Position numbers and translations under genes: made by a program
The notes under the pieces: model-generated
The model's input: only the letters and a program-made list of their open reading frames with translations
What the model was told of the DNA's origin: nothing
The model's database searches: none
Source: Subtercola boreus
Lineage (GTDB): Bacteria > Actinomycetota > Actinomycetes > Actinomycetales > Microbacteriaceae
NCBI RefSeq assembly: GCF_006716115.1
Contig: NZ_VFOO01000001.1
Coordinates: 1,674,001 to 1,738,000, forward strand
DNA length: 64,000 nucleotides
Reading direction: 5' to 3'
Shown: positions 1 to 64,000 of the stretch, one piece after another
How positions within the stretch are numbered: the first letter of the stretch is position 1
How the letters are laid out: every line of letters begins with the position of its first letter

Positions 1-4546
<4,546 letters not shown>

Positions 4547-5033
4547 GCTTACGCGCCAACCAACAAACGGGAATCGAATGCTAATTGACAAGTTTGATGC
4601 TGACAGAACAAATCATTACTGACTTGCTTGTCCGTGAACCCCTCCAAAGAGAAGCCCACTAATTTCATTTCCCAAAGGAACCCGGACCACCAAAAGTGGC
4701 CACGGGGATTTGGCATTTGACAATGTGCACGCTGTTGAGTTCTCAAAGATCGGACGCTCCGTTCCGGCGGTTCCATCTCGAAGATGGAGGCCCGAACAGG
4801 CAACTCGACTACTATATATCTACATCCGGCCAGCTGTGCCCAAACTCAAGAGTTGAACCGGACGAATCCGCTTCACTTCGAGGTTTTCACTGCTGGGGAT
4901 GGCCCCGCTTGAGGCCGGTAAGCTCTTCCGCTTTCCGAACCTTTGGGGTGACAAGAAGAAACATTACGGGCACGTTTCGCATCTGGCAAATGGACTGCGC
5001 AGCCCGGGCGTGTCGCCCCGGAAACATGCGGAT
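4547..5033 (-). promoter_or_regulatory. rRNA operon promoter and leader
   Basis: 487 nt with no protein gene, between tyrS and 16S. The leader contains the actinobacterial antitermination/processing motif TTGAGAACTCAACAGCGTGC on the minus strand (complement of about 4726-4745), followed by a CACATTGTCAAATGCC segment. Farther upstream an AT-rich patch reading TAGATATATAG (complement of about 4812-4822) is the best -10 candidate, with TTGAGT/TTGGGC sequences upstream as possible -35 elements. Just after tyrS, a GC-rich hairpin CCGGGGCG-ACA-CGCCCGG (complement, about 5004-5022) could end tyrS transcription. The boxes are seen; promoter assignment is inference. Confidence 0.65.
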
Positions 5034-6341
5034 CTAGCCGATCAGCACGCCCGCTGCGGTCTTCTTGCCGCGGCGAAGAACCACGATGCCGCCGGCCAGT
5101 GCCAGGGATTCCACCGTTGCCGAGTCATCAGAGACCTTCGCGTTGTTCGCGTAGATCCCCCCCTGCGCCAGAGCCCGCCGCGCTTCCCCGACCGACGAGC
5201 AGAGCCCACTCTCAACCAGAGCCTGAAGAACGGGGGTTCCCCCGGGGAGGGTCACCGTGGTCAACTCCCCCAGCGCCTGACGGAGGGTCGCCTCGTCGAG
5301 ATCGGCCAGGTCGCCCTGGCCGAAGAGCGCCGCCGCGGCCGCGACAGCGGCATCCCGTGCAGCCGGACCGTGCACCAGCGACGTGACCTCATTGGCGAGA
5401 GTGCGTTGAGCCTCCCGGCGGAAGGGCTCGTCCGCCACCGCGCCGGCGAGACGGTCGAGCTCCTCCCGGCTGAGGAACGTGAAGATCCTGAGGCGCTCGA
5501 TCACGTCGGCATCGTCGGTGTTCAGCCAGAACTGGTAGAAGGCGTAGGGCGAGGTGAGCCGGTCATCCAACCAGACGGCATTGCCCTCGCTCTTCCCGAA
5601 CTTTGTGCCGTCGGAGTTCGTGATGAGCGGTGTGCCGATCGCATGCACGGAGGTCTGCTCCGCGCGGCGGATCAGGTCGGTGCCGCTGGTGAGGTTGCCC
5701 CACTGGTCACTCCCCCCGGTCTGCAGCACACAGCCGTACGTGCGGTAGAGCTCGAGGTAGTCGAGCCCCTGCAGGATCTGGTAGCTGAACTCGGTGTAAC
5801 TGATGCCTGCATCGGAGTTCAGTCGCGCACTCACCGCATCCTTCTTCAGCATCGTGCCGACGCGGAAGTACTTGCCGATGTCCCGGAGGAAGTCGATGGC
5901 GCTGAGCGGGGCTGTCCAGTCGAGGTTGTTCACCAGCCGGGCCGGGTTCTCCCCCTCGAAACTCAGGAACCGGGAGATCTGCGCCTGCAGGTACCCGACC
6001 CACTCGGCCACGGTGTCGCGAGCGGTGAGTGTGCGCTCAGCGGTCGGCCGCGGATCCCCGATCAGGCCGGTCGACCCGCCGACGAGAGCGAGCGGATTGT
6101 GCCCGGCGAGCTGGAGACGGCGCATCGTGAGCAACTGCACGAGATTGCCGAGGTGGAGGCTCGGTGCAGTGGGGTCGAATCCGCAGTAGAACGTGATCGG
6201 TTCGCCGGCGAGCAGGTCGCGCAGTTCCGTCTCATCCGTCGAGACGTGCACCAGGCCCCGCCATTTCAGTTCGTCCCACACGGAGTCGAAGGTCGGGTCG
6301 TTGGTCTGGGCGGACAGCGCCACGGGCACAGGTGAAGACAC
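5034..6341 (-). CDS. tyrS: tyrosyl-tRNA synthetase
   Basis: Cytoplasmic class I aminoacyl-tRNA synthetase that charges tRNA-Tyr. The 435-residue product has the usual bacterial length. It shows HLGN at residues 63-66 (HIGH signature), the GFDPTAPSLHLGN and GGSDQWGN tyrosine-site segments, and KFGKS at 247-251 (KMSKS loop). The C-terminal 80 residues look like the S4 RNA-binding domain. The chosen start is GTG (SSPVPV); a GGGGGG run ends one base before it, which is too close for a good ribosome site, so in-frame GTG codons at residues 5 or 7 are possible starts. A tandem 18-bp repeat lies directly upstream. It is the last gene before the rRNA operon. Confidence 0.95.
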   Translation of the reverse strand: MSSPVPVALSAQTNDPTFDSVWDELKWRGLVHVSTDETELRDLLAGEPITFYCGFDPTAPSLHLGNLVQLLTMRRLQLAGHNPLALVGGSTGLIGDPRPTAERTLTARDTVAEWVGYLQAQISRFLSFEGENPARLVNNLDWTAPLSAIDFLRDIGKYFRVGTMLKKDAVSARLNSDAGISYTEFSYQILQGLDYLELYRTYGCVLQTGGSDQWGNLTSGTDLIRRAEQTSVHAIGTPLITNSDGTKFGKSEGNAVWLDDRLTSPYAFYQFWLNTDDADVIERLRIFTFLSREELDRLAGAVADEPFRREAQRTLANEVTSLVHGPAARDAAVAAAAALFGQGDLADLDEATLRQALGELTTVTLPGGTPVLQALVESGLCSSVGEARRALAQGGIYANNAKVSDDSATVESLALAGGIVVLRRGKKTAAGVLIG

Positions 6342-6353
6342 GCCCCCCAGAGT

Positions 6354-6418
6354 ATCAGCGGGGGTGAGCGCACCAGCGGGGGTGAGCGCACCAGCGGGGG
6401 TGAGCGTACCAGCGGGGG
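6354..6418. repeat. 18-bp tandem repeat in the tyrS leader
   Basis: Three copies of an 18-bp unit, ACCAGCGGGGGTGAGCGC on the plus strand, at 6354-6371, 6372-6389 and 6390-6407, then a partial fourth copy. The first copy differs at one base (ATC for ACC) and the third at its last base. It fills almost the whole gap between the glycosylase stop codon and the tyrS start. In a tyrS transcript each unit carries CCCCC, complementary to the G run just upstream of the tyrS start. Confidence 0.9.
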
Positions 6419-6422
6419 GGCG

Positions 6423-7064
6423 TCAGCCGGCCTCGAACGCGGCGAGTTTCGGGTGGCGCCGGTAGGGCGAGACGGTCGGATCGCCGGGGACGAAGAAACG
6501 CCACGGGTACGCCGAAGTTCCGCCGGGGCCGCCGAGTCCGGTGCGCGGGCTCATCTCGGCGGGCGACGGATGTTCGGGCATCCGCAGCTCGTAAGGGTGC
6601 ACGGTGAGGTCTGCTCCCCCGTCGGCGAGCGGGATGCCGAGAGCGACGACGAGCCGGGCGGGCCCGCGGGCGAGATCACGGCGGCTGACGGATGCTCCGC
6701 GGCGATGCTGCGCGAGGTCCAGGCCTTCGACGATCTCGCCCGCTCGCAGCAGCACCCCGCTGGCGGTTCCCTCCGGGGAGCAGACGATGTTCGAGCAGGT
6801 GTGCATGCCGTAGGTGAAGTACGTGTACAGGTGCAGGGGTTCGCCGAACATGACCTGGTTGGATTTCGTCCTGCCGCGGAACGAGTGCGACCCCGGGTCA
6901 TCACCCACGCCGAGGTAGGCCTCGACCTCGGTGATCCGGAGCGAGACCCGACCCTCCGCGGTCGTGTGCGTGAAGATGCTGCCGAGCAGCAGGGGCGCCA
7001 CCTCGACCGAGGGGCGGACGAAGAGCCCGCGATCGGCGGCAGCCAGGGGAGAACCGGGTGGCAT
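6423..7064 (-). CDS. 3-methyladenine DNA glycosylase (AAG/MPG family)
   Basis: Base-excision repair enzyme that removes alkylated purines. The 213-residue product matches the usual size of the bacterial AAG/MPG family. Characteristic segments are the catalytic-region ITEVEAYLG near residue 45, TYFTYGMHTCSNIVC near 80 (the family Y-x-Y-G-x-H-x-C-x-N pattern), RAGEIVEG, and DLARGPARLVVALGI in the C-terminal half. The start is ATG without a strong Shine-Dalgarno site. It lies 50 nt after the small membrane protein gene and probably belongs to the same run of minus-strand genes leading to tyrS. Confidence 0.9.
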   Translation of the reverse strand: MPPGSPLAAADRGLFVRPSVEVAPLLLGSIFTHTTAEGRVSLRITEVEAYLGVGDDPGSHSFRGRTKSNQVMFGEPLHLYTYFTYGMHTCSNIVCSPEGTASGVLLRAGEIVEGLDLAQHRRGASVSRRDLARGPARLVVALGIPLADGGADLTVHPYELRMPEHPSPAEMSPRTGLGGPGGTSAYPWRFFVPGDPTVSPYRRHPKLAAFEAG

Positions 7065-7114
7065 GGCGATCGGGGTGCCGGGTTCGGTGCGTCGGCCGGG
7101 TGGAGTTGGTGCGC

Positions 7115-10057
<2,943 letters not shown>

Positions 10058-10142
10058 TTTTACTCCCTTATGGTGTTCTGAACTTCAAGCTTAGGGTGCG
10101 CGGGCCCGACGGCTCGCGCGGTTCCGGCTGTCTGCCGCGGCC

Positions 10143-11066
10143 CTACTGCTGGCGCAGCAGCCAGACGAGCAGGGCCTTCTGGGCGTGCAGGCGGTTCTCC
10201 GCCTCATCCCAGATGACGCTCTGCGGGCCATCGATCACGTCGGCGCTCACCTCGTAGCCGCGATCCGCCGGCAGGCAGTGCAGGAAGAGGGCGTCGCCCT
10301 TGGCGTGGGCCATCAGCGCGGCATCGACCTGGTAGCCGCCGAACGTCTTGACCCGTGCGGCCTTCTCGTCTTCCTTGCCCATCGAGACCCAGGTGTCGGT
10401 GACGACGATGTCGACGCCTGCCACGGCCTCGACCGGGTCGGTGAAGACGCTGGCGGAGCCGCCGGTGCGTGCGGCGATGGCCTGGGCATCCAGAACCACC
10501 TGCGCGTCGGGCGCGTACTCGGCGGGCGCGGCGATCCGCACGTGCATACCCGCCGTGGCACAGGCGAGCAGGTAGGACTGGCCCATGTTGCTCGCCCCGT
10601 CACCGAGGAAGGTGACGGTCAACCCGGCGAGCTCGCCGCGGTGCTCTCGGATGGTGAGCAGATCGGCGAGCAGCTGGCAGGGGTGGAACTCGTCGCTCAG
10701 CGCGTTGACGACCGGAACGGTCGTGCCGAGCGCCATCTCTTCGAGGCCGGTTTGCGCGTAGGTGCGCCAGACGATGGCCGCGACCTGGCGTTCAAGAACG
10801 CGCGCGGTGTCGGAGGCGGTCTCTTTGCCGCTCAGCTGGCTGTTCGCCGTGCTGATGATGAGCGGACTGCCGCCGAGATCGGCGATTCCGACCGCGAACG
10901 AGACGCGGGTGCGGGTCGACGACTTGTCGAAGATCACGGCGACCGTCTGGGGTCCCGCGAGCGGTTTCGCCTGGAACCGGTCGCGCTTCAGCTCCGCGGC
11001 GAGGTCGAGGATCTCGGCCTGCTCGGCGGGCGACAGGTCGTCATCACGGAGGAAGTGGCGGGTCAT
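10143..11066 (-). CDS. argF: ornithine carbamoyltransferase
   Basis: Converts ornithine and carbamoyl phosphate to citrulline. 307 residues, usual for the family. The carbamoyl-phosphate site STRTR occurs near residue 52 (KSSTRTRVSF), followed by the Q-rich loop HPCQLLAD, the ornithine site DTWVSMG, and HCLPADRG with the catalytic cysteine near 270. The ATG overlaps the argD stop by 4 nt (ATGA), so the two are translationally coupled. Confidence 0.97.
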   Translation of the reverse strand: MTRHFLRDDDLSPAEQAEILDLAAELKRDRFQAKPLAGPQTVAVIFDKSSTRTRVSFAVGIADLGGSPLIISTANSQLSGKETASDTARVLERQVAAIVWRTYAQTGLEEMALGTTVPVVNALSDEFHPCQLLADLLTIREHRGELAGLTVTFLGDGASNMGQSYLLACATAGMHVRIAAPAEYAPDAQVVLDAQAIAARTGGSASVFTDPVEAVAGVDIVVTDTWVSMGKEDEKAARVKTFGGYQVDAALMAHAKGDALFLHCLPADRGYEVSADVIDGPQSVIWDEAENRLHAQKALLVWLLRQQ

Positions 11067-12394
11067 GAGGCGCTTTCTGCGTCGGGGGTGGTGGGCGCGG
11101 GGGCCGGGGCATCGGCGGTGGCCGGCGCATCGGCGGCGGCCGGAGCATCGGCGGCGGCCGCCGCATCGGGTGCGGCCGGCGCGGGAGCAGGAACGACAGG
11201 GTAGCCGACCGCAGCCAGCGCGGCCGTGAAGCGGGTGACGAACGCGTCGACCTCGAGGTCGCGGATGATCAGGGGCGGAGCCATCCGGATGCTCGACTCG
11301 TTCGCTGCGTTGATGATGAGTCCGGCATCCATCGCCGCTGCGGAGAGCTTCAGGGCGATCGGCTCGGTCAGGCCGAGACCGATGAGCAGCCCCTGCCCGC
11401 GGATCTCACCGATCAGCGGCGAGTTGAGAGCCGCGATACGGTCGCGCAGCTGGACGCCGCGGCGTTCGGCGTTGCCGACCAGGTCGCGCTCCTCGATCTC
11501 ACCCAGCACCGCATTCGCTGCCGCCGTGGCGAGCGGGTTGCCCCCGAAGGTGCTGCCGTGCATCCCGCGCTGGAACAGGTCGGAGGCCCAGCCGAACGTC
11601 ACGAGGGAACCGATCGGAACGCCGCCCGCCATGCCCTTCGCGATGGTGACGGCGTCGGGCAGGATGCCCGCATATTCGTAGTTGAACCAGCGGCCGGTGC
11701 GGCCGACACCGGTCTGGATCTCGTCGAGGATCAGCAGCACGCCGTGCTGTTCGGTCAGTGCGCGCGCCCGCGCCAGGTAGCCCTCGGGCAGGTTGATCAC
11801 CCCGGCCTCGCCCTTGATCGGCTCGAGGAACAGGGCCGAGACCGTGTCGTCGATGCTCGCTTCGAGCGCTTCGATCGTGGAGTCGATGTGCACGACGCCG
11901 CTCGGCATCGGCTCGAACGGAGACTGCATATCGGGTTTGCCGGTGAGCGCCAGCGCACCCATCGTGCGCCCGTGGAAGGAGTTCTTGAGAGCGACGATCT
12001 TCGAGCGCCCGCCGGCCCTGTTCAGGCGGGCGAGCTTGAAGGCCGCCTCGTTCGCCTCCGCCCCGGAGTTGCAGAAGTAGACGCGGCCCGCGGGGCCCGC
12101 ACCGGTGAGGCGCTTCAGGCGCTCGGCGAGCTCGAGCTGGGGGCGGGTGGAGAAGTAGTTCGAGACGTGCGCGAGAGTGCTCACCTGGCGGGTCAGCGCG
12201 TCGACGAGCACCGGATGCGCGTGGCCGAGCGAGTTGACCGCGATACCGGCGAGGAAGTCGAGGTACTCCTTCTCGTTCTCGTCCCAGACGAAGGCGCCGC
12301 GCCCGTGGGTGAGGAGGGCGAGCGGCTGGCCCATCGTTCGCATGAGGGACTCGTTGAAGTTGTCGACCCAGCTGGTGGTGGTTTCGATGCTCAC
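11063..12394 (-). CDS. argD: acetylornithine aminotransferase
   Basis: PLP enzyme that makes N-acetylornithine from N-acetylglutamate semialdehyde. 443 residues, about 40 longer than most ArgD. The PLP core is intact: [14 protein letters not shown], the cofactor aspartate in [15 protein letters not shown], and the Schiff-base lysine in [12 protein letters not shown]. The extra length is a C-terminal tail after residue 400 of Ala, Pro and Asp (repeats of ADAPAA) encoded by an 18-bp imperfect tandem repeat at about 11108-11168. The tail looks disordered and dispensable. The gene overlaps argF and argB by 4 nt each. Confidence 0.96.
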
Positions 12395-13365
12395 TGGCTT
12401 CGGTTCTCCTCTTCTGGTTCTGTGGCGGCGCCATCAGTGGCGGCCCGGTCGGCTGCCGCGATCTCCGCGCGGGCGACCTCGGTGCCGATCCCGCTCTGGG
12501 TGAAGACCTCGAGCAGGATCGAGTGCGGGATGCGGCCGTCGATGATCGCCGCCTTCGCAACACCACCGTCGACCGCTTCGAGACACGCGGCCATCTTCGG
12601 GATCATGCCCGATTCGAGCGACGGCAGAAGCGCCCGGAGCTCCTCGGCCTCGATCACCGGCACCAGCGAATCGCGGTTCGGCCAGTCGGAGTACAGTCCT
12701 GCGACGTCGGTGAGGATGACGAGCTTCGCGGCGCCGAGGGCGACGGCCAGCGCGGCCGCAGCGGCATCGGCGTTGATGTTCAGCACCTGGCCTGGCTCGT
12801 TGCGGTCGGGCGCGATCGAGGAGATGACCGGGATGCGGCCGGCTGCGAGCTGCTCGAGCACCGTGCCGGGATTCACCCCGACCACGTCACCGACAAGCCC
12901 GAGGTCGACGAGTTCGCCGTCGACCTCGATGGTGCGTCTCTCACCCTCGAACAGGCCCGCGTCTTCGCCCGACATCGCGGAGGCCAGCGGGCCGTGCTCG
13001 TTGATGTGGCTCACGATGTCGCGACTGATCTGTCCGGTGAGCACCATCCGCACGACATCCATCGCCTCGGGGCTCGTCACCCGGTAACCGCCACGGAATT
13101 CGCTCTCGATACCGAGGCGGTCGAGCATCCGGGAGATCTGGGGGCCGCCGCCGTGCACGACGACAGGACGGATGCCCGCATACCGGAGGTACACGATGTC
13201 TTCGGCGAACGTGCGCTGCAGTTCTGGATCGACCATCGCGTTGCCGCCGAACTTGATCACCATGATCTGGCCGTGGAAGGTCTTCAGCCACGGCAGCGAT
13301 TCGATCAGGGTGCCGGCCTTGATGGCGGCGAGGTCGTGGTCTTCGGCCAGGGTCATGTCTGCCAT
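12391..13365 (-). CDS. argB: acetylglutamate kinase
   Basis: Phosphorylates N-acetylglutamate, the usual feedback-controlled step of the linear or cyclic arginine route. 324 residues. Amino-acid-kinase motifs are [10 protein letters not shown] with the phosphate-binding lysine near residue 38, [11 protein letters not shown], and [12 protein letters not shown]. The C terminus carries about 25 extra, mostly Ala and acidic, residues. Its ATG shares one base with the argJ stop (TGATG). Confidence 0.97.
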
Positions 13366-14522
13366 CAGCTCGCGTACGCGCTGTTCTCGTGCACGTAGTC
13401 GTGCGTGAGGTCGTTGGTGTAGATCGACGCCGTCTCAGCCCCGACGTGCAGGTCGATGAGCACACTGACGGCGCGCGGTGCGAGGTCGATGAGGTCACGG
13501 TCTTCGAACGGCTCGCCCGCCCGGCAGATCTTGACGCCGTTGATGGTCACATCGATGTTGTACGGGTCGAACTCGGCATCCGTGGTGCCGACGGCAGCGA
13601 GCACCCGGCCCCAGTTCGGGTCGTTCCCAAAGATCGCCGCCTTGAACAGGTTGCTGCGGGAGACGGCGCGCGAGACGGTCACCGCTTCGTCTTCGCTGGC
13701 GGCGTTCGTCGTGGTGATGGTGATGTCGTGGCTGGCACCTTCGGCGTCGCCCTGGAGCAGCAACGCGAGATCGTGGCAGACGGCCGTCAGGCCTGCGGTG
13801 AAGTCGGCCAGATCGGGGACGGTTCCGGATGCTCCGCTGGCCAGCAGCGTCACGGTGTCGTTCGTCGACATGCAGCCATCGGAGTCGACCCTGTCGAAAG
13901 TCACCCGGGTCGCGGCGCGGAGGGCGCTGTCGAGGGACTCGGCCGGCAGGTCGGCGTCGGTGGTGATGACCACGAGCATGGTGGCGAGCCCGGGGGCGAG
14001 CATCCCGGCTCCCTTCGCCATGCCACCGATCGAATAGCCGGCGCCTTCGAAGACCGCCTCCTTCGACCGGGTGTCGGTGGTCATGATGGCGAGTGCGGCG
14101 TCGGTTCCGCCGTCGGAGGAGAGCGCCTCGGCCACGACCGGCACTCCCCCGACCACCCTGTCGCGGAACAGCTGGTCGCCGGTGCCGATGAGCCCCGTGG
14201 AACACACGACCACGTCGCCGGCCGACACCGAGAGCGCCTCGGCGACAGCCTCCGCCGTGGCGTGCGTGGTCTGGAACCCGAATGCCCCCGTGTAGCAGTT
14301 CGCACCGCCCGAGTTCAGGATGACCGCGGCCACGCGCCCGTCTTCGATGACCTTCTCGCTCCAGAGCACCGGGTTCGCCTTGCACCGGTTCGACGTGAAG
14401 ACCGCCGCCGCGGCGTTGCTCGGACCGCGGTTGACGACGAGGGCGAGGTCGAGGCCGCCGGAGGACTTCAGACCCCGTGCGACTCCGGCCGCTTCGAATC
14501 CGGCGGGTGCGGTGACGCTCAC
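13365..14522 (-). CDS. argJ: bifunctional glutamate N-acetyltransferase / amino-acid acetyltransferase
   Basis: Transfers acetyl from acetylornithine back to glutamate, making the arginine route cyclic. 385 residues; family length is 380-410. The autocleavage region is visible near residue 180 as [17 protein letters not shown], where ArgJ proteins self-cleave between Ala and Thr. [10 protein letters not shown] and GNDPNWGR are other family marks. The chosen GTG start ([13 protein letters not shown]) is the first in frame after argC, 58 nt downstream of it. Confidence 0.96.
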
Positions 14523-14580
14523 GAGTGTGCTCCTGGGTTTTCGGGAAGGTCGAACGAAAGGATGGTGGCGGGGCCGAGGC

Positions 14581-15627
14581 TCACGGAGCGACCCCGTCGA
14601 TCGGCAGGCCGAGCGTCTCCGGCAGGCCGAGCGCGATGTTCGCGGACTGGATGGCCGCCCCCGCCGTGCCCTTCACGAGATTGTCGATCGCGGTGACGGT
14701 GACCACCCGGTCGGCCGCCTCGTCGACGGCGACCCCGATCAGGGCGGTGTTGGCGCCGAGGACGTCGGAGAGGGAGGGAAGCTGGCCCTCCGGCAGCACG
14801 TGCACGAACGGTTCGTCGGCGTAGGCGTTCACCCAGGCCGACCGCACGTCATGCGCGCTGATTCCGGCGGCCAGCCGCGCCGTCGACGTGGCGAGGATGC
14901 CGCGGGCACTCGGGATGAGCACCGGCGTGAACGAGACGCTGACCCTCGCGCCCGCGGAGAGACTGAGGTTCTGCACGATCTCCGGGTTGTGACGGTGGGC
15001 GCCCGCGATGCCGTAGGCGCTGGCGGAACCCAGCACCTCGCTCGCCAGAAGGTTGGTGCGGAGGCTCTTGCCTGCGCCCGACGGGCCGACAGCGAGCACC
15101 GCGACGAGGTCGACCGGCTGGATGACCCCGGCCCGGAGCCCGGGAGCCAGGGCGAGGCTGATCGCGGTGACGTTGCACCCGGGAACCGCGATGCGCTTCA
15201 CGCCGGGGAGATTCGAGCGCTGCTGCCGGTGGTCGCCGATCAGCAGTTCGGGCAGGCCGTAGGGCCAGGCCCCGTAGAACTCGCCGCCGTAGAACTTCGC
15301 CCAGTCGGCCTCGTCGGTCAGCCGGTGGTCGGCACCGCAGTCGACGACAAGGGTGTTCTCGTCAAGCGTCTCGGTGATCGCACCCGACTTGCCGTGCGGC
15401 AGGGCGAGGAAGACGATGTCGTGACCGTCCAGGGCCTCCGTCGTGGTGGGGCTGAGCACCATTCCGGCGTAGGAACGCAGGTGCGGATGCACCGCGAGCA
15501 GGGGCTGGCCCGCGTTGTTGTTCGCCGTGACGGTTCGCACCTCGAACTCCGGGTGACCCGCCAGCAGGCGCAGCAGTTCGCCGCCCGCATACCCGCTCGC
15601 TCCTGCTACCGCCACCGAAAAAGACAT
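14581..15627 (-). CDS. argC: N-acetyl-gamma-glutamyl-phosphate reductase
   Basis: NADPH-dependent reductase making acetylglutamate semialdehyde. 348 residues. The Rossmann motif [14 protein letters not shown] is at residues 9-22, and the active-site cysteine lies in [13 protein letters not shown] near 150. It begins only 21 nt after pheT, so the arginine genes may be transcribed partly from the pheST promoter. I see no clear ARG-box palindrome in that short gap. Confidence 0.97.
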
Positions 15628-15648
15628 ACGTCAAATGTAGTCCCCCCG

Positions 15649-18189
15649 TCACTCGCGGACGGTCGCCCCGAACCGGCGCGAGGCCTCGGCCGCGCCCGCG
15701 ATCCGCGCTTCACTGGCCTCGGCGGCCGTGAGCGTGCGATCGTTCGCCCGGAACCGCAGCGCGAACGTCAGCGACTTCGAGCCCTCCTCGATCCCGCTTC
15801 CGCGATAGTCGTCGACGAGGTGGATGCTCTCCAGCAGTTCCCCGGCCCCGGCCGTCAGAGCGTCGAGCACGTCGCCTGCGGCCACGGAGTCGGCCACGAC
15901 CAACGACACGTCCTGCGTCGCGGCCGGATACCCGGCCAGCGGGGACGCCTGCACGCTCCGCGCGGCAAGATCCATGAGCACGGAGAGGTCGAGCTCCGCC
16001 ACCGCGACCACCCGCGGGAGATCGAGCTCCAGAGCGAGCGCCGGCAGCAGTTCGCCGACGTACCCGACGCTCACGGCATCGGTGCCTGCGCCGACCGGCA
16101 CCAGCACCTCCGCCGTGCGGCCCGGGTGCAGCGCCTTGTGCGAGCCCTGGCGCACCGTGATCGGCACGTCGAGCGCTGACGCGAGCAGTCTCACCGTGTC
16201 CAGTGCATCCGCGACGCCGAACGGCACCGCCGGTTGCCCGGGCTGCTTCTGCACCGCACTGCCGAGGAACAGCAGCCCGACATGCCAGGGCTGCGGCGGG
16301 ATGCTCGCGTCGAGGGCATCCAGAACCTCCGCGGACGGCAGTGACGCACCGAGCGGCACCTCGACGACACCGTAGTCGGCGCCGGCAACGGGCTGGAAGA
16401 CCGCGCCGATCTCGTAGACCGACAGGTCGGTGAGACCGCGAGAGAGGTTCCGCCGGGCGATGTCGATGAGCCCGGGAAGAAGGGTGGTGCGAAGCAGCGG
16501 AACCTCGGCGTCGAGCGGATTCGCCAGCTTGACGGCCGGCGCGACAGTGTCGTCCGCCGAGCCGAACGTGCGGTTGGACGCCTCGGAGAGGAACGGATAT
16601 GCCAACACCTCCGTCGACCCGCTCGCCGCGAGCGTCTCCGCGGCGAGTCGACGCAACTGCTGCTCGCGGGTGAGGCCACGGCCGGGCGGGGCCGTCGGAA
16701 GAACCGAGGGGATGCGCGAATAGCCGACGATGCGCGCGACCTCCTCCGCCAGGGTCGACTTGTGGGTGAGGTCGGGTCGCCAGGACGGCGGCGAGACCAG
16801 CAGCCCGTCGTGCGCGTACTCGAGCGTCGCGCCGATCTCGATCAGCGACGAGGTGATCTCGTCGTCGGTGTAGTCCACGCCGACGAGCCCGGAGATGTAG
16901 CGGTCGGGCAGGAAGATCGGGGCGAGCTGGTCGTGAGCGTGATACCCGGATCCGGTGCCGTCCGCTCGCGCACCGCCGAGCTCCTCGAGCAGCTGTACTG
17001 CACGCGCGGCGGCCGCGACAGCGACCTCGGGATCGACCCCGCGCTCGAAGCGCTTCGACGCCTCACTGGGCAGCTTGTGCCGCCGGGCCGTGCGCGCAAC
17101 GGTCACCGGGTCGAAGTTCGCGGCTTCGATCAGCACGGCGGATGTCGCGTCGGAGATCTCTGTCGAGAAGCCGCCCATCACGCCGGCGAGCCCGATTGCC
17201 CCGCTGTCGTCGGCGATCACGAGGTCTTCGGGATCGAGCGTGCGGACCTGGCCGTCGAGGGTCTTCAGCGTCTCACCGGCCGCAGCCCGGCGCACGACGA
17301 TCCCGCCGCGCAGCAGGTCGAAGTCGTAGCCGTGCAGGGGCTGTCCGAGCTCGAGCATGACGTAGTTCGTGATGTCGACGACGAGGGAGATCGAGCGGAT
17401 GCCCGCGAGCTTCAGGCGCGCGATCATCCACGCCGGCGTCGGAGCGGCCGGGTCGATGCCCCTGACCACGCGCGTGACGAAGACGGTCGCGCCGACCCGG
17501 CCGCGGATCGGCGCATCGTCGGAGATCGCGACGCTGACGCCGTCGGCCGGTTCGCTGGCGGGCAGCACCGCCGCGGGATCGCGGAAGGCGGCTCCCGTGG
17601 CGTGGGCGTACTCGCGGGCGATACCGCGGATCGAGAAGGCGTAGCCGCGATCCGGTGTCACGTTCACCTCGACGGCGGCGTCGGTCAGGCCGAGCAGTTC
17701 GAGAGCGTCTGTGCCGACGGCCGGGTCGAGCCCGAGGCTGCTGAGGCGCAGAATCCCGTCGTGCTCGTCACCGAGCCCGAGTTCACGCGTCGACGCGATC
17801 ATGCCGTCGGAGACGTGACCGTACGTCTTGCGGGCCGCGATCGCGAAGTTGCCGGGCAGCACGGCACCGGGCAGGGTCACGACGACCTTGTCGCCGGGGA
17901 AGAAGTTGCCGGCGCCGCAGACGATGCCGCGAACATCCGCTCCCCCGTCGGCGGCAACCTGGCCGGGCGGTGCGACACGCACGGAACACCAGCGGATCGT
18001 CTTGCCGTTCGTCTGGGGTTCCTCGCTGAATTCGAGCACCTCGCCGACGACCACCGGGCCGTCGATGTCGAACTGGTGGGAGCCCTCCTCCTCGAGGCCG
18101 ACGCTCACCAGGGCGGCGTGCACCTCGTCGATGGTGGTGCCGGCGGGCAGGTCGACGTACTCGGCGAGCCAACTCAAAGGAATACGCAT
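15649..18189 (-). CDS. pheT: phenylalanyl-tRNA synthetase beta subunit
   Basis: Large subunit of the alpha2beta2 cytoplasmic enzyme. 846 residues. Domain order is typical: MRIPLSWLAEYVDLP N terminus, an EMAP/OB-like tRNA-binding domain to about residue 160, B3/B4 editing domain, B5 domain (PDRYISGLVGV), the catalytic-like core, and the C-terminal anticodon-binding fold (LVDDYRGSGIEEGSKSL...FRANDRTLTAAEA). Its ATG is 2 nt after the pheS stop. Confidence 0.97.
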   Translation of the reverse strand: MRIPLSWLAEYVDLPAGTTIDEVHAALVSVGLEEEGSHQFDIDGPVVVGEVLEFSEEPQTNGKTIRWCSVRVAPPGQVAADGGADVRGIVCGAGNFFPGDKVVVTLPGAVLPGNFAIAARKTYGHVSDGMIASTRELGLGDEHDGILRLSSLGLDPAVGTDALELLGLTDAAVEVNVTPDRGYAFSIRGIAREYAHATGAAFRDPAAVLPASEPADGVSVAISDDAPIRGRVGATVFVTRVVRGIDPAAPTPAWMIARLKLAGIRSISLVVDITNYVMLELGQPLHGYDFDLLRGGIVVRRAAAGETLKTLDGQVRTLDPEDLVIADDSGAIGLAGVMGGFSTEISDATSAVLIEAANFDPVTVARTARRHKLPSEASKRFERGVDPEVAVAAAARAVQLLEELGGARADGTGSGYHAHDQLAPIFLPDRYISGLVGVDYTDDEITSSLIEIGATLEYAHDGLLVSPPSWRPDLTHKSTLAEEVARIVGYSRIPSVLPTAPPGRGLTREQQLRRLAAETLAASGSTEVLAYPFLSEASNRTFGSADDTVAPAVKLANPLDAEVPLLRTTLLPGLIDIARRNLSRGLTDLSVYEIGAVFQPVAGADYGVVEVPLGASLPSAEVLDALDASIPPQPWHVGLLFLGSAVQKQPGQPAVPFGVADALDTVRLLASALDVPITVRQGSHKALHPGRTAEVLVPVGAGTDAVSVGYVGELLPALALELDLPRVVAVAELDLSVLMDLAARSVQASPLAGYPAATQDVSLVVADSVAAGDVLDALTAGAGELLESIHLVDDYRGSGIEEGSKSLTFALRFRANDRTLTAAEASEARIAGAAEASRRFGATVRE

Positions 18190-18191
18190 GA

Positions 18192-19253
<1,062 letters not shown>

Positions 19254-20096
19254 CTAGGTCAGCGTCGTGCTCATCGATCCATCGGGCATGGCGACTGCTG
19301 TGCGGACCGTGCCACCCCGGCGTTTCGCCAACTGCCGCGCGATCGTCGAGATCGTGAGGTTGATCGCCAGGTACATGCCGAGCATCACCAGGAAGATCGA
19401 GAAGAAGTACTGCTGGCGGCCGACGAACTCGGCGAGCAGCTCTCCTTCACGGATGAGCGCGACCTGCCCGACGATGTACCCGAGGGCTGTGTCCTTCAGC
19501 AGGACCACGATCTGCGCCACGATGATCGGCAGCATGTTGCGGAACGCCTGAGGGAATTCGATCTGGAGCCGAGCCTGCAATGGCCGCAGACCGATCGCCA
19601 GGCCGGCTTCGCGCTGGCCCTTCGGCAGCGCGACGACACCCGACCGCAGCGCCTCGCCGATGATCGCGCCGTTGTAGACCGCGAGCGCACTGACCACGGC
19701 CCAGAACGGGCTGATGCCCGGGAACGCCAGCAGGATGAAGAGCATCATCAGCAGCACGGGCATGCCGCGGAAGAACTCGAGCACGATCGTCGTCGGGATA
19801 CGGATGGCGCGGTGCGACGACATCCGGAGCAGAGCGAAGACCATACCGAGCAGCAGGGCGAGCACGGTCGCGACAAGTGCTGACTGCAGCACGACGACGA
19901 GACCGCGGAGCAGGGCCGCCCAGACCAATGGGTCGTTGAAGATGTCCCAGCGGGTGGGATCCCACATCCCCTTCTGCCAGAGCGTCAGGCCGGTGTAGAC
20001 GACGACCGCGACGACGACGAGACCGGTGATCCACGAGATCACCCTCGCCCGCACCTTCGCCTTCGGGCCGGGCACGTCGTAGAGAACACTGGTCAT
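19254..20096 (-). CDS. amino-acid ABC transporter permease (second)
   Basis: Inner-membrane channel subunit of the HisMQ/GluD type, 280 residues. A short basic N terminus precedes the first membrane helix (VISWITGLVVVAVVVYTGLTLW), and four or five more follow. The cytoplasmic loop EALRSGVVALPKGQREAGLAIGL is the EAA motif that docks on the ATPase. Its ATG overlaps the stop of the upstream permease by 4 nt (ATGA), so the two permeases are made together and probably form a heterodimer. The C-terminal 25 residues are hydrophilic. Confidence 0.93.
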   Translation of the reverse strand: MTSVLYDVPGPKAKVRARVISWITGLVVVAVVVYTGLTLWQKGMWDPTRWDIFNDPLVWAALLRGLVVVLQSALVATVLALLLGMVFALLRMSSHRAIRIPTTIVLEFFRGMPVLLMMLFILLAFPGISPFWAVVSALAVYNGAIIGEALRSGVVALPKGQREAGLAIGLRPLQARLQIEFPQAFRNMLPIIVAQIVVLLKDTALGYIVGQVALIREGELLAEFVGRQQYFFSIFLVMLGMYLAINLTISTIARQLAKRRGGTVRTAVAMPDGSMSTTLT

Positions 20097-20737
20097 CGCT
20101 TGATCACCACCCGTCGCTCGAGGAAGTCGGCCAGCTGGCCGAGGGGAATCGTGATGAGCAGGTAGAAGGCGGCCACACCGACGAGCACGAGGATGACCTG
20201 GTCACCGTTCTCGTTCACCAGCCGGCGGCCCGAGTTGAAGAGTTCGAAGATGAAGAAACCGCCCGCGATCGAGGTGTTCTTGGTCAGTGCGATCATGACG
20301 TTGATGATCGGCGGAACCACGCTCCGAACGGCCTGCGGCAGAACGACGAGAGTCACCGTCTGCCCGAAGGTCATTCCGATGCTGCGGGCCGCCTCCGCCT
20401 GGCCCACCGGCACCCCGTTGATGCCCGAACGGATCGCCTCGGCGAAGAACGGTGCGGTATAGAGGGTCAGCGCGAGCACGGCCGAGAACATGAACGGCAG
20501 GATGACGCCGAGGATCGGCAGCACGACGAAGCAGAAGATGAAGACGAGAACCAGGGGCGTGTTGCGGAGGATCTCGGTGTAGACGGTCGCCGTTGCGCGG
20601 AGGCTCCCGATCGGCGAGATGCGCATCGCCGCTATCACAGCACCGAGCGGCAGAGCGAACAGCGTCGTGAGCAGCAGCAGCGCGAGAGTCTGGAGGAAGG
20701 CCTCGAGGTACAGCGGCAGATTGTCGAAGATGACCAC
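20093..20737 (-). CDS. amino-acid ABC transporter permease (first)
   Basis: 214-residue HisMQ/GluC-type permease. It begins LPLYLEAFLQTLALLLLTTLF, the usual first helix with the E-x-F-x-x-T-L pattern, and has the EAA loop EAIRSGINGVPVGQAEAARSIGM near residue 115. About five membrane helices. The start is GTG (VIFDN). It sits 30 nt after the binding-protein gene in the order ATPase, binding protein, permease, permease, the same order as the Corynebacterium gluABCD glutamate system; the substrate itself is inferred. Confidence 0.93.
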   Translation of the reverse strand: MVIFDNLPLYLEAFLQTLALLLLTTLFALPLGAVIAAMRISPIGSLRATATVYTEILRNTPLVLVFIFCFVVLPILGVILPFMFSAVLALTLYTAPFFAEAIRSGINGVPVGQAEAARSIGMTFGQTVTLVVLPQAVRSVVPPIINVMIALTKNTSIAGGFFIFELFNSGRRLVNENGDQVILVLVGVAAFYLLITIPLGQLADFLERRVVIKR

Positions 20738-20767
20738 GGGGCCTCCCTTCAGGGTTAGGAGGTCAGA

Positions 20768-21676
20768 TCAGTACTGGTCGATGGTGGGCGGCGTCGGCAC
20801 CGGGAGCACCTTGCCCGCCGTCTGCTCGAACAACCGTGCCCACGTGCCGTCGTCGAAGGCAGCCTGCAGGGTCTCGTTGACGAACGTGCGCATGGCCGTG
20901 TCGTCCTTGGTGAGGCCGATGCCGTAGGGCTCCTGGGTGAACGTGTCCCCGACCAGCTTGAAGACGCCCGGGTTCGAGTCGACGAAGCCCGACAGGATGA
21001 CGTTGTCGGTGGTCATCGCGACGACCTGGCCGTTCTTCAACGGGTCGAGGCACTTGCTGTAGACGTCGGTCGGCTGCAGCACCGCTCCGTACTTCTCGAC
21101 GATGTTCGACGCCGGGGTGGATCCCTCGACAGAACAGACCGCCTTGCCTGCGAGGTCTTCGGGCTTCGTGATCTCGGAGTTGCCCTCGAGCACGAGGATG
21201 CTCTGGCCTGCCACGAAGTAGGGGCCGGCGAAGTCGACGACCTGCTTGCGCTTGTCGTTGATCGTGTACGTGGCGATGACCGCGTCGACCTGCCCGCTCT
21301 GCAGGAACGGTTCGCGGTTGGCCGAGACCGTCTCGGTCCACTCGATCTTGTCGAACGGGATGCCGAGCTTGGCCGCCACGAGCGACCCGATGGCGGCATC
21401 GAAGCCGACGGGCTTGCCGTCGAGACCGCGGAGGCCGAACAGCGGCTGGTCGAACTTGGTGCCGATCTTCATGGTGCCGGCCTCGGCCAGTTTCGCCATA
21501 GTGGTTCCGGCCTCGAACGACGGGCTCTCGGCGACCTGGAGGTCGTAGGGCCCGGCACCGGCGGCCGAAGTGGAGGTGCTGCCGCCGCTGGTGGCACTGC
21601 CGGGGGCGCCGCAGGCGGTGAGGGCGACGGCGACGGCGGCTGCGGCCGTGCCGATCAGGATCTTTCGGAGTTTCAT
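20768..21676 (-). CDS. amino-acid ABC transporter solute-binding lipoprotein
   Basis: 302 residues. The signal peptide ends in the lipobox LTAC near residue 22, followed by a Gly/Ser-rich linker, so the protein is lipid-anchored outside the membrane. The remainder fits family 3 periplasmic binding proteins: TMKIGTKFDQPLFGLRGLDGKPVGFDAAIGSLVAAKLG, then YTINDKRKQVVDFAGPYFVAGQSI, the pattern of GluB/glutamate or polar amino-acid binders. It is the second gene of the importer operon. Confidence 0.94.
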   Translation of the reverse strand: MKLRKILIGTAAAAVAVALTACGAPGSATSGGSTSTSAAGAGPYDLQVAESPSFEAGTTMAKLAEAGTMKIGTKFDQPLFGLRGLDGKPVGFDAAIGSLVAAKLGIPFDKIEWTETVSANREPFLQSGQVDAVIATYTINDKRKQVVDFAGPYFVAGQSILVLEGNSEITKPEDLAGKAVCSVEGSTPASNIVEKYGAVLQPTDVYSKCLDPLKNGQVVAMTTDNVILSGFVDSNPGVFKLVGDTFTQEPYGIGLTKDDTAMRTFVNETLQAAFDDGTWARLFEQTAGKVLPVPTPPTIDQY

Positions 21677-21699
21677 GGGTCTTCTTTCCTCTTCTGTGG

Positions 21700-22449
21700 T
21701 TAGTGGGTCAGGATCTTGGAGAGGAAATCTTTGGCACGATCGCTCTTGGGGTGGTCGAAGAACTCCGCCGGGGTGGTGTCTTCGACGATGCGGCCGTCTG
21801 CCATGAACACGACGCGGTCGGCGGCCTTCCGGGCGAAACCCATCTCGTGGGTCACGACGATCATCGTCATGCCCTCTTTGGCGAGGCCGACCATCACGTC
21901 GAGCACCTCGTTGATCATCTCCGGGTCGAGCGCCGAGGTGGGCTCGTCGAACAGCATCACTGTCGGCTGCATCGCGAGGGCTCGGGCGATGGCCACGCGT
22001 TGCTGCTGGCCGCCCGAGAGCTGGGCCGGCATCTTCTTGGCCTGGTTCGCGACCCCGACGCGTTCGAGCAACTCCATGGCCCGGGCATCCGCTTCGGCCC
22101 TGGACTTCTTCGACACCTTGATCGGACCGAGCGTCACGTTCTGCAGGATCGTCTTGTGGGCGAAGAGGTTGAAGGACTGGAAGACCATGCCGACGTTGGC
22201 CCGCAGCTTCGCGAGGGCGGCGCCTTCGCTCGGCAGCGCCTGCCCGTCGATCGAGATCGTGCCGTCGTCGATCGTCTCGAGCCTGTTGATCGCACGGCAG
22301 AGGGTCGATTTACCCGATCCACTCGGCCCGATCACCACGACGACCTCACCTTTGGCGATCGTCAGGGTGATGTCGTTCAGAACGTGCAGATCGCCATAGT
22401 GCTTGTTGACGTGGTCGAGAACGACGAGGGGTGTGCCGGGTGCGTCCAT
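21700..22449 (-). CDS. amino-acid ABC transporter ATP-binding protein
   Basis: ATPase that powers the importer. About 249 residues from ATG at 22449; a GTG three codons upstream is an equally in-frame alternative. Walker A is GPSGSGKST near 40, the Q-loop is VFQSFNLF, the ABC signature LSGGQQQR, Walker B VMLFDEPT, and the switch histidine lies in VTHEMGFA. It is the first gene of the operon; 154 nt upstream hold no gene and probably the promoter, including the AT-richer stretch around 22495-22530. Confidence 0.96.
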
Positions 22450-22603
22450 GGCCCCCACACAACCACACCCGCACGGGGGGTCACGAATCGAGCGGTCAAA
22501 AGTTACCCACCCGTAACATGGGAAACTGCTGAAGCCGGATACACATTTGCCTGAGAATTACCACAGACAACGGGCATCCGTAGCGCTGCACGCCCTCCGA
22601 TCG

Positions 22604-23416
22604 TCAACTGTGTTGGGCGAAAGCACTCTCGTAGAGACAGACGGATGCCGCGGTGGCGAGGTTCATCGACTCGGCGCGGCCGTAGATCGGCACGGAGACC
22701 GCACGATCCGCAAGTTTGAGATCGTCATCGGTGAGCCCGCGGGCCTCGTTGCCGAAGAGCCAGGCAGTCGGCGCCTTCAGGAGGCCGGACGAGCGGACCT
22801 CGAGCAGGTCGTCGCCCTTGATGTCGGCCGCGAGGATCTGCAGGCCCGCCTCGACGGCACGGAGCTTCACATCGGCAAGCGTCGCCTCGACCGCAACGGG
22901 CAGGTGGAACAGCGAGCCGGTCGTCGACCGCACCACCTTGGGGTTGTAGAGGTCGACCGATCGCCCGGTGAGGATCACCGCGTCTGCTCCGGCAGCATCG
23001 GCGGCACGGATGATCGTGCCGGCGTTGCCCGGGTCGCGCACCTCTTCGAGGATGGCGATCAGGCGGGGGCCGGCGGCGAAGATGTCTTTGACGGCGGTGG
23101 GGAACTGGTGGCACACGGCGATGAAGCCCTGCGGGGTCACGGTGTCGCTCATGACCTCGAGCACCTGCTCGGAGACGAACTCGACGTCGACGCCGGCATC
23201 CACTGCGGTCTGGGCGATGTCGGTGTATCTCTCGAGTGCCGTCGGGGTGGCGTAGAGCTCCACGACGAGCTGGGGACTGAAGAGCAGCGCTTCGGCTACC
23301 GCCTGCGGCCCCTCCAAGAGAAAGAGCCCGGTCTCAGACCGGGCTCCCTTCTTGGCAAGTTTGGCGACGGCCCGAACACGCGGTGAACGCGGGTTATCGA
23401 GCATGTGCCAAGTCAA
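22604..23416 (-). CDS. SpoU/TrmH-family RNA 2'-O-methyltransferase
   Basis: SAM-dependent RNA methyltransferase with the trefoil-knot (SPOUT) fold. 270 residues. The N-terminal substrate-binding part has GLFLLEGPQAVAEAL; the catalytic domain shows motif 1 DPGNAGTIIRAA, motif 2 LFGNEARGL near residue 220 and motif 3 VPIYGRAESMNLATAASVCLYE. Its location next to rplT-rpmI-infC is common in bacteria, where such proteins methylate 23S rRNA; the exact target cannot be read here. Codons 24-31 also encode an intrinsic-terminator hairpin. Confidence 0.93.
   Translation of the reverse strand: MTWHMLDNPRSPRVRAVAKLAKKGARSETGLFLLEGPQAVAEALLFSPQLVVELYATPTALERYTDIAQTAVDAGVDVEFVSEQVLEVMSDTVTPQGFIAVCHQFPTAVKDIFAAGPRLIAILEEVRDPGNAGTIIRAADAAGADAVILTGRSVDLYNPKVVRSTTGSLFHLPVAVEATLADVKLRAVEAGLQILAADIKGDDLLEVRSSGLLKAPTAWLFGNEARGLTDDDLKLADRAVSVPIYGRAESMNLATAASVCLYESAFAQHS
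23317..23346 (-). terminator. intrinsic terminator inside the methyltransferase gene
   Basis: On the minus strand GAGCCCGGT-CTGAG-ACCGGGCTC, a perfect 9-bp GC-rich stem that can extend to 11 bp, is followed immediately by TTTCTCTT. It lies about 70-100 nt inside the methyltransferase reading frame (encoding SETGLFLLE) and 90-120 nt after the rplT stop, so it could end or attenuate infC-rpmI-rplT transcription. The structure is seen; activity is inference. Confidence 0.65.
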
Positions 23417-23432
23417 GCAGATCTTTGTGCTA

Positions 23433-23825
23433 CTACGCTGCTGCGTCGACCTTCGGGGCTGACGTGTCGGCGGGCAGTGCAGCCTTCGCGCTCTCGACCA
23501 GGGCCGCGAACGTGGCGGGCTCGGTGACGGCGAGGTCGGCGAGGATGCGACGGTCGACCTCGATGCCGGCCAGGTTCAGTCCCTGGATGAGGCGGTTGTA
23601 GGTGAGGCCGTTCAGGCGGGCAGCGGCGTTGATGCGCTGGATCCAGAGGCGACGGAAGTCGCCCTTGCGCGCACGGCGGTCGCGGTACGAGTAGACGAGG
23701 GAGTGGGTGACCTGCTCCTTGGCCTTGCGGTAGAGGCGCGAACGCTGGCCGCGGTAGCCCTCTGCGCGCTCGAGAATTACACGACGCTTCTTGTGGGCGT
23801 TGACCGCCCTCTTTACTCTTGCCAT
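23433..23825 (-). CDS. rplT: 50S ribosomal protein L20
   Basis: Binds 23S rRNA early in 50S assembly. 130 residues, slightly longer than the usual 117-120 because of an acidic/Ala tail ([14 protein letters not shown]). The start [38 protein letters not shown] and the [20 protein letters not shown] segment are diagnostic. It is the third gene of infC-rpmI-rplT. Confidence 0.98.
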
Positions 23826-23855
23826 TTTCTTCTAATCCTTTTTCGTCGTCGTGAT

Positions 23856-24050
23856 CTAGAGGCCGAGGAGCTTCTTGATGACCTTGGCGTCCTGCGGGGC
23901 GAGCACCTGGTCGGTGTTGAGGCGGCGCTTGCGCTGGCCCGACTTCACTTCCAGGTTGTGCCGCATGCCGGCCTGCTGCTTCATCAGCTTTCCGGTGCCA
24001 GTGACCTTGAAACGCTTCTTGGCCCCGGAATGGGTCTTCATCTTCGGCAT
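23856..24050 (-). CDS. rpmI: 50S ribosomal protein L35
   Basis: 64 residues, basic, beginning [18 protein letters not shown], the family signature. The usual length is 64-66. It lies 27 nt after infC and 30 nt before rplT. Confidence 0.98.
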
Positions 24051-24077
24051 TGTTGTCTCCTCGTGGGTTTTCGGTAG

Positions 24078-24728
24078 TTATTCGGCTGCGGCGGGTGACG
24101 CCGCGGCAGGTGCCTCGGCGGTCGCGTCGGCAGGTGCCTCGGCGGACGCTTCGGCAGGTGCCTCGCGCGGTGTCTTCGCTGCAGCTCGTTGAGCGTTGGC
24201 CTCGGCTTTGGCCTCTGACTTGTTCTTCAGGGGACCCACCACCATGACCATGTTGCGACCGTCGATGGTCGGGCTCGATTCGACAGAACCGAACTCCGAA
24301 ACGTCTTCGGCAAATCTCTGGAGAAGGCGCACGCCCTGGTCGGGGCGGGACTGCTCGCGGCCACGGAAAAGGATCATCGCTTTCACCTTGTCACCGGCCT
24401 TGAGGAAGCCTTCAGCGCGCTTCCGCTTCGTCTCGTAGTCGTGCACATCGATCTTCAGGCGGAAACGGACCTCTTTGAGGATCGTGTTCGCCTGGTTGCG
24501 CCTGGCCTCTTTCGCCTTCTGCGCAGCTTCGTACTTGAACTTCCCGTAGTCCATGATCTTGGCGACGGGCGGCTTGGAGTTGGGGGCCACCTCGACCAGG
24601 TCAAGGTCTGCCTCTTGCGCGAGTCTGAGGGCCACGTCGATGCTGACGACGCCAACCTGCTCACCGGCCGGACCCACGAGGCGAACCTCGGGTACTCGTA
24701 TACGGTCGTTTGTACGGGGATCGCTGAT
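24078..24728 (-). CDS. infC: translation initiation factor IF-3, AUC start
   Basis: Binds the 30S subunit and proofreads start codons. The protein begins [20 protein letters not shown], and the only well-placed start is ATC at 24726-24728, preceded by AAAGGAG six bases upstream. Rare AUU/AUC starts are a known way for IF-3 to repress its own synthesis. 216 residues: N domain to about 80, linker, C domain ([18 protein letters not shown]) and a C-terminal tail of about 40 residues rich in Ala, Pro and Glu. The tail is encoded by a 24-bp tandem repeat at 24105-24164 (two and a half copies). Confidence 0.95.
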
Positions 24729-25030
24729 GCGTTGCTCCTTTGATTCTGCGTGGGTGTCGGCCGGGCCACCGGCATGAACCGGAGCACGCAAAAGTCGAAC
24801 GTCACCACGCAAAACAGGAATTCGGGTCATTCCGACCCGACCTGCCACAAACGCACCGCACCCTGTCTACCCGCATCATCTGCATGACGCCGGCGGAGTG
24901 CAATCAACCCGATAACCTATTAAGCGGTCATGCGGGTGGGAGATTCTCCACTTTCGATCTGACACCTATCGGTGCCAGAGCCGCCCAGAAGTCTAGCAGA
25001 GACTCGGCCACAATCAAAGAACGGATTCCC
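24729..25030. promoter_or_regulatory. infC / DUF1844 divergent intergenic region
   Basis: 302 nt between divergent genes. The last bases before infC hold its AAAGGAG ribosome site. The only AT-rich patch, near 24903-24925 (gataacctattaa on the plus strand), is the best place for -10 elements on either strand. I see no riboswitch-like or terminator structure I can support. No gene is present. Confidence 0.45.
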
Positions 25031-25354
25031 ATGAGCGACGAAGCGCGCGACATCGCCGATGTGCAGGCCGTCGAGGTCATCACGACCACGGCTGTGCACC
25101 TGATGAGCGCAGCCGCGGTGAAGGTCGGCCTCGCCGATGACCCCGACAGCCAGCTGGACCTCGACGAGGCGCGCAAGCTGATCATCGCACTGGCCGGGCT
25201 CGTCACGGCCGGTGCACCCGAGATCGGCGACATGCACGCACGGTCACTCCGCGACGGCCTCCGCTCGCTGCAGCTCGCGTTCCGGGAGGCGTCGCCGTTC
25301 CCGGATGCCATCGGTCAAGGGCCTGGCGAGAAGCTGACCGGGCCCGTTAACTAG
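25031..25354 (+). CDS. DUF1844 family protein
   Basis: 107 residues starting MSDEARDIADVQAVEVITTTAVHLMSAAAVKVGLADD. The conserved core (helical, with DLDEARKLIIALAGLVT) is the DUF1844 domain found next to infC in many Actinobacteria. Function is unknown. The frame is open 97 codons upstream, but ATG at 25031 starts the recognisable domain. The photolyase gene follows after 5 nt. Confidence 0.85.
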   Translation: MSDEARDIADVQAVEVITTTAVHLMSAAAVKVGLADDPDSQLDLDEARKLIIALAGLVTAGAPEIGDMHARSLRDGLRSLQLAFREASPFPDAIGQGPGEKLTGPVN

Positions 25355-25359
25355 GGAGC

Positions 25360-26904
25360 ATGACCCAGGGCACCGGCGACATGATGGGCGGCCCCGACGA
25401 CGGCGGCCCCGGCACGGTCTCCGACGACGGCGGCCCCGACCGCGTGCGCTGGATCTTCGCCGGCCAGCTCGGCTCGCTCTTCGACGACGGCGGCGGGCGC
25501 ATGCTCCTGATCGAAGCGCGTTCGGTGTTCGGGCGCCGCCCGATGCACAGGGCCAAGGCGCACCTGCTGCTGTCGGGCATCCGGCACCGGGCAGCCGAAC
25601 TCGGTGACCGCGTGGAGTTCCACCAGGTCGACACCTACAGTGCCGTCGTGGACGGTCGTGACGATCTCGACGTGATCGATCCGACCTCCTACAGTGCGCG
25701 CCGGTACGTCAGGCGGCTCGGTGCACGCGTCCTGCCCAGCCGCGGTTTCGTGACGAGCGAGTCGGACTTCGCGCTCTGGGCGGGCAGTCGGGGCGGCAAG
25801 CGGCTGCTGCTCGAGGACTTCTACCGGTCGGTGCGGCAACGCACGGGCATCCTGATGGAGGGCGAGACGCCGGCCGGCGGGCAGTGGAACTACGACGTCT
25901 CGAACCGGGAACGGCCGCCGAGGGGTGCCGTGACGCTCGGCCTGCCCGATCCGTGGTGGCCCGAGGAGGACGAGATCGACGCCGGCGTGCGCGAAGACCT
26001 CGACCGCTGGCAGGCCGACGGGCTAGTGCAGCTGGTGGGTCTGGATGCCCCGCGGCGCTTCGCCGTCACCGAACGTGAGGCGAACCTCGCCCTCGACAGC
26101 TTCATCGAAAGTCGGTTGAACGATTTCGGCCCGTTCGAGGATGCGACTCTCACGAACGACTGGACCATGGCGCACTCACTCCTGAGCGCTCCCCTCAACC
26201 TCGGGCTGCTCGACCCCCTCGCCGTCGTGACACGGGTCGCCGACGAATACGAGGCCGGCCGGGCGCCGCTCGCCTCGGTGGAGGGTTTCGTGCGGCAGGT
26301 GATGGGCTGGCGCGACTACGTCTGGCACCTCTACTGGCACCTCGGCGAGGACTACCGGGGGTCGCACAATGCGCTCGGCGCGAAAGAAACTCTCCCCCGC
26401 GAGTTCACCGAACTCGACGCCACCACCATCACCGCGAACTGCCTGCACCACAGCATCGACGGGCTGCGGCAGCACGGCTGGGCTCACCACATCCAGCGCC
26501 TGATGGTGATCGGCAACTGGGCGCTGCAGCGCGGCTACGACCCTGTCGCGCTGAACGACTGGTTCACCGACATGTTCGTCGACGGCACACCGTGGGTGAT
26601 GCCGGCCAACGTGATCGGCATGTCCCAACACGCGGACGGCGGCATCGTCGCGACGAAACCGTACTCGTCGGGCGGCGCGTACATCAACACGATGACCGAC
26701 TACTGCGGCGGGTGCCGGTACAACCCGCGCGTGCGGCTGGGGCCGGATGCCTGCCCATTCACCGCCGGATACTGGGCGTTCCTCGACCGAACCGAGCCCG
26801 TGCTGGCCCCGAACTTCCGCATGAAGCAGCCGCTCGCCGGGCTCCGGCGCCTCGCGGACCGCGGCGCGGTCGTCGCGCAGGAGCGGGAACGCGAGGGGCT
26901 GTAG
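25360..26904 (+). CDS. iron-sulfur photolyase/cryptochrome (FeS-BCP family)
   Basis: 514-residue flavoprotein of the prokaryotic (6-4) photolyase/cryptochrome family (PhrB/CryB type). After a Gly/Asp-rich start of about 28 residues, RVRWIFAGQLGSLF begins the antenna domain. The C-terminal catalytic domain has WRDYVWHLYWH and the four cysteines expected to bind a 4Fe-4S cluster: one in TANCLHH and three in DYCGGCRYN...DACPFTAGYW. The family repairs (6-4) UV lesions or senses light; which applies cannot be told from sequence. It probably shares a transcript with DUF1844 (5-nt gap). Confidence 0.92.
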   Translation: MTQGTGDMMGGPDDGGPGTVSDDGGPDRVRWIFAGQLGSLFDDGGGRMLLIEARSVFGRRPMHRAKAHLLLSGIRHRAAELGDRVEFHQVDTYSAVVDGRDDLDVIDPTSYSARRYVRRLGARVLPSRGFVTSESDFALWAGSRGGKRLLLEDFYRSVRQRTGILMEGETPAGGQWNYDVSNRERPPRGAVTLGLPDPWWPEEDEIDAGVREDLDRWQADGLVQLVGLDAPRRFAVTEREANLALDSFIESRLNDFGPFEDATLTNDWTMAHSLLSAPLNLGLLDPLAVVTRVADEYEAGRAPLASVEGFVRQVMGWRDYVWHLYWHLGEDYRGSHNALGAKETLPREFTELDATTITANCLHHSIDGLRQHGWAHHIQRLMVIGNWALQRGYDPVALNDWFTDMFVDGTPWVMPANVIGMSQHADGGIVATKPYSSGGAYINTMTDYCGGCRYNPRVRLGPDACPFTAGYWAFLDRTEPVLAPNFRMKQPLAGLRRLADRGAVVAQEREREGL

Positions 26905-26927
26905 AGGCCTCCGGCACGGCTCGCGGG

Positions 26928-27740
26928 TCAGGAACCCTGGAGCAGCTTCAGCGACATCGAGTCGACCGCGCCCGCGATGACCTCGCTCTCGGCCCAGCGC
27001 TGCTGGAGGGCCGCGAGGAGCGCTGCGAGCCGGTCGCGGTCGAGTCCCGGCACGAGAGTGAGTTCGACGATCACCTCGGTGCCGACGAGCCGCGCTGAGG
27101 GGTCACCCGCGCGCAGGCGAATGCTCTGGATGTCGCGTTCCCCCGCCGCGGAGCCGGCGAACGCCCGGGCGACCGCCGTGTCCCCGAGCGGGGAGACCCA
27201 CGGCGTCGCCTGGGCGATCGCCCAGACGGCAGGGCGGCGGAGCGCGAACTCGGTGGGCGAGGTCGGGTCGAGGATGATCAGGTCGGTGCTCTCGCCCGCA
27301 GCCGCCAGGGCAACCCGACGCGCGGGAGTCGGAATGGGGCGGGCCTTCGGGTTCCAGCGGGCCATCGCCTCAGTGGAGGTGAAGGCGGGCTGCACTGCAC
27401 GGCCGTCCGGTGCCGTGACCGTGACAATCGAGAGCTCCTGGGTCTTGTCGACCGTACGCCCGTGATCGTCGACGCCCGTCTCGCCGGCGTGGGCGAGCAG
27501 TGGAACGAGGAGCCGGACGTCGCGCACGGCATCGACGACCGCAGTCTGGGCGGCGAGGAGGTCGGCAATCGACCCGGCTGTCGGCTGCGAGGCCACCAGC
27601 TCATGGAACCGGTTCAGCGCCGCCACGAGCAGCTCCGGCGCCGCTCCGTCGTCGCCGGCGAAGGTGGTGGGGTGGGCATCGAAAGTGCGGCCCGCCCACG
27701 GCTGGCCGGCCGAGTCGGCGGGGGTCAGAGCATCCGTCAC
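26928..27740 (-). CDS. SseB family protein
   Basis: 270 residues from GTG at 27740, which overlaps the hisA/priA stop (GTGA). The N-terminal half has [12 protein letters not shown]...[24 protein letters not shown], and the middle has [29 protein letters not shown], the SseB N-terminal domain pattern seen in actinobacterial proteins fused to the his operon. A C-terminal beta-strand region follows. Biochemical role unknown. The longer upstream frame overlaps hisA and is rejected. Confidence 0.85.
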
Positions 27741-28477
27741 TCGGAGGCGACCGCCAGCGCCTCGACCAGGGTGAATGCGCCGGCGTAGAGTGCGCGCCCG
27801 ACGATCGCCCCTTCCAGGCCTGCGGGCACGAGGGCGCGGAGTTCGATGAGGTCGTCGAGGCTCGAGATGCCGCCTGAAGCGACCACGGGCTTGTCGGTGC
27901 GCTCCATCACCTGGCGGAGCAGGTCGACGTTCGGGCCCTTGAGCGTTCCGTCTTTCGTGACGTCGGTGACGACGTAGCGCGCGCATCCCGCGTCTTCGAG
28001 CCGCGCCAGGACCTCCCAGAGGTCTCCCCCGTCTTCGGTCCAACCGCGGGCCGCGAGCGTGGTGCCGCGGACATCCAGCCCGACGGCGATCGCGTCACCG
28101 TGGCGGGCAATTGCCTTCGCCGCCCATTCGGGGTTCTCCAGCGCAGCGGTGCCGAGGTTGATGCGGGTGGCGCCGCTCGCGAGGGCGTTCTCGAGGGAGG
28201 CGTCATCGCGGATGCCGCCCGAGAGCTCGATCTTGATGTTCTTCGCCTCGGCGATCACCCGGCGGATGACGTCGACGTTGCTGCCCCGCCCGAAAGCGGC
28301 GTCGAGGTCGACGAGATGGATCCATTCGGCGCCCTGGGCGACCCAGTCTGCTGCGGCGTCGGCCGGGTCGCCGTGGTTCGTCTCGGTGCCGACCTGGCCC
28401 TGGGTCAGCCGCACCGCCTGCCCGTTCGATATGTCGACGGCGGGAAGGAGTTCGAGCGCGGGGCCGTTCTCGGTCAT
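27737..28477 (-). CDS. priA: phosphoribosyl isomerase HisA/PriA
   Basis: (beta/alpha)8 isomerase converting ProFAR to PRFAR in histidine synthesis; in many Actinobacteria the same enzyme (PriA) also serves TrpF in tryptophan synthesis. 246 residues from ATG at 28477 with AGAGGA upstream. The catalytic aspartates are in LLPAVDIS (D15) and [14 protein letters not shown] (D176), and phosphate loops are ELSGGIRDD and [10 protein letters not shown]. The bifunctional role is inferred from taxonomy. The frame open further upstream is dominated by the intergenic repeat and is not used. Confidence 0.93.
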
Positions 28478-28515
28478 CAATGTCCTCTGGATCTTCAGTC
28501 TGCGGTAGTGGGTCT

Positions 28516-28580
28516 CGATCGAAACCCCGAAAACTGTCGGTAAGTCACCTTCAGAGCGACAATTTTCGGGGTTTCGATCG
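28516..28580. repeat. 24-bp inverted repeat between hisH and priA
   Basis: Left arm 28516-28539 (starting CGATCGAAACCCCGAAAA) and right arm 28557-28580 are reverse complements except at one position, with a 17-nt loop. In a minus-strand transcript the one mismatch becomes a G-U pair, so all 24 bp can form. There is no U-tract, so it is not a standard terminator. It lies in the 134-nt gap inside the his operon. Confidence 0.9.
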
Positions 28581-28611
28581 GGCGATGGGGGTGGGTGGGG
28601 GGTGCGAGGGG

Positions 28612-29244
28612 CTAGAGGGTGGTCAGCCAGTTTTCGAGGAGGTGCATACCGGCGTCGCCGGACTTCTCGGGGTGGAACTGGGTCGCAGAAAGGGGGCCGT
28701 TCTCGACGGCAGCGATGAATGCGCCGCCATGGTCGGCCCAGGTGACGGAGGCAGCCGGCAGGGGCGGTTGCACCTCGAGCTCCCAGCGCTGGGCGGCATA
28801 GGAGTGCACGAAGTAGAAGCGCTCGTCGGAGATACCCGCGAAGAGGCGCGACGACTCCGGTGCCCGAACGGTGTTCCAGCCCATGTGCGGCAGCACATCC
28901 GCCGCCAGCTCCTCGACCGTACCGGGCCACTCACCGAGACCCTCGCTGTCGACACCACGCTCGATTCCGCGGGAGAAGAGCACCTGCATGCCGACGCAGA
29001 TGCCGAGCACGGGGCGGCCGCCAGCGAGGCGCTTGTCGATCAGGTCGCCACCGCGCACCGCCTCGAGGGCGGAGATCACGGCACTGAAGGCGCCGACGCC
29101 GGGCACGAGCAGCCCGTCGGCCTCAGCGACAGCGCGGCGGTCGGCGGTGAGCTCGACGGACGCCCCGACCTTCTCGAGCGCTTTGACGGCGGAGTGCACA
29201 TTGCCACTGCCGTAGTCGAGAACCACGACCCGCTTGGTCGTCAC
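28612..29244 (-). CDS. hisH: imidazole glycerol phosphate synthase, glutaminase subunit
   Basis: Class I glutamine amidotransferase that supplies ammonia to HisF. 210 residues. It starts [18 protein letters not shown]; the nucleophile cysteine is in [15 protein letters not shown] near 86, and the His-Glu pair is in [11 protein letters not shown] near 192. It overlaps hisB by 4 nt. hisF is not in the window. Confidence 0.97.
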
Positions 29245-29849
29245 AGGGCACCCTTGGTGGAAGGAATGCCGGAGACCGACGGATCGAGCTGCTTCGCGAA
29301 CCGGAAAGCCCGCGCGAACGCCTTGAACTCCGCCTCCGCGATGTGGTGCGGGTCGCGGCCGCCGAGCACGGTGAGGTGCACGGTCAGGCCGGCGTGGAAC
29401 GTGATCGCCTCGAAGACGTGGCGCACCATCGAGCCGGTGAAGTGGCCACCGATGAGGTGGAACTCGAAGCCCGCCGGCTCACCGGTGTGCACGAGGAAGG
29501 GGCGGCCCGAGATGTCGACCACGGCCTGCACGAGGGCCTCGTCGAGCGGAACAAGAGCGTCACCGAACCGGGAGATGCCACTTTTGTCTCCGAGGGCCTG
29601 GCGGATGGCCTGGCCGAGCACGATCCCGATGTCTTCGACCGTGTGGTGCACGTCGATGTCGGTGTCACCCGTGGCCTTCACCGTGAGGTCGGTCAGCGAG
29701 TGCTTGGCGAAAGCCGTGAGCATGTGGTTGTAGAACGGCACGCTGGTGTCGATGTTCGACACACCCGTTCCGTCGAGGTCCAGCGAGAGCTCGATGCTCG
29801 ATTCGCTGGTCTCGCGGGTGAGGTGGGCGGTGCGCGGTTCGGTCGACAT
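29241..29849 (-). CDS. hisB: imidazoleglycerol-phosphate dehydratase
   Basis: Manganese enzyme of histidine synthesis. 202 residues from ATG at 29849 ([27 protein letters not shown]), 10 nt after hisC, without an obvious ribosome site. The two metal-binding HH motifs are [11 protein letters not shown] and [26 protein letters not shown] is a third conserved segment. Confidence 0.97.
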
Positions 29850-29859
29850 GACAAAAAGT

Positions 29860-30981
29860 CTACCGGGGGGTGATCTCGTCCATCGCCTCGAGGAATGCGG
29901 TGGTCTCCGACTCCGTACCCGCACTCACCCGCAGGTGGTTCGGGATACCCAGGTCGCGGATGATGATCTCCCGCTCGAGGAGCTGCTCGAACATCCGGTG
30001 CGGGTCGGGGACACCACCGAAGAGGATGAAGTTCGAGGTGCTCTCGTACGGGCTGTACCCGAGCTCGGCCAGTCGGCGGGCCATGCGATCGCGCTGGCCC
30101 TTGATGTCGTCGACCATGGCGAGCATCTCGGGTGCGTGGGCGAGTGCAGCCGTGGCTGCGGCCTGGGTGAGGGCCGAGAGGTGGTACGGCAAGCGCACGA
30201 GACGGAGGGCGTCACTGATGGCGGGGTCGGCAGCGAGGTAGCCGAGCCGCGCGCCGGCGAAGGCGAAAGCCTTGCTCATGGTGCGGGAGACGATGAGGCG
30301 CGGCCTGCCTTCGAGGAGCGAGAGAGCGGTCGGTTCGCCGGAAGGGCCGAATTCGGCGTACGCCTCGTCGACGACGACGATCTTGTCTGTCGCGTCGTAG
30401 GCGGCAGCGATCGTCTCCAGAGAAAGGGGTGTGCCTGTGGGGTTGTTCGGTGCGCAGAAGAAGACGAGGTCGGGGTTGGTGCGCTGGACCCAGTCGACGG
30501 CTGTCTGCGGCGAGATCTCGAAGTTCTCGTCGCGCACGCCGGGGATCCACTCGGTACCGGTGCCCGCCGCGATGATCGGGTGCATGGAATATGTGGGAGG
30601 GAAGCCGAGCACGGAACGCCCGGGCCCACCGAAGGCCTGAAGGATCTGCTGCAGGATCTCGTTCGAACCGTTCGCCGCCCAGATGTTGTCACGGGTCAGC
30701 TCGGCGACCGGCAGGCCCGCGGCAGCTGACTCTTCGACGAGAGCGGCGTTCAGGTAGGCCGCCAGGCTGTCGCGGAGTTTCAAGAACTCGCGGTCGGGAT
30801 AGCGGTTGACCGTGCGCAGCTCCAGTGCCACCGACTCGATGATCGAGCGGGCTACGTCTTCGGGTATGGGATGCGTGTTCTCGTTGACGTTCAGCGCCAC
30901 CCGCACCTTGAGTTCGGGTGCACCGTAGGGCTTCAGCCCCCGGAGGTCGTCACGGATGGGCAGATCGGCTAGTGAACTCAC
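29860..30981 (-). CDS. hisC: histidinol-phosphate aminotransferase
   Basis: PLP-dependent class I/II aminotransferase, 373 residues. [13 protein letters not shown] is the substrate-binding N-terminal segment; the cofactor region includes [43 protein letters not shown] and the Schiff-base lysine in [17 protein letters not shown] near 240. Start GTG. It is first in hisC-hisB-hisH-priA-sseB; hisD, often upstream, is replaced here by the LysM gene, so its operon promoter must lie in the 62 nt to 31043 or inside that gene. Confidence 0.96.
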
Positions 30982-31043
30982 CCGCCCGAGTTTACCGGCT
31001 GCGAGCGGAACGGCCGCGACCGCGGGTCAGTGCTGGTGGTGGG

Positions 31044-31394
31044 TCAGTGCTCGTACTTGATCGGCACCGCGAGCCGCTGGCCCGGCTGCACCTCGGAGCT
31101 CGGAAGCTGGTTCAGGCTGACGAGGTCGGCGATGACGTCGCGGGTGTCGGCAGACGAGTCGAGCTGGGAGGCCACCGACCAGAGGCTCTGGCCCGACTGC
31201 ACCGTGACATAGCTGAACTCCACAGGCGCCTGCTGGGCCGTGGCGATTGCAGAGCCTCCGCCGAGGAGGGCGAAGGCTCCGATCGCGGCGACCAGCGGAA
31301 GCGCGGCGATCGTGGTCAGCACGACGCGCCCGCGCCGGGTGAGCCGAAGGCGCAGCCGAGGGGCGGGGGTGCCGGTGATGTGAAGTGCAGTCAT
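31044..31394 (-). CDS. LysM-domain membrane protein divergent from lexA
   Basis: 116 residues from ATG at 31394, preceded by AGGAGA. Basic N terminus (RLRLRLTRRGR), one membrane helix (VVLTTIAALPLVAAIGAFALL, about 24-45), then an extracytoplasmic LysM domain (YVTVQSGQSLWSVASQLDSS...QLPSSEVQPGQRLAVP) that binds peptidoglycan. Size, topology and position beside lexA match the SOS cell-division suppressors YneA (Bacillus) and Rv2719c (Mycobacterium). The role as division inhibitor is inferred from that synteny and the LexA box between the genes. Confidence 0.8.
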   Translation of the reverse strand: MTALHITGTPAPRLRLRLTRRGRVVLTTIAALPLVAAIGAFALLGGGSAIATAQQAPVEFSYVTVQSGQSLWSVASQLDSSADTRDVIADLVSLNQLPSSEVQPGQRLAVPIKYEH

Positions 31395-31555
31395 GATGAT
31401 CTCCTGGATCTTCTGCCTGGGGAGGCATTCATACTGGTGCAGGATTCGTATGCGGCACTCGGCCGGGAGTGCCGCATACGAAGCTGTGTTCCGAATATAT
31501 CTTCGAACGTTCGAACAATCAAGCAATATCTGGTATCGAATACCGCGACACACTC

Positions 31556-31569
31556 GAACAGGTGTTTGG
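31556..31569. promoter_or_regulatory. LexA (SOS) box in the lexA-lysM intergenic region
   Basis: CGAACAGGTGTTTG fits the Gram-positive SOS consensus CGAAC-N4-GTTYG. It lies about 149 nt before lexA and 162 nt before the LysM gene start, within a 323-nt region (31395-31717) that contains no gene. A second palindrome, TTCGAACGTTCGAA at 31503-31516, has half sites without the 4-bp spacer and may be a weaker site or another regulator's. The long AT-richer stretch 31490-31560 is the likely promoter zone. Confidence 0.75.
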
Positions 31570-31717
31570 AATGCGCGCGGTGTTCGATACAGTTTCGATT
31601 GTCTGGTCAGCGTGCGACCAGCACTGTGAACTGAACCAGCACCCACCGACACTGGCCAGCTGACTGCATTCAACAGCCAGCCACTGACACTGGGTCTCCA
31701 ACAGGAATGAGAACCCG

Positions 31718-32398
31718 ATGGCGAGCGAACGCCTCCCCGCGGAACGCGGCGGTACCCGGCGGCGCAAGTCGCTGAGCGACAAGCAGCTGGCCATCCTCGA
31801 AGTGATCTCCGAGGCTGTGAGCACGCAGGGCTACCCGCCGAGCATGCGCGAGATCGGCGACGCCGTCGGCCTCGCCTCCCTGTCGAGCGTCACCCATCAG
31901 CTCAACCAGCTCGAGCTGAGCGGGTACCTCCGCCGCGACCCGAACCGTCCCCGGGCGCTGGAGGTTCTGATCGACATCCCGAAGAGCGACAGCGTGAACT
32001 CCGACTCCCCGACACCGCACGGCGATGTCGCCCTGGTGCCGCTCGTCGGGCGCATCGCGGCGGGCATCCCGATCACCGCCGAACAGCAGGTGGAGGAGAT
32101 CTTCCCCCTCCCGCGTCAACTGGTCGGCAAGGGTGAGCTCTTCATGCTGAAGGTCGTCGGAGAGTCGATGATCGACGCCGCGATCTGCGACGGCGACTGG
32201 GTGGTGGTGCGCACGCAGGCCACCGCCGAGAACGGCGACATCGTTGCCGCGATGCTCGACGAGGAGGCCACTGTCAAGGTGTTCCGCCAGCGCGACGGCC
32301 ACACCTGGCTGCTCCCCCGCAACACCAACTTCGAGCCGATCCTGGGCGACTACGCCACGGTGCTCGGCAAGGTCGTGGCCGTACTCCGCTCGGTGTGA
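31718..32398 (+). CDS. lexA: LexA repressor
   Basis: SOS repressor that cleaves itself when RecA filaments form. 226 residues. N-terminal winged helix-turn-helix ([13 protein letters not shown]...[27 protein letters not shown]); cleavage site Ala-Gly in GRIAAGIPI near 112; catalytic serine in VVGESMIDA near 147 and lysine in EEATVKVF near 184. Start ATG at 31718; the N terminus is about 20 residues longer than E. coli LexA, as usual in Actinobacteria. A LexA box upstream indicates autoregulation. Confidence 0.97.
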
Positions 32399-32428
32399 AT
32401 GATCCGCCCGATGGGCGGCACCGTACGA

Positions 32429-32470
32429 CCACCACCACCACGACCACCCCCACCACCACCACCACCACCA
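32429..32470. repeat. CCA trinucleotide tract downstream of lexA
   Basis: About 42 bp of nearly pure CCA repeats interrupted by one CGA and one CCC unit, between the lexA stop and its terminator. On the opposite strand it is a TGG/GGT tract. A small hairpin CCGCCC-GAT-GGGCGG sits just before it (32404-32418). Confidence 0.9.
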
Positions 32471-32488
32471 GTGCAGCACCGCATGCGA

Positions 32489-32524
32489 GAGGCGCCGACC
32501 CGGAAGGGGTTCGGCGCCTCTTTT
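32489..32524 (+). terminator. intrinsic terminator of lexA
   Basis: Stem GAGGCGCCGACCC / GGGGTTCGGCGCCTC with a GGAA-type loop, followed by TTTT. It lies about 90 nt after the lexA stop and, being nearly symmetric, could also stop hflX transcripts coming from the other side. Confidence 0.85.
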
Positions 32525-32547
32525 GCGTGCGGGAGCGTGGGCCGGGG

Positions 32548-34122
32548 CTACAGCGTGCTGTACTCCAGCAACTGCGACTGGGTCTCAGGCGTCACGAGCG
32601 CGCGAACGTGCGTGCCGCCCTCCTCGTAGTCGGTGCTCAGCACGGTACTGTGCTCGTGCAGCTGCGACACGAGGTCGCCGCGGTCGTAGGGAACGAGCAC
32701 ATCGACCTCGATCGACGGGGTGGGGAGCATCCGGTCGAGCAGCTGCAACAGCTCCTCGATGCCTTCGCCCGTTCGAGCTGACACGAAGATGGAGTGCGGC
32801 TCGAGGCCCCGCAGCACGATGCGGTCGCTCTCGGAGACGAGGTCGCTCTTGTTGAAGACCACGACCTCCGGGATGTCGCGGGCACCCGCCTCGCCGATCA
32901 CATCGCGAACCGTGGCCAACTGACTCGCCGGGTCGGGGTGCGAGCCGTCGACGACGTGCACGATGACATCCGCGTCGCCGACCTCTTCGAGGGTGGAGCG
33001 GAACGCCTCCACGAGCTGCGTCGGCAGGCTCCGCACGAACCCGACGGTGTCGACGAAGGTGAACTCGCGGCCATCCGTCGTCTGGGTGCGGCGAACGGTC
33101 GCGTCGAGCGTTGCGAACAGCGCATTCTCGACAAGAAGCCCGGCGCCCGTGATGCGGTTCAGCAGCGACGACTTGCCCGCGTTGGTGTAGCCCGCGATCG
33201 CGACCGACGGCACCGTGTTGCGTTTGCGGTTCGCCCGCTTCGCCTCACGGGCCGGCTTCATCGCCGCGATCTGCTTGCGGAGCCGCGCCATGCGGGTGTG
33301 GATGCGGCGTCGGTCGAGCTCGATCTTCGTCTCACCCGGCCCACGCGATCCCATACCGGCGCCGGCACCACCCACCTGGCCACCGGCCTGGCGGGACATC
33401 GAGTCGCCCCAGCCTCGGAGGCGGGGAAGGAGGTACTCGAGCTGGGCCAGTTCGACCTGCGCCTTGCCCTCCCGGCTCTTCGCGTGCTGGCTGAAGATGT
33501 CGAGGATCACCGCGGTGCGGTCGATGACCTTCACCTTCACGATGTCTTCGAGCGCACGACGCTGGCTCGGGGCGAGCTCGCTGTCGGCGATGACCGTGTC
33601 GGCGCCGAGAGCCTTCACGACGCCGGCGAGCTCCTCGGCCTTGCCCTTGCCGAAGTAGGTGCTCGGGTCGGGGTTCGGTCGGCGCTGCAGGAGCCCGTCG
33701 AGCACCGCGGCACCCGCCGTCTCGGCGAGGGCTGCAAGTTCGTGCAGGGAGTTCTCTGCGTCGCCCAGCGTGCCCTGCGTGTAGACCCCGATCAGCACCA
33801 CGTTCTCGAGCCGGAGCTGCCGGTACTCGACCTCGGTGACGTCTTCGAGCTCAGTGGAGAGACCGGCGACACGGCGGAGCGCCTGCCTGTCGGCGAGGTC
33901 GGCCTGGTCGCCGTCGTGGTTCTGGCCCGCCGGTCGACCGTCTGGCCGCTGCAGCGCCTGCGCACTCCCGGGTGAGAACAGGGCGTACCCGGATGATCGC
34001 GCCTCGGCGCGCGCCAGAACCCGGCCGACGGCATCCTGAGTCGCGGTCGTGTCAGCGGAACCGCCCTCGTTCTCGGCGGACAGCTCGGCTTCTTCGGTGA
34101 AAGATGAATCGTGTTCAGTCAT
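32548..34122 (-). CDS. hflX: ribosome-associated GTPase HflX
   Basis: GTPase that splits stalled 70S ribosomes. 524 residues from ATG at 34122; a TTG three codons upstream is possible. About 90 N-terminal residues are variable and acidic, a common actinobacterial extension. The HflX N domain ends with the glycine-rich linker GGQVGGAGAGMGSRGPGETKIE; the G domain has GYTNAGKSS (G1), DTVGF (G3) and NKSD (G4). It is convergent with lexA. Confidence 0.95.
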   Translation of the reverse strand: MTEHDSSFTEEAELSAENEGGSADTTATQDAVGRVLARAEARSSGYALFSPGSAQALQRPDGRPAGQNHDGDQADLADRQALRRVAGLSTELEDVTEVEYRQLRLENVVLIGVYTQGTLGDAENSLHELAALAETAGAAVLDGLLQRRPNPDPSTYFGKGKAEELAGVVKALGADTVIADSELAPSQRRALEDIVKVKVIDRTAVILDIFSQHAKSREGKAQVELAQLEYLLPRLRGWGDSMSRQAGGQVGGAGAGMGSRGPGETKIELDRRRIHTRMARLRKQIAAMKPAREAKRANRKRNTVPSVAIAGYTNAGKSSLLNRITGAGLLVENALFATLDATVRRTQTTDGREFTFVDTVGFVRSLPTQLVEAFRSTLEEVGDADVIVHVVDGSHPDPASQLATVRDVIGEAGARDIPEVVVFNKSDLVSESDRIVLRGLEPHSIFVSARTGEGIEELLQLLDRMLPTPSIEVDVLVPYDRGDLVSQLHEHSTVLSTDYEEGGTHVRALVTPETQSQLLEYSTL

Positions 34123-34162
34123 TGGCTTCAAGGATAGACCTCTCGTTTGCTACATTCCCTCT

Positions 34163-34780
34163 ATGGCTATGGACAATGGGCACTACTTCTCAGCAAGCCC
34201 ATCGACGGAACTCCGGCTGAAGGAGATTCCGGTCAGCCTGGCCGGTCGCGACTTCCTCGCCACGACCGCCGGCGGTGTGTTCAGCCCCAATCAGGTGGAT
34301 GCCGGAACCCAGGTTCTGCTGGCGAACACACCGGCACCGCCTCCCGGCGGCAACCTTCTCGACATCGGCTGCGGCTGGGGCCCGATCTCGCTGGCTCTCG
34401 CTCTGTTGTCACCCCACGCCACCGTGTGGGCTGTTGACGTCAACGAGCGTGCTCTCGATCTCGTGAGGGCCAACGCTGCCAAGCTGGGCCTCGACAATGT
34501 CAACGCCGTGCTGCCCGACGATGTTCCCGACGATCTGCGTTTCATGACGATCTGGTCGAATCCGCCCATCCGGGTCGGCAAAAACGAACTGCACCGACTC
34601 CTGCTGCGCTGGCTTCCGCGGCTCGACCCCGGTTCCGATGCCTGGCTCGTCGTGCAGCGGAACCTCGGCTCGGATTCGCTGCACCGGTGGCTGGAAGATG
34701 CCCTGCCGCCCGCCTTCCAGGTGACTCGTGCCGCCACGAACAAGGGCTACCGGGTGCTGCGGGCACGACTGCACGAGTGA
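34163..34780 (+). CDS. class I SAM-dependent methyltransferase (RsmC-like)
   Basis: 205 residues from ATG at 34163. The SAM site is NLLDIGCGWGPISLALA; the catalytic-type motif SNPPIRVG near 134 is the NPP signature of N-methyltransferases acting on guanine or adenine in RNA, and the start GHYFSASPSTELRLKEI fits the MTS/RsmC domain family, whose best-known member methylates 16S rRNA G1207. Target not provable here. A TACATT six bases before the ATG suggests a leaderless mRNA. It is divergent from hflX with a 40-nt gap. Confidence 0.87.
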   Translation: MAMDNGHYFSASPSTELRLKEIPVSLAGRDFLATTAGGVFSPNQVDAGTQVLLANTPAPPPGGNLLDIGCGWGPISLALALLSPHATVWAVDVNERALDLVRANAAKLGLDNVNAVLPDDVPDDLRFMTIWSNPPIRVGKNELHRLLLRWLPRLDPGSDAWLVVQRNLGSDSLHRWLEDALPPAFQVTRAATNKGYRVLRARLHE

Positions 34781-34788
34781 AGCGCGTG

Positions 34789-34805
34789 CGGCGCGTGATG
34801 CGCCG
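34789..34805. terminator. short bidirectional hairpin between methyltransferase and dapF
   Basis: CGGCGC-GTGAT-GCGCCG, a perfect 6-bp GC stem between two convergent genes, without a U-tract; it reaches the last base before the dapF stop region. A weak terminator candidate. Confidence 0.4.
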
Positions 34806-35687
34806 TCAGTTCAGCGTGACGTCACCCTCGTAGACGAGCTCCGCCGGCCCGGACAGCGACACGTGCTCGCCGTCCTCGGTCGCGAACATGCGCACGCCCA
34901 CTGCGCCACCAGGCACCTCGACGCGCCACTGGTTCGGCGCCCCCGCGCCCGCCCAGTGACGGATGGCCAGGGCCGCAGCGACCGCGCCGGTGCCGCAGGA
35001 GAGGGTCTCCCCGCTGCCCCGTTCGTGCACGCGCATCCGGATGTGCCCGACGCCGTTCCGCACGAGCGGTTCGAGGGGGACGACGAATTCGACGTTCGCC
35101 CCGTCGACCGGGGCGGGTTCGAGGTGCGGGATGAAGGTCAGGTCGGCCGATTCCAGCTCCTCGTCGTCGGCCAGGGCGACGACGACGTGCGGGTTGCCCA
35201 CGTTGATGCCGAGGCCGGGCCGCGCGACCTGCAGGTTCTTCGCCCGCACCAGCGGTTCTCCGCCGTCGAGCCGCCAGCGACCGAGATCCGCCTGGAACCC
35301 GGCGAGGTTGCGCTGCACATCGATCACACCGGCCCGGGTGCCGACCACTAGCGTCTCGCCCGGCCCCAGGGTCGCCAGGCCGTTGTCGAGCAGGTACTTC
35401 GAGAAGACGCGGATGCCGTTGCCGCACATCTCCGCCTGTGAGCCGTCGGCGTTGTGGTAGTCCATGAACCACTCGGCGGCGTCATCCTGCTCGAGCGAGC
35501 CTGCCCCGTCGGCGATCTTCGAGGATCGCACGGCACGGATCAGGCCGTCGGCACCGATGCCGAAGTGCCGGTCGCAGAGGGTCGCGATCTGGGCGGGCGT
35601 GAGCTCGATCTCCCCGTCGGGGTCGGAGAACAGAACGAAGTCGTTTCCCGTGCCCTGGCCTTTGGTGAAGTGCAGATCGATGCCCAT
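34806..35687 (-). CDS. dapF: diaminopimelate epimerase
   Basis: Converts LL- to meso-diaminopimelate for lysine and peptidoglycan synthesis. 293 residues. The two catalytic cysteines are in AEMCGNGIR near 87 and [11 protein letters not shown] near 229; N-terminal [12 protein letters not shown] is conserved. dapA, another gene of the pathway, lies at 50620. dapF follows miaA by 40 nt, with a small intergenic gap. Confidence 0.97.
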
Positions 35688-35727
35688 GACACCAGCCTAG
35701 AGGCTCCCGCTCAGGGCCTGTGCGAGC

Positions 35728-36660
35728 TCAGCCGGCCGGTGTCCAGATGCTCGCCAGAACGCCGTCGACGAGTGCCTCGTCGTCGGCCTCGAACCAGCGC
35801 GCGTCGCGGTAGCGCTTGAACCAGCTCACCTGGCGCCGGGCATACCGCCGGGTCAGTGCCTGCGCCTCGGCGATCGCGGCCTCGCCTGTGGCAGTTCCGT
35901 GCAGTTCGGCGAGGGCCTGCGCGTAGCCGATGGCCCGCCGTGCCGTGCTGCCGTCTTCGAGGCCCAGCGGCACCAGGGCTTCGACCTCCGCGAGGAGTCC
36001 CTCCCGCCACATCCGTTCGACCCGCCGGTCGAGACGTTCGACGAGCAGCTCCCGCGGGTGCCGGAGCGCGACGACGACCGTGTCACGCCACCAGACGGGC
36101 TCGTCGGGCAGCTGTCCCGTCACCGGCCTGCCCGTCAGCTCGATCACTTCGAGCGCCCGGACGACCCGCCTGGCGTTGTGCTGGCCGATGGATGTCGCAG
36201 CCTCCGCATCGGCCGCCTTCAGCCGCTGCCACAGCACCCCGAGACCACTCTGCTCGAGCTCTGCCTCCAGTCGCGCCCTGACCGCCTCGTCACGCACGGG
36301 GAACTGGAAGTCGTAGATCACCGAGGAGACGTAGAGACCGGAGCCGCCGACCAGGATCGGGACGGAACCTCTCGCCCGGATGTCGTCGATCGCCGCCCGC
36401 GCATCGCGCTGGTACTCAGCGACGGAGCCGTCTTCTGTCACGTCGAGCACGTCGAGCAGGTGGTGCGGGATGCCCCGCCTCTCCTCGGGCGTCAGTTTCG
36501 CTGTGCCGATGTCCATGCCGCGGTACAGCTGCATCGCATCGGCGTTGACGATCTCCGCGGGATGCCCGCTCGCGATCAGGCTCTCAGCAAGGCCGAGCGA
36601 GAGTTCGGACTTGCCGGTGCCGGTCGCCCCGACCACCGCCACCAGCTCGGGGAGGTACAC
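35728..36660 (-). CDS. miaA: tRNA dimethylallyltransferase
   Basis: Adds a dimethylallyl group to N6 of A37 in tRNAs reading U-starting codons. 310 residues from GTG at 36660, 11 nt after miaB. P-loop VGATGTGKS at residues 10-18, then VNADAMQLYRGMDIGTAK, GGSGLYVSSVIYDFQFP, and HNARRVVRALEV. The frame remains open 52 codons upstream into miaB, but that part is not conserved in character. It acts on the same base as MiaB, its upstream neighbour. Confidence 0.96.
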   Translation of the reverse strand: MYLPELVAVVGATGTGKSELSLGLAESLIASGHPAEIVNADAMQLYRGMDIGTAKLTPEERRGIPHHLLDVLDVTEDGSVAEYQRDARAAIDDIRARGSVPILVGGSGLYVSSVIYDFQFPVRDEAVRARLEAELEQSGLGVLWQRLKAADAEAATSIGQHNARRVVRALEVIELTGRPVTGQLPDEPVWWRDTVVVALRHPRELLVERLDRRVERMWREGLLAEVEALVPLGLEDGSTARRAIGYAQALAELHGTATGEAAIAEAQALTRRYARRQVSWFKRYRDARWFEADDEALVDGVLASIWTPAG

Positions 36661-36671
36661 GTGCCCCGGTC

Positions 36672-38276
36672 TCAGCGCAGGTCGTCGGCGAGATCGTAGA
36701 TCGGGCTGGTCGCCACCCGGAGGCCGGGGAGGCCGAGGGAGACGCGGCCCTTGGCAGCGCCGCCGACGGCCGCGCCGTGCGAACGGGCACCGTCGCCCGT
36801 GGCGGGAACGGCGCACGAGTCGGACTGGTCCCGTTCCCAGGCGTCGCCGGCGCGGGTGCGGCGCACCTCGAGCGGGGCGCCGTCCACAGAGTCAGCGATC
36901 AGGTAGTACGGCTTCGCGCCGGTGACCTCGACAGTGACGACATCACCGGGACGCGGCACCGCCGACCCATCGGGCACGTCGAAGTGCACGAGCCGGCTGT
37001 CTTCGGCGCGCCCGCTCATCCGCTGGGTGTCGGAGTCCTTGCGGCCCTCGGCGGCGACAAGGAGCTCGACGCGTCGACCGACGACCTTCTCGTTCTCCTC
37101 CCAGGCGATCCTGTCCTGCAACGCCGTCAGGCGCTCATACCGCTCCTGCACGATCTCCTTCGGAACCTGGTCGGACATGGTCGCCGCCGGCGTACCCGGC
37201 CTGATGGAGTACTGGAAGGTGAAGGCCGTTGCGAAACGCGCCTGCTCGACGACCCGGAGCGTGTCCTGGAAGTCCTCCTCGGTCTCGCCGGGGAACCCGA
37301 CGATGATGTCGGTACTGATCGCTGCGTGCGGCATCCGTGCCCGCACGCGGTCGAGGATGCCGAGGAACTTCTCGGAGCGGTACGAGCGCTTCATCGCCTT
37401 CAGGATGCGGTCGGATCCGGACTGGAGCGGCATGTGCAGCTGCGGCATCACGGCTGGCGTCTCAGCCATGGCGTCGATCACGTCGTCGGTGAAGGCGGCC
37501 GGGTGCGGACTGGTGAAGCGGATCCGTTCGAGCCCGGGGATCGTGCCCGCTGCGCGGAGCAGTTTGCCGAAGGCCTGCCGGTCGCCGAACTCGACACCGT
37601 AGGAATTGACGTTCTGGCCGAGGAGAGTGACCTCGATGGCCCCGTCGTCGACGAGAGACTGGATCTCCCGCAGCACCTCGCCCGGCCGGCGGTCCTTCTC
37701 CTTGCCGCGGAGGGACGGCACGATGCAGAACGTGCAGGTGTTGTTGCAGCCGACGGAGATGGAGACCCAGCCGCTGTAGCTGGAGTCGCGCTTCGTCGGA
37801 AGCGTCGAGGGGAATGTCTCGAGCGAATCGAGGATCTCGATCTGCGCTTCGTCGTTGTGCCGGGCCCGCTCCAGGAGGCTCGGCAGCGCCCCCATGTTGT
37901 GGGTGCCGAAGACGACGTCGACCCATGGGGCCTTCGACAGGATGACCGACTTGTCCTTCTGGGCGAGGCAGCCACCGACGGCGATCTGCATGCCCTCGTG
38001 ACGTTTCTTGACAGAGGCGAGGAAGCCGAGGTTGCCGTAGAGCTTGTTGTCGGCGTTCTCGCGCACGGCGCAGGTGTTGATGACGACGACATCAGGATCG
38101 CCCGACTGGTCGCGAACGTACCCTGCCGCCTCCAGCGAACCGCTCAGACGTTCGGAGTCGTGCACGTTCATCTGGCAGCCGTAGGTGCGGACCTCATAGG
38201 TGCGGGCCCGCCCCGACTCACCCGCTGCGGCAGCGGAGGGCAGGATGATCGTCGGGGCTTCGCTCACGCTACTCAT
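36672..38276 (-). CDS. miaB: tRNA-2-methylthio-N6-dimethylallyladenosine synthase
   Basis: Radical-SAM methylthiotransferase that modifies the product of MiaA. 534 residues. N-terminal UPF0004 domain with cysteines in [22 protein letters not shown] and AVGGCLAQ for the auxiliary cluster; radical-SAM CxxxCxxC is CNNTCTFC near 170; TRAM domain near 400-470. About 60 extra C-terminal residues (after [13 protein letters not shown]) are Gly/Ala rich and end IYDLADDLR. Confidence 0.96.
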
Positions 38277-38356
38277 AGTGACCCCAGTCTACGTTCGGGC
38301 TGCCGATCGCATCCTCCGCACCCTCCGCACGCCCGTCGAGGGCGGACAGCGGACGG

Positions 38357-39118
38357 TCAGCGGAACCTCACCCCGCGCGCCTGCGGGGTGAGGGCCGCAC
38401 TGACAGCGGTGCGGATGATCGTCGACGGGTATCCCTTGCGCATCAGGAATGACGTCAGCCGTCTCTCTGCCGTGGCGGCGTCGAGCCGCGCGAGGGACGG
38501 TGCGCGCTTCTCAGCGAGCTCGGTCGCACGTTGCAGTTCGTCGTCGTCGTCGAGCGCCTCGAGTGCAGCGGAGATGATCTCCTGCTGGATGTGCCTCGCC
38601 GACAGCTCCGCCTTGATCTGCGACCGACCGAAGCCCTTCCGCCGGTGGAGTGACTCCACCAGGTTCTCGGCGAGGTCGTAATCGTCGATGTAACGGTTGC
38701 TGCGGTACCGCTCCAGGAACAGCTCGAGCTCGTGTTCCTCGACACCGTTGGTGGTGAGCAGCCGGCTCACCTCCCACTCGGAGAGACCCTTGCGGGCCAG
38801 GGCACGCACGACGATGTTCTCGAGGAACGCCGCGCGCTCCCCCTCGCTCATCGGCTCCTCGTCGTCGTCTTCCGGCTCCTCGACGAAGACGGGCGTGCGA
38901 CCCGGGCGGCGACCCGGGGTGGCAGGAGGCTCAGCTGGAGCCTCTACGGACTCCTCCTCCGACCACCACACGGTGGGAAGCGCCTTCGCCGGTGATTCGA
39001 CGACCGCTGGCGCGACGACGGACGAGTCTGCACTCGTCACCCCGGCACCTTCGGGGGACGGCGCCGCCGCCTCAGCAGGCGGCACCACCCCAGGCAGGTA
39101 CGTGACTCTGGCGACCAC
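38357..39118 (-). CDS. recX: RecX regulatory protein
   Basis: Modulator that binds RecA filaments. 253 residues from GTG at 39118, 2 nt after the recA stop. The first 95 residues are Pro/Ala/acidic and probably disordered; the RecX core follows (three-helix repeats), with GLSEWEVSRLL, YIDDYDLAENLVESLHRRKGFGRSQIKAELSARHI and RLTSFLMRKGYPSTIIRTAV. Translational coupling to recA is likely. Confidence 0.93.
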   Translation of the reverse strand: MVARVTYLPGVVPPAEAAAPSPEGAGVTSADSSVVAPAVVESPAKALPTVWWSEEESVEAPAEPPATPGRRPGRTPVFVEEPEDDDEEPMSEGERAAFLENIVVRALARKGLSEWEVSRLLTTNGVEEHELELFLERYRSNRYIDDYDLAENLVESLHRRKGFGRSQIKAELSARHIQQEIISAALEALDDDDELQRATELAEKRAPSLARLDAATAERRLTSFLMRKGYPSTIIRTAVSAALTPQARGVRFR

Positions 39119-39120
39119 GA

Positions 39121-40245
<1,125 letters not shown>

Positions 40246-40561
40246 GTGCTGTCTCCTTGAATCAGGTGCTCGCCCGACCCGGATAATTGTTCTTCCGGAT
40301 CTGCGCCGCGTACGGTGCGCCTATAGGCTGTCGCGCCCTTTGCTCCGACGCCCCTCTCGGGCGACTCGCTCAGGCTGACGACAAGGCATATCAGCAGGTG
40401 TTGCTTACCTCGACCACGTTACGGAGACCCACCGACACTGTCGGGAGCGGGCATCCAATCTGTGGAGAAAGGCCGAGAAACGTCTGCTGTGAAGGAGACT
40501 ACGCGCTTCGAACACATCTTCGATAAATCCGTGCGGCGTGTTGCGCCATTCGAACACAGTT
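40246..40561 (-). promoter_or_regulatory. recA upstream region, long leader
   Basis: 316 nt without a gene. It holds the LexA box near its distal end, a short palindrome CCGACACTGTCGG at 40435-40447, and a hairpin CCGGA-TAATTGTTCT-TCCGG (about 40279-40298) close to the recA start. If transcription starts beside the LexA box, the untranslated leader is roughly 230-250 nt. Small open frames across it show no coding character. Confidence 0.5.
40508..40523. promoter_or_regulatory. LexA (SOS) box upstream of recA
   Basis: TCGAACACATCTTCGA differs at one base from the perfect actinobacterial site TCGAAC-N4-GTTCGA. A weaker second site, TTCGAACACAGTTCTAG at about 40549-40564, has half sites 3 bp apart instead of 4 and overlaps the DUF3046 stop codon. 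Together they indicate SOS control of recA-recX. Confidence 0.7.
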
Positions 40562-40786
40562 CTAGGAACGGGGCTGCGGGAGACCGACGCCGTACCAACG
40601 ACTCTGGGGAACGTCGGCGGCGCGGCAGAGCGCAAGCCACACCTCACGGGCATCCTCACCCGCGCTGATCGCCTGCTCTGCCGTGCGGCCGTCGAATTCG
40701 GCCAGAACGAGATCGCCGGTCACCACCCGGCCGTAGCCGGCACCGAACTCGTCGAGCACGGCCTGCCGGAATTCACTGACGCGCAC
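40562..40786 (-). CDS. DUF3046 family protein
   Basis: 74 residues: MRVSEFRQAVLDEFGAGYGRVVTGDLVLAEFDGRTAEQAISAGEDAREVWLALCRAADVP. The pattern is that of DUF3046, a small protein coded between clgR and recA in many Actinobacteria (for example next to recA in mycobacteria). Function unknown. It lies 3 nt after the clgR-like gene and so is probably cotranscribed with it. Confidence 0.88.
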   Translation of the reverse strand: MRVSEFRQAVLDEFGAGYGRVVTGDLVLAEFDGRTAEQAISAGEDAREVWLALCRAADVPQSRWYGVGLPQPRS

Positions 40787-40789
40787 CGC

Positions 40790-41098
40790 TTAGCGGGCCG
40801 CCAGGGACGCATCGAAACCCGCAACGAACTCGTCGGGCACAGTGTCGGGGATCGTGTCGATTCCCTCGATCACGGCAAGGCGATCGCCCACTTCACGCAT
40901 GATCACGGAGATCGGGGTGTCGAGGGCTTCGGCCACCGAAGCGAGAATCTCGCTCGATGCCTCTTTCTGCCCACGCTCGACCTCACTGAGGTAACCGAGC
41001 GCGACACTGGCCTTGCTCGCGACCTGACGAAGGGTTCTGCCCTTCTGAAGACGGAAGTCCCGCAGCACGTCGCCGATTTCTTGACGAACCAAAATCAT
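40790..41098 (-). CDS. clgR: XRE-type transcriptional regulator, ClgR-like
   Basis: 102 residues from ATG at 41098 with AAGGAGG upstream. Helix-turn-helix: VLRDFRLQKGRTLRQVASKASVALGYLSEVERGQKEASSEILASVAEAL. Sequence and location (pgsA, cinA, this gene, DUF3046, recA) match ClgR, the activator of clp protease and other stress genes in Actinobacteria. Longer upstream open frame (to 41215) lacks conservation and was not used. ClgR levels are usually set by proteolysis; the C terminus here ends in SLAAR, a possible small nonpolar degradation tag (inference). Confidence 0.75.
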   Translation of the reverse strand: MILVRQEIGDVLRDFRLQKGRTLRQVASKASVALGYLSEVERGQKEASSEILASVAEALDTPISVIMREVGDRLAVIEGIDTIPDTVPDEFVAGFDASLAAR

Positions 41099-41230
41099 CG
41101 GAGCCTCCTTAGCTTTCCTGTCCAGTCGATATCGCGTACCACAAACTCTAAACGACCCAGACTGGACTTTCGTCGTTAATGACAACAGGTGTAACGAGAT
41201 CGAAACGTGAGTCATTCCCGCGTGACCGGC

Positions 41231-41761
41231 TCAGAGCTGTGCGCTCAGGATCCGCACGGCCTCGCCGACCGTCGCCGCGCGGATCTGGCCGCGGTCTCCG
41301 TCGAGGTGCAGCGCGAAGCTGCGGGTGCGCCCGGCCAGGGAGATCCCAATGAACACGGTGCCTTCAGGGTGTCCGTCCTGGGGACCCGGGCCTGCGACCC
41401 CCGTCGTGGAGATGCCGATCGATGCCGGTGAGCCGTCGACGGCGAGCGCATGCCGAACGCCCTCGGCCATCTGTTCGGCGACCTCCGGGTGCACGGGGCC
41501 GTGTTTTCGGAGCAGCTCGCCGTCCACTCCGAGCACGGAGGCCTTGACAGCCGTGTTGTAGGCGACTACTCCGCCGTACACGACGTTCGAGGCACCGGCC
41601 GGGCGGATGAGTTCGGCGACCAGGAGACCCCCGGTGAGCGATTCCGCCACAGCGATCGTCTCGCCACGCTGGTGCAGGTCGGCCAGCAGTCGGGCGGTGA
41701 GATCGCCGCCCTCGTCCGTGTCGTCGGTGATTCCCCCGGACGCGGCACCGGAGCCGGTCAC
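41231..41761 (-). CDS. cinA: CinA C-terminal domain / NMN deamidase
   Basis: 176 residues from GTG at 41761 overlapping the pgsA stop (GTGA). This is the CinA_C (PncC) domain alone: VAESLTGGLLVAELI, YGGVVAYNTAVKASVLGV, and GISTTGVAGPGPQDGHPEGTVFIGI. In bacteria it deamidates nicotinamide mononucleotide in NAD salvage. The COG1058 N-terminal half of full CinA is absent, as is common in Actinobacteria. Frame upstream of 41761 overlaps pgsA and is rejected. Confidence 0.93.
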   Translation of the reverse strand: MTGSGAASGGITDDTDEGGDLTARLLADLHQRGETIAVAESLTGGLLVAELIRPAGASNVVYGGVVAYNTAVKASVLGVDGELLRKHGPVHPEVAEQMAEGVRHALAVDGSPASIGISTTGVAGPGPQDGHPEGTVFIGISLAGRTRSFALHLDGDRGQIRAATVGEAVRILSAQL

Positions 41762-42378
41762 GCTGAAGTGTTTCCCGCCTTCGCGGCGCGGTTCAGCTTT
41801 CGGTCCTGGTAGAGGTAGTCGATGCCCGTGATCACCGTCAGCACGAAGGCGATCGACATGAAGACGATGTTCACCACGTTGATCCAGGAACCGACCACCT
41901 GTTCGAGGGGAAGCAGGGCGAGCGAGATCGCGATCGACTGGGCGAGCGTCTTCAGCTTGCCACCACGGGAAGCGGGGATGACCCGACGCTTGATCACGGC
42001 GAACCGGAAGACGGTGATGCCGACCTCGCGCACGAGGATGATGATCGTCACCCACCACGGCAGTTCGGCGAGGATCGACAGACCGACCAGCGCCGCGCCT
42101 GTCAGTACCTTGTCGGCGATCGGGTCGAGGATCTTGCCGAGATCGGTGACCTGGTTGTTCTTGCGGGCCAGGTGGCCGTCGATCCCGTCGGTCGCGATCG
42201 CCAGGATGAAGAGGATCGCAGCCAGGTAGCGCACCACCCCGTCGGAGCCGTTGTCGGCCAGAAGCATGATGAAGAAGACCGGCGCGAGCAGGATCCGGAT
42301 GATCGTGATGGCGTTCGGCAGGTTCCAGTTGCTGGGCTTCGGCGCGGCCGCGGCCTGGGCTTCGGGCGTATTCGTCAT
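41758..42378 (-). CDS. pgsA: CDP-alcohol phosphatidyltransferase (PgsA type)
   Basis: Membrane enzyme making phosphatidylglycerophosphate or a related phospholipid. 206 residues from ATG at 42378. The signature D-G-x2-A-R-x8-G-x3-D-x3-D is seen as DGHLARKNNQVTDLGKILDPIAD near residue 65. Five to six hydrophobic helices. The gene starts 4 nt after ftsK ends. The exact alcohol substrate is inferred from the family. Confidence 0.92.
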   Translation of the reverse strand: MTNTPEAQAAAAPKPSNWNLPNAITIIRILLAPVFFIMLLADNGSDGVVRYLAAILFILAIATDGIDGHLARKNNQVTDLGKILDPIADKVLTGAALVGLSILAELPWWVTIIILVREVGITVFRFAVIKRRVIPASRGGKLKTLAQSIAISLALLPLEQVVGSWINVVNIVFMSIAFVLTVITGIDYLYQDRKLNRAAKAGNTSA

Positions 42379-42382
42379 GGTG

Positions 42383-45300
42383 CTACTCTCTGCCGGTGAG
42401 GCCCCACGCGTCTTCATCCGTGTCGCCCTCCACTTCAGGATAGCCGGGGCCCGGCTCCGCGAGAGGATCGCTGTAGTCCATCTGGTCGGTGCCGTAACCG
42501 GCCGCGGGCGACAGTCCGGCCGCGGGAGCGCCCTGCGACGGCTGTGACGGGCCAGCTGGCGATGAGGGTGCCGCAGCGGCATCCGACCCGCGGAGCATCG
42601 CCAGCACCTCAGGCAGCTGGTCGGCGGTCACCAACACATCGCGGGCCTTCGAACCCTCGGATGGGCCGACGATCTCGCGCGATTCGAGCAGGTCCATCAG
42701 GCGTCCGGCCTTCGCGAAGCCGACCTTCAGTTTGCGCTGCAGCATCGAGGTCGAACCGAACTGCGTGTTGACGACCAGCTCGGCCGCCTGCAGCAGCACT
42801 TCGAGGTCGTCACCGATGTCCGAGTCGATCTGCTTCGAGGCTGCGGCGGCCGTGACATCCTGCCGGTACTCCGGCCTCGCCTGGCGCGTGACGTGCTCGA
42901 CGACCTTGGCGATCTCGGACTCGCTCACCCACGCACCCTGCACACGGATCGACTTCGAGGCGCCCATCGGGAGGAACAGGGCGTCGCCCTGCCCGATCAG
43001 TTTGTCGGCACCGGGCTGGTCAAGAATGACCCGCGAGTCGGTGACGCTCGTGACCGCGAACGCGAGGCGCGACGGCACGTTCGCCTTGATGAGGCCCGTG
43101 ACGACGTCGACGCTCGGGCGCTGGGTGGCCAGCACGAGGTGGATTCCGGATGCCCGTGCCAGCTGGGTGATGCGCACGATCGAATCTTCGACGTCGCGGG
43201 GGGCGACCATCATGAGGTCGGCGAGCTCGTCGACGACGATCAGCAGGTACGGGTAGGGCTTCAGCACGCGGCTGCTGCCGGCGGGGAGCACGAGCTCCTT
43301 GTTGACGACGGCGCGGTTGAAGTCGTCGATGTGACGGAACCCGAAACTCTCGAGGTCGTCGTACCGCATGTCCATCTCCTTCACGACCCAGGCCAGCGCT
43401 TCGGCGGCCTTCTTCGGGTTCGTGATGATGGGCGTGATCAGGTGCGGAACACCCTGGTAGGCGGTGAGCTCGACACGCTTCGGGTCGATGAGCACCATCC
43501 GCACCTCGGCGGGCGTGGCGCGCATCAGGATGCTCGTGACCATGGAGTTCACGAAGCTCGACTTGCCCGAGCCCGTGGAACCGGCGACGAGGAGGTGGGG
43601 CATCTTCGCGAGGTTCGCGATGATGAACTTGCCCTCTACGTCTTTGCCGACGCCGATCGTCATGGGGTGCGTGTCGTTCGTCGCCTTGGCGGAACGGAGC
43701 ACGTCGCCGAGCACCACGATCTCGCGGTCGGTGTTCGGGATCTCGATGCCGATCGCGCTCCGGCCCGGGATGGGCGACAGGATGCGCACCTCGTTGCTCG
43801 CGACCGCGTACGAGAGATTCTTGCTGAGCGCTGTGACGCGCTCGACCTTCACGCCCGGGCCGAGCTCGATCTCGTAGCGGGTGACGGTCGGGCCGCGCGA
43901 GAATCCGGTGACCTTCGCGTCGACCTGGAACTGCGACAGCACGTCGGTGAGCGCCCGGACGATGTCGTCGTTGGCCTGCGAACGGGCCTTCGAGGGTTCG
44001 CCGAGGGCCAGACTGCCGACCGGGGGCAGCGAGTAGTTCAGCGCTTCGAGTTCTTTGACTTCGGCGAGCGGGATGAACGTGTCGTCGGGCGACAAGCCCG
44101 GCAGGGCATCCGGAACCGCGGTCGCCGCCGTGGGGAACGGCTTCGTGGCGGGAACGGCGCCGGCTGCGGCTGCTCCAACGGCACCCGCGGCGCCAGAGGT
44201 CTCGCCGAAGAGCACGCCGGTGAAGGAGGCGCTGTCGCCGGCCGCGTCGTCGCGGATGCCCGTGGCAGACTTCGTGCCGGGGAGCACCTCGCCCGTGAAG
44301 CGCCTGACTGCCTGCTCGGCCGCCTCCATGTCGCCGAGCAGTGCGGCGTCGAAACCGCGGCTCTCGTCGATCGTGCGATCGATCACTTCTGTGGGCGGCG
44401 TGCGGTCTTCGACGTGGATCGGCGCGGGGCCGACCGCGGTGGTCGGGATGATCGGCGAATCGAAGGCCGGATCCTCCTCGCGCCCGCTCTTGTTTCGTCG
44501 CCACCAGGGCAGCGATTCGTCATTCACGTGGTCGAAGTCGAGTTCGAGGTCGCCGGTGTGCTCGACATTCCTGCCGCGACCCGCCCGCGGAACCTTCGGT
44601 TCGCGGTCCTCCCGCGACTCCGGAGCCTCGCCGAAAGCGGCACCGAACAGGTAGGCGTACAGCTCACGAGAACGCGAGGCCAGCTTGTTCGGCGGAGTCT
44701 TCGTGATGATGAAGAGCGAAAGCAGGAGCAGTGCGCAGACCACGATCGTCGCGCCGATGGGCGTGATGATGAGGATGAGCGGGGCGGCGATCACCCAGCC
44801 GAACACTCCGCCGGCTGTGGCGAGCGACTCCATGCCCTCCGCGGGGTACGGCTCGCCGCCGAAGATGTGGCAGAGGCCCGAGACCATGAGGAGCAGGATG
44901 CCGAGACCGATGCCGATGCGGCCGTTGTCGTTGACGGAATTCGGATGCCGGAACAACCAGATCGCAAGGAGAAGCATGACCACGGGCAGGGCGTAGGCCA
45001 CCCGGCCGAAGAGGCCGCCGAACGTGTAGGCGTCGAGCAGGTTCGCCACGGGACTGGCGACGAGGAACCACTCGATCACGGCCCCCGCGACAGCGAGCAG
45101 GAACAGCAGGAACGGGAACCCGTCGCGGCGCTCCTCCTTGGCGAGCTTCTCGTGCCCGAAGGCGCGCGCCGCTCCCCCGACCAGGTGCGCGAGGCCCAGC
45201 CACATCGTGGTGAAGATGCCGGGGCCCTCGCTCTCGACAGGGAACTTCAGCGTCTTCTGCGTGGCGGTGGCCTGCTGTTTCGCCGGAGTCTTCGCGGGCG

Positions 45301-45421
45301 CGCGTCGCCCGCCGTTCGCGCCGCCGCCATTGCCGCCGCCGGCCGCGCCGGCACCGCTCGCGCCGCCTCGCCCGCCTGCCGCGCCGCGCGCGCGGGAGTT
45401 CGCCCTGGTACTCGTAGCCAT
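42383..45421 (-). CDS. ftsK: DNA translocase FtsK/SpoIIIE
   Basis: Division-septum DNA pump. 1012 residues. The first 45 are Arg/Gly/Ala rich; four membrane helices lie between about residues 85 and 240; a linker of about 250 residues; the motor domain has Walker [12 protein letters not shown] and Walker [14 protein letters not shown]; the C-terminal gamma domain ([35 protein letters not shown]) reads KOPS-type sites. The Pro/Ser-rich C terminus ends [10 protein letters not shown]. Downstream are pgsA and cinA. Confidence 0.97.
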
Positions 45422-45486
45422 GCGCTTACGCTACTGCGCGCCCCTGTCACTGCCCCCGCGGCGCACCGCGCGGCCCTGAACTTCGC

Positions 45487-45642
45487 TCATCGGAGCCGCC
45501 TCACAGCCGGCCCCGCAGACGCAACAGGCCCTGCATGCGCCGCCGGGCCGGTGCTGACCCCGCACGTGAGTACGAAAGCGGCGGCTGCCGTCCGCGCCAT
45601 CCGCTCTGCTTGACAGGTGATTGAGGAGGAATAGTCTGACAT
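45487..45642 (-). CDS. short signal-peptide ORF downstream of paralogue A
   Basis: 51 residues from ATG at 45642, preceded by GGGAAGGA, a good ribosome site. MSDYSSSITCQAERMARTAAAAFVLTCGVS... ends AAHAGP followed by about 12 residues. The segment resembles a signal peptide cut after AHA. It shares the M-x-D start, a cysteine near 10, TAAAAF and AAHAGP with the remnant at 47142. It is 41 nt after paralogue A. It may be the leftover start of a decayed paralogue or make a very short exported peptide. Confidence 0.4.
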   Translation of the reverse strand: MSDYSSSITCQAERMARTAAAAFVLTCGVSTGPAAHAGPVASAGPAVRRLR

Positions 45643-45683
45643 CGGCGTCCTTCCCCGAGTTCTCCTAGAAAAGTCGTCGCCGC

Positions 45684-46175
45684 TCAGAGCCCGCCCAACC
45701 TGTTGTAGACCACGTTGTCGATTCCACTGACCCACACTTCAGTCTCTCCGGGGTTGTTCACCATCGTGACCGGGTTGAAGACCAGGGGATGCGCCTCATT
45801 GCTGACGTACCCGTCGACGAGGCAGCGATGTCCTACCTCGGTAAGCGGCAGTTCCACGGCGAAACGCAGAATGGTGGGACTAGACGTGCCCTGCAGCGGG
45901 GTATCGAAGAGTTGCCCGTCGTCGCAGGTGAGTCGGAGATGCACTGCGGCCGGGTCGAGTGTGGATCGGAGGTTCACGACACCCTGGACTGTCGGCCTGC
46001 GGGTGGTGTCAACGGGCTGCGGCACGGTGAAGAGGCTGACTCGCAGGGTGGTGCCTGTCGGGGGCGCTGGGTCTACGGCAGATGCCGTTGCGACACTGCC
46101 TCCCACCACCAGGGCTGTCGACACTGCCCCGACAACACCGAGTTTCAGCAGCATCTTGGATGATTTATTGAACAT
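45684..46175 (-). CDS. secreted two-cysteine GGL paralogue A
   Basis: 163 residues from ATG at 46175 (GGGAGGA eight bases upstream). Signal peptide to about 33 (cleavage near ASA-VD). The mature part has SLFTVPQP near 48, the cysteine motif TCDDG (C84), ELPLTEVGHRCLVDG (C118), and ends NRLGGL. The same plan occurs in three neighbours at 46603, 47429 and 48156: the two cysteines are 32-40 residues apart and probably form a disulfide. No domain recognised. Shared promoter motif at 46203-46234. Confidence 0.75.
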   Translation of the reverse strand: MFNKSSKMLLKLGVVGAVSTALVVGGSVATASAVDPAPPTGTTLRVSLFTVPQPVDTTRRPTVQGVVNLRSTLDPAAVHLRLTCDDGQLFDTPLQGTSSPTILRFAVELPLTEVGHRCLVDGYVSNEAHPLVFNPVTMVNNPGETEVWVSGIDNVVYNRLGGL

Positions 46176-46202
46176 GTGATGGGTCCTCCCGTAGTTGTTC
46201 AT

Positions 46203-46234
46203 AAGAGAGACGTCAAAAACGAGCATCCATTACG
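46203..46234 (-). promoter_or_regulatory. shared two-part promoter motif of paralogue A
   Basis: On the minus strand CGTAATG (complement of 46228-46234), 18 nt, then CTCTCTT (complement of 46203-46209), 28 nt before the start codon. The same pair precedes the other three intact paralogues with a 16-nt spacing. It looks like a -35/-10 pair for an alternative sigma factor. Confidence 0.55.
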
Positions 46235-46270
46235 CGGATTCGACGGAGTTCTTTCGACAGAGACGCCGAG

Positions 46271-46297
46271 GGCCCGCTCGCACTACGCGAGCGGGCC
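46271..46297. terminator. GC hairpin H1 between remnant B and paralogue A
   Basis: GGCCCGCTCGC-ACTAC-GCGAGCGGGCC, a perfect 11-bp stem with a 5-nt loop and no U-tract. It is nearly identical to the hairpin at 46556-46582. Confidence 0.65.
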
Positions 46298-46517
46298 AAG
46301 GGCGATGAGCAGACGAAAACTACGCCTCGATGTCGACCGGCACGATTGCAGATCATCCGGGCCGAGTAGTCGCTCAGCAAGAAGGATGAGCCGGCCCCGC
46401 TGATGAGCCCCTGTACGGGAACCAGATCCGCTCCCCCGTTCTGCGCCGGGGTCTGCACGACGAAGCGAACACTGCGCCCGCGATGCGGCGGTCGGTGGAG
46501 TGGGATCAAGGAGTCAT
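46298..46517 (-). pseudogene. remnant B of a GGL-type secreted paralogue
   Basis: A start with a good ribosome site (GAGAGGA, ATG at 46517) reads only three codons to a stop. In another frame the same stretch encodes RFVVQTPAQNGGADLV...SDYSARMICN, which lines up with FVVPDPGPDDRD...SDFTFSLAC of the paralogue at 47429. There is no room for a signal peptide, the C-terminal half including the second cysteine and GGL is missing, and the CGTAATG promoter half is absent. A decayed copy. Confidence 0.6.
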
Positions 46518-46555
46518 GGGGGTCCTCTCGGTTGTCATACACGAGAGACGCCGAA

Positions 46556-46582
46556 GGCCCGCTCGCAGTACGCGAGCGGGCC
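46556..46582. terminator. GC hairpin H2 after paralogue C
   Basis: GGCCCGCTCGC-AGTAC-GCGAGCGGGCC, a perfect 11-bp stem, 20 nt after the stop codon of paralogue C. Flanks (GACGCCGA before, CCGAACC or AAGGGC after) also resemble those of H1, so the hairpin and its flank were duplicated as a unit. Confidence 0.7.
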
Positions 46583-46602
46583 GAACCCGGCACGGCGCCT
46601 TT

Positions 46603-47112
46603 CTACAGGCCGCCACTCGCACTCTTGACGATCGTCTTCGAAGCGAACTGGAGCCGGGGCTGGTCGCTCTCATCAGGCTTGTTCCACGGCTTCTCGAAAG
46701 TGAGCGCGCGACCTGTCGGTGCAACTCCGTGGATGACACAGGTATGACCTACTTCGGCAATCGGGATCGTGCCGTAGAACTGGGCACCGTCGAGGCGCCC
46801 ATATCGAACATCACCCGGCCAGAACGACGTCCCCTCAACAAGCACAGTGGCGCCGTCGTCACACGTGAAATAGACGCCGTAAGCTGCGATATTGTCGGTG
46901 GTTGACGAAGCCTTGTATTCGCCCAGGAATTCGACCGACCTGGCCCCTGGAAGACTCCCAGAGGGGACGATGAACGACTGGTCGGAGCTCGTCGTCGCGG
47001 TCGGCGCGACGGGGCTGGCTGTAGCCGGTGTTGCACCCGCCAGGCCGAGCCCGATGGTTGCAGCGGCTACGCAGACGACGGCCGCGGTGGTCTTGATGGA
47101 TCGGCGATTCAT
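46603..47112 (-). CDS. secreted two-cysteine GGL paralogue C
   Basis: 169 residues from ATG at 47112. Signal peptide with cleavage near TAS-PV (33). The mature part has DQSFIVPSG near 45, YFTCDDG (C84), TIPIAEVGHTCVIHG (C125), RALTFEKPWNK and ends KSASGGL. It has the same order of elements as paralogues A, D and E. The frame stays open far upstream into remnant sequence, but the start after the promoter motif (47149-47178) is the coherent one. Function unknown; export is inferred from the signal peptide. Confidence 0.78.
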   Translation of the reverse strand: MNRRSIKTTAAVVCVAAATIGLGLAGATPATASPVAPTATTSSDQSFIVPSGSLPGARSVEFLGEYKASSTTDNIAAYGVYFTCDDGATVLVEGTSFWPGDVRYGRLDGAQFYGTIPIAEVGHTCVIHGVAPTGRALTFEKPWNKPDESDQPRLQFASKTIVKSASGGL

Positions 47113-47141
47113 ATCAGAACTTTCTGTAGGGATTGTGTGGT

Positions 47142-47381
47142 CTACAGGAAGAGAGCCCAGAAACACCGATCCATTACGACAGTTCTGCAGAAAACATTGC
47201 CCCGAACGCGCAAAGGGCCCGCCCGCACTACAAGCAGGCACGTGTGCCCCGCTTCGGTCAGCGGCGCGGCCGGTCCGGCGTGCGCCGCGGCGCCGCTGCC
47301 GAGGACCAGCGCCAGGAAGGCGGCGGCAGCAGTCAACATCTGGCTCGCGCAACGGACGGTTCGGCGATTGTTGTCTGGCAT
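47142..47381 (-). pseudogene. internally deleted paralogue remnant with run-on end
   Basis: 79 codons from ATG at 47381, 47 nt after the paralogue at 47429 ends. A signal peptide (MPDNNRRTVRCASQM...AAHAGP) is joined directly to PLTEAGHTCLLV, the second-cysteine motif of the family, so about 75 codons are missing. The frame then runs through a degenerate copy of the GC hairpin (GGCCCGCCCGCACTAC at about 47216-47231) and through paralogue C's promoter motif before reaching a stop. That strongly suggests decay, not a working gene. Confidence 0.6.
47149..47178 (-). promoter_or_regulatory. shared two-part promoter motif of paralogue C
   Basis: CGTAATG (complement of 47172-47178), exactly 16 nt, CTCTCTT (complement of 47149-47155), 37 nt before the start codon at 47112. 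After the second block the sequence continues CCTGTAGACC, as in the copy at 47952 (CCTGTAACC). Confidence 0.6.
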
Positions 47382-47428
47382 CGGGTCTCTGGCGCGTGAC
47401 TGCTGGGGAACCGGGATCACGCCGGACG

Positions 47429-47908
47429 TCACAGGCCCCCACTGTGCGACGGAGTGACAATCGTTCCGTAGAGGTATGTAGTCTGCTTACCCGATCCGCC
47501 GCTCACGAACGGGGCGGTCCAGATCACTTTCCGGTCGTCATTCGTCACAGCCTCGAAGACGCACGTGTGGCCCACTTCGTCGAGCGCCAGGCGCGCTTCG
47601 AATTCGATCTGCCGGTCGTGCACGAGGAAGGGGTAGACCATGTAGCTCCGTCCTCCGAAGCACGCCAGCGAGAACGTGAAGTCCGATGTGCTGACGCCCG
47701 GCCTGCGGCCGAAGTCGAAAGATCCTTTGAGCCGTGCGAAATCGCGATCATCGGGGCCGGGGTCCGGAACGACGAACGTCGCGATCGACTCCGTTCCTGA
47801 GACGGGAGGGGCGTCTGGACCGGCAGACGCCGACAACGGAACTCCCGTCGCGACAATCACCAGCCCGAGGATTCCCGAGACGGACAATGACAGGGGCTTG
47901 CGGGACAT
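47429..47908 (-). CDS. secreted two-cysteine GGL paralogue D
   Basis: 159 residues from ATG at 47908. Signal peptide (MSRKPLSLSVSGILGLVIVATGVPLSASAG). Mature part: TESIATFVVPDPGPDDRD, SDFTFSLACFGG (C83; CFGG replaces the CDDG of the others), LALDEVGHTCVFEA (C116), KVIWTAPFVSGG, end SHSGGL. No strong ribosome site just upstream of the ATG. Promoter motif at 47952-47981. The most divergent intact member. Confidence 0.77.
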   Translation of the reverse strand: MSRKPLSLSVSGILGLVIVATGVPLSASAGPDAPPVSGTESIATFVVPDPGPDDRDFARLKGSFDFGRRPGVSTSDFTFSLACFGGRSYMVYPFLVHDRQIEFEARLALDEVGHTCVFEAVTNDDRKVIWTAPFVSGGSGKQTTYLYGTIVTPSHSGGL

Positions 47909-47951
47909 GGCACATCCATTCTGAGGTGATGACTGAATCGTCGGTTACAGG

Positions 47952-47981
47952 AAGAGAGTCGACTTCGCCCCTTTCATTACG
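47952..47981 (-). promoter_or_regulatory. shared two-part promoter motif of paralogue D
   Basis: CGTAATG (complement of 47975-47981), 16 nt, CTCTCTT (complement of 47952-47958), 44 nt before the start codon. Unlike the other copies, the three bases after CGTAATG are AAA instead of GAT. Confidence 0.58.
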
Positions 47982-48077
47982 CGAGTTTTCTCCCAGCTAC
48001 GCCAGCCCGCCCGACTTTCCGAGAATTGCTAACGGCTGTTCCCTTTCGCCGCGCGGAGGAATACCTCCGAACGCAAA

Positions 48078-48108
48078 GGGCCCGCCCCGCGCTAAGCGAA
48101 GCGGGCCC
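48078..48108. terminator. GC hairpin H4 after paralogue E
   Basis: GGGCCCGCCCCGC-GCTAA-GCGAAGCGGGCCC, 13-bp stem with two central mismatches, about 48 nt after the stop of paralogue E. Same core GGCCCGC/GCGGGCC as H1, H2 and the hairpin behind rnj. Confidence 0.6.
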
Positions 48109-48155
48109 CCAGGGTCGGCAGTGGACAGCTCGGCGTTCTCAGCTGCAGCTCTTGC

Positions 48156-48716
48156 TCACAGCCCGCCCGTGCTGCTGACCGGTATAACGCCCGCACCGAA
48201 ATCGAGGGCGCTGGTCATCACGTCGGAGTTCGTGCTCGCAAGATAGTCATCCAGTTTTGGAGCCCCGAAGACGAGCGAGCGTCCTGCGGGGGAAGTCCCG
48301 TGAATAGTGCAGATCTTCCCCTGCTCGGAAACAGGAATGGCCCCGCCGAACCACACACCATGAAGACCCTGAGTGTCGTAACTGACGCTCACAGGCACGA
48401 CCAGTCCGTCATCACAGGTCATTGACACCCCGTAGGACCTGGAACTGTCCTCGGGGAGCCACAACAGGTTGACAATGCCGAATATCTTGAGCGGTTCGTC
48501 CGGATTGATGTAATCGCTGGGAACCACGAACGACTGGTTGGGCGAAGTGGTGACCGGCGGGGCCGTCGGTGCAGGCTCGGGGGCCTGGGGGCCCGGCTGG
48601 GGGAACGGCACGTGAACCGGGTGGGCAGAAGCCATCGATGCTCCCGAGAAGACGAGAGAGGCTGTCGCAGCGGCAATGAGACCCGCTGTCGCGAGCCGCC
48701 TGAATCTGTGGGTCAT
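48156..48716 (-). CDS. secreted two-cysteine GGL paralogue E
   Basis: 186 residues from ATG at 48716 (AGAAGGA upstream). Signal peptide with cleavage near MAS-AH (31), then a 28-residue Pro-rich linker (VPFPQPGPQAPEPAP) lacking in the others. Core: NQSFVVPSDY, SMTCDDG (C101), AIPVSEQGKICTIHG (C136), RSLVFGAPK and end SSTGGL. First gene of the array after rnj. It is closest to paralogue C (SFVVPS, CDDG, ICTIHG, AGRSLVF). Confidence 0.78.
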   Translation of the reverse strand: MTHRFRRLATAGLIAAATASLVFSGASMASAHPVHVPFPQPGPQAPEPAPTAPPVTTSPNQSFVVPSDYINPDEPLKIFGIVNLLWLPEDSSRSYGVSMTCDDGLVVPVSVSYDTQGLHGVWFGGAIPVSEQGKICTIHGTSPAGRSLVFGAPKLDDYLASTNSDVMTSALDFGAGVIPVSSTGGL

Positions 48717-48757
48717 GGAAATTTCCTTCTGTTGATGTACAAAGGCGTGGTCATCAG

Positions 48758-48787
48758 AAGAGAGTCGAGAGAGCAGGATCCATTACG
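48758..48787 (-). promoter_or_regulatory. shared two-part promoter motif of paralogue E
   Basis: CGTAATG (complement of 48781-48787), 16 nt, CTCTCTT (complement of 48758-48764), 42 nt before the start codon. GGATC follows CGTAAT as in paralogue C. Confidence 0.6.
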
Positions 48788-48840
48788 GCGGTCTTTCACA
48801 CATTCTGCTCAGTCACATCGAACGGTCAGGTTCGAAATGC

Positions 48841-48876
48841 CTGAAGGCCCACTCGCGTGTGCGAGCGGGCCTTCAG
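48841..48876. terminator. GC hairpin H5 behind rnj
   Basis: CTGAAGGCCCACTCGC-GTGT-GCGAGCGGGCCTTCAG, 16-bp stem with one mismatch, 22 nt after the rnj stop codon. It shares the GGCCCGCTCGC core with the hairpins of the paralogue array, and it probably ends the long hrcA-to-rnj gene run. Confidence 0.75.
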
Positions 48877-48898
48877 CGACACCGAAACGAGAAGCGAC

Positions 48899-50575
48899 CT
48901 ACGCCTCGATGACGACCGGCACGATCATCGGGCGGCGACGGAGCGAGGTGTTGACCCAGCGGCCGGCCGTGCGACGCACGACCTGCTGCAGGGCGTGCGT
49001 GTCGCGGGTGCCGTTGCCGACGGCCTCGGCGAGGGCCGCAGCGATCTTCGGCTTGACCTTGTCGAAGACCGAGTCGTCTTCGGCGAATCCCTTGGCGTGG
49101 ATCTCGGGACCGACCACGATGCGGCCGGTACCCGCCTCGATGACGACGATGACCGAGATGAAGCCCTCCTCGCTGAGCACGAGGCGGTCCTTCAGGTCGT
49201 CGTCTGTGACCTCGCCGACGGTCTGGCCGTCGACGTACACGAAGCCGAGGTCGTACTGGCCCACAACCGTCGCGATACCGTCGCGCAGGTCGACGACGGT
49301 GCCGTCGTCGGCGAGGATTGTGTTGCGCGCCGGGACGCCGGTCTCGATGGCGAGCTGGGCGTTCGCCACGAGGTGACGGTACTCACCGTGCACCGGCATC
49401 ACGTTCTTCGGCTTCAGGATGTTGTAGCAGTACAGCAGCTCACCGGCCGCGGCGTGACCGGAGACGTGCACCTTGGCGTTGCCCTTGTGCACGACGGTCG
49501 CACCGAGCTTGGTCAGGCCGTTGATCACGCGGTAAACCGCGTTCTCGTTGCCGGGGATGAGCGAGGAGGCGAGGATGACCGTGTCACCCGGCCCGACCTC
49601 GATCTGGTGTTCGAGGTTGGCCATGCGCGAGAGCACGGCCATCGGCTCACCCTGCGAACCGGTCGACATGTAGACGATCTTGTCGTCGGGGATGTCGTTC
49701 GCCTTCTTGAAGTCGACGAGCACGCCGTCAGGGACCTTGAGGTAGCCGAGTTCTTCGGCGATGCCCATGTTCCGCACCATGGAGCGGCCGAGCAACGCCA
49801 CGCGGCGCCCATTGGCGTGTGCGGCATCCAGAACCTGCTGCACGCGGTGCACGTGCGACGAGAAGCTCGCGACGATGACCCGGCGCGGCGCCTTCGCGAT
49901 GACGCTTTCGAGCACGGGGCCGATGGTGCGCTCCGAGGGCGTGAAGCCGGGTACGTCGGCGTTGGTCGAGTCGACGAGGAACAGGTCGACGCCGGCCTCG
50001 CCGAGCCGCGCGAAGGCACGGAGGTCGGTGATGCGGTTGTCGAGCGGGAGCTGGTCCATCTTGAAGTCGCCGGTGTGCAGCACGACTCCGGCCACCGTCT
50101 TGATGGCGACGGCCAGGGCATCCGGGATCGAGTGGTTCACGGCCACGAATTCGAGTTCGAAGGGCCCCATCTTCTCGATCTGGCCCTCTTCGACCTGGAA
50201 GGTGTACGGCTTGATGCGGTGCTCTTTGAGCTTCGCCTCGACGAGGGCGAGCGTCAGGCCCGATCCGATCAGGGGGATGTCGTTCTTGAGGCGCAGCAGG
50301 TAGGGAACCGCTCCGATGTGGTCTTCGTGACCGTGGGTGAGCACGATGCCGACCACGTCGTGCAGGCGGTTCTTGACGAGCGAGAAGTCGGGCAGGATCA
50401 GGTCGACGCCGGGCTGGGTCTCTTCGGGGAAGAGCACTCCGCAGTCGACGATCAGCAGCTTGCCGTTGATCTCGAAGACGGTCATGTTGCGGCCGATCTC
50501 GCCGAGGCCGCCGATCGGGATGACCCGCAGGGTGTCCTTCTCAAGGGGACGGGGTTCGTATGACGTGTTGGGCAT
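48899..50575 (-). CDS. rnj: ribonuclease J
   Basis: Beta-CASP metallo-beta-lactamase RNase with 5'-3' exo and endo activity in mRNA decay and rRNA maturation. 558 residues from ATG at 50575 with AGGAGGG upstream. Zinc motif HGHEDHIG near 83, further metal ligands in HTGDFKMDQ and PVHGEYRHL; the RNase J C-terminal domain ends RRPMIVPVVIEA. Upstream dapA is 44 nt away, a common actinobacterial pair. Confidence 0.97.
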   Translation of the reverse strand: MPNTSYEPRPLEKDTLRVIPIGGLGEIGRNMTVFEINGKLLIVDCGVLFPEETQPGVDLILPDFSLVKNRLHDVVGIVLTHGHEDHIGAVPYLLRLKNDIPLIGSGLTLALVEAKLKEHRIKPYTFQVEEGQIEKMGPFELEFVAVNHSIPDALAVAIKTVAGVVLHTGDFKMDQLPLDNRITDLRAFARLGEAGVDLFLVDSTNADVPGFTPSERTIGPVLESVIAKAPRRVIVASFSSHVHRVQQVLDAAHANGRRVALLGRSMVRNMGIAEELGYLKVPDGVLVDFKKANDIPDDKIVYMSTGSQGEPMAVLSRMANLEHQIEVGPGDTVILASSLIPGNENAVYRVINGLTKLGATVVHKGNAKVHVSGHAAAGELLYCYNILKPKNVMPVHGEYRHLVANAQLAIETGVPARNTILADDGTVVDLRDGIATVVGQYDLGFVYVDGQTVGEVTDDDLKDRLVLSEEGFISVIVVIEAGTGRIVVGPEIHAKGFAEDDSVFDKVKPKIAAALAEAVGNGTRDTHALQQVVRRTAGRWVNTSLRRRPMIVPVVIEA

Positions 50576-50619
50576 ATGCCCTCCTAAAGTGTGTGTTGAG
50601 TTGTGAGAAGCGCCGCGTT

Positions 50620-51603
50620 CTAGCGGGTCGTGCCAGGAATCTTGGGCAGCGCGCCACCGGCGGCTGCGTTTCTGTCGGGTCGGAAGTTGGTGAAGCTGAC
50701 CCCGGGGATGCTCCGCACGAGGTCGATCTCGTCTTCGATCTTCGCGGCCTCCCACTCTTCGGGGCCGACGAGCGGGAGCCGCACGCGCGGGCTCGAGATG
50801 CGGCCGAGGCCGTGCAGGATGTACTTCACCGCGACCGTGCCGGGCACGTGCGTCATCGTCGCCCGTACGAGCGGCTCGAGCGCCTGGTGCATCTTCGTGG
50901 CCGTGGTGAGGTCGCCCGCGTTCACGGCATCGATCATGATGCGGTACGGCCGGGCCGCGATGTTGTTGGTCACGCCGATGAGGCCCGTCGCGCCGATCGA
51001 GAGCGCAGGCAGCACGTTGGAGTCGTCGCCCGAAAAGTACATCAGGTCGGTCTGGTTCAACACCCGGCTGACCTCGCTGAAGTCGCCCTTCGCGTCTTTG
51101 ATGGCAAGGATGTTGGGGTGCTTCGCCGCGCGCAGGATGGTGTCGTACGTGATGGGGATGCCCGTACGCCCGGGGATGTCGTACAGGATGACCGGCAGAT
51201 CGGTCGCGTCCGCGATCATCCGGAAGTGCGTCAGCACACCTGCAGGGGTGGGCTTGTTATAGTACGGAGTGACGACGAGGTTGCCGTCGGCGCCGGCCTT
51301 CTCGCTCTGTTTGGCGAGCTGCATGGCGTGCGCGGTCTCGTTCGAGCCACCGCCTGTGATGATCTTGGCGCGGCCGTCGGCCACCGACTTGCCGACCTCG
51401 ACGAGCCGGACCTTCTCAGCGTCGGTGAGGGTGGATGTCTCACCCGTCGTGCCCGTGACGACGATGCCGTCGGCACCATCGGTGATCACGGTGTCGATGT
51501 GCTTCTCGACGCTGGCCCAGTCGACTTCGCCGTCGGCGGTGAACGGGGTGACCAGGGCGACGAGCACCTGGCCGAACGGGTTCTCGGGGTTCGTTGCAGC
51601 CAC
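50620..51603 (-). CDS. dapA: 4-hydroxy-tetrahydrodipicolinate synthase
   Basis: First committed step of diaminopimelate/lysine synthesis: condenses pyruvate and aspartate semialdehyde. 327 residues, about 30 more than E. coli because of a Pro/Asn/Arg tail. TIM-barrel marks: GTTGETSTL, VTPYYNKP with the catalytic tyrosine, YDIPGRTG, and the Schiff-base lysine in LAIKDAKGD near 175. GTG start. Confidence 0.97.
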   Translation of the reverse strand: MAATNPENPFGQVLVALVTPFTADGEVDWASVEKHIDTVITDGADGIVVTGTTGETSTLTDAEKVRLVEVGKSVADGRAKIITGGGSNETAHAMQLAKQSEKAGADGNLVVTPYYNKPTPAGVLTHFRMIADATDLPVILYDIPGRTGIPITYDTILRAAKHPNILAIKDAKGDFSEVSRVLNQTDLMYFSGDDSNVLPALSIGATGLIGVTNNIAARPYRIMIDAVNAGDLTTATKMHQALEPLVRATMTHVPGTVAVKYILHGLGRISSPRVRLPLVGPEEWEAAKIEDEIDLVRSIPGVSFTNFRPDRNAAAGGALPKIPGTTR

Positions 51604-51649
51604 GCTTACAGGTTAGCGGTCAATGCGGGCGTGTCGCGTCGCAGGGACC

Positions 51650-52564
51650 TCAGAAGCCGAGCCTGCCCAGCTGTTTGGCATCCCGCTGCCATTCTTTGGC
51701 GACCTTGACGCGGATGCTGAGGAACACCTGCTTGCCGACGAGCGGCTCGATGGAGGCCCGGGCCCGCGCCCCGACCTCACCGAGGCGGCCTCCCGACTTG
51801 CCGATGATGATGCCCTTCTGGCTGTCGCGCTCGACGAACAGGTTCGCGTAGATCTCCACGAGGTCGCGGTCGTCCCGCTCGATCATGTCGTCGATGGTCA
51901 CCGCGATGGAGTGCGGGAGTTCATCCTGCACCCCTTCGAGCGCCGCCTCGCGGATCAGCTCGGAGATGCGCGCCTCGAGGCCTTCGTCGGTGGTCTGGTC
52001 GTCGGGGTAGAGCTTCTCTGAGCGGGGCAGGAGTTTGATCAGCTCGGCGGTGAGAATGTCGAGCTGCAGGTTGCTGGTCGCGGAGATCGGGATGATCGCC
52101 TCCCACGGGCGGAGCTCCGAGATCGCCAGCAGCTGTTCGGCGACGGCGGGGCGGGAGGCCGCGTCGATCTTGGTGACGATCGCGACCTTCTTGGCCTTCG
52201 GAAAAGCGTCGAGCTGCTCGTTGATGAACCGGTCGCCCGGCCCCAGCTTCTCGTCGGCCGGGACGCAGAACCCGATCACGTCGACGTCGCCGAGCGTCGA
52301 CTGCACGACAGCGTTCAACCGCTCGCCGAGGAGGGTGCGCGGGCGGTGCATACCGGGGGTGTCGACGAGGATGAGCTGGCCGTCGGGCCGGTGCACCACG
52401 CCACGGATGGCGCGGCGGGTCGTCTGCGGCTTCGACGAGGTGATGGCGATCTTCTCGCCGACGAGGGCGTTGGTCAGTGTCGACTTGCCGACGTTCGGCC
52501 TGCCGACGAAGGAGATGAACCCTGCGCGGAAGTCGGGGTCGGTGACGATGTCGGAGCCGATCAT
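51650..52564 (-). CDS. era: GTPase Era
   Basis: Ribosome assembly GTPase that binds the 3' end of 16S rRNA. 304 residues. G1 GRPNVGKST, G3 DTPGM, G4 TKID, and a C-terminal KH domain (KGIIIGKSGGRLGEVGARARASIEPLVGKQVFL). Overlaps the CBS gene by 4 nt (ATGA). Confidence 0.97.
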   Translation of the reverse strand: MIGSDIVTDPDFRAGFISFVGRPNVGKSTLTNALVGEKIAITSSKPQTTRRAIRGVVHRPDGQLILVDTPGMHRPRTLLGERLNAVVQSTLGDVDVIGFCVPADEKLGPGDRFINEQLDAFPKAKKVAIVTKIDAASRPAVAEQLLAISELRPWEAIIPISATSNLQLDILTAELIKLLPRSEKLYPDDQTTDEGLEARISELIREAALEGVQDELPHSIAVTIDDMIERDDRDLVEIYANLFVERDSQKGIIIGKSGGRLGEVGARARASIEPLVGKQVFLSIRVKVAKEWQRDAKQLGRLGF

Positions 52565-53871
52565 CGGGGGTCCTTTTCGATGGGGGTGAGCGAGGGAGAG
52601 GAGGGGGCTTCGGCATCGCGGCTGACCAGCACGGTGCTGATGCGCCGGCGTCGGTCGGTGCGTTCCGCGGTGAGGGTGAGGCCGGCGACGTGGGCGACGG
52701 AGCCCGGAACCGGAAGTCGGCCGAGGGCCTTGCCGAGCAGCCCGCCGACGGAGTCGACGTCGTCGTCGTCGAGTTCGAGGCCGAAGAGTTCGCCGAGTTC
52801 GTCGACAGCCAGCCGGGCGCTGACCCGGTACTCGCCGAACGCGAGCTCCTCGACTTCGACGTTCTCCCGGTCGTACTCGTCGGAGATGTCGCCGACGAGC
52901 TCTTCGATGAGGTCTTCCATGGTGACGAGACCGGCGATCCCGCCGTACTCGTCGACCACCATGGCGAGGTGGTTCGATTCGAGCTGCATCTGGCGGAGCG
53001 TGTCGTCGACCTTCTTCGACTCCGGAATGAACAGGGCCGGCCGCGCGAGGCTGTCGGCGGTGACGATGTCAACCTGCTTCGGCTTCTCGTATGTGAGCCG
53101 CGCGGCATCGCGGAGGTAGAGCACGCCGATGATCTCGTCGACGCTGCCCTGCACCACGGGCATCCGGCTGACCCCCCGGCTGAGGAAGAGGCCCATGCTC
53201 TGGCCCACGGAGGCATCGTGCTCGACGGTCACCATGTCGGTGCGTGGCAGCATCACCTCACGCACCACTGTGTCGTTGAACTCGATGATCGAGTGGATGA
53301 GCTCCCGGTCGTCTTCCTCGAGGACGTCGAGCTCGGTGGCCTCATCGACCATGCTGAGCAACTGCTCCTCCGATGAGAACGAGGCGGAGCGCACCCGGCC
53401 GGGTGTCACCCGGTTGCCGATGAGCACCAGGGCGTTCGCCACCGGGCCGAGCAGCACCCGCAGGAAGTGCACCGGCAGGGCGCTGACCACGAGCACTCCC
53501 CGTGCGTGCACCCGGCCGACGCTCCGCGGGCTCGATCCGACGAGCACGAACGACACGCCGGTCATGATGAGGATGGCGAGCAACAGCGCGACCCAGATCT
53601 GTTCGAAGGTCGCTGAGAGAGCGATCGTCACCAGCACGGCAGCGGATGTCTCGGCCACGACCCGCACGAAGTTGACGACGTTGATGTGCGCGCCGGTGTC
53701 TTCGGCGATCGCCCGGATCGACCGTTTCGACCGGGCGCGTTCCGCGAGGTCGAGGATGTCTGCGCGCGAGAGCGAGGCCATCGCCGAGTCTGCCGACGCG
53801 AAGAAGCCGCCGAGGGCGACCAGCACCAGCGCGATCGCGATGAACGGGCCGACAGAGGGGAGAGTGGTCAT
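52561..53871 (-). CDS. CNNM/CorC-type membrane protein with CBS pair
   Basis: 436 residues. N-terminal DUF21 membrane domain with three to four helices ([54 protein letters not shown]), then two CBS domains ([52 protein letters not shown]) and a CorC/HlyC C-terminal domain ([19 protein letters not shown]). Such proteins are linked to Mg2+ or Co2+ movement, though older names call them hemolysins. It overlaps era and ybeY by 4 nt. Confidence 0.92.
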
Positions 53872-54335
53872 GTGCGGCGGCGGCGCTCCTTCATGGCGAA
53901 TCCGACGAGGATGTCGCCCTGGATTCCGAACATCTCTTTCTCTTCGTCAGGTTCTGCGTGGTCGAAACCGAGCAGGTGGAGGATGCCGTGGGTCGTCAGC
54001 AGCAGCAGCTCTTCGAGGGTCGAGTGGCCGGCGGTCTGCGCCTGGCCCTCGGCGACCTGCGGGCAGAGCACGACGTCGCCGAGAAGACCGGCCGGGGTCG
54101 GTGCCTCTTCGGTGCCGGGACGCAGTTCGTCCATCGGGAAGCTGAGCACGTCGGTGGGGCCGGGTTCGTCCATCCACTGCACGTGCAACTGTTCCATCGC
54201 GGCCTCGTCGACCAACACGATCGCCAGCTCGGCGTCGGGATGCACGTGCATCTGCTCGAGCGCGTACGACGACAACCGCAACAACGCGTTCTCGTCGACC
54301 GGGATCGACGACTCGTTGTTCACTTCGATGCTCAT
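53868..54335 (-). CDS. ybeY: endoribonuclease YbeY
   Basis: Zinc-dependent RNase in 16S rRNA maturation and 70S quality control. 155 residues. The metal signature H-G-x-L-H-L-x-G-x-D-H is [14 protein letters not shown] near 118-130. DVLSFPMDE is also typical. Overlaps phoH and the CBS gene by 4 nt each. Confidence 0.97.
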
Positions 54336-55354
54336 GCGCGTTCTCCTCGCCGGGCTGCGGCGCTGTCTCGTTTGGCCAACTGGATCTGGTCGTACTTGGT
54401 GTAGGCGTCGACGATCTGGCCCACCAGGGTGTGCCGCACGACGTCTTCACTGGTCAGCGTAGCGAAGTGGATGTCCTCGATCCCGTCGAGCACGCCGCGG
54501 ACGACCTGCAGGCCACTCGTTCCGAGGGGCAGGTCGATCTGCGTGATGTCGCCGGTCACGACCATCCGTGAACCGAAACCGAGCCGGGTGAGGAACATCT
54601 TCATCTGCTCGGGCGTCGTGTTCTGTGCCTCGTCGAGCACGATGAACGAGTCGTTGAGCGTTCGGCCCCGCATGTAGGCGAGCGGAGCGACCTCGATGGT
54701 GCCCGTCGCCATCAGCTTCGGCACGATCTCGGGGTCCAGCATTTCGTTCAGCGCGTCGAAGAGCGGCCGGAGGTACGGGTCGATCTTGTCGGTCAGGGAG
54801 CCGGGCAGGTAGCCGAGCCGTTCGCCGGCCTCGACCGCCGGTCGGGTCAGGATGATGCGGTTGACCTCTTTGCGCTGCAGCGCCTGCACGGCCTTGGCCA
54901 TCGCCAGATAGGTCTTGCCCGTTCCCGCCGGGCCGATACCGAAGACGATCGTGTTCTCGTCGATCGCGTCGACGTACTTCTTCTGGCCGAGCGTCTTCGC
55001 GCGCACCGTCTTGCCTCGGCTGGAGACGATGGGCTCGCCGAGCGCCGCCGACGGCGACATCGAGCTGCCCGCATCGAGCATGCGCGCCGAGGCCGTGACC
55101 TCGATCTCGGTGAGCTCCTCGTTGCCGTTCCGCACCATCTCGACGAGTTCGTCGACGAGCCGGCGAGCCGCTTCGACGTCGGTGTTCGGCCCCTGCAGGG
55201 TGATCTGGTTGCCCCGCACATGGATGCTCACGGCCGGGTACTGCTTCTCGACCAGGGTGACCAACCGGTCTTGGGGGCCGAGCAGGCGCACCATCGCCAG
55301 GCCGTCGACCTGGATGACGGCATCGGAGGTGGTGGTGTTCTCAGAACGTGGCAA
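54332..55354 (-). CDS. phoH: PhoH family ATPase
   Basis: Predicted RNA-associated ATPase that always travels with ybeY. 340 residues from TTG at 55354, preceded by AGGAAGG at proper spacing; the start lies 14 nt inside the HIT gene. N-terminal KH-like part to about 110; Walker [12 protein letters not shown] near 137; [11 protein letters not shown] Walker [13 protein letters not shown]. The longer frame with an ATG further upstream lies entirely within the HIT gene and is rejected. Confidence 0.94.
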
Positions 55355-55706
55355 GTGAACCTTCCTGGAGATCGCCCGACAGAACGTGGGCATGGACGTG
55401 GAAAACGGTCTGGCCGGCTCCGGCGCCGGTGTTGAAGATGAGGCGGAAGTCACCGTCGGAGTGCTCGGCGGCCAGCTGGTTCGCAACCTCCACGACCTCT
55501 GCGAGGAGACCCGGGTCGCCCGCTGCCAGCTCGACGACGTTCGCGTACTGCTCGGTCTTCGGCACGACGAGCAGGTGCACCGGTGCCTTCGGAGCGATGT
55601 CGGTGAAGGCGATGACACGGTCGGTCTCGGCGACGATGGTGGCGGGGATCTCCCTCCGCACGATGCGGGTGAAGATCGACGGCTCTGGGGTCTCTGGCAT
55701 GCTCAC
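55341..55706 (-). CDS. HIT family hydrolase/transferase
   Basis: 121 residues. Histidine-triad motif HVHAHVL near 103 (H-x-H-x-H), with GAGAGQTVFHVHAHV before it and SIFTRIVRREIPATIVAETDRVIAFTDIAPKAPVHLLVVPK at the N terminus, the Hint/PKCI branch. These act on nucleoside phosphoramidates. GTG start; ATG at codon 3 is possible. The 3' end overlaps the phoH start. Confidence 0.94.
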   Translation of the reverse strand: MSMPETPEPSIFTRIVRREIPATIVAETDRVIAFTDIAPKAPVHLLVVPKTEQYANVVELAAGDPGLLAEVVEVANQLAAEHSDGDFRLIFNTGAGAGQTVFHVHAHVLSGDLQEGSLATF

Positions 55707-55824
55707 ATCTTAAGCCGGGCCACTGACAACGGGCCGGGCCTTCTGCTGTGGGCGTAGCGCGGATCGCGCGGCCGGGGCGGGCGGCGCGGTCGGGCAGCCG
55801 ACACGGTCGTGGCAGCCGGCGCGG

Positions 55825-56574
55825 TCAGCTCCAGGTGCCGAGCCTCACGTTCAGCACCGCGATCGCGACCGGGCCTGCTGTCGAGGTGCGGAGGATGCCC
55901 GTGCCGAGCTTCACCCGCACAGCCCCCGCCGCCTCGAGGGCATCGAGTTCGCCCGGGGCGATGCCGCCCTCCGGTCCGACGACGAGCACGATGTCGCTGC
56001 CGCCTACGTCGTCGCCCAGGTCGGCCGCGGTGAGCGACAGCTCTGCGGTCGGGTCGAGCACGAGCATCCGGGAGCCCGAAGCCAGCGACGCGAGCTCTTT
56101 CGTCGACAGCAGGTCGCCGACCTCGGGCACCCAGGCCTGGATCGACTGCTTGGTCGCCTCGCGCACGATGGCGCGCCAGCGGTCGAGGCCCTTGGCGATC
56201 TTCGGTCCGACCCAGCGCGACACCGAGCGCTCGGCAGCCCACGGCGAGACGACGGCCACACCCAGTTCCGTCGCGGCCTGCACCGCCAGCTCGTCCCGGT
56301 CGCCCTTCGCGAGCGCCTGCACGAGGTGGATGCGGTGCGGCGTCGGTGAGACGACCTCGACCTCGGTGACGGCGATGCTGAGAACCGAGCTCGACACCGC
56401 GATGACCGGACCGCTCACGACGAGGCCCCGGCCGTCTCCGATCGACGTCGCCTCGCCGACCCGGATGCGGTTCACCGTCACGGCGTGCTTCTGCTCCTCG
56501 CCGTGCAGCGACACGACGTCGCGCACCTCGTGCGGGATCGACGCCAGATCTTCACGGATGAACAGGGAACTCAT
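55825..56574 (-). CDS. rsmE: 16S rRNA m3U1498 methyltransferase
   Basis: SPOUT methyltransferase, 249 residues from ATG at 56574. Marks: LFIREDL start, HLVQALAKGDRDELAVQAATELGV, WRAIVREATKQSIQAWVPEV, VGPEGGIAPGELDALEAAGA and LGTGILRTSTAGPVAI, the knot and SAM site. Follows dnaJ by 14 nt. A 118-nt gap to HIT on the other side carries an 18-bp imperfect repeat at about 55786-55820 (GGTCG-GGCAGCCG type) just after the rsmE stop. Confidence 0.96.
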   Translation of the reverse strand: MSSLFIREDLASIPHEVRDVVSLHGEEQKHAVTVNRIRVGEATSIGDGRGLVVSGPVIAVSSSVLSIAVTEVEVVSPTPHRIHLVQALAKGDRDELAVQAATELGVAVVSPWAAERSVSRWVGPKIAKGLDRWRAIVREATKQSIQAWVPEVGDLLSTKELASLASGSRMLVLDPTAELSLTAADLGDDVGGSDIVLVVGPEGGIAPGELDALEAAGAVRVKLGTGILRTSTAGPVAIAVLNVRLGTWS

Positions 56575-56588
56575 CGACCGGTCGCCGC

Positions 56589-57707
56589 TCAGGCGTTCAT
56601 GAAGCGGTCGCGGAGCTTCGAGAAGAGTCCCTGCTGGAACTGCCCGAGCGACGGCGCCGGGTACTTGTGCGCCGAAGCGAGCTGCTTCATGAGCTCCTTC
56701 TGCTTGTGGTCGAGCTTCGTGGGAGTGACGACCTGCACTCCGATCTTCAGGTCGCCCCGGCCGCCGCCCCGCAGCTTCGTCACGCCGCGCGACTTGACCG
56801 TCAGCACCTCCGAGCTCTGGATGCCCGGCCGCAGTTCGACCTCGACGTCGCCGTCGAGCGCTTTCAGCGTGGTCGTCGTGCCGAGCACCGCGTCCCACAT
56901 CTGCACTTCGAGGGTGCAGAGCAGATCGTCGCCGTTGCGGCTGAAGATGTCGTGGTGACGCACCTTGACCTCGAGGTAGAGGTCGCCCTGCGGCCCGCCG
57001 GCGGGTCCCACCTCGCCCTGGGAGGGCATCTGCAGGCGGAGGCCGGTGTCGACGCCCGCGGGGATGTCGACGGGAATGGTGCGGCGGGCGCGCACGCGGC
57101 CCTGGCCCTGGCAGGTGACGCAGGGGGCCGGGATGATCGTGCCATACCCACGGCAGGTGCCGCAGGGCGAGCTCGTCATCACGTTGCCGAGCAGCGAACG
57201 CACGGTGCGGGAGATCTGGCCCGTTCCGTGGCAGATGTCGCACGTCACCTCATGCGTGCCCGGCTGGGCGCAGGAACCCTGGCAGGTCTCGCAGAGGATC
57301 GCGGTGTCGACCTCGAGGTCGCGGTGGGTGCCGAAGATGACCTCGCTGAGGTCGACCTCGACGCGGAGCAGGGCGTCCTGCCCGCGTTCGGCACGCGAGC
57401 GGGGGCCGCGCTGGCCGCCCTGCTGCCCGCCGAAGAAGGTCTCGAAGATGTCGCCGAAACCGCCGAAACCCTGGGCTCCGCCGCCACCGCCGCCGAAACC
57501 GGCCTGCGGTCCGCGATCGTAGCTCTGGCGCTGCCCGGGATCGCTCAGCACGTCATAGGCGTGGGTCACTGCCTTGAAGCGCTCCTCAGCATCCGGAGCA
57601 GAGTTCACGTCAGGGTGCAGTTCGCGGGCGAGCCGACGGTAGGCCTTCTTGATCTCGTCGGGGGTCGCGGTGCGTTCGACACCGAGAACGTCGTAGTGGT
57701 CAGCCAC
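56589..57707 (-). CDS. dnaJ: chaperone DnaJ
   Basis: Hsp40 cochaperone of DnaK. 372 residues from GTG at 57707 (ADHYDVLGVERTATPDEIKKAYRRLARELHPDVN: J domain with HPD), a Gly-rich linker at 70-100, then four zinc-binding repeats: CETCQGSC, CDICHGTG, CGTCRGYG and CVTCQGQG. In the first repeat the last Gly of CxxCxGxG is Cys, a variation often seen in the HrcA-linked DnaJ2. 58 nt after hrcA. Confidence 0.96.
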   Translation of the reverse strand: MADHYDVLGVERTATPDEIKKAYRRLARELHPDVNSAPDAEERFKAVTHAYDVLSDPGQRQSYDRGPQAGFGGGGGGAQGFGGFGDIFETFFGGQQGGQRGPRSRAERGQDALLRVEVDLSEVIFGTHRDLEVDTAILCETCQGSCAQPGTHEVTCDICHGTGQISRTVRSLLGNVMTSSPCGTCRGYGTIIPAPCVTCQGQGRVRARRTIPVDIPAGVDTGLRLQMPSQGEVGPAGGPQGDLYLEVKVRHHDIFSRNGDDLLCTLEVQMWDAVLGTTTTLKALDGDVEVELRPGIQSSEVLTVKSRGVTKLRGGGRGDLKIGVQVVTPTKLDHKQKELMKQLASAHKYPAPSLGQFQQGLFSKLRDRFMNA

Positions 57708-57765
57708 GAAGGGCTTCTCCTTTGTTTGGTGAGTGAAGGGGAAAGTGTGGAGGAATATTCCGGGG

Positions 57766-58788
57766 CTAGTTCTCGCCCAGGGTCTTCGAGAGGTAGCGGG
57801 CGACCGCGCGGACGGCCTGGATGTTCGTGGAATAGTCCATGCGGGTCGGTCCGAGTACGCCGAGCCTCGCCAGCGCGGTGCCGGCCCCGCTGTAGCCGCT
57901 CGCGAGCACCGAGGTCTCGGCCAGGCCGAACGGCGCGTTCTCGCGACCGATCCGCACCGACATCCCGTGCTGGTCGGCCTGCATCTCGCTGAACAGCCGA
58001 AGCAGCACGACCTGCTCCTCGACGGCCTCGAGCACCGGGAGGATGCTGCCGGCGAAGTCACCCTCGGTGCGGACGAGATTCGCTGCCCCGGCGATGATGA
58101 GCTTCTCCTGCCGGTTCGCTGTGACCTGCTCGATGAGCGCCCTGCTGACCGCGGCGACGGAAGCCCGCCGGTCGTGGCTGAACTGGTCGCTGAGCTCGGC
58201 GAGGCGCGCGGCCGCGGCATCGAGGCCGAGGCCCGAAGCCGAGGCGTTGGCCTTCGTGCGGAGATCGGCCAGGAACGCGTCGTCGATGTCGGCGGGCACC
58301 TCGACGATGCGCTGCTCGACGTGGCCCGTGTCGGTGATGACGACGGTCAGCATGCGAAGGGGTGCCAGGGCGACGACCTCGATGTGGCGCACCTTCGCGG
58401 TGGAGAGCGACGGGTACTGCACCATCGCGACCTGCTGGGTGAGCTGGGAGAGCAGGCGCACCGTTCGCGCGAGCACGTCGTCGAGGTCGACGGATGACCC
58501 GAGGAACGTCTCGATGGCCTGCCGTTGCGCAGCGGTGAGCGGCTTCAGCTCGGAGAGATGGTCGACGAAGAGCCGGTAGCCCTTGTCCGTGGGGATGCGG
58601 CCCGAAGAGGTGTGCGGAGCCGTGATGAGCTCCTCCTCCTCGAGGAGGGCCATGTCGTTCCGGATGGTCGCGGCCGAGACGCCGAAGGAATGCCTGTCGA
58701 CGATGGACTTCGAGCCGACGGGTTCGCGGGACTCCACATAGTCGTGCACGATGACGCGCAGGACTTCGAGGCTGCGTTCGGAGACCAT
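57766..58788 (-). CDS. hrcA: heat-inducible repressor HrcA
   Basis: Repressor that binds CIRCE operators. 340 residues. N-terminal winged helix (VLRVIVHDYVESREPVGSKSIVDRH...SAATIRNDMALLEEEELITAPHTSSGRIPTDKGYRLFVD) and a GAF-like dimerization domain. A perfect-spacing CIRCE lies 24 nt upstream of its start, so hrcA-dnaJ is autoregulated. Confidence 0.97.
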   Translation of the reverse strand: MVSERSLEVLRVIVHDYVESREPVGSKSIVDRHSFGVSAATIRNDMALLEEEELITAPHTSSGRIPTDKGYRLFVDHLSELKPLTAAQRQAIETFLGSSVDLDDVLARTVRLLSQLTQQVAMVQYPSLSTAKVRHIEVVALAPLRMLTVVITDTGHVEQRIVEVPADIDDAFLADLRTKANASASGLGLDAAAARLAELSDQFSHDRRASVAAVSRALIEQVTANRQEKLIIAGAANLVRTEGDFAGSILPVLEAVEEQVVLLRLFSEMQADQHGMSVRIGRENAPFGLAETSVLASGYSGAGTALARLGVLGPTRMDYSTNIQAVRAVARYLSKTLGEN

Positions 58789-58812
58789 GACGCCCCACCT
58801 TCCTCGACCGGC

Positions 58813-58839
58813 TTAGCACTCCCGTGATCAGAGTGCCAA
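58813..58839. promoter_or_regulatory. CIRCE operator and hrcA promoter
   Basis: TTAGCACTC-N9-GAGTGCCAA, one base off the consensus TTAGCACTC-N9-GAGTGCTAA. Immediately upstream on the minus strand is TATAAT (complement of 58839-58844), a consensus -10 that touches the operator, so bound HrcA would block transcription start. No convincing -35 was found. Confidence 0.93.
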
Positions 58840-58959
58840 TTATATAACGACGGATGCGCAAGGTCTGCCCCCGTCGACGACACGCTGAGCATAAATCATT
58901 GCCCCGGGCCGGTCACTGGCGCTATCTTGTGCTTATCTCTGCCCAGAAAGGAGACCCCG

Positions 58960-59364
58960 TTGTCCGATCCGACCGCTTCGCAACCCGCCCAGCCGCCCGC
59001 GGCTCCCCTCTCAGCCGAAGACGACAAGCTGTGGGCCAGTCTCTCCCACTTCGGCAACATCATTCCGCTGGTTCCCGCCCTGGTCATCCACCTCGTCTTC
59101 AAGGACCGCGGGCCCCGCGTGAGGCAGGAGAGCACGGAAGCCCTCAACTGGACGATCAACGTCACCGCGGCGATCGTCGTGCTGAACATCCTGTCGGCCA
59201 TCCTCGGTTTCGTCCCGTTCGTGGGCTGGATCCTGGCCCTCCTGCTCGGCCTCGTGCTCTGGGCCGTCGTCATCGTCAACCTCGTCTTCGCAATCATCGG
59301 CGGCGTGCGGGTGAACGGCGGCGGCAGCTACCGCTACCCCGTCAACTACCGCTGGATCAAGTAA
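58960..59364 (+). CDS. DUF4870 membrane protein, first copy
   Basis: 134 residues from TTG at 58960, with AAAGGAG six bases upstream, the only well-placed start. A 20-residue Pro/Ala N terminus, then LSAEDDKLWASLSHFGNIIPLVPALVIHLVFKDRGPRVRQESTEALNW and two more hydrophobic segments (AAIVVLNILSAILGF, ILALLLGLVLWAVVIVNLVF); ends YRYPVNYRWIK. Four membrane segments in total. Function unknown. Divergent from hrcA. Confidence 0.85.
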   Translation: MSDPTASQPAQPPAAPLSAEDDKLWASLSHFGNIIPLVPALVIHLVFKDRGPRVRQESTEALNWTINVTAAIVVLNILSAILGFVPFVGWILALLLGLVLWAVVIVNLVFAIIGGVRVNGGGSYRYPVNYRWIK

Positions 59365-59417
59365 CACCTCCCTTCCCGACGTCCCTCGATATCGTCATCC
59401 AACGAAAGGCCCCACCC

Positions 59418-59819
59418 ATGAGCGACTACCCTCCCAAAGGCCCGCCCACTCCCCCGCCGGCCGCGCCCGGCTACCCCGCGGTGGCACCCATGCGCCCCGA
59501 AGACCAGCGCCTCTGGTCGACCCTCATCCACGTCGGCGGCATCATCTTCGGGTTCCTCCCGGCGCTGATCGGCTACCTGGTGCTGAAGGACCGGGGTGAG
59601 TTCATCCGCGAGCACACGAAGACGGCGCTCAACTTCCAACTGACGATCCTGATCGGCTACATCGTGGGTTACATTCTGACGATCGTGCTCATCGGCGCCG
59701 TCATCGTGCTCGCGGTCTGGATCATCAGCATCGTCTTCGCGATCATCGCCGCAATCGCCGCGAACAAGGGCGAGGGCTACACCTACCCGAAGTGGTGCGC
59801 GATCCAGTTCATCAAGTAG
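59418..59819 (+). CDS. DUF4870 membrane protein, second copy
   Basis: 133 residues from ATG at 59418, 53 nt after the first copy. A 25-residue Pro-rich start, then RPEDQRLWSTLIHVGGIIFGFLPALIGYLVLKDRGEFIREHTKTALNFQL, aligned residue for residue with the first copy, and three further helices; ends YTYPKWCAIQFIK. A tandem duplicate. Confidence 0.85.
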   Translation: MSDYPPKGPPTPPPAAPGYPAVAPMRPEDQRLWSTLIHVGGIIFGFLPALIGYLVLKDRGEFIREHTKTALNFQLTILIGYIVGYILTIVLIGAVIVLAVWIISIVFAIIAAIAANKGEGYTYPKWCAIQFIK

Positions 59820-59829
59820 CGCCTGCCGA

Positions 59830-59854
59830 GCGCCCCGGTCATCGATCGGGGCGC
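59830..59854. terminator. bidirectional terminator between DUF4870 and hemW
   Basis: GCGCCCCGGTC-ATC-GATCGGGGCGC, 11-bp stem with one mismatch (8 bp of uninterrupted GC pairs at the base), in the 39-nt gap between convergent genes. No U-tract on either side. Confidence 0.65.
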
Positions 59855-59858
59855 CCGG

Positions 59859-61139
59859 TCAGGTGAGGCGGCGCACCACTGCGTCAGCCAGCAGCCGCCC
59901 CCGCAGGGTCAGTTCCACTGATCCGCGGAGGGCGGCTCTTCCGTCTATCAGGCCGTCGGCGATGAGACCAGCGATCTGCTGCCGGGCTTCTGCTGCCAGG
60001 GTCGCGATGGGGAGGCCGGATCGGATGCGCGCCAGCAGCAGCACGCGCTCGATCTCCCTCGACTCCCCGTCGGGCGTCTCGCGGCCCGCGGCGGGTGAGT
60101 GACCGGAGAGGATGCGTTCGGCATAGGCCGCCGGGTGCTTCACGTTCCACCAGCGGGTGCCGCCCACATGGCTGTGCGCGCCGGGACCGATGCCCCACCA
60201 GTCGTGACCCTGCCAGTAGGCGAGGTTGTGGCGGGAACGGAACTCGCTCGTCGGTGTGGCGGGGCCGGTGAGGGCGTCGGCGTTGGGCGTCGCGGGGGCA
60301 GCGGACGCTGAGCGCGCCCAGTTGCTCACCTCGTACCACTCGTAGCCGGCGCTGGAGAGCCGCGCATCCGCCAGCTCGTACATGTCGGCCTCGAGGTCGT
60401 CGTCGGGCACGGGGTACACGCCCGACCGGATCTGGCGGGCCAACTTGGTGCCCTGCTCCACGATGAGGGCGTAGGCAGAGAGGTGGTCGGGCTGCATCGC
60501 GAGGGCGGCATCGAGCGAGCGCTCCCAGTCGCCGAGCGACTCCCCCGGCGTGCCGTAGATGAGGTCGACGCTCACCTGGAGTCCGGCGTCCCGCGCCCAC
60601 TGCACGACCTCCGGCACACGCTCAGGGTCGTGGGTGCGGTCGAGCGTCTTCAGAACGTGCGGTACTGCCGACTGCATGCCGAAACTCACGCGCGTGAAAC
60701 CGGCCGCGGCGAGCTCGACGAGGTAGCGGGCATCCACCGAGTCGGGGTTCGCCTCTGTGGTGACCTCGGCGCCCAGCGCGAGACCCCACGCGTCGTCGAC
60801 GGAGCGCAGCATCTGGACGAGCTGCGCGCTCGGCAGCAGGGTGGGCGTTCCGCCGCCGAAGAAGACGGTCGAGACGGGGCGCTCGTCGATGCCCGAGCGC
60901 GTGAGCACGTCGGCCGCGAGACCGACCTCGAGCACCGCCTGGCCGGCGTAGTCCACCTGCTTGACTCCGCGCAGTTCGCTCGATGTGTAGGTGTTGAAAT
61001 CGCAGTAGCCGCAGCGCACGCGGCAGAACGGCACGTGCAGGTAGACGCCGAAGGGATGCCCGTGGCTCAGCTCTGCGGCGGACCCGGGCAGCAGCCCGTC
61101 GAGCGGCGCGGGGTCGCCGAGCGGGAGGGCGCTACCCAC
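59859..61139 (-). CDS. hemW: HemW-type radical SAM heme chaperone
   Basis: HemN-like protein that delivers heme, previously annotated as oxygen-independent coproporphyrinogen oxidase. 426 residues from GTG. Radical-SAM motif CRVRCGYCDFNTY near 43; GGGTPTLLPSAQLVQML; FGMQSAVPHVLKTLDRTHD; C-terminal wHTH-like HemN_C domain. The CxxxCxxC without the fourth HemN cysteine favours HemW. Confidence 0.92.
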   Translation of the reverse strand: MGSALPLGDPAPLDGLLPGSAAELSHGHPFGVYLHVPFCRVRCGYCDFNTYTSSELRGVKQVDYAGQAVLEVGLAADVLTRSGIDERPVSTVFFGGGTPTLLPSAQLVQMLRSVDDAWGLALGAEVTTEANPDSVDARYLVELAAAGFTRVSFGMQSAVPHVLKTLDRTHDPERVPEVVQWARDAGLQVSVDLIYGTPGESLGDWERSLDAALAMQPDHLSAYALIVEQGTKLARQIRSGVYPVPDDDLEADMYELADARLSSAGYEWYEVSNWARSASAAPATPNADALTGPATPTSEFRSRHNLAYWQGHDWWGIGPGAHSHVGGTRWWNVKHPAAYAERILSGHSPAAGRETPDGESREIERVLLLARIRSGLPIATLAAEARQQIAGLIADGLIDGRAALRGSVELTLRGRLLADAVVRRLT

Positions 61140-61148
61140 GGGGGCCCG

Positions 61149-61817
61149 TCACGACGTGCGGGCCGGCAGCAGGGCGCGGAGGTACTGCCTGGTCGCCTTG
61201 CGCTGCTGCCAGCGTACGAACGGTGTGCCGAGCCGGTAGAGCAGCGTGCTGGGACGCGAGAAGCTCCGGATGACCACCCAGACCGACCCGTCGTCGTGCT
61301 GTTCGACCATGAAGCTCTCTTCGCCGATCTGCGGATGCCCGGGAAGGGTGCCGTACGCGAAACCGACCCGGTGGGCATCCGTCGTCACGGACACGACCCG
61401 GACCGGGGCCGTGAACTTCACCCCGAACACGTGCACGACTAGTTCGGCGGTGACGCCGGGTGCCACGTGCGGCGTGCCGTCTTCCGTGTAGACGTGACCC
61501 TCGTCGAGCTGGCGCGGGGCGATCGGCTGGCCGGCGGAGTCGTAGACGAGACCCGGATAGTCGGTCTCGCTCGACACGGGCAGCTCGATGTTCTCGACCG
61601 TCATGCCGCTGCCGCGCTGGATGCCCCAGGTGAGGATCGACTCCGCCGCGGCCTCGAACCGGTCGTCGCCCGAGCCGAGCCGCGCTTTTGCCTCGAAGGG
61701 CTTGAAGCCCTTGGGCGGGTAGTACATCAGGTCGTCGGCCTGGCTCGCCCCGATGGCGGCGTAGGTCAGGGACTGCCCGCTGTGGGTGGCGCGGGTGCGG
61801 CGCTCCTCGGTCGACAT
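61149..61817 (-). CDS. DUF1990 family protein
   Basis: 222 residues. LTYAAIGASQ...YYPPKGFKPFEAKARLGSGDDRFEAAAESILTWGIQRGSGM is the DUF1990 start; later VGFAYGTLPGHPQIGEESFMVEQHDDGSVWVVIRSFSRPST. The fold is probably polyketide-cyclase or START-like (inference). Function unknown. 10 nt after lepA. Confidence 0.87.
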   Translation of the reverse strand: MSTEERRTRATHSGQSLTYAAIGASQADDLMYYPPKGFKPFEAKARLGSGDDRFEAAAESILTWGIQRGSGMTVENIELPVSSETDYPGLVYDSAGQPIAPRQLDEGHVYTEDGTPHVAPGVTAELVVHVFGVKFTAPVRVVSVTTDAHRVGFAYGTLPGHPQIGEESFMVEQHDDGSVWVVIRSFSRPSTLLYRLGTPFVRWQQRKATRQYLRALLPARTS

Positions 61818-61827
61818 GGTTCGGCCT

Positions 61828-63735
61828 CTACTTCTTGTCTTTCGTCTCGGTCTCGCCGCTGAGGGCAGCGATGAACGCCTCCTGCGGAACCTCGACGCGG
61901 CCCACCATCTTCATGCGCTTCTTGCCCTCCTTCTGCTTCTCGAGCAGCTTGCGCTTGCGGGTGATGTCACCGCCGTAGCACTTGGCCAGAACGTCTTTGC
62001 GGATGGCGCTGATCGACTCGCGAGCGATGATGCGCGCACCGATGGCTGCCTGGATCGGAACCTCGAACTGCTGCCGCGGAATCAGCTTCTTCAGCCGCTC
62101 GGTCATCAGCACGCCGTAGGCGTAGGCCTTGTCTTTGTGCACGATGGCGCTGAAGGCGTCGACCGCCTCGCCCTGCAGCAGGATGTCGACCTTCACGAGG
62201 TCGGCCTCCTGCTCGCCGATGGGCTCGTAGTCGAGGCTCGCGTAGCCCTGCGTTCGGCTCTTGAGGTGGTCGAAGAAGTCGAAGACGATCTCGCCGAGGG
62301 GCATGTGGTAGTGGAGTTCGACGCGGTCGGTTCCGACGTACTCCATGCCGTCGAGGCTGCCGCGGCGGCCCTGGCAGAGTTCCATGATCGTGCCGACGTA
62401 GTCTTTCGGCGCGAGGATCGACGCCTTGACCATCGGCTCGCTGACGCTCTTGATCTTGCCGCCCGGGAACTCGCTCGGATTCGTGACGGTGACCGTCTTC
62501 TTGTCGTCGGTGGTCACCTCGTAGATGACGCTCGGTGCGGTGGCGATGAGGTCGAGGTTGAACTCCCGTTCGAGGCGCTCGGTGATGATCTCGAGATGCA
62601 GGAGGCCGAGGAACCCGCAGCGGAAGCCGAAGCCGAGTGCCACGGAGGTCTCGGGCTCGTAGACCAACGCCGCATCGCTGAGCTTCAGCTTGTCGAGGGC
62701 CTCGCGGAGGATCGGGTAGTCCGATCCGTCGATCGGGTAGAGCCCCGAGAACACCATCGGCTTCGGCTCGGAGTAGCCCTTCAGCGCGACCGTCGCCGGG
62801 CGGAGGTGCGTCGTGACGGTGTCGCCGACCTTCGAGAGCCGCACATCTTTCACGCCCGTGATGAGGTACCCGACCTCACCGACCGCCAGCCCCTTGCTGG
62901 GCGTCGGCTCCGGCGAGCTCACGCCGATCTCCAGCACCTCGTGCGTGGATTTGGTACTCATCATCATGATCTTCTCGCGCGGCGTGAGCCTGCCGTCGAT
63001 CATGCGCACGTAGGTGATCACTCCGCGGTAGGCGTCGTAGACCGAGTCGAAGATCATCGCGCGCGGGGGTGCGTCGATGTCCCCGACGGGTGCCGGGATG
63101 CTCTGCACCACCAGGTCGAGCAGCTCCTCGACCCCCATGCCGGTCTTGCCGCTGACGCGCAGCACGTCTTCGGCCCGGCCGCCGATGAGGCCGGCGAGCT
63201 CCTCGGCGTACTTGTCGGGGTCTGCGGCGGGCAGGTCGATCTTGTTCAGGACCGGGATGATCGTCAGGTCGTTGTCGAGCGCGAGGTAGAGGTTGGCGAG
63301 GGTCTGCGCCTCGATGCCCTGTGCGGCATCCACCAGCAGGATCGCGCCCTCGCAGGCCGCCAGCGACCGGCTGACCTCGTAGGTGAAGTCGACGTGGCCA
63401 GGGGTGTCGATCATGTTGAGCGCGTAGGTCTGGCCGTTCTGGGACCACGGCATGCGCACGGCCTGGCTCTTGATGGTGATGCCGCGCTCACGCTCGATGT
63501 CCATGCGGTCGAGGTATTGGGCTCGCATGTCGCGGTCGCTGACCACACCGGTGATCTGCAGCATGCGGTCGGCCAGGGTCGACTTGCCGTGGTCGATGTG
63601 CGCGATGATGCAGAAGTTGCGGATGAACGCGGGGTCGGTCGACGCCGGCTGGAGTTCCTGTAGTGCTCTGGGGCTCACGCGTTCCTCAAGATTTTTCGGC
63701 GATGCTGCTGCGGGTGGTGCTGTCGATGTGCTCAC
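61828..63735 (-). CDS. lepA: elongation factor 4 (LepA)
   Basis: Ribosomal GTPase that back-translocates stalled ribosomes. 635 residues; about 35 N-terminal extra residues (Ala/Ser). G1 [10 protein letters not shown]3 DTPGHVDF, G4 NKID. EF-G-like domains III and V, then the LepA-specific C-terminal domain ([33 protein letters not shown]). GTG or ATG start at 63735. Confidence 0.98.
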
Positions 63736-63831
63736 AGAAGTTTACGAGACAGATGCACCCGGCGGTTCCCGGCCCCCAAACCTGTGGAGAGCTGACGGGA
63801 ATCTCTGGGCTGTGGAGGAGTTGAAAGAGGT

Positions 63832-64000
63832 ATGAGTATCTTTCTGACCGGTGCGACCGGTTTCGTAGGTTCAGCAGTTCTCCGCCAGCTCCTGGCCCAG
63901 GGACGAGAGGTGACAGCCCTCGTCCGCTCGGGCGAGAAGGCCGCCACGGTGAGCGAGCTCGGGGCGAAGGCCGTGGTCGGCGACATCACCGACACACAGT
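63832..64000 (+). CDS. NAD(P)-dependent epimerase/dehydratase-like, partial
   Basis: The first 56 residues before the right edge: MSIFLTGATGFVGSAVLRQLLAQGREVTALVRSGEKAATVSELGAKAVVGDITD. TGATGFVGSAV is the Rossmann dinucleotide motif of atypical/extended SDRs. The start ATG at 63832 has AAAGAGG directly upstream, close-set. Divergent from lepA with a 96-nt gap. The substrate cannot be told from this piece. Confidence 0.85.
   Translation, partial: MSIFLTGATGFVGSAVLRQLLAQGREVTALVRSGEKAATVSELGAKAVVGDITDTQ

Follow-up and report, generated by a model that had tools for sequence, protein, structure and literature searches.

A long hairpin between hisH and priA

The window (the whole stretch of DNA analysed here, 64,000 nt from Subtercola boreus) carries hisH and priA (hisA-trpF) on its minus strand, and the 134 nt gap between the two genes, 28478–28611, houses a long hairpin. 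In the order of the his transcript, the features are:

28612..29244, minus strand: hisH, the upstream gene (TIGR01855)
28581..28611, minus strand: C-rich, G-poor tract from the hisH stop codon to the hairpin
28557..28580, minus strand: hairpin arm lying 5′ in the his transcript
28540..28556, minus strand: loop, 17 nt
28516..28539, minus strand: hairpin arm lying 3′ in the his transcript
28478..28515, minus strand: spacer of 38 nt between the hairpin and the start of priA, with neither a T-run nor a sigma-70-type match
27737..28477, minus strand: priA (hisA-trpF), the downstream gene (TIGR01919)

The two arms, of 24 nt each, are 96% complementary and lie 17 nt apart, exactly the geometry and position that an earlier note on this DNA had given. 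Watson–Crick pairs form at 23 of the 24 stem positions, and the lone mismatch, C28534/A28562 on the plus strand, becomes a G-U pair in the minus-strand RNA, as the note had also said. Its description of the repeat as fully paired only in the sense transcript is correct for the 24 bp themselves but does not extend to stability: the minus strand folds at −43.2 kcal/mol (z = −8.45 against shuffles) and the plus-strand RNA at a nearly equal −42.8 kcal/mol, partly because a U-G pair (28515/28581) and a C-G pair (28514/28582) are gained just outside the stem. Thirty simulated 64 kb sequences with the dinucleotide transition frequencies of the window yielded no comparable repeat (20 nt arms, at most one mismatch, loop of 5–40 nt), and no other of the window's 15 listed inverted repeats is a near-perfect hairpin of this size.

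Neither a U-tract nor a terminator-like match was found at the hairpin, which bears out the earlier view that it is not an ordinary terminator. A scan for sigma-70-type promoters, the one promoter type covered, gave no match in the scanned region between the hairpin and priA. At the Rfam gathering threshold the window contains rRNA only, and the hairpin itself drew nine miRNA-type hairpins, all below threshold. The 16S and 23S rRNA genes lie at 1–4545 on the minus strand, the 23S gene being truncated by the end of the window. Located 3′ of priA, the minus-strand ORF 26928–27740 (270 aa) has no NCBIfam match.

A dispersed family with fixed geometry

A similarity search of the window's own genome (G000) with the 69 bp element returned 25 matches over both strands, corresponding to 13 places. 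When 12 Subtercola genomes were searched with a pattern, the same geometry was found at 10 places in G000, 21 in G008, 14 in G010 and two in G011, with no match to the reversed control pattern in any of the 12. A second stem type, with identical ends, loop edges and spacing, occupies nine places in G000, 12 in G008, 14 in G010 and one in G011; the pattern used to find it fixed the arm distance beforehand. A dispersed repeat, one of the options listed in the earlier note, is thus supported by copies at many other genes. The left arm of the his copy (28516–28539) reads GAAAACTGTCG, a form frequent in G008 and G010, and the other type 1 copies of its own genome mostly read GAAAGTTGTCG or near forms.

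At three loci hairpins of type 1 and type 2 are neighbours within one gap (L160 2501–2636, L174 2501–2648 and L175 2328–2565), separated by 6 and 18 bp in the orthologous loci L160 and L174. Stems made of half type 1 and half type 2 escape the first patterns by design; a separate search for such hybrids, allowing up to three mismatches, found none in the 12 Subtercola genomes.

A scan of 84,980 species, in which the loop could vary from 13 to 21 nt and from which records close to G000 may be missing, returned 30 stretches. Of these, 23 come from two S. boreus strains and Subtercola sp. Z020, and the loop is exactly 17 nt in all 23; we take the other seven for chance hairpins, judging from five that were inspected. 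A covariance model built on 28 copies gave matches at E ≤ 0.01 in 11 of the 12 Subtercola genomes: 56 in G008, 37 in G010, 35 in G000, 24 in G011, 13 in G006 and 0–7 in the rest, mostly with both strands counted. The lone weak matches in the remaining genomes may be due to chance.

The plan of the element extends beyond the genus. At E ≤ 1e-4 the model matches 51 of 299 Microbacteriaceae genomes, four of them Subtercola, and in a sample of the class it matches nine of 296, of which five are Microbacteriaceae and four are not. Other genera of the family have mid-stems of their own on the identical plan. An alignment across genera (15 chosen rows, five from Subtercola) has 96.4% of its cells paired and changes on both sides at 18 of 22 pairs, but this covariation is partly circular because a covariance model rewards pairing. 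A firmer sign that these are real families is a mid-stem common to the copies of one genome, as in G276, where all nine fetched copies have a left mid-stem of their own in common.

The obvious comparison is with REP and REPIN sequences, described in the sections cited as short dispersed palindromes whose inverted half-units keep a constant spacing, which occur as several types in one genome and which show compensatory changes (PMC3733652, PMC3116915). The Subtercola family is also dispersed, mostly extragenic and at convergent or tandem genes, with several types and compensatory changes, and its copies likewise consist of two inverted half-units at a fixed distance (stem 22–24 bp, loop 17 nt, 65 bp in all). 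It differs from the GTAG/CGTC-tagged, RAYT-associated elements in that its ends carry no tag beyond background and its genomes no RAYT, that its copies number dozens instead of hundreds, and that the stem type can differ between strains at the same site. The family thus looks and spreads like REP/REPIN but fails two defining features, the tag and the RAYT. We recognised no published description of this palindrome family in the open-licence literature.

Location of the copies

To describe the genomic context we used 90 Subtercola copies of the two stem types (35 from G008, 28 from G010, 23 from G000 and two each from G011 and G006). These counts exclude one of the nine own-genome second-type places, the copy in the G010 ATPase gene (see below), the one second-type copy of G011, all but two places each of the model matches in G006 and G011, and the weaker model matches in G000, G008 and G010; the G008 copy at C41:26464 was entered as type 1 but is type 2 by its stem. 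Genes were called by a codon-usage caller trained on the window and applied unchanged to other genera. As controls we took further gaps, each at least 65 bp long, from these loci and from the window.

Between convergent genes lie 57 copies, between tandem genes 23, between divergent genes five, and inside called ORFs another five, so that 57 of the 85 intergenic copies are convergent and 80 of all 90 are convergent or tandem. The 165 control gaps divide into 15 convergent, 87 tandem and 63 divergent. The convergent excess has an odds ratio of 20 (p = 2e-21, a value that is too small because the 90 copies include orthologues). In 13 other genomes, 43 copies show the same tendency (20 convergent, 14 tandem, six divergent and three inside, against control gaps of 5, 26 and 18; odds ratio 8.8, p = 4e-5).

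This distribution bears on the proposal that the element is an RNase III processing site, a 22–24 bp duplex whose cutting would split the hisH and priA messages. RNase III substrates are duplexes of about two helical turns, and a stem of about that length is indeed maintained across the copies. At convergent genes, however, there is no message to separate, so the excess there is left unexplained, as is the C-rich tract beside the copies that is described below, and we consider the proposal unlikely.

Of the five copies inside ORFs, two (in G000 and G011) lie clearly within a gene for a metal P-type ATPase; the gene calls for the other three are weaker, and the two of these ORFs that were tested had no Pfam match. 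In the ATPase gene (PF00122, PF00702), which spans L150 1688–3979 on the minus strand, or C1:3714588–3716876 of the own genome, the copy is in frame, in a variable loop; the orthologues are L246 in G010 and L190 and L247 in G011. The stem type of this in-frame copy differs between G000 and G010. The ATPases of G001, G004 and G005 have a short loop in place of the hairpin copy, and visual inspection of the aligned proteins suggests that the G002 protein is a decayed copy. Several more P-type ATPase-like matches cluster at about 115,000–147,000 on the second contig (C2, ∼165 kb) of the own genome. In-frame placement recalls the Rickettsia palindromic elements (RPE), which the part cited here reports both within protein-coding genes, in frame, and between genes (PMC3733652). 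The likeness, confined to one ATPase gene in G000, G010 and G011, is one of placement, and the Subtercola copies differ in being mostly intergenic, with in-frame copies proven in one gene.

Pairing is kept in the stem and not in the loop

Shuffling restricted to the 28 Subtercola rows, a small test, gave weak results by most measures, and for this reason we used a stratified permutation test, in which the right halves were swapped 1000 times between copies that agreed in genome and in stem type (86 of the 90 copies, in strata of at least five). Within-copy stem pairing was 1627, against 1536.7 ± 11.1 expected, a value reached by none of the 1000 permutations. Loop pairing was 257, below the 282 ± 11 expected, and position 25, at the loop edge, pairs at chance. 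Between same-type orthologues with an identity of 45/65 or more, a Watson–Crick pair was retained in 28 of 43 double changes (p = 3e-5 for an expectation of one third); stem pairs broken by a single change are also common. Since pairing is found in the stem and none in the loop, the kept form seems to be a single-stranded hairpin with an open loop. Descent of sub-families or hairpin-templated repair could imitate the covariation within genomes. Compensatory evolution of stems has a parallel in the terminators of Bacillus cereus, in the portion of that work cited (PMC5381666).

The earlier note had read the G-U pair of the his stem as a hint that the RNA form is selected. Over the 23 tandem copies, 22 stem mismatches are G-U in the sense RNA and 30 are G-U only in the antisense RNA, so the sense-strand G-U was rejected as a mark of RNA selection.

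Could the palindrome instead be a double-stranded DNA site, two inverted half-sites held at a fixed distance for a dimeric protein? The spacing fixed at 17 would suit such a site, and so would the loop edges, unpaired but with a conserved sequence in both halves. But the mid-stem varies freely with its pairing kept within copies, and one site can carry different stem types as a whole, neither of which would be tolerated by a protein that reads the sequence; the copies also sit at gene ends and not at promoters. We therefore think a protein site decidedly unlikely.

Flanking sequence

To the left of the Subtercola palindromes C exceeds G and to the right G exceeds C, an asymmetry that fades over ∼120 bp and is common to copies at convergent genes, at tandem genes and inside ORFs. 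The skew of control flanks is about zero, except for 0.24 at convergent 3′ ends. Upstream of the his hairpin the C-G skew is 0.80 over 40 nt, a stretch that includes the end of hisH. In other genera the C>G tract is weak (0.13–0.16).

At the 23 tandem copies, where the direction of transcription is given, the two sides can be compared: over 75 nt the skew is 0.44 on the sense-upstream side versus 0.19 on the antisense-upstream side (p = 8e-4), and further out it is 0.24 versus 0.06 (p = 6e-4). This direction dependence is the best hint in the sequence that transcription may be involved. In Subtercola the transcribed strand does have, upstream, the C-rich and G-poor tract looked for in a Rho-dependent end, and a C>G tract that stops at a hairpin is what such an end would be expected to show. 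The symmetric part of the C/G flank asymmetry may have a mutational origin. None of 157 downstream flanks contains a run of four T.

A G-quadruplex roadblock is conceivable but was set aside as the main explanation, because the distribution of matches is too uneven. Within 80 nt and on the expected strand, G4-type matches occur left of 8/14 and right of 1/14 tandem copies but left of 9/35 and right of 7/35 convergent ones; matches within 80 nt also occur at 2/5 inside copies on the left and 2/5 on the right, and left of 1/4 divergent copies. Any G4-type match is found in 12 of 116 control gaps.

Turnover between strains

After removal of three cross-matches to neighbours and one weak paralogue, the 27 rows of the G008–G010 comparison leave 23 orthologous sites with a copy in both genomes. 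The stem type is the same at 16 of these and different at seven. Specifically, the flanks of the switched sites are 85–96% identical, with one at 69%, and at one site a single flank matched; two of the seven lie about 1.1 kb apart and may represent one event. At switched sites the alignment fails at the hairpin and, on at least one side, over some tens of flanking bases, although at some of them one flank matches almost up to the border of the hairpin. In the two same-type pairs shown, the alignment is continuous through the hairpin. The gene ends L153/L299, L154/L280 and L279/L173 (G008/G010) have switched stem type between highly similar neighbouring genes.

The his site itself behaves in the same way. 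The hisH–priA gap holds a type 1 copy in G000 and a type 2 copy in G008 and G010, which group with G000 in the his tree, and the other nine of the 12 genomes have no hairpin there. The earlier note had entertained a his element; with copies beside many other genes, that view is not supported. A his-specific attenuator or operator could draw on the hisH–priA position, filled in all three genomes of one clade, and on the pairing of the his copy, the best among the 23 own-genome copies examined, but it has to accommodate a stem type that differs between G000 and its two relatives. It was rejected on the occurrence of the same element at unrelated genes and its absence in nine of 12 Subtercola genomes, and we hold it to be highly improbable.

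Of 11 comparisons with empty sites, three had alignable flanks: at two of them the element is absent together with its skewed flanks, and at the third ∼2.4 kb of other sequence stands instead of the element. RAYT-driven spread was rejected for lack of both the enzyme and the tag. PF01797 (RAYT/Y1 transposase) was found in none of the 12 Subtercola genomes, by a search that was positive in five of 14 control genomes including E. coli, and at the palindrome ends the REP tags GTAG and CGTC occur in 5/180 and 26/180 cases, compared with 3 and 24 of 180 control 16-mers. Target-site duplications of at least 4 bp, at the 65 bp ends or up to 4 bp inside, are not in excess of permuted flanks (one was seen, at one of five offsets), and 2 bp direct repeats at the 65 bp ends show a small excess (16 versus 8.9); both results assume the 65 bp ends, from which the true borders of an insert may differ.

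These data bear on the possibility that the palindrome is idle: a mobile element of the REPIN, MITE or RPE kind without host function, copied by some other enzyme, whose location bias would only record where insertions are tolerated. The many copies, the two sites where presence and absence between strains include the skewed flanks, the in-frame copies in the P-type ATPase gene and the genome-specific mid-stems of other genera would all be natural for such an element. The lack of a Y1/RAYT transposase in the 12 genomes and of longer target-site duplications, the sense-side bias of the C>G tract at tandem copies and the sites kept between species argue against it, and we regard it as the chief rival of the reading favoured below, possible but doubtful. 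The earlier note had proposed that many copies at random sites together with absence in close relatives would mark a mobile repeat: the copies are many and relatives lack them, as a mobile repeat would have it, but the sites are far from random and often common to species. Place alone cannot separate a host signal from a tolerated mobile repeat, because REPs elsewhere show a like preference, being mostly between convergent and tandem ORFs; they have also been proposed to act as RNA, in the sections cited (PMC3733652).

A candidate transcript-end element

The reading that we favour, with a probability of roughly 0.5, is that the his hairpin is one copy of a REP/REPIN-like repeat that acts as a U-less, mostly bidirectional transcript-end element. 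It builds on what can be read directly from the genomes: a repeat family with a biased choice of places, a hairpin kept with its loop open, Subtercola flanks that have a C>G tract but no U-tract, and stem types that differ at orthologous sites. From these we infer that the active form would be RNA and not DNA, that Rho would be used and that priA would be affected. An RNase cleavage or stability element had been among the options of the earlier note, and in kind it agrees with this reading.

In such a mechanism, Rho would load on the nascent RNA at the C-rich, G-poor tract, termination or trimming would follow, and the long hairpin would fix and protect the 3′ end of the RNA. At convergent genes the element would act on both strands. 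In the his operon it would be a partial end or a processing point, which would lower priA and the genes after it relative to hisB–hisH. Complete termination at the his copy is unlikely, because priA starts 38 nt on with no promoter-like match between and would be starved; incomplete termination or processing is likelier. Some observations speak against the transcript-end reading: the C>G tract also surrounds the few copies inside ORFs and is weak in other genera, stem mismatches do not lean towards sense G-U, five copies are divergent, and at least two copies lie in frame inside a coding gene and so cannot be transcript ends there.

Two kinds of known transcript end come close. In Streptomyces clavuligerus, ends termed HS-U-lack are likened, in the part of the report cited, to I-shaped terminators or to hairpin-protected ends of Rho-terminated transcripts (PMC8269248). 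The likeness is a strong hairpin after the gene, without a U-tract, in an actinobacterium; the difference is that those ends are defined by mapped RNA ends and, in the portion cited, form no common sequence family, whereas the Subtercola family is defined by its sequence and fixed geometry. Bidirectional intrinsic terminators are likewise hairpins between convergent genes, but the Subtercola hairpins lack a U-tract on either side, have a 17 nt loop and belong to a repeat family.

A broader and more tentative idea is that these palindromes could be interchangeable 3′-end cassettes in Microbacteriaceae, of fixed geometry, copied without RAYT and with the whole stem swapped at orthologous gene ends. 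Selection for transcription end would then keep the site and the shape of the hairpin, while the stem sequence would be replaceable as a unit. If stems truly swap as units, small palindromes would spread and persist without the RAYT enzymes that are thought to drive the spread of REPs. How transcripts end without a U-tract in high-GC actinobacteria is an unsettled question, for which dozens of convergent gene ends with a fixed-geometry repeat are natural test sites, and orthologous ends with the hairpin, without it or with the other stem type provide built-in comparisons.

Follow-up and report, generated by a model that had tools for sequence, protein, structure and literature searches.

The interval between rnj and ftsK of Subtercola boreus holds four intact minus-strand genes, as judged from the open reading frames of the window (the whole 64,000-nucleotide stretch of DNA analysed here), which encode exported proteins of 163, 169, 159 and 186 aa. 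Sequence comparison suggests that they belong to a previously unnamed family, apparently confined to the genus Subtercola (psychrophilic bacteria of cold soils) among the genomes and databases searched. A shared upstream element, together with the putative regulon that it delineates, appears to be the best clue to the function of this family. We tentatively favour, with somewhat less than even confidence, a reading in which the members are co-regulated small β-sandwich binding or coat proteins and the carboxy-terminal Gly-Gly-Leu (GGL) serves as a shared docking or processing tail.

The rnj–ftsK array and its history

The open reading frames bore out the original prediction of four intact exported genes starting at 46175, 47112, 47908 and 48716, which lie between two conserved anchors:

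48899..50755, minus strand: rnj (RNase J), conserved anchor upstream of the array in transcription order
48156..48716, minus strand: family gene 4, 186 aa, ends SSTGGL (ORF)
47429..47908, minus strand: family gene 3, 159 aa, CFGG variant, ends SHSGGL (ORF; AlphaFold model of the mature part, pLDDT 90)
46603..47112, minus strand: family gene 2, 169 aa, ends SASGGL (ORF; AlphaFold model made)
45684..46175, minus strand: family gene 1, 163 aa, ends NRLGGL (ORF and HMM match)
42383..45421, minus strand: ftsK, conserved anchor downstream of the array in transcription order

All four products display the predicted order of elements, comprising a signal peptide with an AxA-type terminal site, a VP strand with the motif F[IVT]VP, a first cysteine within CDDG (CFGG in the gene starting at 47908), a second cysteine in G[HK]xC 33–41 residues after the first, and GGL as the exact carboxy-terminus. 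Sharing ~20–40% pairwise identity, they are indeed the diversified exported tandem paralogues they had been taken for. The family proteins show neither a wall anchor nor a lipobox, and no carbohydrate-binding homology.

The array span contains no intact gene other than the family genes and no Rfam element, its intergenic space consisting only of promoters, hairpins and decayed copies:

47238..47381, minus strand: copy with an internal deletion that joins the signal peptide to LTEAGHTC (matches the signal peptide region of G007 by tblastn at E 2e-6)
46544..46582, minus strand: hairpin GGCCCGCTCGCGTACTGCGAGCGGGCC overlapping a promoter-element variant, upstream of the decayed copy below (95% repeat D2)
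46348..46517, minus strand: decayed copy of the AQNGG subfamily with an in-frame stop and an internal deletion, without its 3′ half (HMM E 4e-6)
46320..46346, minus strand: 27-nt scar following the decayed copy, derived from the 3′ end of rnj (96% identical to it)
46259..46297, minus strand: second copy of the hairpin/promoter element, no gene directly after (repeat comparison)
45487..45642, minus strand: possible signal-peptide-only remnant, doubtful (weak, tblastn E 0.004)

The decayed copy at 46348–46517 retains 79–83% DNA identity to the gene at the same site in G008, and the arrangement of hairpin and promoter variant at 46544..46582 recurs in G007, G008 and G011. Across genomes the rnj–ftsK site is syntenic, with 0–5 intact copies accompanied by decayed copies and rnj 3′-end scars, and copies are gained and lost fast between close species (this genome, G000, versus G008). 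The flanking genes named in the original prediction hold for this site but not for every member, since solitary copies also occur elsewhere in Subtercola genomes.

Conservation, predicted fold and the terminal tripeptide

The family comprises at least 31 members, spread over 10 of the 12 Subtercola genomes; the G003/G006 clade yielded none. An alignment of 32 members, with 27% identity per column otherwise and a median column entropy of 2.8 bits, retains both cysteines in 32/32 sequences, and the tripeptide is conserved into distant members (first glycine 31/31, second glycine 30/32, leucine 26/31). Because this pattern is near-invariant in an otherwise divergent alignment, it does not reflect chance. 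The two invariant cysteines probably form one stabilising disulfide bond. For orthologous pairs, dN/dS values of 0.13–0.33 were obtained, supporting the dominance of purifying selection among the family orthologues; positive selection was not supported by these values. Of the earlier suggestion that the copies are old or fast-evolving, the first part is retained: the array copies are old tandem paralogues with a rapid copy turnover, not adaptively fast-evolving ones.

The impression that no named family shows this pattern was confirmed, as Pfam, NCBIfam, PHROGs, PADLOC, PDB sequences, and phage and plasmid records yielded no family match, and none of the 31 members reached a curated Pfam or NCBIfam cut-off. 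Profiles of bacterial Ig-like modules (Big, He_PIG, cadherin) did not match the members either. HMM searches beyond the genus, covering 60 relatives, 400 genomes at family level and 395 at class level, returned no sequence relative. Out-of-genus HMM matches were essentially limited to the signal-peptide region (about profile positions 1–66, few extending further, one with a stop), and the single weak match of a mature-domain profile in the 395 class genomes carried two stops and was treated as chance. A divergent member at L182 was left unconfirmed at a profile comparison probability of 19%. The literature search found no paper on the family or the promoter motif.

Two AlphaFold models of different paralogues (pLDDT 79 and 90) are all-β with nine strands in the same order, and both place GGL after the last strand in a low-confidence tail, in agreement with the common fold and common tail position expected from the original prediction. 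Foldseek searches against PDB and viral structures revealed no confident structural relative (best TM ~0.4), and the matches to FnIII/Ig chains were weak, reaching only E ≥ 0.02 and TM ≤ 0.4. In the absence of a confident relative, an Ig-like label for the family is weak.

The GGL end had been described as fixed, which is accurate for the exact ends of the four array proteins; genus-wide it is not absolute, with one residue beyond GGL in some members and no GGL in a dispersed subgroup ending VAR and a few others. Such a tail might be a carboxy-terminal signal for envelope machinery, such as a PDZ-type protease, an attachment enzyme or an export/assembly factor, the proteins being anchored or trimmed after export. 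In line with this, the glycine pair ranks among the most conserved positions though it lies outside the folded core, and the tail usually closes the protein or stops one residue short of its end. However, some members end in other sequences, and the layout of LPXTG or GlyGly-CTERM signals, a motif followed by a hydrophobic segment and a basic tail, is absent. Moreover, no non-family gene ending TGGL was found in this genome, TGGL-stop occurring elsewhere not at real gene ends, and GGL is therefore probably not a general sorting signal. We consider an envelope signal rather unlikely. A contribution to folding or solubility would explain the tail equally well.

The upstream element and the putative regulon

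A shared promoter or regulon was absent from the original prediction. The element CGTAAT-N17-nTCTCT is located upstream of 6/6 intact family copies in this genome, including those of the array:

48759..48787, minus strand: promoter-like element CGTAAT-N17-CTCTCT, gene 4 (motif match)
47953..47981, minus strand: promoter-like element CGTAAT-N17-CTCTCT, gene 3 (motif match)
47150..47178, minus strand: promoter-like element CGTAAT-N17-CTCTCT, gene 2 (motif match)
46206..46234, minus strand: promoter-like element CGTAAT-N17-GTCTCT, gene 1 (motif match, G000:C1:1720206-1720234)

Genus-wide, it is exact at 20 of the 30 HMM-scored copies, which include one frame-shifted pseudogene, and present in a relaxed form at 25/30; the five copies without it comprise two that overlap the preceding gene, a one-base variant, that pseudogene and one unexplained case. 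Exact matches amounted to 75 in the 12 Subtercola genomes versus 0 for the reversed control pattern, and outside Subtercola the frequency drops to about chance. Flanking columns outside the query are conserved as well (TTTnnnnAAG before the element, GGAT after it). The spacing of exact sites is always 17, and they lie mostly 27–47 nt ahead of the start codon. This corresponds to an ECF-type layout, with −35 and −10 boxes separated by a fixed 16–17 nt shortly before the start codon, and the element looks like a promoter for an alternative ECF-type sigma factor. No link to the element could be drawn for any of the 15 loci with a sigma-70 region 2 in this genome; as none of them shows an autoregulatory site, an autoregulated sigma factor was rejected. 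Hairpins in the 5′ UTR were likewise discarded as a feature common to the sites, 35 of 65 sites lying below shuffled sequences.

The σBldN regulon of Streptomyces includes chaplins and rodlins, secreted surface proteins present in multiple paralogous copies. The Subtercola proteins are likewise secreted and paralogous, but they are ~130 aa predicted β-sandwich domains of different sequence. At the promoter level, the BldN site CGTAAC-N16-CGTTGA (PMC2375139) shares CGTAA with the −35 half of the Subtercola element but differs in the −10 half (nTCTCT here versus CGTTGA; PMC2375139), and CGTAAT-N17-nTCTCT does not match it as a whole. S. coelicolor σE promoters, with conserved AAC and TC and a 16–17 bp spacer (PMC6767563), show the same geometry (AAC/AAT, 18 nt, TC), here AAT-N18-TC, and also have envelope and extracellular targets (PMC6767563). 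In contrast to σE, the Subtercola targets are mostly extracellular Ig/propeller proteins plus this family, and the motif is essentially genus-restricted.

Non-family targets of the element encode exported GH15 glucoamylase, Big_9/cadherin, PD40, He_PIG and YVTN proteins, adding β-propeller and Ig/cadherin-like exported proteins to the putative regulon, and further sites precede two-cysteine peptides and, at G000:C1:3658690, a candidate small RNA. Because two species without the family retain this regulon, the family is dispensable. Genus restriction, variable copy number and the lack of the family in the G003/G006 clade would be expected of ordinary lineage-specific orphan secreted proteins, a surface filler kept by drift and duplication with no dedicated system. 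We regard this as quite unlikely, as purifying selection, a promoter at nearly every copy, and the fixed cysteines and tail argue for a selected function.

Possible extracellular roles

Exported tandem paralogues that have diversified and that close species gain and lose quickly (G000 versus G008) could also constitute an arsenal of secreted bacteriocin-like toxins aimed at related bacteria. Unlike in toxin–immunity arrays, however, no cognate immunity gene adjoins any array copy in the window, no toxin family was matched and dN/dS is low, rendering antagonism very improbable. Co-regulation with surface Ig/propeller proteins and a glucoamylase, combined with the lack of immunity partners, makes binding at the surface or in the extracellular space more likely than antagonism.

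The Streptomyces inhibitors SSI and tendamistat are small, exported, disulfide-containing β proteins acting on hydrolases. By analogy, the family might consist of secreted β-sandwich inhibitors blocking the hydrolases of competing organisms, of predators or of the producing cell, with faces that track diverse enzymes, consistent with small, disulfide-type, exported paralogues that undergo copy turnover and are co-regulated with a secreted glucoamylase. Yet neither SSI, tendamistat nor any other inhibitor family was matched by sequence or fold, the family has one cysteine pair only, a variable reactive-loop hot spot was not established, and purifying selection dominates among orthologues, so that we judge inhibition unlikely.

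Under the preferred reading as co-regulated binding or coat proteins, the old tandem paralogues would encode exported single-domain β-sandwich proteins, probably disulfide-stabilised, nearly every copy being transcribed from its own promoter within a genus-specific extracellular-protein regulon. The proteins would function extracellularly, as small binding or coat modules beside larger Ig-like, cadherin-like and β-propeller proteins, with different partners or ligands contacted by their variable faces and a common docking or processing peptide supplied by the flexible, conserved GGL tail. Bacterial Ig-like modules (Big_9, cadherin-like, He_PIG) are exported β-sandwiches as well and are found in larger proteins of the same regulon, whereas the family has no Pfam Ig match and its members stand alone as single domains that carry a cysteine pair and a GGL tail of their own. 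For the family proteins, localisation, regulation and selection are supported; the binding or coat role and that of the tail we infer. A broader and doubtful extension is that one alternative sigma factor switches on the GGL-docking β-sandwich family, the larger Ig-like/propeller surface proteins, the tiny two-cysteine peptides and a small RNA with a C-rich loop, which would jointly construct or reshape an extracellular layer not yet described.

An orphan array thereby becomes a testable regulon: from a brief DNA signature, exported proteins can be predicted throughout a psychrophilic genus, among them a family without known relatives whose conserved terminal tripeptide sits beyond the folded domain, and a candidate small RNA shares the promoter. 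Identification of the sigma factor and of the tail's partner would reveal how Subtercola builds its cell surface. The locus may also serve as a model for genus-specific secreted families, from their origin through spread by tandem duplication, in which part of the adjacent gene is carried along, to their decay.

Exported two-cysteine proteins with a common predicted fold

Four intact genes, sharing the strand of both flanking genes, lie between rnj and ftsK, where the original prediction had placed them:

45684–46175, minus strand, family gene 1, intact, 163 residues
46603–47112, minus strand, family gene 2, intact, 169 residues
47429–47908, minus strand, family gene 3, intact, 159 residues
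48156–48716, minus strand, family gene 4, intact, 186 residues

All four products exhibited the anticipated order of elements: a signal peptide, a first strand containing VP, a first cysteine (within CDDG in three, CFGG in one), a second cysteine (in G[HK]xC) 33–41 residues further on, and a C-terminal GGL. In an alignment of 32 family members with a mean column identity of 27%, both cysteines were invariant, suggesting a disulfide between them. The tail also persisted in distant members with few exceptions, its first glycine in 31 of 31 and its second in 30 of 32. GGL was absent from array copy 1 of G011 (SAE), from G001 (TPY) and G004 (GGQY), and from a dispersed subgroup (VAR); G001–G011 denote the other Subtercola genomes compared. 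The subgroup (loci L104 in G008, L106 in G009 and L108 in G005) carries the promoter-like element and ends in VAR or VVT, and its G008 copy appears frame-shifted.

Two divergent window proteins modelled with AlphaFold (mean pLDDT 78.6 for one, 90.0 for the second, the mature domain alone) showed an identical strand order: the VP strand, B, C ending at the first cysteine, C', E, a short helix at SExGH, F with the second cysteine, and two to three more strands. In both, GGL forms a low-confidence tail after the last strand. This agreement in strand order and GGL placement argues for the shared fold that had been predicted, rather than differing folds with GGL at unrelated places. Foldseek yielded no confident relative, the best matches (E about 0.01–0.06, TM 0.3–0.45) being FnIII/Ig-type or unnamed proteins.

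A profile of the four window proteins identified members in 10 of the 12 Subtercola genomes, and the closest subfamily, scanned against named genomes, matched only S. boreus strains and Subtercola sp. Z020. Full-length matches to a 31-member profile among 400 Microbacteriaceae genomes were confined to Subtercola, those outside being essentially signal-peptide matches. A mature-domain profile searched against 395 genomes of the class recovered the window genome only, plus one weak match with two stop codons. These large scans scored only about ten candidates in each genome and could miss very distant relatives; when every candidate was scored in nearly all of 60 relatives, the outcome was the same, with no family member outside Subtercola. 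Consistent with an unnamed family, Pfam, NCBIfam, PHROGs, PADLOC, PDB sequences and phage or plasmid records contained no match, and the literature searched included no paper on the family or on the element.

Turnover at the rnj–ftsK locus

The rnj–array–ftsK order (in the direction of transcription) is conserved within Subtercola, with five intact array copies in G009, four in the window, three each in G005, G010 and G011, one each in G002, G004, G007 and G008, and none in G003 and G006 (the G001 locus could not be joined, and that of G005 is split between contigs). The gap from rnj to ftsK is about 85 bp in the empty G003 and G006. These are sisters nested in Subtercola in a midpoint-rooted rnj+ftsK tree, which suggests loss.

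Between the window species and the closely related G008, the flanking genes are 95–97% identical and no intact array gene is shared. The sole G008 array gene corresponds to a decayed window copy (46348–46517; 79–83% DNA identity) with an in-frame stop and an internal deletion; after it stand 27 nt copied from the rnj 3' end (46320–46346). In G009 (L094), 129 nt of decayed rnj 3'-end sequence stand ahead of the second array gene, within a 330-nt repeat of 85% identity. These rnj copies indicate that the duplicating unit included the rnj end, promoter and gene. Orthologous pairs are under purifying selection, with dN/dS values of 0.13–0.33.

The promoter-like element and the genes behind it

Upstream regions of array and dispersed family genes have in common the element CGTAAT-N17-nTCTCT, mostly 27–47 nt ahead of the start codon. 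Each of the six intact family members in the window genome has it, as do, genus-wide, 20 (exact) or 25 (relaxed form) of 30 HMM-scored copies, which include one frame-shifted pseudogene. The five copies lacking the relaxed form comprise this pseudogene, two that share a few bases with the preceding gene, one with a one-base variant and one without explanation. The exact pattern matched 75 times in the 12 Subtercola genomes, the reversed pattern 0 times, and conservation extended to columns beyond the query (TTT...AAG upstream, GGAT downstream). Elsewhere in the Microbacteriaceae (147 genomes) the element occurred at about chance level, bar a single convincing site in another genus.

In its geometry the element corresponds to ECF sigma promoters, consistent with a putative promoter function. 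It resembles the sigma-E promoters of S. coelicolor, where AAC and TC are conserved with a 16–17 nt spacer (PMC6767563), and the BldN site is CGTAAC-N16-CGTTGA (PMC2375139). None of the window genome's sigma genes has the element itself. A strong hairpin (GGCCCGCTCGCGTAnTGCGAGCGGGCC) at window positions 46259–46297 and 46544–46582, also seen in loci L092, L095 and L096, includes the -35-like box, which lies in both loop and stem; the terminator-like hairpin and the next gene's promoter element thus overlap.

Non-family sites precede genes for exported proteins, among them a GH15 glucoamylase with glucodextranase N domain, PD40 propellers with Ig domains, YVTN propellers, Big_9/cadherin-like proteins, He_PIG proteins and small cysteine-containing proteins. 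Loci L154 and L181 encode a second small exported cysteine-containing family (QGAI.C...G.CHGYGSSGG...DPWVANLFY) behind the same element. The gene of an exported 52-aa peptide also has this promoter type (window genome, G000:C1:3084785, minus strand, locus L241; also G007, L161) and lies directly upstream of a metallo-beta-lactamase-fold gene; the peptide has a predicted mature part of about 18–19 residues with two cysteines (FSCGQHVGQSPLCIPQKR).

One recurrent site lacks a coding start, in nine of 12 Subtercola species and one genome of another genus. The roughly 85 nt that follow it contain two hairpins, a CCCCC loop that is conserved and seven base pairs with compensatory changes, and resemble a small RNA:

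G000:C1:3658690, locus L145 about 691–805, plus strand, candidate small RNA directly 3' of the element
L148, L150, L156, L159, L160, L165, L169, L179, orthologues; L199, orthologue in another genus

The candidate has no Rfam match, and its loop could pair with Shine-Dalgarno sequences. In G008, a sterol-carrier-like gene lies downstream.

Proposed role of the family

Export, co-regulation, constraint and turnover of the family are supported by sequence comparison; promoter function, disulfide, tail function and binding role we infer. A general sorting signal is a disfavoured reading of GGL, because no other gene of the window genome was found ending in TGGL. Antagonism by the family proteins is less likely, as no immunity partner lies beside the genes of the window array, and they may act in enzyme inhibition. 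There is precedent for lineage-specific secreted-paralogue arrays controlled by an alternative sigma factor. The most likely role is outside the cell: as single domains with diversified exposed faces, produced together with larger surface proteins, the family members would act as binding or coat modules, and their common flexible C-terminal peptide would serve for docking.
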